DNA from: a virus
Length of the DNA stretch: 27,864 nucleotides
Direction: 5' to 3' (one strand)
Virus record (IMG/VR): IMGVR_UViG_3300021964_000399
Coordinates: 1 to 27,864 of that record
Shown: positions 1 through 27,864 of the stretch, piece by piece
Layout of the letters: every line of letters begins with the position of its first letter
How positions within the stretch are numbered: position 1 is the first letter of the stretch
The notes under the pieces: model-generated
Database searches by the model: none
Told to the model about the DNA's origin: nothing
The model's input: the letters and a program-made list of their open reading frames with translations, nothing else
Made by a program: the position numbers and the translations under genes

Positions 1-363
1 GGAAACAGTGGTTCTTTATTTGGCATATCTGATAGTTTGTCTGGTTCTCTTATGTCGGTCAACGATATTTCAGGGTTCCCCATATTAGAGGTGACCAGTG
101 ATGATACTGTCACAATGGGAACATTCAATCAAAATGCCTTGGTTGTGACAGGAAGTTTAGTTGGTGTTAGCACCGCAACGCCAACAAAAGAACTAACGAT
201 ATCGGGTAGTATAAGTGCTAGTGCTGTATTAACATTACAATCACAAGATCCATTACCCAGCGATATAACTATCACAGGTTCAATCGCAGTTTCTTCTTCG
301 GGTGCTACTGAAAAATTATATTTTCACGACGGTAGTGCTTGGAAAGAAGTATCATTCGTATGA
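1..363 (+). CDS. Tail fibre-like virion structural protein, C-terminal fragment
   Basis: The reading frame is open to the left edge, so this is the last 120 residues of a longer protein. It is rich in Ser, Gly, Thr and Val, with repeated short beta-type segments such as GSLVGVST and ITGSIAVSSSG, and it ends with a compact YFHDGSAWKEV segment. The pattern 'SVNDISG.P.LEV.SDDTV.MG' is one I associate with fibre or whisker-like structural proteins of marine T4-like phages. Which fibre or appendage it belongs to cannot be told without the upstream part. It ends with TGA and is followed by a 68-base gap holding a promoter. Confidence 0.6.
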   Translation, partial: GNSGSLFGISDSLSGSLMSVNDISGFPILEVTSDDTVTMGTFNQNALVVTGSLVGVSTATPTKELTISGSISASAVLTLQSQDPLPSDITITGSIAVSSSGATEKLYFHDGSAWKEVSFV

Positions 364-374
364 TCTTTTCCCTA

Positions 375-403
375 TTGACAAATTAAAACAAACTACTTAT
401 TAT
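375..403 (+). promoter_or_regulatory. Sigma70-like promoter before the 432 gene
   Basis: TTGACA (375-380), a 17-base spacer, then TATTAT (398-403), five of six matches to the -10 consensus. It lies in the 68-base gap between the fibre fragment and the 432 gene. It is the best consensus promoter seen in the window. An AT-rich TATATATAG run follows directly, so transcription would begin about 20 bases before the ATG. Confidence 0.6.
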
Positions 404-431
404 ATATAGTTATTTACTTAATGGAGGTTAT

Positions 432-710
432 ATGTCCAAGAAAAAAGAAGCAGTACAAGAAGCAGTACAACCAGCAGAAGTGCCACAACAACAGGTTACA
501 ATTGTTGACGAACGACCACTTCCAAAAGCTCTGGTCACTCTTATCGAAAACAGTAATCGCGAGTTACAAACAATTCAACAACGTTTGATGAACGACATCA
601 CTGAGTCATCACAGGAACTTATGGAAATGATGTCTCTAAAGCAAGAAGAAGGTTGGCTACTAGATGTCGAAGGTTCTCGTTTCGTTAAAGTAGAAACCGC
701 TACCGAATAG
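432..710 (+). CDS. Small unknown phage protein, 92 aa
   Basis: Function not recognised. The ATG has a good Shine-Dalgarno sequence (ATGGAGG, ending 4 bases upstream) and a near-consensus promoter behind it. The first 30 residues are low complexity (Lys/Glu/Gln/Pro-rich, KKEAVQEAVQPAEVPQQQ) and probably disordered. Residues about 35-70 should form an amphipathic helix (LIENSNRELQTIQQRLMNDI) rich in Gln and Met, followed by a short GWLLDVEGSRFVKV tail that looks like a beta hairpin. No signal peptide or membrane segment. It stops with TAG one base before the helicase gene begins, in another frame, so the two are probably co-translated. A small adaptor or regulator is possible but unsupported. 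Confidence 0.75.
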   Translation: MSKKKEAVQEAVQPAEVPQQQVTIVDERPLPKALVTLIENSNRELQTIQQRLMNDITESSQELMEMMSLKQEEGWLLDVEGSRFVKVETATE

Positions 711-711
711 T

Positions 712-2571
712 ATGCCCCACGATTCAGCTGAATCTGTGGTCTTTCCCTTTGGCAAATTTAAGGGATATACTCTTGCGCACATTATACGAGAAAATCCAGA
801 TTACGCATATTGGATTAAGGGTAAGGATGGCTTCTCTCCGCTGTGGAGAGAAGCCGTTACCCTTGCGTTAGAAAATAAAGACGTTAGTCATCTTAAATTA
901 CCGCGGGTCAAAACCACAGAGAACAAACTTGTTAAACACAAGAAGGTTATTGAGATTAGTGAGCTAAGTAAAGACATGGCTAAGATCAATATGCCATATG
1001 ACAAATCTCTTATCCATAGATTCAAGTCTACTATTGATGGTCGCAAGTGGAATGATAAAGAAAAACAATGGGAGTTTCCTATTGTTCAGTTGCCCAAGGT
1101 AATTGAAATTATCAAAACTTATGAGGTCAAAGTAACACCGAAGATAAAGCGTATATACAAACAAGTAGTTGAAGAGCAAAAAGTTAGACGAGAAGTAAGA
1201 GAAAAAGACGATACCGATTTTAAGATAGAAGGATTGTTATTAGAACTATTCCCATATCAGAAAGTCGGCGTAGAGTTTTTACATCATACAAAAGGTAGAG
1301 CGTTAATAGCTGACCAGCCGGGATTAGGTAAAACTGCCCAAGCAATTGCATATGCTAAAATGATGAATCTCAAAACTTTGGTAGTTGCTCCGTTATCCGT
1401 GGTCATCAATTGGAGAAAAGAAGTCAAAAAGTTTGCTGGTCTAAATAGCACAGTATGGACAAGTAAAAATGTTGATGGTGATTTAGAAAATCAATTCCAC
1501 ATAATCAATTATGACGCTGTACGAAAGGTTCACGATGTACTAAGAAAGATGGACTTTGATATGTTGGTGTGTGATGAAGCTACCTTTCTAAAGAACAGAA
1601 ATACAATTCGGTTCAAATCATTACTTGGGTCGTACAAAGAACGTAGACGATACCCCGGCATCAAGACAGACCACCTCGTATTCCTCACAGGCACCCCTGT
1701 AATGTCTCGCCCGGTCGAGGCCTTCACCCTACTACATATGCTAGATAAGAACAGGTTCAGCAACTTCTATCACTTCACACAACGTTATGGTGGATGGAAA
1801 GGTGTCCCGGTCAGAAACTTAAAAGAGTTACATGAACGTACAAAAGACTTGACCATTCGCCGTAAGAAAAGTGATGTTCTAGCAGAACTTCCCGATAAAC
1901 AAAGAAACGATTTGTACATTGAATTATCTACTACAGAACGTAGAGAATATCTTAAGATGTTAGACGAATTGTTTAGTGAGTGGAAGTTCAGCGGTAAGCC
2001 GACCATAGGCACTATGCCTAAAATTCAATCATTCTTAATTGATAAGAAGATGCCTCGGTTACATGAAATCATAGACGAGTATTTAGACAACGATAGACCA
2101 CTTATAATTTTCTGTTGTTTTATAGAACCATTGAAACAACTAGCAGAACGATACGGTCATGAAGCAGTTCTATTACATGGTAGTATGAAAAAAGAAGACC
2201 GACAAGAAAGTATCGACAAGTTGGTCAGTGAGGAAGCTAAGATTGGTTTGTTCAGTCTTAAAGCAGCTGGTATGGGTATTGACGGATTACAACACGTTAT
2301 TGATACCGTGATATTCTTAGACAGAGATTGGGTTCCTGCTAACCACGAACAAGCAGAAGATCGTGTACATAGAATTGGTCAAGATGCAAAAGTTCAGGTT
2401 TATTACATGACAGTAGAAAACAGCATAGACGAATATATGTCGGAACTCATCAACGAAAAAATGAAGATGGCTGCACAGATTGTAGATGGTGAGGTCATCA
2501 ATCCAGAAAATTCTAAGTCAGTATTTAAAGAGTTCGTACAGCGGCTTACAAGAGAAAAGTTTTTAGACTAA
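712..2571 (+). CDS. SNF2-family DNA helicase with HARP-like region
   Basis: A 619-residue superfamily 2 ATPase. The helicase core begins near residue 178 with a Q-motif-like PYQKVGVEFL, then Walker A GLGKT (204-208), DEAT in the DEAH-box position (288-291), TGTP (326-329), LKAAGMGID (516-524) and the arginine-finger motif QAEDRVHRIGQ (547-557). The last is typical of SNF2 proteins. N-terminal to it are a short FGKFKGYTLAHI segment (13-24), like the small domain found with phage and bacterial exonucleases, and residues 92-139, which resemble a HARP domain (MPYDKSLIHRFK.., then W.F). That arrangement is known from SMARCAL1-type annealing helicases, so the likely role is remodelling or re-annealing forks and recombination intermediates, the job UvsW does in T4. 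No nuclease domain is visible. It sits oddly among virion genes. Confidence 0.85.
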   Translation: MPHDSAESVVFPFGKFKGYTLAHIIRENPDYAYWIKGKDGFSPLWREAVTLALENKDVSHLKLPRVKTTENKLVKHKKVIEISELSKDMAKINMPYDKSLIHRFKSTIDGRKWNDKEKQWEFPIVQLPKVIEIIKTYEVKVTPKIKRIYKQVVEEQKVRREVREKDDTDFKIEGLLLELFPYQKVGVEFLHHTKGRALIADQPGLGKTAQAIAYAKMMNLKTLVVAPLSVVINWRKEVKKFAGLNSTVWTSKNVDGDLENQFHIINYDAVRKVHDVLRKMDFDMLVCDEATFLKNRNTIRFKSLLGSYKERRRYPGIKTDHLVFLTGTPVMSRPVEAFTLLHMLDKNRFSNFYHFTQRYGGWKGVPVRNLKELHERTKDLTIRRKKSDVLAELPDKQRNDLYIELSTTERREYLKMLDELFSEWKFSGKPTIGTMPKIQSFLIDKKMPRLHEIIDEYLDNDRPLIIFCCFIEPLKQLAERYGHEAVLLHGSMKKEDRQESIDKLVSEEAKIGLFSLKAAGMGIDGLQHVIDTVIFLDRDWVPANHEQAEDRVHRIGQDAKVQVYYMTVENSIDEYMSELINEKMKMAAQIVDGEVINPENSKSVFKEFVQRLTREKFLD

Positions 2572-2572
2572 A

Positions 2573-2586
2573 CTATTTATATATGT
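2573..2586 (+). promoter_or_regulatory. CTATTTAT-type motif upstream of the gp26-like gene
   Basis: CTATTTATATATGT lies 24 bases before the gp26-like ATG. A near copy (12 of 14 bases) is at 12040-12053, 18 bases before the next gene that follows a gap. The shared position suggests a phage-specific promoter, possibly late. The reverse complement contains TATAAATA, the T4 late -10 sequence, so an antisense late promoter is the alternative. Both readings are inference. Confidence 0.3.
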
Positions 2587-2610
2587 TACATTCAATATAA
2601 GGAAAAAGTT

Positions 2611-3369
2611 ATGACAGATTTTATGTACCCCACGGAGGTTATCCAGTTACCAAGTCAGGGTAAGATTTATCCTGAAGGACATCCTCTAAGGGAAAATGGT
2701 GGTAAGTTAGATGTTAAGTATATGACAGCTAAAGAAGAAGATATTTTGACAAATACCAATCTTATTACAAAAGGAACAGTTGTTGATGTTTTACTGGATA
2801 GTTTGGTCATTCATGAGGGAGTTAAAGCAAAAGACTTGTCTACTGGAGACTTAAATACAGTATTGGTGGCATCAAGAGTTCTTGCTTATGGTAAAGAATA
2901 CCCAGTAGAAATCAGTTGTGGTAAGTGTGATACAAACATCGACCATGTTATAGATTTGTCACAATTACAAGCTCCAGATGAGATTGTAGATACAAACAGT
3001 GAAGGTCATTATAACTTTAGTACACCAAGTGGTTTAGATGTCGTGGTTAAGACATTAACAAGAAAAGAAGAAATGCAACTTGAAAAAACTGTTAAGGCTC
3101 TAGAATCGAAATTAGGAACCTCATCGTCGGTTACTTCAAGATTAAAAAATATTATAGTTTCATTAAACGGAGTCACCGACAAAAATGAATTGTCTAAGAT
3201 GGTAGACAATCTGGTCGTTAGAGATGCAAAATTTATTAGAAAAGAATTCGATAATATCAATCCATCAATTGATATGTCACTCGAAGAAGAATGCACGAAT
3301 TGTGGTAATGTAATCACAGGAGGTATCCCAATTGGGATTAACTTTCTTTGGCCTGACGCAGAAGTATAA
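2611..3369 (+). CDS. 26: Baseplate hub protein, gp26-like
   Basis: A 252-residue protein that resembles the T4 gp26 family of baseplate hub subunits. The opening (YPTEVIQLPSQGKIYP) and the following TAKEEDILTN are features I recognise from that family. Two CxxC pairs, C103/C106 and C228/C231, look like a zinc ribbon split across a helical insert (about 150-215, charged and coiled-coil-like). It would act in assembly of the central hub of the baseplate. The start has an AAGGAAAAAG Shine-Dalgarno region. Its last 38 bases overlap the next gene, which has its own ribosome binding site inside this one. The tape measure gene two steps downstream supports the tail assignment. Confidence 0.75.
   Translation: MTDFMYPTEVIQLPSQGKIYPEGHPLRENGGKLDVKYMTAKEEDILTNTNLITKGTVVDVLLDSLVIHEGVKAKDLSTGDLNTVLVASRVLAYGKEYPVEISCGKCDTNIDHVIDLSQLQAPDEIVDTNSEGHYNFSTPSGLDVVVKTLTRKEEMQLEKTVKALESKLGTSSSVTSRLKNIIVSLNGVTDKNELSKMVDNLVVRDAKFIRKEFDNINPSIDMSLEEECTNCGNVITGGIPIGINFLWPDAEV
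3318..3323 (+). promoter_or_regulatory. Strong ribosome binding site deciding a TTG start
   Basis: AGGAGG lies inside the end of the gp26-like gene, 8 bases before TTG at 3332. It is a perfect Shine-Dalgarno sequence at ideal spacing, and it fixes the start of the nested gp51-like gene, which has no ATG near its conserved N-terminus. Confidence 0.7.
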
Positions 3370-3535
3370 AAAGTATCTACATGAAATGTTGGTCAACCTG
3401 ACCATGAATGTAGATGGATTTACATATAAAGATTGGTATGAAATGCCGACCAAGTTAAGAAATTATTATGTTACGATTGTAAACGACATTTCCGAAAAAC
3501 GAAAACAGGAAATGGATAAATCCGCGAGAAGATAA
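3332..3535 (+). CDS. Short gp51-like baseplate hub assembly protein
   Basis: A 67-residue protein beginning at TTG, nested in another frame over the last 38 bases of the gp26-like gene. The sequence is FFGLTQKYKKYLHEM, then a short GFTYKDWYEMP segment, LRNYYV and a charged tail. This form, a short helical protein directly after gp26, fits the place of T4 gene 51, the hub assembly factor. The identification comes mainly from position and general form. The next in-frame ATG (3386) would remove the conserved-looking first 18 residues, so TTG with its AGGAGG is preferred. The TAATG stop/start overlap with the tape measure gene implies coupled translation. Confidence 0.55.
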   Translation: MGLTFFGLTQKYKKYLHEMLVNLTMNVDGFTYKDWYEMPTKLRNYYVTIVNDISEKRKQEMDKSARR

Positions 3536-5526
3536 TGAACGAAGAAGATTTGAGATCATTAACCAGTGCGATAAACCGTCTCAGCAATACTGTAAATAGA
3601 CAAGCAGCCGATACAGCTACTAGAACCTTTGGTGGCACAGGTGGTGGACAAAATGATTTAAATACCCGACTTGGTGTGGGTGGAACTGGACTTCGTGCAT
3701 TCTTCAGTCTTCCCGCCGAAAGAATTCAATTAGTTATACAAACCGCCGTACAAAAAGGTTTTGCTGAGGGTCTTAAAACGGCAGTAACCGGCGGCAAACC
3801 CACATTAAGAGAACGAATTGCAGAACGAGCTAGTTCCGACTATCGAACGAGCGCACGCGGAGATTTACAGAAACTTCTAGGAGATCCGAAAAAAAATAAA
3901 GAAATATTACAAAAAACTTATGGTTTAGATGTTGACGAGTATGCAAGTATAAGTAAGCAAGCACAAGCACTAACTCCAGAAGAGTTAGAAGAACTCCAAA
4001 ATAAAATGTTTAGAACGTCTAGCAATATTGCCAAGGTTTCTGAGCGTACGGAACCTCTTTCAGAAGGGAAGAAGCGCCGTGAACGCGAGGCTAAACTTGA
4101 ACGATATAGAGGACATTTACAAAACCAACAAGCTGAATTAGATACTTTTTACGATGCTGGTCGAAAAAAACAACAAATGGAACAGGCAGCTATTGATAAA
4201 AGAATAGCAGACGAAGATGCAATAGACAGGACACAAACGTTTGCAAAAGGATTAGGAATTGCCATTACCGCAGTAACCGTTCTGGTTACAGCATTAGCCG
4301 GCTTCAGAGACAGTTTAATTAGAACGTCACAAGAATTGGGTGGTGTTTCTATGGGCAAAGCATTCGATGAAAGAGTTAGTGCGTTCTTTAATTCTCTATC
4401 AACCGGATTCATGATTAGTGGTAGGCGAATTTTAGAAACACAAGGCGCTCTTGCTCAAGAAACTGGACAATTAGCAACCTCCGGTTCAGCATTAGAATTA
4501 ACTAAAGTAGCTCAAAGTTATGGATTGACCGCTAAACAACTGGTCGGGTTAGAAAGAACATTACAGTCTAACGCATTATCTGCGTCGGATGCACTCGATG
4601 CGTTTAAAGAACAGGGTATTGTTAGTGGAGTCGCGTCAGAAGAATTAACTAAAAATGCAGGTGCTGTTGCTCGTGCTGGTGGTAAATTCAATGAGTTTAT
4701 CGTACAGGGAATCAAGAACGCTAAGAGACTTGGATTAGAGTTTGGTAAAATTGAACAAACTCTGACTGGTTTCTCTATGGATTTTGAGGGAACAGTAGAA
4801 AGTTTCGCTCAAACCAGAGCATTGATTCCCGGCATGGCGACGGACTTTTCAGAATTAATGAGTGTCGCTTTAAATGGATCAACGGATGACTTAATTAATA
4901 TTGTTCGCCGTGATTTGCAAGGAGCTGGAATCGCTTCCGTTTCACAGCTTAATCGTGCCCAATTGGCTAGTCTAGAACAATCTACAGGATTTACTACCGA
5001 CCAGATAGATCGTATTCTTAATAATGAAGATATTAATTTTAATGCTCAGGTGGATTTAGATACTAACAGAAATCACTTATTGAAGGGGATTATAATTGCG
5101 CTGGCGGCGGTGGGTGGAGCTATAGTTGGAGCGATCTTCGCCGCGTTCCCTTGGTCCATATTCGGCACGGCCGTCGGCGCGGGCGTCGGCGCTCTCGTCG
5201 GGGGAGGAGCAGCCGCGGCTACGGTCTATGGCGTGCCAGCTATTATGGGTAACGACATAGTATCCAAACCCGGCTACGGCGAAAGAACCTTGGTCACCCC
5301 AACAGGAAATATTGCACTCAATAACAACGATACCTTGGTCGCAGGAACCGACTTATATGGAAAGGGTGAGATATCGTCACAACAAGCAGATTACAGAAGT
5401 TTGGAAACAAGACTAGATAAACTAATTATGCTACAGGAACGTAGTCTTGGTCCAAAAGAAATAAACATAACAGGTTTTGATAAGGCTATAGAATCACAAC
5501 AACAAAATGCTATTAGGAATTACTAA
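3535..5526 (+). CDS. Tail tape measure protein, gp29-like
   Basis: A 663-residue protein whose form fits a tail-length tape measure protein. It is largely helical and Gln/Ala/Glu-rich, with a charged coiled-coil part at about 110-235. A hydrophobic helix lies near 238-258 (ITAVTVLVTALAGF). A long Gly/Ala/Val membrane-active segment lies near 518-585 (IIIALAAVGGAIVGAIF and GAGVGALVGGGAAAA). The C-terminal GYGERTLVTPTGNIALNNND resembles a motif I associate with tape measure proteins of T4-like phages. It would set tail length and occupy the tube lumen until ejection. It starts inside the stop codon of the previous gene and ends inside the start of the next (TAATG both times). The membrane segment is encoded by a strikingly GC-rich patch. 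Confidence 0.8.
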   Translation: MNEEDLRSLTSAINRLSNTVNRQAADTATRTFGGTGGGQNDLNTRLGVGGTGLRAFFSLPAERIQLVIQTAVQKGFAEGLKTAVTGGKPTLRERIAERASSDYRTSARGDLQKLLGDPKKNKEILQKTYGLDVDEYASISKQAQALTPEELEELQNKMFRTSSNIAKVSERTEPLSEGKKRREREAKLERYRGHLQNQQAELDTFYDAGRKKQQMEQAAIDKRIADEDAIDRTQTFAKGLGIAITAVTVLVTALAGFRDSLIRTSQELGGVSMGKAFDERVSAFFNSLSTGFMISGRRILETQGALAQETGQLATSGSALELTKVAQSYGLTAKQLVGLERTLQSNALSASDALDAFKEQGIVSGVASEELTKNAGAVARAGGKFNEFIVQGIKNAKRLGLEFGKIEQTLTGFSMDFEGTVESFAQTRALIPGMATDFSELMSVALNGSTDDLINIVRRDLQGAGIASVSQLNRAQLASLEQSTGFTTDQIDRILNNEDINFNAQVDLDTNRNHLLKGIIIALAAVGGAIVGAIFAAFPWSIFGTAVGAGVGALVGGGAAAATVYGVPAIMGNDIVSKPGYGERTLVTPTGNIALNNNDTLVAGTDLYGKGEISSQQADYRSLETRLDKLIMLQERSLGPKEINITGFDKAIESQQQNAIRNY

Positions 5527-7160
5527 TGCCTGAACTTAAAGATTTATTCTTAGAAAGAGAATCGGAATTATACGATTATGTAAAGTATCCTGTTAAAGAT
5601 GATAGTGATACCCAACCCTATCGTTATACTACATTGGATAATGCAGAACCAATGAATCCATTCTTTGAAGATCAATCAAATCCAATATCTTTAAGTGCAA
5701 GAAGAGACTTTAACAGAATGTTCCAGTTTAACAAGTCTGCACAGGGCCTGGTCTTTCTTGGCAAACAACAGTTGTTACAAACAGGAAATACATTTACACA
5801 GACTAGATTGTATAATCCGTTAAACGTACAAATACATTCTGTTCCTTTCGTACATAAAAGTAGACATTTAAACATTAAACAAACAATAGAATCTATATTG
5901 GGTGGTGGTGAAGATTACTTAAAGTACGCTAGACTACAAAGAGAAACCAGTGATGATTTAAAATCTAAGTTTAATGATAAAAGTCTTTCATCATATCGTA
6001 AGGGTGGTATATTAAATGATGAACTAGATAGAATATCATTAAGAAACTTTCGTAGAGGATTTGTGGGTGGGTTTGGTGATTTAAAAAATAGTTTAAAACC
6101 AGCGTTAATTAAAATAGGAAAAAGTAAAATTGATAGTGTGGTTGCTAATTTCCAAAGACAACTTTCTCCATTCACCTCACAGTTTACTAACCCAACAGGT
6201 GATAGACCAGAAATAAGAATTTCATACTATGACGAGATGAGAGAGTTTCATGGAATTGAAAATTCATACGAGGGTGATGATCCGGTCACTGGAATTTCAT
6301 ATGAAGAGCAAGTTCAAAATTATTTAGCATCAGGCAGAGGATCTGGCAAAAATATTTCAATAGCATCACCAGGCATGCCAGAAGATGGTAAGTTTGTTGC
6401 TAAAGAATGGAATAGTAGATACTATAAAGATAACATTCAACAAAAATTTTCAATTCAAAGAAGAGATATAGATACAAATTTTGATGTTGATACCGTTGAT
6501 GTTATTTTCGGACCCGTAATGCCGACCACTATATTTGATGGAGACGAATTAATAGTAAGACCAGACTATTCAGTTAGATTTAGAGCATTCATTGAAGACA
6601 TGAACGAAACGGTCACACCAACATATAATGAAAGCAAATATATTGGTCGCTACGAAACATTCTATACATACAATAAAGTTACCAGAGATTTAAGTTTTAA
6701 ATTAACATTACAGGCATTTTCTAAGGATGAATTACAACATATAATACAAAAAATGTCTTACTTAACATCTCAGGCATATCCAACGAGTACAGGAAATTAT
6801 ATTACTCCAAATATTTTAAATGTTAAAATTGGTAATTTATATCCTAAACAGCCATGTTTACTACAATCATTAACACATAATATTGAGAATGATGCTTCGT
6901 GGGATATTGATTCTCAGTTGCCTACAAGAATTGTTGCTAACGTCAATTTACGACTATTAGATAATAATACACACTCTCCAGATGATAACGACATTTATAC
7001 ACCAGTTAACTCGTCTGTTGATAATTTAGTTAATCTTGGTTTGGCGGGGTTTGTAACACAACGTACCGGAGTAATTAATATTGTGATCCCAGACCCAGAC
7101 CCAGCATTTGTAGACGAAAATATTAATATAGATCCAATTTTAACAGAGCCATCACCATAG
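5526..7160 (+). CDS. Tail-tube initiator or cap protein, gp48/gp54-like
   Basis: A 544-residue baseplate protein. The C-terminal half, about residues 345-490, has the pattern of a tail-tube-like domain: RFRAFIEDMNETVTP, then IGRYETFYTYNKVTRDLSFKL, SYLTSQAYPT, LYPKQPCLLQSLTH and the closing IVANVNLRLLD. This order matches T4 gp48/gp54-type proteins that join the hub to the first tube ring. The N-terminal 340 residues are polar and not recognised. Context agrees, with tape measure upstream and LysM-like and hub genes downstream. I cannot choose between gp48 and gp54. The tail after 490 is acidic and probably disordered. It stops with TAG, and the next ATG follows 13 bases later. Confidence 0.65.
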   Translation: MPELKDLFLERESELYDYVKYPVKDDSDTQPYRYTTLDNAEPMNPFFEDQSNPISLSARRDFNRMFQFNKSAQGLVFLGKQQLLQTGNTFTQTRLYNPLNVQIHSVPFVHKSRHLNIKQTIESILGGGEDYLKYARLQRETSDDLKSKFNDKSLSSYRKGGILNDELDRISLRNFRRGFVGGFGDLKNSLKPALIKIGKSKIDSVVANFQRQLSPFTSQFTNPTGDRPEIRISYYDEMREFHGIENSYEGDDPVTGISYEEQVQNYLASGRGSGKNISIASPGMPEDGKFVAKEWNSRYYKDNIQQKFSIQRRDIDTNFDVDTVDVIFGPVMPTTIFDGDELIVRPDYSVRFRAFIEDMNETVTPTYNESKYIGRYETFYTYNKVTRDLSFKLTLQAFSKDELQHIIQKMSYLTSQAYPTSTGNYITPNILNVKIGNLYPKQPCLLQSLTHNIENDASWDIDSQLPTRIVANVNLRLLDNNTHSPDDNDIYTPVNSSVDNLVNLGLAGFVTQRTGVINIVIPDPDPAFVDENINIDPILTEPSP

Positions 7161-7173
7161 TTGAGAAATAACA

Positions 7174-7437
7174 ATGAAACGATTTAAAGAAACAAAAACT
7201 AAAAAGGTACAAGGTCGTGGTGATGTATATAAAATATCACTACCAGATTCATTTCCACAAAATACATCCATATTAACTACATACACACCACAAGTTGGCG
7301 AACGTTACGATAATATTGCTTTTAAATTTTATAGAGATAGTAATCTGTGGCACGTTATTGCACGTGCAAACAAAGATGTGACCGGAACTCTTTATCCTAC
7401 CCAAAACAAGGTTTTAGTAATACCAAGGATTGATTAA
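7174..7437 (+). CDS. LysM-like baseplate protein, gp53/gpX-like
   Basis: An 87-residue protein with a single LysM-like unit. After an N-terminal strand region come YTPQVGERYDNIAFKFYRDSNLWHVIARAN and the closing VLVIPRID. The W-H-V-I-A-N core and final Ile-Pro are typical of phage tail LysM proteins, such as P2 gpX and the LysM part of T4 gp53. It probably bridges hub and wedge or stabilises the baseplate, rather than binding peptidoglycan. It lies directly before the hub gene, with a TAATG overlap, as the LysM protein does in P2-type tails. Confidence 0.7.
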   Translation: MKRFKETKTKKVQGRGDVYKISLPDSFPQNTSILTTYTPQVGERYDNIAFKFYRDSNLWHVIARANKDVTGTLYPTQNKVLVIPRID

Positions 7438-10367
7438 TGGGCATTTTCAATGGTACGTTTAGACAACACATTATTGACGAATTAAATTTTAGAAAGAGTC
7501 GTGAAGCTCGTCAACAAGTATATCATCCAACTGCAAGGGTGACCGCTCTTGTTGAAGGTAATCTAAATGGCGAACAACTAAGAGGGTTCACCTTGGGTAT
7601 TCCAGATACCAACTTGGTCAAATCACTAGATCAAATGACCAACATTGATGGTAGAGGTACTGTTGTTGGAATCACGTACAATGAATCCACCCCAAGAGAA
7701 GTGAGAGTTGATAGTAAAATTAATTTGCCATCTCCCGGCGTAACTGACATAACAATCTCAACACAATCAAAAGGTGGTTTAGTATTTAAAGCCACGGTAA
7801 ATTTTAAGTTCTATGGTAAAGAACAGTATGATTTTATTTATCAAACATTTATGCGTCCCGGTAACCCCATTCTCATTGAATATGGTCACACCAGAACTGC
7901 CGAATCTGTTTCAAATTTTAACGACTTGGGGTTCTTTAAAAATTTAGACGACACAACTCCATTTGAAAATGATATTAAACAGGTTAGTAGATTACCCGCA
8001 GGACGCTCTGATGGACGAGTTGCTGGATTGGTTTCCAATTTTAAAATTAGTCTAAATGAAAATAATGAGTATGAAGGTTCAATAGATATTATTAATGCTT
8101 TGGAGTTTATATTCAATTTACCCCCAGAAGATACATTTTTATCCTATAAAGATAATGAATTTTCTGACTCAATTAAAAATAATTTTGGTTATTCCGAAGA
8201 CGAAGAATATGATCCAGAATATGATAGAATTTTTCAATTAGTTCAAGATGACATCCCAGACAATTATGCTGAGTTAAATTCTTATGCTAATCATATATTA
8301 AGTTCAACTGAGATTAAAGTAAAAACAACAGTAAGAGAAATACAACTGGATGGGTCACTAATTTTGGGTGGTGGTCAGGGCCCCGGCGAACAGGCGGCTC
8401 AGGCCGGAGCTTCCTTAGCTGGTATTGGAATAGATGAAACTATTGAGGCTTCGTTAATTTCGTTAATGAACCAAACTGATTCTAATTTTGTTTGGGTATC
8501 GTTAAATTATGTATTGGATAGATTACTTCCATACATTCTAAAACGCAGTGTGATTTATAAAGATGGTTCGTATCAAACATTGGTCGGGACTGTTGCTCAA
8601 ATAAAAGATTATTCAGAAGGAAAAGATTTTATATCAAATATAATCGGCCGTAGGGCCGCTAGAAATAGATTGAGAGAATCCTCTCAAGAAGCATTTGAAA
8701 ATTTACTACCAGATACAGATGCTCCTATTTTTTTATATGAACCCATTGGCCATTGGTCAATATTACGTTCTAATAATACAAAAAATGTTATTATAAATAA
8801 TAAAAATTTATATACTACTTACATAAAGACTAGTAGAGAAGATGATTATAAGGAAAAATTTGAAACAGAAGAATTTGATTCAAATAAATTTTTTAAAATA
8901 GAACCTTCTTGGGAATTTAAAGAACAATACGGAACCGTTTCTGAAGAAGATTTTACTAAAGTTAAAAACTCTGGAATTTTTATAAATTATCAAAAAGTTA
9001 GAAATGCTTTTATAAATTCTAAATCTATTGCGGAAGCTGTTACTAGATTATTAACTTTAATAAACAATAGTACAAATGGTGTTTTAAATTTAAAAATGAA
9101 AAATATTTCAATTGATGAGGGTGACAGTGAAATATTTAAAATTGTTATCTACGACGAAAATAAATTACCAACTCAAATTCAAGATATTTATAATTTTTTT
9201 GAAGATGATTTAACAGAAGCTATTTCATACAATTTTGATTTTTCGTTACCGTCGTCGGTTGCATCCACAGTTTTAGCCAATTCTTTTAATACTGGAGAGA
9301 AGGATGTTGTTGGTGACGCAGCTAGCAAACAATTAATAGATAACGGATACGATGGAAATATTATCAGTATGATATCCCCATCGTCAGAAGAAATAATAAG
9401 ACCTACGGAACCTAAATTAAAGTCCATTAATATTTTTCGTAGAGACAAAAGCCGTCGAAAAAATGGTGTTAACTCAGAGCCATCAAGTGAAGAAGCCGAT
9501 ACTGCAATTGAAAATTACTTTGATAAAATAGGTGAAGTTTATTCTAGTATTATAGGTTATCAAGAAATTGTTCCGCCGGGCATGAAATCTCAAATAATAC
9601 GAAGTGGGTTATTCAATACGCTACCCACCAGTGCAAAAATATCAATAAAATTAAATGGATTAGATGGATTTAGATTTGGTGATATGTTTACTGTTAGAAA
9701 TATGTTACCGTCTCCATACGATGAAAATAATATATTCATGTTAACTGGATATAAACATGATATTAGTTCTGATAATTGGATAACAACAATTGATGGCATC
9801 ATGATCGCATCAACTCCAGAGGAAAAACGACCACCACAATTATCAGAAAATGTTGGGACCGCTTTGTTGCCCGGGGTAACTCCAGACTTTGAACCTTTCC
9901 TACCTGCCGAAAAAGATTTAAGTACTTTAAGTTCTACATTAAGACAAATTGTTGAAGAAGTTAAAACTAGATTACCTACTACTGGGTTTGGTGTGGACGG
10001 TTCTCTTGGATTAGAAATGGTTGTTATATCAGCTCGTCGCAGTCCACAAGAAAATGCTAGGGCGGGTGGCTCAGAAAATTCTAGACATTTAACTGGTCAT
10101 GCTGTAGATATACAATTGTTTGAAAAAACATTATTACCGACTGCATCGTATAGAGTTTTAACAAAGCCGCAGTTTATAGGACCGTCAAACGGATATCAAA
10201 CTAGGCAAAAAACTGCATATGTCGCAGTGGCTCAAATATTTAAGCAGGTTGCTTCCGAGGCTAACCCCAGTGTTTCTTTACGGTGGGGAGCGTTAGAATC
10301 TTGGGGAGGAGATTTTTCAACTCTACAAGACCCAAACCATTTTGATATACCAACATCACTACCATAG
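7437..10367 (+). CDS. Baseplate hub protein with C-terminal M15 peptidase
   Basis: A 976-residue fusion. Residues 1 to about 810 look like a large gp27/gpD-type hub protein: beta-rich, with a GDMFTVRNMLP...GYKHDISSDNWITTIDG segment near 755-785 that is typical of tail hubs. Residues about 840-976 form a peptidase M15 domain: SRHLTGHAVD carries the S-x-H-x(2)-G-x-A-x-D pattern with H884 and D891, and H968 in DPNHFDI is the third zinc ligand, preceded by SWGGDF. Such enzymes cut peptide cross-links of peptidoglycan, so the domain should help tail penetration, as gp5 lysozyme does in T4. A Gly-rich linker (GGGQGPGEQAAQAGAS, encoded by GC-rich DNA) sits near 312-330. It stops with TAG and the next gene is in the same frame. 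Confidence 0.8.
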   Translation: MGIFNGTFRQHIIDELNFRKSREARQQVYHPTARVTALVEGNLNGEQLRGFTLGIPDTNLVKSLDQMTNIDGRGTVVGITYNESTPREVRVDSKINLPSPGVTDITISTQSKGGLVFKATVNFKFYGKEQYDFIYQTFMRPGNPILIEYGHTRTAESVSNFNDLGFFKNLDDTTPFENDIKQVSRLPAGRSDGRVAGLVSNFKISLNENNEYEGSIDIINALEFIFNLPPEDTFLSYKDNEFSDSIKNNFGYSEDEEYDPEYDRIFQLVQDDIPDNYAELNSYANHILSSTEIKVKTTVREIQLDGSLILGGGQGPGEQAAQAGASLAGIGIDETIEASLISLMNQTDSNFVWVSLNYVLDRLLPYILKRSVIYKDGSYQTLVGTVAQIKDYSEGKDFISNIIGRRAARNRLRESSQEAFENLLPDTDAPIFLYEPIGHWSILRSNNTKNVIINNKNLYTTYIKTSREDDYKEKFETEEFDSNKFFKIEPSWEFKEQYGTVSEEDFTKVKNSGIFINYQKVRNAFINSKSIAEAVTRLLTLINNSTNGVLNLKMKNISIDEGDSEIFKIVIYDENKLPTQIQDIYNFFEDDLTEAISYNFDFSLPSSVASTVLANSFNTGEKDVVGDAASKQLIDNGYDGNIISMISPSSEEIIRPTEPKLKSINIFRRDKSRRKNGVNSEPSSEEADTAIENYFDKIGEVYSSIIGYQEIVPPGMKSQIIRSGLFNTLPTSAKISIKLNGLDGFRFGDMFTVRNMLPSPYDENNIFMLTGYKHDISSDNWITTIDGIMIASTPEEKRPPQLSENVGTALLPGVTPDFEPFLPAEKDLSTLSSTLRQIVEEVKTRLPTTGFGVDGSLGLEMVVISARRSPQENARAGGSENSRHLTGHAVDIQLFEKTLLPTASYRVLTKPQFIGPSNGYQTRQKTAYVAVAQIFKQVASEANPSVSLRWGALESWGGDFSTLQDPNHFDIPTSLP

Positions 10368-10376
10368 GATATTATT

Positions 10377-10790
10377 ATGTCATTCATAGTAACGATTAAA
10401 AACACAATGCCCGTGGTCAAACAAAAAGACATAAACAGAAAGTTTATGTATCGTTATTTTGCTAGTAAAGCAAACCAACTACGTGAAACTCCTGTTAATA
10501 ATATTCAACGAGAGGGTGTTGTGTACGAAATAACTCGTAGAGATTACGAAAGATATCTTGATAATAACTTTGTAGTTACTGGTCACCTAAAGTGGCTTAT
10601 TGTGGGTAAGAAAGAAGACATGACCATAATGGTAGACACGGCAAATCCAAATTACGAAGACGGAAAAGAACCCATCACCATCCCAGGCGTCTTGACACAG
10701 AACGAAGCTAGTGTTATGTTTCTTAGTAGGAAACTTCCTCCTATAAAAAGCTATCTAAGGAAATACGATCAATTCTATGTCGGTGAGTAA
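10377..10790 (+). CDS. Unknown phage protein, 137 aa
   Basis: Not recognised. It is a soluble, basic protein. The N-terminal region (KQKDINRKFMYRYFASKANQL) is probably helical, followed by beta-rich parts (GHLKWLIVGKKEDMTIMV), and it ends with KLPPIKSYLRKYDQFYVGE. There is no signal peptide or membrane segment. It starts 9 bases after the hub gene's TAG, in the same frame, with a weak AGGA ribosome binding site. It overlaps the polymerase-like gene by one base (TAATG). The tight coupling suggests it works with one of these neighbours, perhaps the polymerase-like protein, but nothing in the sequence shows how. Confidence 0.7.
   Translation: MSFIVTIKNTMPVVKQKDINRKFMYRYFASKANQLRETPVNNIQREGVVYEITRRDYERYLDNNFVVTGHLKWLIVGKKEDMTIMVDTANPNYEDGKEPITIPGVLTQNEASVMFLSRKLPPIKSYLRKYDQFYVGE
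10692..10720 (+). promoter_or_regulatory. Possible internal promoter before the family A polymerase-like gene
   Basis: TTGACA (10692-10697), 17 bases, TATGTT (10715-10720), lying inside the 137-residue gene about 70 bases before the next ATG. The -35 is perfect and the -10 matches four of six. Because TTG ACA also encodes Leu-Thr in the host gene, a chance match is possible. Confidence 0.35.
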
Positions 10791-12028
10791 TGCTATATAC
10801 CAATGGTGAACACCTAAGAACAATCCTAACGAACGACCAAAAAAAGATTGTTCTGTATGTGTTATCAGACCACAACCAGCATTCCATTCACACCTCTCTG
10901 TCTTGTATGTACATCAAAACGCAAGACGGTGAATATTATTCCTCATTTGACCACCCAGATTATCCTACACAATCTGCAGAAGGTCTGGTCATCAACAATG
11001 CTTATACAATTGATATCAAAGAATTGTTGAATGTTGGTGTAACGGTAAACAATTGCATCGACCTACTACAGTTTCACGATATGCCAGATCGGTCAACGTT
11101 ACAACATTTCTATAAAGTAAAGCTAGGTAATGTAACAAATATCAACCGCATCATTCCAGTGTATGACCACGTTAATCATATGAAAGGTATGGTCAAGCAA
11201 CTAGGAGTCACCGCCAATACTGTACATTCTGACCGATACTATAAGATGTATCACCAGATGATGCCCTATGTATTCTCCCAATTAGAACGTCGAGGCGTAC
11301 CTGTAAACCCCGAACTATTCGCCCACCACTATGGGGAAGACAAGCAATATCTCATACGGGAGAACAGAGTATACACCTCCTATAATCTATATACAAAAAC
11401 AGGACGACCAAGCAATACTCATGGTGGAATTAACTATGCTGCACTCAATAAAACCGATGGATCTCGCCAGGCATTTGCTAGTGACAAGTTATTGGTCAAC
11501 ATTGATTTCAATAGTTATCATTTACACTTGATTTGTAACAAATTAGACATACAAATTCCCGACGATCTCCATTCTTGGCTAGGAAAACAGTATTTTGATA
11601 CCGAAAATTTAACAAGTGACCAATATGAAGAGTCCAAAAAGATAACATTCAAGAATCTATATGGTTATGAGTTAGAAGAACGAGTAAAACACATAGATTT
11701 GTTTAAGCAGGTCGAACAACTTCAAGAAACGCTGTGGATTCAGTACCAGCATTCAGGTTTTCTCTTAACCGACTACCATAATACAATTGTAGTAGACAAT
11801 CCTAGTAAAAATAAAGTTTTCAATTATTATATTCAGTCATTAGAGACAGAAACCAATGTTAGACAATTATATAATTTGATTCGTGATAATTTGACGCCAG
11901 TTTTATACACATACGACTCAATGGTGTTTGAAATTGCACGAGAAGATGCAGAAAGAACCAGAGATTTGCTGAAAGAAAGACTTTTATATCCGTACAGCGT
12001 AAATGTTGGTCATAATTTGGACTTTTGA
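10790..12028 (+). CDS. Compact, divergent family A DNA polymerase-like protein
   Basis: A 412-residue protein in which the family A (Pol I) polymerase landmarks appear in the correct order. QLERRGVPVN (164-173) matches the segment that opens the Pol I thumb, TKTGRPSNT (202-210) the TGR motif, and LVNIDFNSYHL (235-245) motif A with D239. DDLHSWLGKQYF (258-269) matches the 'DIH' helix. Motif B is SKKITFKNLYG, with K283, F287, Y291 and G292. NYYIQS (345-350) has the conserved N and Q, and YTYDSMVFEI (373-382) is motif C with D376. Both metal-binding aspartates remain, but HDE has become YDS. Only about 30 residues separate the thumb opening from TGR, so the thumb is nearly absent. The first 150 residues match no exonuclease motif that I can see. 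It may be a specialised or repair polymerase, or an inactive relative. Confidence 0.7.
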   Translation: MLYTNGEHLRTILTNDQKKIVLYVLSDHNQHSIHTSLSCMYIKTQDGEYYSSFDHPDYPTQSAEGLVINNAYTIDIKELLNVGVTVNNCIDLLQFHDMPDRSTLQHFYKVKLGNVTNINRIIPVYDHVNHMKGMVKQLGVTANTVHSDRYYKMYHQMMPYVFSQLERRGVPVNPELFAHHYGEDKQYLIRENRVYTSYNLYTKTGRPSNTHGGINYAALNKTDGSRQAFASDKLLVNIDFNSYHLHLICNKLDIQIPDDLHSWLGKQYFDTENLTSDQYEESKKITFKNLYGYELEERVKHIDLFKQVEQLQETLWIQYQHSGFLLTDYHNTIVVDNPSKNKVFNYYIQSLETETNVRQLYNLIRDNLTPVLYTYDSMVFEIAREDAERTRDLLKERLLYPYSVNVGHNLDF

Positions 12029-12039
12029 ATTTTACAAAC

Positions 12040-12053
12040 CTATTTATTGATGT
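12040..12053 (+). promoter_or_regulatory. Second CTATTTAT-type upstream motif
   Basis: CTATTTATTGATGT matches the element at 2573-2586 in 12 of 14 positions and lies 18 bases before the next ATG in a 43-base gap. It may be a phage-specific promoter. Its last bases form the left arm of the adjacent hairpin. Confidence 0.3.
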
Positions 12054-12070
12054 ACCTTTTTTGGACATCA
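12048..12070 (+). promoter_or_regulatory. RNA hairpin over the ribosome binding site of the 12072 gene
   Basis: TGATGT(A)CC pairs with GGACATCA: eight base pairs, one bulged A, and a loop of six T. The right arm ends one base before the ATG and contains the only Shine-Dalgarno-like bases (GGA). A folded mRNA should block initiation, so this may be a translational operator or thermosensor-like element. It is not a typical terminator because no U-tract follows the stem. Confidence 0.45.
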
Positions 12071-12071
12071 T

Positions 12072-12461
12072 ATGAAAACACAATTGCTTTCAACTTTTTG
12101 TAAGTCTGATGAGTTGCACGATACTTACAAAAAAGTACTAGATAAATATGAGGTAGTATTCGAAAAAATATTTGTGCTGGAAAATGTTGAAGATATTAAC
12201 CAGTTAATTTTGACGTATAATGTGGTCAATGCTGACTTACGTGATATTTTAGAATCAACTATTTCCGTTCACAGAAAAAAACAAACAAATACTATTTATA
12301 CTATAAATGCACTTAATAAACTTATCATGGAAAAAAACAATGGTATTCTTGATAAGAAGTTTCTTGTAGATTGGTCAGAATTAGAAAACACAATCTTGGT
12401 TACGGCGTATGGAAAATTAAAAAAGATATCGACACAAATAAGTGAAATAATACATTTGTAG
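12072..12461 (+). CDS. Unknown helical protein, 129 aa
   Basis: Not recognised. It is predicted to be almost wholly alpha-helical, with heptad-like hydrophobic spacing (YKKVLDKYEVVFEKIFVLENV, then LNKLIMEKNNGILDKKFLVDWSEL). It has one Cys (C10) and no membrane segment. A UvsY-type recombination mediator of similar size was considered, because uvsY lies near baseplate genes in T4, but no convincing motif was found. Its start lies next to a hairpin that would mask the ribosome binding site. It ends with TAG, and the next gene starts in the same frame 9 bases on with GTG, so coupled translation or limited readthrough could link the two. Confidence 0.7.
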   Translation: MKTQLLSTFCKSDELHDTYKKVLDKYEVVFEKIFVLENVEDINQLILTYNVVNADLRDILESTISVHRKKQTNTIYTINALNKLIMEKNNGILDKKFLVDWSELENTILVTAYGKLKKISTQISEIIHL

Positions 12462-12470
12462 TCAGATACC

Positions 12471-12776
12471 GTGAGCAAAGTCATGGCATTTTTAGATTCT
12501 AATATTCCACTAAAACAAGTATTGGTAGGAGTTACTGCCATTACAGCGTTTGTATTTAGTTTGGGACAAATTAGTTCTAGATTTAATGCCGTCGAATCTA
12601 CACTAACTAATCTTATGTCAGAAGAAGAAAGTATGGCTACAAAAGAAGAATTAAATGTGGTGGGGGAGAGACTTAGTAAGAAAATTCAAATACAAAATGA
12701 TCAACAAGAACTTATTCATGAGCTTGAATTAGAACTTCAAGAATTACGAATTAGATTTGAAGAACATAATCACTGA
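12471..12776 (+). CDS. Small membrane protein with coiled coil
   Basis: A 101-residue protein, taken from GTG at 12471; ATG at 12483 is an equally possible start four codons later. One membrane helix lies at about 16-34 (QVLVGVTAITAFVFSLGQI). The rest is a charged coiled coil (SSRFNAVESTLTNLM, then QQELIHELELELQELRIRFEEH). An N-terminal anchor with a C-terminal coiled coil is the form of an inner-membrane spanin (Rz-like), though small membrane adaptors of other function look the same. No o-spanin is next to it, which weakens that reading. The 129-residue gene upstream is in frame; the basic gene downstream starts 2 bases after its stop. Confidence 0.65.
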   Translation: MSKVMAFLDSNIPLKQVLVGVTAITAFVFSLGQISSRFNAVESTLTNLMSEEESMATKEELNVVGERLSKKIQIQNDQQELIHELELELQELRIRFEEHNH

Positions 12777-12793
12777 GAATGAGAATGAGAATG
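12775..12793 (+). repeat. Tandem hexamer GAGAAT at a gene start
   Basis: Three tandem copies of GAGAAT plus a final G give three successive in-frame ATG codons (12779, 12785, 12791) at the start of the next gene. Slippage here would change the number of N-terminal Met-Arg pairs without breaking the frame. Each copy also supplies a weak GAGA ribosome binding sequence for the next ATG. Confidence 0.6.
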
Positions 12794-14116
12794 TTAAATG
12801 AAATGTTAGACGAAGACGGAGAAGCTGCTGCACAAGCTAAACAGATGGGCCTTATCTCAAAAGGATGGGGCCGCTGGGCTGATCCAAGAACAGGCAAGGT
12901 CACACATAAAACCGATGGTAATAGATTAGTAGCGGTGGACCCACAACAACAAGAACCAAGTGGTGGTCAAGAACCAGACTTAGATAAAGTTGCACAAGAT
13001 TTGGACAAATCAAAAAATACTGGCAACGTTACACAAGACTTAGATAAAAAAGAACCCAACTTTACACGTGACACGGGCCCAGGCGAATCCCCAGCGGGTG
13101 GAGAGGCAAATAAACAACGTATTGATAGTTTCTTAGATAAAGTTTCTACTGTTAAAAATAAGGATAAAGCTGCAAAACTTATTCATAATAAAATTCAACA
13201 CATAGATAAACAATGGACGGGAGTTTTTGATACTACACCCAAAGACCCAATGTATAAAAATTATGGTGGTGCTGACTTTGAAGACGATTTATACTATTTG
13301 GAAAAGGGTTATAAAAAAATTGTTGGTAAACCATACAAAGCAAAAGATTTTGCTGATAAACCAAAAAATACTGGCAACGTTGGAATGGGATCGTCACCAG
13401 AGAAAGATAGAGCTAAGCTACGTAATAAATTCCTTAAGAAAGGAACGGCTGACGCGGCCCGAGCAAAACGATTGGGTGATACTAGACCACACGCTGTTAA
13501 AAACCTATCCGATAAAGACCTTGAAAAAAGAATGAATAAGATCAGTGATTACATGGATGACGTAAAGGCCGATATGCGTGGTGGGACGGGATCATATAGA
13601 GACAAGTATCGGAAGACTACTGAACCAGAAAGAAAAGCCTTTAAAATATATCACGACGAATTTGAAAAAAGACGAAAAGGTAAAGTTGGTCCCAAGCCCG
13701 GCGCCCAATCCGATCCTAGTGCTCTTAATGTAAAAGGAGATAAAGCTAATAAATTAAAACGTGCACAATCTCTTAGACAGGCTTGGAAACAAAAAGGAAA
13801 CGCTGAAGCACAAGCCACATTCGCTAGAGACTTTCCTAAACAGTATGCTTTAGATGTGGCTAGTCAACAAGGAAAAGACTTAGCGTCGAAAATATCTAGA
13901 GATATGAAAGGGAAGGGGCCAGAATGGAAAAAGCAAGCTGCCGCTCAATTAAAACAACATAAGGCCCGGGTAGAAAAAATTCGTTCGATGGATGACGACA
14001 CACAATTCAAAGGCGACATGGATCAACGTAGATCGGAGTTAGATAAATTAAGAGGAGACGGCGACGATACTGTTTCTGGAATGAGTGGTAAGCGTGCTAG
14101 GATCGTAAGAAGATAA
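12779..14116 (+). CDS. Basic low-complexity phage protein, 445 aa
   Basis: Function not recognised. The start is one of three tandem ATGs; 12791 (MLNEMLDEDGEAAAQ) is a good alternative. Near the N-terminus is KQMGLISKGWGRWADPRTGKVTH, followed by DGNRLVAV, a short module (G-W-G-R-W...G.VTHKT..G.LV.V) that I recall from other T4-like phage proteins of unknown role. The rest is Lys/Asp/Gln-rich and hydrophilic, with DLDK repeats (about 68-92), two NTGNV segments and a C-terminal part rich in KKQAAAQLKQHKA-type helices. There is no membrane segment or enzyme motif. It could be an internal virion or DNA-binding protein. It is the last gene before the gp32 promoter. Confidence 0.75.
   Translation: MRMRMLNEMLDEDGEAAAQAKQMGLISKGWGRWADPRTGKVTHKTDGNRLVAVDPQQQEPSGGQEPDLDKVAQDLDKSKNTGNVTQDLDKKEPNFTRDTGPGESPAGGEANKQRIDSFLDKVSTVKNKDKAAKLIHNKIQHIDKQWTGVFDTTPKDPMYKNYGGADFEDDLYYLEKGYKKIVGKPYKAKDFADKPKNTGNVGMGSSPEKDRAKLRNKFLKKGTADAARAKRLGDTRPHAVKNLSDKDLEKRMNKISDYMDDVKADMRGGTGSYRDKYRKTTEPERKAFKIYHDEFEKRRKGKVGPKPGAQSDPSALNVKGDKANKLKRAQSLRQAWKQKGNAEAQATFARDFPKQYALDVASQQGKDLASKISRDMKGKGPEWKKQAAAQLKQHKARVEKIRSMDDDTQFKGDMDQRRSELDKLRGDGDDTVSGMSGKRARIVRR
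13011..13381 (+). repeat. Direct repeat encoding KNTGNV
   Basis: A 20-base sequence encoding Lys-Asn-Thr-Gly-Asn-Val occurs identically at 13011-13030 and 13362-13381 inside the basic 445-residue gene. Identity at the DNA level over 350 bases suggests recent internal duplication or recombination of a linker unit. Confidence 0.6.
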
Positions 14117-14140
14117 ATTGTAACAACTAAACTATAAGAC

Positions 14141-14169
14141 TTGACAACAACACTAAAAACCATTAGATT
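14141..14169 (+). promoter_or_regulatory. Promoter of gp32
   Basis: TTGACA (14141-14146), 17-base spacer, TAGATT (14164-14169), in the 99-base gap before gp32. The predicted transcript has a leader of about 40 bases that is A/U-rich, with at most a weak GTTTA/TAAAC pairing, and ends with AAGGAGAAG before the ATG. An unstructured A/U leader is what autogenous repression by gp32 needs in T4. Confidence 0.6.
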
Positions 14170-14215
14170 ACATATGTAGTTTAAAATTAAACCCTAAACA
14201 ATAAGGAGAAGTACT

Positions 14216-15001
14216 ATGTCACTAGACATTGCTGCACTACGTGCAAAGCTCGGATCGTTCCAAGGACAGGGAGATCGCAAATCTTCCATCTGGCGCCCTC
14301 AAGAGGGTAAGACGGTCATTCGTATCGTTCCTCTCGCTGATCGTCCTGAGAATCCTTTCTCAGAACTTTATTTTCATTACCTTGGAAACAAGACCCATCT
14401 TAGTCCTATGACTTATGGTAATCGTGATCCGATTGCTGAGTTTGCAGACAACCTTCGTGGTGATGGTAGTCGTGAGTCGTATCAACAGGCTCGTGCATTC
14501 ATGCCCAAGCTCCGTACCTACGTTCCTGTAGTGGTTCGTGGTGAGGAAGATATGGGTGTTCGTTTCTGGTCGTTCGGTAAGACTGTTTACAAGCAGCTGC
14601 TTGAGATCATCGCTGATGCAGACTACGGTGATATTACTCACCTAGAAACTGGTCGCGATATCACGATTACCTACGTTCCACAGGACAAGAGTGATACTAA
14701 CTTTGCTAAGACTTCGGTTATGGCTAAGCCAAATCAGACTCCCCTGTCGGAAGATCCACAGCTGTTGACTGATTGGTCAACAAATCAACCCGACCTTCGT
14801 TCTCTCTACACAGAGCCTACCTTCGAAGAGTTGTCCGCTTTCCTCAAGAGGTATCTTGATCCCGATGGATCTGCCGATGCCCCTGAGACTAGCGTAACTC
14901 AACAGGTCACGGCTCCCGTCGTAGAAGCACCTACTCCCCAAACAACAGCCACTCCCGTTGCTAGTGCTGTAGATGAGTTTGAATCTCTGTTCGCAGAGTA
15001 A
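14216..15001 (+). CDS. 32: Single-stranded DNA-binding protein gp32
   Basis: A 261-residue gp32-type protein. It has a basic N-terminus (IAALRAKLGSFQGQGDRKSS) for cooperative self-interaction and an OB-fold core opening with GKTVIRIVPLADRPENPFSELYFHYL. A Pro/Thr/Gln linker follows (about 220-250), then the acidic tail DEFESLFAE that recruits replication partners. It coats single-stranded DNA at the fork and in recombination. T4 gp32 has a zinc site (one His, three Cys) in the core; this protein has no cysteine at all. Codon use is visibly richer in C and G-ending codons than its neighbours, as expected for an abundant protein. It has its own promoter and a strong ribosome binding site (AGGAG, 7 bases before ATG). 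The uvsX gene follows after 3 bases. Confidence 0.9.
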   Translation: MSLDIAALRAKLGSFQGQGDRKSSIWRPQEGKTVIRIVPLADRPENPFSELYFHYLGNKTHLSPMTYGNRDPIAEFADNLRGDGSRESYQQARAFMPKLRTYVPVVVRGEEDMGVRFWSFGKTVYKQLLEIIADADYGDITHLETGRDITITYVPQDKSDTNFAKTSVMAKPNQTPLSEDPQLLTDWSTNQPDLRSLYTEPTFEELSAFLKRYLDPDGSADAPETSVTQQVTAPVVEAPTPQTTATPVASAVDEFESLFAE

Positions 15002-15004
15002 TAG

Positions 15005-16123
15005 ATGCCAATAAAGAAAAAGGTTGATACTCCAGACCGTGATGAATTAGCACAGACTATTGCTGATAGTCTTAATTCGTTAATGAAAAATGACGGTCAA
15101 GTAGCTTATTTTCTGGACGGTAATGAAGACACTCCAATTGATTTAGATGATTGGGTTTCTACTGGCGCCACCATGTTGGACCTTGCTATTAGCAATCGTC
15201 CACATGGTGGTTTGCCGGTGGGTCGGATTGTAGAGTTAACGGGACTTGAACAATCTGGTAAGAGTCTACTAGCCGCTCATGCTATAGCGAGTACACAAAA
15301 GGCTGATGGTATTGGTGTAATGATTGATACGGAATCTTCAGCGAATGAAGAATTCTGGCGTTCTATTGGTCTTGATATGTCAAAGATGGTATATGCTCAA
15401 GCAGATGCTCTTGAGGATGTATTTGATATGGTCACCGAAATCATTGAGAAGGTTAGGAAATCTCACAAGGATAAGTTGGTCACGATTGTAGTTGATTCTA
15501 TCGCTGCTGCTTCAACCAAGAAAGAAATTGAAGCAGACTTTGGTAAAGATGGATACGCTACTGATAAGGCTATTATTCTCAGTAAGGCTATGAGAAAGAT
15601 TACTGGAATGATTGCTAAACAACGTGTTCTTTTGATATTTACAAACCAACTTAGACAAAAGATGAACGCAATGCCGTTCGCTGATCCATACACAACAAGT
15701 GGTGGTAAGGCAATCGGATTCCATGCCTCTGTTCGATTACGTCTTGCTACTAAAAGTAAGATCAAGAACAGTAATGGTGATGTGATTGGTGTGACAGTAA
15801 AGGCTACGGTTCAAAAGAATCGTTGTGGTCCGCCACACAGAGTTGCTGAGTTTGATATTTACTTTGATCGTGGTATTGATGATTACGCATCGTGGTTAAA
15901 AGTAATGAAAGAAAACAAGTTGATTAAACAGGCCGGAGCTTGGTATACTTTTACCGATGGTAAGGGTGAAGAACACAAGTTTCAATCAAAAGAATTTCCA
16001 GAGTTTCTAGAAGAAGATGTGGAACGAAAGGAAATGATTTATGAAGATATCTGTGAAAAGGTTATTATGTCTTACCGTTCCACAGATAAAGAACCAATCT
16101 TTGAAGAAACCAGCGAGGAATAA
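15005..16123 (+). CDS. uvsX: UvsX recombinase
   Basis: A 372-residue RecA/Rad51-type strand-exchange ATPase. Walker A is GLEQSGKS (80-87), the Walker B strand is LVTIVVDSIAAAS (about 157-169), and LLIFTNQLRQKM (about 214-225) is the RecA-like glutamine-switch region. GGKAIGFHASVRLRL (about 238-252) belongs to the DNA-binding loop L2 side. With gp32 it drives homologous pairing and recombination-dependent replication. The C-terminal tail (FEETSEE) is acidic. It lies three bases after gp32 and shares its stop with the next start (TAATG), so it is probably transcribed from the gp32 promoter. No uvsY gene was identified in the window. Confidence 0.92.
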   Translation: MPIKKKVDTPDRDELAQTIADSLNSLMKNDGQVAYFLDGNEDTPIDLDDWVSTGATMLDLAISNRPHGGLPVGRIVELTGLEQSGKSLLAAHAIASTQKADGIGVMIDTESSANEEFWRSIGLDMSKMVYAQADALEDVFDMVTEIIEKVRKSHKDKLVTIVVDSIAAASTKKEIEADFGKDGYATDKAIILSKAMRKITGMIAKQRVLLIFTNQLRQKMNAMPFADPYTTSGGKAIGFHASVRLRLATKSKIKNSNGDVIGVTVKATVQKNRCGPPHRVAEFDIYFDRGIDDYASWLKVMKENKLIKQAGAWYTFTDGKGEEHKFQSKEFPEFLEEDVERKEMIYEDICEKVIMSYRSTDKEPIFEETSEE

Positions 16124-17166
16124 TGACTGAAGAACTGTTGAGTGCATTTAACGATATGCTTAGTGAGAAAGAAAAACAAGAAAGTCTTTCTTTAAACGAC
16201 CGCGTATTGATTATTGACGGAATGAATACCTTTATCCGTAGTTTTGCAGCAATCCCGACTATGGATGACAATGGTAATCATATTGGGGGCATAACTGGCT
16301 TCCTTCGGTCAATCGCTTTTGCTATTCGTAATGTCAATCCAACTAGAGTATATGTAATCTTTGATGGTAAAGGTGGTAGCAAACGCCGTCGTGACATATA
16401 TCCTGAGTATAAGGCCGGACGTAAACCTGTTACAAGATTGAACCGTGCCTATGACATGACAACAGCACAAGATGAACGGGATTTGATGAAACGAGAATTG
16501 GTCATATCGGCTAAGTCTTTGATGAATCTACCCATTACAACCATTACCCTTGACCATGTAGAGGCAGATGATATTATGGCTTATATCGCTACTCATACAG
16601 CAGAACAGGGTGGTGAGAGTATCATCTACTCAACAGACAAAGATTTCTTACAATTGGTCAACGATAATATTACTATCTGGCATCCAATGAAGAAGAAAAC
16701 CTATACAGCAGAGATTATTTTGGAAGAACACAGCATTCATCCTAATAATTTTCTGCTGTATAGGTCACTCATTGGTGACAACAGCGATAATATCTCAGGT
16801 ATCAAAGGTATTGGGACAAAGACCCTACTAAAACACGCACCTCAGTTTGCAGAAGAAAAAGAAGTTACTTTAGATGAATTGATGGACATAGCACAAGCAA
16901 GTAAATCAAAAGTTATGAAAAAAATTGTAGATAACAAAGATATAATTGAGAGAAATCTCTATCTGATGTCTTTGTCTTCGGTTAACATGAGCGCTAATAA
17001 TAAGATGACAGTGTTGAATCGGGTTCAAGAGGACGAAGTAATTCTTGACAAAGATAACTTGACAAATCTTCTTAAAGAGTATAACGTTCTACCAGCAATA
17101 CAAAACTATGACTTTTGGTTGCAACAAACCTTTACACCCCTGACGAGATTCAATGGTAGATCATAA
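16123..17166 (+). CDS. 5'-3' exonuclease / RNase H (FEN family)
   Basis: A 347-residue flap endonuclease-type protein. Acidic metal-binding clusters are in order: LIIDGMNTFIRSF (D32), VIFDGKGGSKRRRDIYPEYKAGR (the FEN arch region with conserved basic residues), VEADDIMAYIA, and YSTDKDFLQLV. The helix-hairpin-helix part SLIGDNSDNISGIKGIGTKT follows. It matches T4 RNase H, which removes RNA primers and short flaps from lagging-strand fragments. It is about 40 residues longer than T4 RNase H; a short Glu/Lys-rich N-terminal extension (about 1-25) accounts for much of this. It overlaps the helicase gene by 14 bases. Confidence 0.88.
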   Translation: MTEELLSAFNDMLSEKEKQESLSLNDRVLIIDGMNTFIRSFAAIPTMDDNGNHIGGITGFLRSIAFAIRNVNPTRVYVIFDGKGGSKRRRDIYPEYKAGRKPVTRLNRAYDMTTAQDERDLMKRELVISAKSLMNLPITTITLDHVEADDIMAYIATHTAEQGGESIIYSTDKDFLQLVNDNITIWHPMKKKTYTAEIILEEHSIHPNNFLLYRSLIGDNSDNISGIKGIGTKTLLKHAPQFAEEKEVTLDELMDIAQASKSKVMKKIVDNKDIIERNLYLMSLSSVNMSANNKMTVLNRVQEDEVILDKDNLTNLLKEYNVLPAIQNYDFWLQQTFTPLTRFNGRS

Positions 17167-18532
17167 CTCTAACGTAGATACAATAACCGAATTTGGACCA
17201 GCATTTCAATCAAAAGTAATCGCATCTCTAATCCGTGACGGAGCTTTCTTGTCACAGGCAAGAGATGTACTTAATCCAAACTTTTTCGAGAGTCAGGCAT
17301 CTCAGTGGATTGTTCAAAAGATTATTGATTACTTTGATGAATACCGAAAGAATCCCACAGTAGAATTTTTCCGTGCTGAATTTGGTGAGATCGCAAAGAA
17401 TGAAAGTTTAAAGGTTGAGGTATTAGATCAGCTCAAAAATAGTAAACATCATTTTAACGACACCGATTTAGAATATGTTCAGGATAAGTTTCTTGAATTC
17501 TGTAAAAACCAAACTCTAAAGAGTGCTATTCTTAGGTCCGCCGATTTACTACAGCGTGGTCAGTATGGTGAGATCAAGGTAATGATTGATTCAGCCATGA
17601 AGGCTGGAACACAAAAAGATGTTGGTCTTCGGTGGGATATTGATTTTGAAAAACGACACCTCGAAGCCGCTAGAGATACCATGCCCACGGGGTGGTCTGT
17701 TATTGATAGATATCTTGACGGTGGGCTAGGACCGGGAGAGTTGGGTGTAATTGCTGCCCCATCTGGTATCGGTAAGTCATGGGCACTAACCCATCTTGGT
17801 AAGAGTGCTTTGAAACAAGGAAAAAACGTAGTTCACTACACATATGAACTCAACGAGAACTATCAAGGTATCAGATATGACACTTCCTTCACTGGAATTG
17901 AACCCTCTGCCCTAAAACATCATCTAGAAACAGTAAAATCGACCATCGAAAAAGTAAATGGACGACTATTTATTAAGTACTTCCCAACAAGAACAGCATC
18001 ACATCATACATTATTATCTCATATTGATCAGTTGTCGATACAAGAATTCAGACCAGATTTAATAATAATTGATTACGCTGACTTGATGAGAACACCCACT
18101 CGTTCTAACGCAAGACATGAAGAGTTGGGATATATTTATGAGGAACTTCGATCCATGGCGGGCGAGCTACAAGTTCCAATTTGGACCGCGAGTCAAACTC
18201 AGCGGTCGAGTATTAACGATGAAGTAATCGAAGCCGATAAGATCGGTGAGAGCTACAACAAGGTAAAAACTGCCGACGTTCTACTCTCTATTAGCCGTAA
18301 GACTGAAGACAAAATTAATAATACTGCTCGTTTGCACATAATGAAGAACCGATTTGGTGCCGACGGAGTTACTTTGCCCGTAAAAATGGATACTGCGAAG
18401 GGTTTGATCGAAGTACACGATCCTACATCTTCGGAGGGTGGTGAGTTGCAGGAAACTATGGCTAATGGTGAAGAAAATATGAAGAAGTTTCTTGCCAATA
18501 AGTTGAAAGGTTTTCAGTCAGATGAAGATTAA
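17153..18532 (+). CDS. 41: Replicative DNA helicase gp41 (DnaB family)
   Basis: A 459-residue hexameric 5'-3' helicase. The N-terminal domain (about 1-150) is helical, as in DnaB/gp41. The RecA-like motor opens with PTGWSVIDRYLDGGLGPGELGVI, with Walker A APSGIGKS (202-209), Walker B LIIIDYADLMRTP, an IWTASQTQR sensor segment, and SISRKTEDK with LHIMKNRFG as the DnaB-type arginine-finger region. It would unwind DNA ahead of the leading-strand polymerase. No primase (gp61) or loader (gp59) gene was recognised in the window. The start overlaps the nuclease gene by 14 bases in another frame. The acidic end (FQSDED) is ordinary for this family. Confidence 0.9.
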   Translation: MVDHNSNVDTITEFGPAFQSKVIASLIRDGAFLSQARDVLNPNFFESQASQWIVQKIIDYFDEYRKNPTVEFFRAEFGEIAKNESLKVEVLDQLKNSKHHFNDTDLEYVQDKFLEFCKNQTLKSAILRSADLLQRGQYGEIKVMIDSAMKAGTQKDVGLRWDIDFEKRHLEAARDTMPTGWSVIDRYLDGGLGPGELGVIAAPSGIGKSWALTHLGKSALKQGKNVVHYTYELNENYQGIRYDTSFTGIEPSALKHHLETVKSTIEKVNGRLFIKYFPTRTASHHTLLSHIDQLSIQEFRPDLIIIDYADLMRTPTRSNARHEELGYIYEELRSMAGELQVPIWTASQTQRSSINDEVIEADKIGESYNKVKTADVLLSISRKTEDKINNTARLHIMKNRFGADGVTLPVKMDTAKGLIEVHDPTSSEGGELQETMANGEENMKKFLANKLKGFQSDED

Positions 18533-18568
18533 GTATTAACTCACATTTAACCCTCTGGAGATACAAAT

Positions 18569-20419
18569 ATGGAACTAGCAGCTCAAATTTTATCTGATGT
18601 AACAGTACACATGAAGTACGCAAAGTATATTCCCGAAGTAAATCGTAGAGAAAATTGGGACGAGATTGTAACTAGAAATAAATTGATGCACGTTAAGCGA
18701 TATCCAAAATTAAAAGATGAAATTTATGCTGCTTATCAATTCGTCCATGATCGCAAAATTTTACCTAGCATGAGGTCAATGCAGTTTGCTGGAAAGCCTG
18801 CTGCTATTAATAATGCTAGGATCTATAATTGTTGCTTTCTTCCAATGGATAGTTACGAATGTTTTAGTGAGGTAATGTTTTTACTTCTATCTGGTGTTGG
18901 TGTGGGTTACTCAGTTCAGTCTGACCACGTAGAAAAACTACCAGAGATTCGTAGACCAACAAAAACTCGACGCTACCTAGTAGGCGATTCCATTGAAGGT
19001 TGGTCAGACGCTGTTAAGGTATTAATGAAGGCATATTTTGCTGGACGTTCCCTACCACTATTTGACTTCAGTGATGTCCGACCAAAAGGTGCACGACTAA
19101 TCACCAGCGGTGGTAAGGCGCCCGGTCCAGAACCCCTACACGACTGCCTACACAACGTTCGTAAGGTATTAGACCGGAAGGAGGACGGCGAGAAACTAAC
19201 TCCATTTGAGGTCCATGAAATCAATTGTTATATTGCGGATGCTGTATTGTCTGGCGGAATTCGTCGATCAGCCATGATCAGTTTGTTTGATCTTAATGAC
19301 AAAGAAATGCTTACCTGTAAGTTTGGTAACTGGTGGGAAACTAATCCACACCTTGCACGTGCTAACAACAGTGCTGTAATTGTCCGACACAAAATTGAGA
19401 AGGATGTGTTTATGGATCTGTGGGGTAAGATTGAGGCTTCCAAATCTGGAGAACCCGGCTTCTTTTTCACCAACGATAAAGATTGGGGAATGAATCCGTG
19501 TGCTGAGATTAGTCTACGACCATATCAGTTCTGTAACTTGGTCACAATCAACGCATCGGACGTTACTGATCAAGAAGATTATAACGAGAGAGCAAAAGCT
19601 GCAACGTTTATTGCTACACTACAAGCATCTTATACTGATTTCCACTACCTTCGTGACGTTTGGAAAAGAACAACTGAGAAAGAAGCATTGATTGGTGTGT
19701 CCATGACAGGCATTGCTTCTGGAAAAGTCTTAGACCTGAGTATGAAAGATGCTGCTGCTGTGGTCAAGGCAGAAAACAAGAGAGTAGCAGATCTGATTGG
19801 AATTAATCCAGCGGCTAGAACAACGACAGTCAAGCCCGAAGGAACATCATCGTTAGTCTTGGGTTCCAGTAGTGGTATTCACGCATGGCATAATGAACAT
19901 TACATTCGTAGACTGAGAGTGGGTAAGAACGAGGCAATCTATAACTACCTCTTGGAGAATCGTCCAGAGTTAGTTGAAGATGAATTCTTTAAACCAACCC
20001 AACAGGCCGTTATTCAAGTGCCACAGAAAGCACCAGACGGTGCTATTACACGACAAGAAAGTGCTATGGAATTATTGAGTCGTGTTCAGACAGTGTGGAG
20101 TGATTGGGTTAGAGCCGGTCACCGTAAGGGTGAGAACAAAAACAATGTGTCAACCACGGTGTCTATTAAAGATGACGAGTGGGACGCAGTTGGTAATTGG
20201 ATGTGGACAAATAGAAATATGTACACCGCACTCTCTGTTCTGCCCTTTGACGATCACACGTATACCCAGGCTCCCTTTGAAGATTGTGATGAAGAAACGT
20301 ACACAGAAATGTTACAGTCGTTGCACGAAATTAATGTGGACAATATTGTTGAACTAGAGGATACTACTGAAGTCCAAGATACTATCGCCTGTGGCGGTGG
20401 TGCTTGTGAAGTAGTATAA
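18569..20419 (+). CDS. nrdJ: Class II (B12-dependent) ribonucleotide reductase
   Basis: A 616-residue monomeric, adenosylcobalamin-dependent reductase like the Lactobacillus RTPR. It makes deoxyribonucleotides for phage DNA synthesis. Visible sites: PSMRSMQFAG, then IYNCCF with C88/C89 (one of the redox pair), NPCAEI with C311 as the thiyl-radical cysteine and E313, FCNLVTIN with C322 as the second redox cysteine, TTVKPEGTSSLVLGSSSG for phosphate binding, and the mobile C-terminal pair C608/C613 in CGGGACEVV. It is shorter than the roughly 740-residue Lactobacillus enzyme. A good ribosome binding site (CTGGAG) precedes the ATG. T4 itself uses an iron-dependent class I enzyme, so the pathway differs here. 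Confidence 0.88.
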   Translation: MELAAQILSDVTVHMKYAKYIPEVNRRENWDEIVTRNKLMHVKRYPKLKDEIYAAYQFVHDRKILPSMRSMQFAGKPAAINNARIYNCCFLPMDSYECFSEVMFLLLSGVGVGYSVQSDHVEKLPEIRRPTKTRRYLVGDSIEGWSDAVKVLMKAYFAGRSLPLFDFSDVRPKGARLITSGGKAPGPEPLHDCLHNVRKVLDRKEDGEKLTPFEVHEINCYIADAVLSGGIRRSAMISLFDLNDKEMLTCKFGNWWETNPHLARANNSAVIVRHKIEKDVFMDLWGKIEASKSGEPGFFFTNDKDWGMNPCAEISLRPYQFCNLVTINASDVTDQEDYNERAKAATFIATLQASYTDFHYLRDVWKRTTEKEALIGVSMTGIASGKVLDLSMKDAAAVVKAENKRVADLIGINPAARTTTVKPEGTSSLVLGSSSGIHAWHNEHYIRRLRVGKNEAIYNYLLENRPELVEDEFFKPTQQAVIQVPQKAPDGAITRQESAMELLSRVQTVWSDWVRAGHRKGENKNNVSTTVSIKDDEWDAVGNWMWTNRNMYTALSVLPFDDHTYTQAPFEDCDEETYTEMLQSLHEINVDNIVELEDTTEVQDTIACGGGACEVV

Positions 20420-20430
20420 GGAGAAGAGTC

Positions 20431-20973
20431 ATGTCAGTATGGAAAAACTTAACGTTTGGAACTGTCCACGCTTTTGGATTGGGCGAGTCCCCAACATCTG
20501 GAACATTTAACGAAGATAATATTATTGAATGGGATATCCCAAAGGATGACAAGATGAAAGTAAAACGGTTACATGAAGATGCATTGTTACCCACAAAAGC
20601 ACATGAGGGTGATTTAGGATACGATCTGTATTCAGTTGGTCCGACTCAAATTGGTCCGGGCGCAACTATGACAGTTCGGACAGGAGTAGCAATACAATTC
20701 CCTGAAGGATACGGTGGTATTGTCAAGGACCGATCCTCGGTTTCTACAAAACTTAAACTATTTACTGTGGCAGGAGTTATTGATAATGGTTACACGGGAG
20801 AAATACACGTAGCAATACATAATGCTAGTGGGTTTATGCAAGTAATTGGTCCCGGTCAGAAGATCGCCCAGTTAGTTCTGATTCCAGTTACAAACTTTCA
20901 AATCGAAGAAGCTGATGATATCGAAACTACTGATGGTCGTGGTCAAGATGGATTCGGCAGTACAGGAGAATAA
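20431..20973 (+). CDS. dut: dUTPase with N-terminal extension
   Basis: A trimeric dUTP pyrophosphatase, which lowers dUTP and supplies dUMP for thymidylate synthesis. All five motifs are present: GDLGYDLYS, KDRSSV, GVIDNGYTGEIHV, GPGQKIAQLVLIP and the mobile C-terminal RGQDGFGSTGE. The full ORF is 180 residues, starting after a strong AAGGAGAAG site, but the first 41 residues (WKNLTFGTVHAFGLG..) are not part of the family fold. A second in-frame ATG (20554, M42) has its own AAAGGA 7 bases upstream and would give a 139-residue protein of normal dUTPase length. Two forms may therefore be made. Confidence 0.9.
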   Translation: MSVWKNLTFGTVHAFGLGESPTSGTFNEDNIIEWDIPKDDKMKVKRLHEDALLPTKAHEGDLGYDLYSVGPTQIGPGATMTVRTGVAIQFPEGYGGIVKDRSSVSTKLKLFTVAGVIDNGYTGEIHVAIHNASGFMQVIGPGQKIAQLVLIPVTNFQIEEADDIETTDGRGQDGFGSTGE

Positions 20974-20975
20974 GT

Positions 20976-21152
20976 ATGACAAATTACCATGAATTTTTAC
21001 CTTGGCAAACATGGATTAGTCTGCCCGAAAATAAGGACTTGACACATGACGCTGCTTTATCTAAATTTAATGTAGAAAGAGATGCTCATTTAAGGAAACA
21101 GCTCTATTACGAAAATCAAGCAAAGATGCACAAAAACCAAAACAACAAGTAG
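20976..21152 (+). CDS. 58-aa upstream ORF in frame with gp43
   Basis: This short ORF starts 2 bases after dut, with AGGAGA 6 bases before its ATG. The peptide starts MTNYHEFLPWQTWISLPEN and continues with a charged helix (SKFNVERDAHLRKQLYYENQAK). It resembles small phage proteins of unknown role with an 'LPEN..L' pattern. It stops with TAG (21150-21152). The DNA polymerase reading frame continues directly in the same frame, without an NTG start codon for the next 76 codons. It also contains a promoter for the polymerase. It may act as a translated leader that couples or limits polymerase synthesis. Confidence 0.65.
   Translation: MTNYHEFLPWQTWISLPENKDLTHDAALSKFNVERDAHLRKQLYYENQAKMHKNQNNK
21039..21067 (+). 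promoter_or_regulatory. Internal promoter for gp43
   Basis: TTGACA (21039-21044), 17 bases, TAAATT (21062-21067), inside the 58-residue ORF and about 95 bases before the polymerase start. Spacing and both hexamers are identical to the clamp promoter at 23724-23752, which argues against chance. Transcripts from here would carry only the end of the 58-residue ORF, without its start codon. Confidence 0.5.
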
Positions 21153-21161
21153 GGTACTAGA

Positions 21162-23720
21162 ATTTATCAAAATATTTATTTAGCTGACGATCATGTCCAT
21201 ATCTGGGATGATAAGAAAGGCTATTATGTTTTCCCCGCTAAAGAATACCAGTACGCTTATCGGAAAAACCCCCGTGGTCAACACCTCTGTTTTAATGGGG
21301 AGAAATGTTCAAAGACTCGACGGTTTGTAAAATCAGACCCCGACATTTTTGAAAGCGATCTCCCGATTGAAACACGGGTATTGACCGACGTATATCTTGA
21401 CAGTGATGAACCCTCCGAAGGTCACCGACTAGTCATTTTTGATATTGAGGTTTCGATGACGCCGGAACTTCCGAACATTGAAACCGCAAATAATGAAATA
21501 ACCTCTATAGCATTGTATGACCAGATAGTAGATGAGTACCATGTGCTAGTTCTGGACAAATCTGGTGCTAAAGAAAATCATTCCAAGAATAATACTACGG
21601 TTAAATTTTATACAAACGAATTCGATCTTCTATATGATTTTCTAGATCTATGGGAGGGAATCAGTCCAACTATCATTACAGGATGGAACAGTGATAATTT
21701 CGATGTTCCGTATCTGTATCGTAGACTTCAGCACGTTCTTGGATACAATCATGCACTAAGGATGTCCTGTATTCAAAAGGTTAAATATTCAAACTACCGA
21801 ATGAAGTATCAGATGGCTGGTATTTCCAGCTTAGATTATCTTGATCTATATAAAAAGTTTACTTACAGTGAGCTTCCCAACTATCGACTTGATACTGTTG
21901 GTAGAATTGAATTGGGCATGGGTAAGATTGAATACGATGGTACTCTAGACGATCTCTTTGAGAGTGACATTGATAAGTTTATTGAATATAACTTACGAGA
22001 CGTTGAGATCATTGTAGAACTTGAAAAGAAAATGAAGCTAATCGAATTGGTCAGAGGTATCTGTCATATCGGTCACGTTCCCTATGAAGATTATGGTTAT
22101 TCATCACGTTTTCTTGAAGGAACTCTAGTAACATATCTACATCGTAAGGGTATGGTGGTCACAGATCGTGATCCAGAGGGCCGAGAATTAATGGATGCGA
22201 GAAAGGGAGAAGGTTTCACAGGAGCATACGTTAAGGCTCCTCGTCCTGCCAAGTATGATTGGTTGTTCTCCCTTGATTTACAATCTCTGTATCCTAGTAT
22301 CATTATGTCACTCAACATTTCACCAGAGACAAAGGTTGGAAGCGTTCCTAATTGGGATAATAAGAAATATGTTTCTGGTGAATTAGAACACATAACCGTA
22401 GAAACTGGAGGCGAGATTGTTAAATTAACTAACGATCAGTTTAAAAACTTTATTAAGGATAACAATCTAGCAATCAGCACCAATGGTATTCTATATCGAC
22501 AAGATAAGAAGGGTGTAATTCCAGCCATTCTAGATCAATGGTTTGGTGAACGAGTAGAATATAAAGATTTAATGAAGAAGCATTCTAATGAAGGTAATGA
22601 GGAGCTTGCAGATTATTATGATAGACGACAACACATTCAAAAGATTTTACTTAACTCACTATACGGAGTTCTTGGTCTTCCAGTTTTTAGATTTTTTGAC
22701 CTTGATAACGCTCTTGCTGTTACAGCTGTTGGTCAGGACGTAATTAAAAACTCTGAAGTATTTGTTAATAATTTATTTGAACAGATTGGTGCTGAACCAC
22801 GATCAAGTGAAGAGGTTGCAAAGCATCAGATAGCATTCAATAACTACAATGAAAAACAAGCTGCTAGTGAAAAGGATTGGTGTGTGTACATCGACACAGA
22901 TTCTCTTTACTTTTCATCTGTACCACTAGTACATAAATTCAATGGCGACATTCAAGAAAATACAATTAAACTTGCTAGATTTATTGAAGACAGACTTAAT
23001 GCTTATTATGATCATATGTCTTTGGATTATTTCAATTGTAAGGATCATAGATTATTTATCAAAGGTGAAGTAATTGCCAGTTCTGGTATCTGGATTGCCA
23101 AGAAACGATATGCAATGCTTAAGACATACGACTTAGAAAAGGATGTAGCTATCGAACCCAAGTTAGGCGTCAAGGGTCTTGATATTATCCGGTCAACCTT
23201 TCCACAGTATTTCAAAACGTACATGAGGAAATTTATTATTGATGCTTTGAAAGGAACAGACAAAGATCAGATTGATAATGACTTCATGGACTTCTACAAT
23301 GAGATGCGAGGTGCCGAACCAACTGAGGTCGCCAGAAATACAGCAGCTAAAAACATTAAAAAGTATGATGCTGGTGATGGTGGTCATAAGAAAGGTACTC
23401 CGATGCACGTGAAGTCTGCTATCAATTATAATCATCTATTGAAACAATTAAAGATTGATAAAGAATTTCCTCCCATCTCAAGTGGTGAGAAGATTAAGTA
23501 CTGTCTTTTAAAAGATAATCCATTCAAAATGGATTGCTTAGCGTTTAAAGATTATGAAGATCCCCCACAGGTTATGAAATATCTGAAAGAATATTGTGAT
23601 CATCGTAGACTATTTGACGCAGAAATGAGAAAAAAGATGAAAGACTTCTATGTTGCATTGGATTGGGGAGAACTCCCGATGGATATTAATAAGAGTGCAA
23701 CTCAATTCTTTTCCTTCTAG
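21162..23720 (+). CDS. 43: Family B DNA polymerase gp43, non-canonical start
   Basis: The replicative polymerase with proofreading. Numbering from 21162 (852 residues), the exonuclease sites are FDIEVS (about 94), TGWNSDNFDVPY (about 172) and YNLRDVE (about 275). Polymerase sites are DLQSLYPSI (motif A, about 370), KILLNSLYG (motif B, about 493), YIDTDSL (motif C, about 575) and KKRYA (about 646). The first in-frame NTG codon is TTG at 21381. However, the 73 codons before it encode a normal family B N-terminus (YQNIYLADDHVHIWDDKKGY..., FESDLPIETRV). The coding region must therefore start near 21162, where ATT lies 7 bases after AGGG. Start by AUU, or readthrough of the TAG at 21150, are the options. 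Confidence 0.88.
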   Translation: MYQNIYLADDHVHIWDDKKGYYVFPAKEYQYAYRKNPRGQHLCFNGEKCSKTRRFVKSDPDIFESDLPIETRVLTDVYLDSDEPSEGHRLVIFDIEVSMTPELPNIETANNEITSIALYDQIVDEYHVLVLDKSGAKENHSKNNTTVKFYTNEFDLLYDFLDLWEGISPTIITGWNSDNFDVPYLYRRLQHVLGYNHALRMSCIQKVKYSNYRMKYQMAGISSLDYLDLYKKFTYSELPNYRLDTVGRIELGMGKIEYDGTLDDLFESDIDKFIEYNLRDVEIIVELEKKMKLIELVRGICHIGHVPYEDYGYSSRFLEGTLVTYLHRKGMVVTDRDPEGRELMDARKGEGFTGAYVKAPRPAKYDWLFSLDLQSLYPSIIMSLNISPETKVGSVPNWDNKKYVSGELEHITVETGGEIVKLTNDQFKNFIKDNNLAISTNGILYRQDKKGVIPAILDQWFGERVEYKDLMKKHSNEGNEELADYYDRRQHIQKILLNSLYGVLGLPVFRFFDLDNALAVTAVGQDVIKNSEVFVNNLFEQIGAEPRSSEEVAKHQIAFNNYNEKQAASEKDWCVYIDTDSLYFSSVPLVHKFNGDIQENTIKLARFIEDRLNAYYDHMSLDYFNCKDHRLFIKGEVIASSGIWIAKKRYAMLKTYDLEKDVAIEPKLGVKGLDIIRSTFPQYFKTYMRKFIIDALKGTDKDQIDNDFMDFYNEMRGAEPTEVARNTAAKNIKKYDAGDGGHKKGTPMHVKSAINYNHLLKQLKIDKEFPPISSGEKIKYCLLKDNPFKMDCLAFKDYEDPPQVMKYLKEYCDHRRLFDAEMRKKMKDFYVALDWGELPMDINKSATQFFSF

Positions 23721-23723
23721 GGG

Positions 23724-23752
23724 TTGACATTTGTAGCAAACGCTGTTAAATT
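23724..23752 (+). promoter_or_regulatory. Promoter of the sliding clamp gene
   Basis: TTGACA (23724-23729), 17 bases, TAAATT (23747-23752), directly after the gp43 stop in a 66-base gap. The leader ends with AAACAATAAGAGG, and its AAACAATAAG also occurs before gp32. Clamp is needed in large amounts, for replication and, in T4, for late transcription, which fits a separate promoter. Confidence 0.6.
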
Positions 23753-23786
23753 TATAGGTAAACATTAAAACAATAAGAGGTTATTT

Positions 23787-24491
23787 ATGATTGAGAAGTC
23801 CGTATTCCAACGGTATCTGGATAAGTACAATTTGGGTGGTGCTTGTGAGAGTGTATTGTTTACATCACAAGATGGTAGTCTCACAACCAAAGCCATCTCC
23901 GATGACAAAAGCGTACTAGTTGAAGTAGAGGCTCAAGGTATGGGTGTTCCTGCTGGAGAGTATGCTATCTATGAGACTGCTCGTCTCCGTTCTATTCTGA
24001 ACGTTCTTGATGAACGAGTAAACCTAGATGTAGAGAGTACATCCTTTGAATTTTCGGACAGTAATAATGTAGCTAGGTTTGTTCTTTCAGACCCAGCAAT
24101 TATTCCTGCTGTCCCTTCCTTGAAAGACCTCCCCGAATTCGATATTAGTATTGATTTGGACGAGACATTCGTGTCCACCTTTATTAAGGCTAAGTCCGCA
24201 CTCCCCGAAGTTGATACATTTACTGTTGTCTGTGAAGATGAACAGGTTTGTATTGTTCTTGGTTTCTCGTCACTCAACACCAATCGTGTTAAGATGCGCA
24301 CCGGCGTTGCTTGTCAGTCATTCAATCCGGTTAGTTTCTCTGCTTCATATTTTAAGGACATTCTTTCCGCTAACAAAGATTGTAAGAACGGTGTGTTGAA
24401 TGTATCTACCGCTGGACTTGCTGTTGCTAAGTTTTCGGTTGATAATATGTGGTCAACATACTACTTGGTTAAAATCGACACGATAGATTAA
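23787..24491 (+). CDS. 45: DNA polymerase sliding clamp gp45
   Basis: A 234-residue protein close in length to T4 gp45 (228). The fold pattern agrees: FTSQDGSLTTKAISDDKSVLVEVEA, then a mid-protein LDERVNLDVESTSFEFSD strand pair, an acidic central linker (KDLPEFDISIDLDETF) and the closing WSTYYLVKID. The protein is acidic overall, as expected of a clamp whose outer face is negative. It forms a trimeric ring that holds gp43 on DNA, and in T4 it also activates late transcription. It has its own promoter and AAGAGG ribosome binding site. It lies directly after gp43, whereas in T4 gp45 precedes gp44 and gp62. Here four other genes separate clamp from clamp loader. Confidence 0.85.
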   Translation: MIEKSVFQRYLDKYNLGGACESVLFTSQDGSLTTKAISDDKSVLVEVEAQGMGVPAGEYAIYETARLRSILNVLDERVNLDVESTSFEFSDSNNVARFVLSDPAIIPAVPSLKDLPEFDISIDLDETFVSTFIKAKSALPEVDTFTVVCEDEQVCIVLGFSSLNTNRVKMRTGVACQSFNPVSFSASYFKDILSANKDCKNGVLNVSTAGLAVAKFSVDNMWSTYYLVKIDTID

Positions 24492-24492
24492 T

Positions 24493-25668
24493 ATGTCATT
24501 TTCTGATTTCTTTGATGTTCAAGAAACTTCTTTGGATGATGCTAGCATTCGTCTACAGAATAACATGGATATGCTTAAGAGTATGCCGGTACAGGAACAA
24601 ACCCTATACAAAAAGTATAGGGAAATTACCGGCAAGTATAAAAAGAAGGTTGATATGTCTAGGGTGGTCAAGGCTAAGATTTGGACACCAACCGATATCA
24701 CTAACCGTGATCAGACAGTAGAAGAAATCAGTAATATACAGCCAAGAATTCGACACGCTGAATCTAAGGAAGACTTGCAGGATTGGTTGATGCTCAGGGT
24801 ATTTTCACATACCATGCAGTTCGATCAGAACCCAGGCAGATTCCTTAGATTCTTGGTGTATGATGATGTAACACAAAAGTATCTTGGAGCGGTGTCACTT
24901 GGTAGTGATGTAATTTCAATTTCATGTCGTGATGAATATATCGGATGGGATAAGGATGTTAAGTTGGGTGGTAAGCTCAACAACACATCCATTGGTACTT
25001 GTATCATGGCTACCCAACCATTCGGTTATAACTTTCTTGGTGGTAAGTTGGTTGCTTCAATGCTGACCACACAACTTGTTGCTGATACTTGGGAAAAGGT
25101 GTATGGTAATGTATTGGCTGGATTGACCACAACTTCGTTGTACGGTTCAGCAAGTATGTACAATAGTATCCCGTTCTGGAAGAAGTTGGGTAAGAGTAAA
25201 GGCTCAATCAGTATTAAGCCCGACGATGACATCTACGACGAGTGGCATCAGATCGTAAAGAGAGAAGAACCAGAATGGTATGAACAGGAGATCAATGGTA
25301 AACAACAAAAGTCTGGTCCGCCCACTGGTGTAAAACAAAAGACAATCTCCAAGATTTTTAAACTTGCTGGTATTAAAGAATCAAAATACAAGCATGGTTT
25401 TGAACGTGGAGTATATTTTGCACGGAGATATGAAAACGCTAGAGAATTTTTACGTGGTGAGATTACGAAAGATGAACTGGTTCCATTGACAAAATTAGAA
25501 AATGATATAGATTCAGTAGTTGATTGGTGGAAGCCAAAAGCTATTAAGCGTTACGTAAAGCTCCATGAAGAAAATAGAATCAAAGATGAAATCTTATTCT
25601 ACAATAAGATGATTGATATGTCATGGGAACAGGCTAGACAAACATATATTGGAGACGTTGGTAGATGA
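24493..25668 (+). CDS. DUF4338 / DruA-like protein
   Basis: A 391-residue protein with a core (about 116-242) that I recognise as the DUF4338 type, the family that includes Druantia DruA. It has RFLRFLVYDD, YLGAVSLGSDV, CRDEYIGWD, then FLGGKLVASMLTTQ, VYGNVLAGLTTTSLYGSASMYNSI. The GGKL and TTTS.YG.S..YN patterns are the strongest. The N-terminal 90 residues and the Lys/Glu-rich C-terminal 140 are not recognised. The function is not established; a nucleic-acid or base-modifying role for the fold is speculation. It starts one base after the clamp stop and overlaps the glycosyltransferase gene by four (ATGA). Within T4-like phages I believe similar proteins are common, so this may be a phage house protein rather than captured defence. 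Confidence 0.6.
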   Translation: MSFSDFFDVQETSLDDASIRLQNNMDMLKSMPVQEQTLYKKYREITGKYKKKVDMSRVVKAKIWTPTDITNRDQTVEEISNIQPRIRHAESKEDLQDWLMLRVFSHTMQFDQNPGRFLRFLVYDDVTQKYLGAVSLGSDVISISCRDEYIGWDKDVKLGGKLNNTSIGTCIMATQPFGYNFLGGKLVASMLTTQLVADTWEKVYGNVLAGLTTTSLYGSASMYNSIPFWKKLGKSKGSISIKPDDDIYDEWHQIVKREEPEWYEQEINGKQQKSGPPTGVKQKTISKIFKLAGIKESKYKHGFERGVYFARRYENAREFLRGEITKDELVPLTKLENDIDSVVDWWKPKAIKRYVKLHEENRIKDEILFYNKMIDMSWEQARQTYIGDVGR

Positions 25669-27002
25669 TAAACATTAATAGTATAAATAGTATATTGGAA
25701 GATGACTACGAACATGATCAATTTGATTATCAAATGCTTATCTATGGAAACTATACGTTTCAAGAAAATCTTGAAGCAGATAGTTTCGTACAAGTAATTA
25801 AACCAGTAATAGATTATTTGGATACCAGATTTAAAATTAACTATACGTTAATTACTCCGTCAACAATTCATAGTCTGAGAGGTCGGTCAAACGTAGAACA
25901 AATAATTTACGAATTGCCCACATATCCAAATACAATGAGAACTCACTTTGATGTTTTCAAGTTTCTTAATATTATAGATTGGAAGCGTAATGATTTTGAT
26001 ATAATCTATTCCCATCTTCCAGAACATACAAACTTAATAGCTAATGCTGTGTTCAATAACACAAACATAACTCCTAAGATTATTGGATACTCTCACTGGT
26101 TTGAAGTTTCAGAAAATGCAAAGTATGACAAGACCATGTTTCGTGAAAACATTTCAGGTATTCTTGAAATGGATCAGTGTGGTGTTAATAGTAACTGGCT
26201 GAAACGTAAGGTTATTAGTGAGGCAGAAAATGATTATAATCGTAATACTCTTAGAAAATTAGAAAATATTATTCAACCACATTATCTTGGTGTTGATCGT
26301 GTGACTCCGAGAGATAAAGATTCCTATCGTGATAAGACTGTGGTTTTTAATCACAGGTCTGCTGGTTATACAGGATGGAATTGGTTTGTTAAACAGATGG
26401 ATAAATTATGGGAAGCTCGCCAAGACTTTGTGGTCTATACTACTCTTACAGAAATAGATAGACCGTGGAACAAAGCTGTTGATTTCAAAGATAAAGAATC
26501 CTACATGGAATTTATGCAAACCGTTAAGTTTGGTGTGGGTGCTTTCCAAGAGTATTCTGCTTGGAGTTTATCTACTACCGATGGATTGTCTGTTGGTGTA
26601 CCGTATCTATTACCAAACAAACTTTGTTATCCAGAAATGGTTCCACACGACTATCCTTATTTTTATAGTGGTGATGTTGATTTCTTACTTAAGTTTGAAA
26701 ATATGTTAGACAACCCAATTGAGTATGACACTACAGATATTGCAAATAATATGTTGTGGGGTAATAGAGTGGATGAATGGTTTGATGGGTGGGACAATGT
26801 GTTTGATCTTAGAGCAGTTGGTCAGACAGAAACCCTAGAAGAAATTGTAAACTTTATTAAGAAGAAAAGATTCGCCACAAAAGAAGATATTATAAACCAT
26901 CTTAATTGGGGAATGAGAATTAAATGGTCAAGTTATAGAAATGCTTTACGACAACACAAAGACATTAGATTTACTAAAAAAGGATATGAATACATACTAT
27001 GA
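25665..27002 (+). CDS. GT-B glycosyltransferase with C-terminal helix-turn-helix-like domain
   Basis: A 445-residue protein with GT-B (GT4-like) features. YLGVD near 209 is followed by a FNHRSAGYTGWNWF segment, VYTTLTE, and the donor-site pattern WSLSTTDGLSVGVPYLLPN (about 301-319), the place of the usual E-x(7)-E region. The acceptor-side half contains IIYSHLPEHTNLIANAVF and GYSHWFEV. The last 50 residues (ATKEDIINHLNWGMRIKWSSYRNAL, then I.FTKKGYEYI) look like a winged helix-turn-helix, which would suit an enzyme acting on DNA. The substrate is unknown: phage DNA base, virion protein or host glycan. It overlaps both neighbours by four bases, so all three are probably made together. Confidence 0.7.
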   Translation: MININSINSILEDDYEHDQFDYQMLIYGNYTFQENLEADSFVQVIKPVIDYLDTRFKINYTLITPSTIHSLRGRSNVEQIIYELPTYPNTMRTHFDVFKFLNIIDWKRNDFDIIYSHLPEHTNLIANAVFNNTNITPKIIGYSHWFEVSENAKYDKTMFRENISGILEMDQCGVNSNWLKRKVISEAENDYNRNTLRKLENIIQPHYLGVDRVTPRDKDSYRDKTVVFNHRSAGYTGWNWFVKQMDKLWEARQDFVVYTTLTEIDRPWNKAVDFKDKESYMEFMQTVKFGVGAFQEYSAWSLSTTDGLSVGVPYLLPNKLCYPEMVPHDYPYFYSGDVDFLLKFENMLDNPIEYDTTDIANNMLWGNRVDEWFDGWDNVFDLRAVGQTETLEEIVNFIKKKRFATKEDIINHLNWGMRIKWSSYRNALRQHKDIRFTKKGYEYIL

Positions 27003-27655
27003 AATTGGCCAGAGATAATAAACTGTGGATACCTGACAATGAAGAATGGCAAAACTGGTCTTCCAATTATGAAATTAAACATTGGAACGTGGTTACCCAA
27101 CACATACATTCTACTCGTACTGCATTGGACATTGGTGCCCATGTTGGTATCTGGAGTCTCCGTATGGCTACAGTCTTTGACAGGGTATATGCCTTTGAAC
27201 CCCTTTCAAAACACATAGAATGTTACAAGAAGAATTTAAATTCTTATAACAATGTTTCTATTCACCAGACCGCACTTTCAGATAAAAATGATGTAAAGGT
27301 AATGAAGGAATTAGATTTTAATTCTGGAAGTTCTACTCTCGAATGGAAAATAAAATCAAAAAATACAAAACATAAACAGCAGTTCATTGATATAGAAACC
27401 ACCACATTGGATAGTTTCAATATTACAGATATTGATTTTATAAAAATGGATGTGGAAGGACATGAAGTAAATACTTTGCGAGGAGCAGAACAAACTCTAT
27501 TAAATAATAATCCAACTGTGTTTATTGAGGTGTTACATAAAGAACTTAAAAAACCATACACCGGATTGGATGCTCTACGAGACTTGGGATATACACAGAT
27601 AATGCACGTTGGTAGTGGAAATTATATTTTTAAAAAACATAGAGATATTGTTTAA
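26999..27655 (+). CDS. FkbM-type SAM-dependent methyltransferase
   Basis: A 218-residue class I methyltransferase. SAM-binding motif I is TALDIGAHVGIWSL (41-54), an FEP motif follows at 66-68, and the FkbM hallmark IDFIKMDVEGHEVNTLRGA lies near 145-163. FkbM-type enzymes usually O-methylate sugars or other hydroxyl groups, so methylation of the sugar added by the upstream glycosyltransferase is a sensible inference. There is no DNA-recognition domain and no DPPY-type motif of adenine or cytosine DNA methylases. It overlaps the glycosyltransferase gene by four bases (ATGA) and abuts the small lipoprotein ORF. Confidence 0.8.
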   Translation: MKLARDNKLWIPDNEEWQNWSSNYEIKHWNVVTQHIHSTRTALDIGAHVGIWSLRMATVFDRVYAFEPLSKHIECYKKNLNSYNNVSIHQTALSDKNDVKVMKELDFNSGSSTLEWKIKSKNTKHKQQFIDIETTTLDSFNITDIDFIKMDVEGHEVNTLRGAEQTLLNNNPTVFIEVLHKELKKPYTGLDALRDLGYTQIMHVGSGNYIFKKHRDIV

Positions 27656-27805
27656 ATGAACAGAAAACATTTTGTCAAGACCTTGACTATAATATTATTT
27701 CCCATTATATTTAACGGTTGTATGAATTCACAGTGGTCGCCAGAATTTATGGATATACCATTGGAGCCCGATACCTTATTGGAGATTGTGAATGAAAATA
27801 GATAA
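27656..27805 (+). CDS. Small lipoprotein-like peptide, 49 aa
   Basis: Starts on the base after the methyltransferase stop. The N-terminus has a basic region (NRKHFVK) and a hydrophobic stretch (TLTIILFPIIF) ending at NGC, so Cys22 could be lipidated. The -3 to -1 residues (F-N-G) are only a fair lipobox. The mature part would be 28 acidic residues (SPEFMDIPLEPDTLLEIV). An o-spanin or a superinfection-exclusion lipoprotein are possible roles; neither is shown. Its 3' end overlaps the gp44 start by 14 bases and the ORF contains a promoter for gp44, so it may also be partly a leader. Confidence 0.55.
   Translation: MNRKHFVKTLTIILFPIIFNGCMNSQWSPEFMDIPLEPDTLLEIVNENR
27683..27711 (+). promoter_or_regulatory. 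Internal promoter for clamp loader gp44
   Basis: TTGACT (27683-27688), 17 bases, TATATT (27706-27711): five of six matches in both hexamers, about 80 bases before the gp44 ATG and inside the lipoprotein-like ORF. The 17-base spacing matches that of the gp32, gp43 and gp45 promoters. Confidence 0.5.
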
Positions 27806-27864
27806 TTCGTTATGGTGTGAAGCATATCGCCCACAAACGTTAGACAACTATGTTGGTAATGAAC
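27792..27864 (+). CDS. 44: Clamp loader large subunit gp44, N-terminal fragment
   Basis: Cut by the right edge after 24 codons. The visible start, MKIDNSLWCEAYRPQTL.NYVGNE, carries the W-x-E-x-YRP-x-TL..Y-x-G signature that opens RFC/gp44-type AAA+ clamp loader subunits. The Walker A region lies beyond the window. It would load the gp45 ring with gp62. The ATG lies inside the end of the lipoprotein-like ORF in another frame, with GGAG 7 bases upstream. Confidence 0.8.
   Translation, partial: MKIDNSLWCEAYRPQTLDNYVGNE

Follow-up and report, generated by a model that had tools for sequence, protein, structure and literature searches.

A predicted divPolA1-type mini DNA polymerase and its candidate small partner at the head of a phage replication block

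Introduction

The divPolA1 DNA polymerases were described in 2024 from 14 phages, including Flavobacterium phage vB_FspM_immuto, and are characterised by a truncated thumb, replacement of all three catalytic Asp residues of the exonuclease, and a retained catalytic palm (PMC11348598). The genomes that encode them are 155–190 kb long, also specify a regular polymerase, which belongs to family A, B or C, and have replication genes downstream (PMC11348598). In the literature searched, the name divPolA1 was used only in that paper and its preprint, and no biochemistry of any divPolA1 was found. The IMG/VR contigs with divPolA1 number in the hundreds. The divPolA2 of barbaviruses is likewise an extra divergent PolA that lacks a proofreading domain and lies beside PolB; by its description only, it differs from the enzyme studied here in an unrelated N-terminal domain, variable gene neighbourhoods and the occasional presence of several copies (PMC11348598).

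Here, a divPolA1-type gene in IMG/VR virus record IMGVR_UViG_3300021964_000399 is analysed. The record is a 27.9-kb fragment, and the window is the whole stretch of 27,864 nucleotides. An original prediction, made from the sequence before any database search, had described the gene as a miniature family A polymerase lying inside a tail gene cluster, and had implied that it was new. By homology, the gene belongs to the published divPolA1 group (PMC11348598) and is not new as a kind.

Results and discussion

Gene content of the window

The features recognised in the window, up to the sliding clamp gene, are as follows.

2611: gp26-like hub gene, ending about 7.4 kb before the mini polymerase
Between the hub gene and 7174: two large ORFs
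7174: short ORF with matches to endolysin and baseplate-wedge profiles
7437..10367, + strand: 976-aa protein with a C-terminal M15 peptidase (PF08291, 1.3e-7; PF13539, 3.9e-6), probably a tail lysin
10377..10790, + strand: o137, 137 aa, with homologues in 92 loci
10790..12028, + strand: mini family A DNA polymerase, divPolA1-type (single ORF, 412 aa, ATG start)
12072..12461, + strand: s129, a 129-aa alpha/beta protein with an HRKK..N..Y..NALN motif
Between s129 and the SSB gene: two further ORFs
14216..15001, + strand: gp32-like single-strand DNA-binding protein, SSB (phrog_1192, 3.4e-20)
15005..16123, + strand: UvsX-like recombinase (phrog_97, 7.8e-73)
16123..17166, + strand: stand-alone Pol I-type 5'-3' exonuclease, FEN (PF02739, 2.5e-33; PF01367, 1.5e-9)
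17153..18532, + strand: DnaB/gp41-like replicative helicase (phrog_19, 2.3e-78)
Between the helicase and PolB genes: ribonucleotide reductase, then dUTPase
21162..23720, + strand: family B DNA polymerase (PolB), gp43-like replicase (phrog_262, 1.2e-179, for the ORF at 21381-23720)
23787..24491, + strand: gp45-like sliding clamp / polymerase processivity factor (phrog_223, 4.2e-9)

The mini polymerase is therefore a second polymerase beside a gp43-like enzyme, as had been predicted. The stop codon of o137 overlaps its start codon (TAATG at 10788-10792), and the two genes are thus probably translationally coupled; o137 had no match among solved structures.

Tail genes, the mini polymerase, s129, ssb, UvsX, FEN and helicase follow one another in this order in nearly all of some 105 loci, and the arrangement persists among mini-polymerase sequences that are only 24–30% identical. 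Genes for an M15 peptidase and baseplate proteins lie upstream in most loci. Because this order recurs, the mini polymerase stands at the head of the replication block and is not an insertion in the tail cluster. The location given in the original prediction has to be corrected accordingly, since the gene closes the tail block at its 3' end and immediately precedes the replication genes, about 7.4 kb past the end of the hub gene that it was said to follow. The role separate from replication that had been suggested from this position is not supported, given the replication block found downstream in almost all loci and the invariant catalytic residues. Shared order could also reflect inherited synteny rather than common function.

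A virion-associated role, or the structural re-use of the polymerase fold that had been suggested, would fit the overlap with o137, which is the last gene on the tail side, and the peptidase and baseplate genes upstream. However, catalytic and substrate-binding residues are invariant (see below), and in nearly every locus the replication block follows downstream, which makes this reading highly improbable. Placement at the boundary of tail and replication genes, followed by ssb, UvsX, FEN and helicase, argues for a role in replication, repair or recombination instead.

A search for T4-type late promoters (TATAAATA) was uninformative, with 5 found and 3.1 expected. The promoter and terminator scan gave no excess over shuffled sequences, and the Rfam search gave no match. 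The PolB frame is open from 21162 and reads IYQN where relatives have MYQN, with no ATG, GTG or TTG start that matches the homologues; the first ORF start of these types is at 21381, and the anomaly occupies 20974-21381. This suggests an Ile-codon start or a sequence error. Just past the clamp gene, a 391-aa ORF (24493-25668) matches the Pfam family DruA (PF14236, 1.3e-29), named for a Druantia defence protein, and an FkbM-type methyltransferase gene (26999-27655; PF05050, 4.7e-18) lies near the end of the window.

Sequence and predicted fold of the mini polymerase

The 412-aa product can be divided as follows.

Residues 1 to about 145: apparently degenerate exonuclease-like domain
Residues 148-190: start of the polymerase domain and thumb stub
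Residues 197-412: palm, with fingers of reduced size
Motif A: D239; H244 occupies the E710 position
Motif B: K283/F287/Y291
Motif C: Y375-D376-S377

All three motifs, including the two Asp residues, occur in the order A, B, C, and the further elements on which the original prediction had been built, namely LERRGVPVN (165-173), TGR (204-206), DLH, G292 and N345..Q349, were all found in place.

Assignment to family A rests on profiles and on fold. In the Pfam search, the match of PF00476 to the window protein (E 4.9e-5, 22.9 bits) is below the curated cut-off of 34.3 bits, whereas gp001 of immuto is above it (42.7 bits). The same profile matches 59 of 74 aligned family members (best 3.6e-13), and a 74-member mini-polymerase family profile matched the Klenow fragment at 1e-10. 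As a single sequence, the protein gave no notable PHROG or PDB match; a tblastn search matched Mycobacterium phage Pol I at about 1e-3 and gave E values of 1e-20 to 1e-40 for closer relatives. The AlphaFold model (pLDDT 93.9, pTM 0.92) is Klenow-like. The best solved structure in the Foldseek search was Klenow (E 3e-19, TM up to 0.71 over the query), and Pol I structures dominate the matches. In the model, the motif A strand ends at D239-F240 and the motif C hairpin turns at D376, which would indirectly support the predicted proximity of the two Asp. A PF00476 match and a Pol I-like model had been proposed as checks on the prediction, and a miniature family A polymerase is what both point to.

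The family profile covers Klenow chain residues 199-233, where the polymerase domain begins (the IERNGVKID helix), and resumes at about residue 305, before TGR, so that approximately 70–90 Klenow thumb residues have no match. The thumb is thus truncated and, as predicted, nearly gone. An alpha/beta region makes up the N-terminal ~145 residues, and most of the Klenow chain is spanned by the fold match. No match to the PF01612 exonuclease was found in the mini polymerase by the Pfam search, in agreement with the predicted lack of visible exonuclease motifs. This is consistent with a dead exonuclease, the catalytic exonuclease positions being judged by eye only.

Taken together, the protein is predicted to be a reduced, nearly thumbless Klenow-type family A polymerase. 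It shares with E. coli Klenow, its best match by profile and by fold, the palm motifs and the domain order from exonuclease-like to polymerase, and differs in the almost absent thumb, shorter fingers, apparently degenerate exonuclease, replacement of E710 by His, H881 by Tyr and E883 by Ser, and loss of R754. The 5'-3' exonuclease, which is fused to the polymerase in E. coli Pol I, is encoded by a separate gene in this phage.

Relatives and comparison with divPolA1

Full relatives in the phage collection are confined to six records, which are four of immuto, Microcystis phage Mel-JY01 and the 484-kb uncultured phage LR756508; no phage nearly identical to the window was found in this collection. 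In IMG/VR, at least 581 mini-polymerase contigs were confirmed among the 600 pattern matches listed. When 84,980 species genomes of bacteria and archaea were scanned, only six loci emerged, all in MAG contigs, which are presumably phage contigs.

The protein of immuto that corresponds to the window protein is gp001, annotated as 'DNA polymerase family A' (tblastn 6e-30, 82% of the query), and one alignment with it shows 26 invariant columns. The two are homologous over most of their length, similar in size (412 and 441 aa), truncated in the thumb and intact in the palm, with an exonuclease that appears degenerate in the window protein as well; in both phages the replication genes follow directly downstream in the same order, and a regular polymerase coexists. 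The differences are an identity of about 26–27% and the type of replicase, which is PolB here and a long PolA in immuto. Thus, the divPolA1 traits found in the window are homology, the catalytic palm, the truncated thumb, downstream replication genes and a second, regular polymerase. The text of PMC11348598 makes no mention of the invariant H244, Y375 and S/A377, of the loss of R754 or of the linkage with s129. What is new here is the invariant altered active site, the small candidate partner gene that is almost always present, and the position leading the replication genes.

Small size and a missing thumb would also be expected if a full-length phage Pol I had been copied and the copy were in decay or had lately been truncated. 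However, all 98 full-length relatives have 400–462 aa, so that the size of 412 aa is a family trait, and dN/dS is about 0.1–0.24 in the pairs compared, which indicates that the protein is under selection. Decay is refuted by this family-wide conservation and is left with next to no likelihood. Derivation by truncation from the phage's own Pol I was rejected as well, as a BLASTP comparison of the long PolA of immuto with the mini enzyme gave nothing significant.

Active-site residues

The residue alignment included 100 full or nearly full sequences, which were reduced to 77 at 90% identity. The E. coli equivalents given in parentheses were taken from the HMMER alignment of the family profile to Klenow, and the residue numbers (D705, E710, K758, D882 etc.) follow the customary numbering of E. 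coli Pol I. Invariant in all 77 sequences are R206 (R668), D239 (D705), H244 (E710), K283 (K758), F287 (F762), Y291 (Y766), Q349 (Q849), E352, Y375 (H881) and D376 (D882). Both catalytic Asp residues are thus kept throughout, as the original prediction had stated for the window protein.

The usual Glu steric gate of motif A and the HDE of motif C, which are usual but not obligatory features of PF00476 enzymes, are absent from 77/77, with His at the gate and YD(S/A) in motif C. The predicted change of HDE to YDS was confirmed for the window protein, and S377, at the position of E883, is Ser or Ala across the family. The position of R754 is occupied by Tyr, Ile, Val, Met or Leu in 71 sequences and by Arg in 6. 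The polymerase of Thermus phage Tt72 resembles the mini polymerase in the missing E883 carboxylate and in a Ser (S616) after the motif C Asp, with which it is active; it differs as a full enzyme with strong proofreading and a retained Glu steric gate, E389 (PMC9324360). Hence, the motif C change is no argument against activity. In Pol I, E710 is the rNTP gate and is highly conserved among PolA enzymes (PMC9324360). The invariant His at this position is a real peculiarity, and the combination of E710 to His, loss of R754 and YD(S/A) is unusual and could point to a changed use of substrates or to low activity.

If His in place of the gate Glu, which blocks rNTPs in Pol I (PMC9324360), admits them, the protein would be a ribonucleotide-using enzyme that makes a primer, RNA or a mixed polymer; its presence in 77/77 sequences is in favour of this. 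Bulky His may nevertheless still exclude the 2'-OH, most of the fold matches are Pol I structures, and primer synthesis is covered by a separate primase in most large records (see below). Use of ribonucleotides as the main role is thus judged quite improbable.

Accompanying replicases and proposed role

PolB is encoded in 13 of the 31 mini-polymerase records, and a PolA of about 770 aa in three others; the two never occur together, and most of the remaining records are fragments. In each of the eight records of at least 148 kb, a single divPolA1 match is accompanied by a separate replicase, either PolB or the long PolA, and six of them have a DnaG-like primase. The mini polymerase is therefore not the replicase and is not needed as a primase; the former role was rejected, as was that of a replacement primase as the main idea. 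A quick tree without support values, constructed to see whether replicase type tracks the mini-polymerase tree, did not group the PolA-linked mini polymerases in one clade. The mini polymerase is retained when the replicase type changes. In one locus (L110:13216-15304, - strand), PolB is contained in two ORFs, the second of which starts with a stretch ending in '..ADDILVHNS' that resembles an intein C-terminus.

The mini polymerase is probably an accessory gap-filling or recombination polymerase that acts beside the phage replicase. As the block also encodes a separate Pol I-type 5'-3' exonuclease, the role would most simply be read as that of a 'split Pol I', in which divPolA1 is the polymerase half and the exonuclease the other half; this step is inferred. 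The polymerase would fill gaps and extend recombination and Okazaki intermediates on SSB-coated DNA, including those of UvsX-dependent recombination. Synthesis would probably be distributive and of low fidelity, and the enzyme may be kept on DNA by a partner such as s129. Against a split Pol I, the T4-type FEN (RNase H) normally acts without a Pol I partner.

The UvsX and SSB genes downstream, the apparently degenerate exonuclease, the reduced thumb and fingers and the altered sugar gate would also suit a permissive translesion or damage-tolerance polymerase acting beside UvsX and SSB at stalled forks, for which the bacterial PolA2/APEX group of exonuclease-dead accessory family A enzymes provides a precedent (PMC12926913). 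Damage-tolerance genes are, however, often dispensable and scattered, whereas the mini polymerase has a constant place among the core replication genes of its lineage; this alternative is therefore considered unlikely.

s129, a candidate partner

By tblastn against the phage collection, s129 was found in exactly the six phage records that have the mini polymerase and in no others. It is the better conserved of the two, with 36–45% full-length identity to the window in the three reference lineages as compared with 24–28% for the mini polymerase. A search with s129 only revealed 77 new IMG/VR loci, 48 of which include the mini polymerase; 20 of the remainder have less than 1.7 kb upstream, and in 9 the 1.9–2.4 kb upstream is occupied by one other ORF. 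Conversely, only two mini-polymerase loci without s129 (L100 and L110) are long enough downstream to have held it. Thus, s129 accompanies divPolA1 in almost every locus with room.

The model of s129 is confident (pLDDT 95.5). No significant match to it was found in Pfam, PHROG, PDB-profile or fold searches, and the protein is therefore left unnamed. Its linkage makes s129 a candidate partner of divPolA1, a physical partnership being hypothetical because shared inheritance in one lineage could yield part of the pattern. A two-part polymerase, in which s129 (or SSB) replaces the grip of the thumb and the His gate leads to a choice of substrates that no studied Pol I shows, such as tolerance of ribonucleotides or modified dNTPs, is conceivable and distinctly unlikely. 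The strict change at the residue that separates dNTPs from rNTPs, and a small protein confined to the same phage records, make the retention of a second, thumbless polymerase accessible to direct tests in cultured phages, Flavobacterium phage immuto among them.

The interval between the mini polymerase and s129 includes, in many relatives, a gene for a protein of about 340–1400 aa with a conserved N-terminal 'EW.YR...G' motif and little or no family match (examples are L043:10911-12200, L071:11266-12489, L090:5757-9935 and L095:11227-13332). In one clade, a DNA/RNA non-specific endonuclease gene lies directly downstream of the mini polymerase (L086:11240-11839, PF01223, 1.1e-20; L052:11226-11837, phrog_14168 nuclease).
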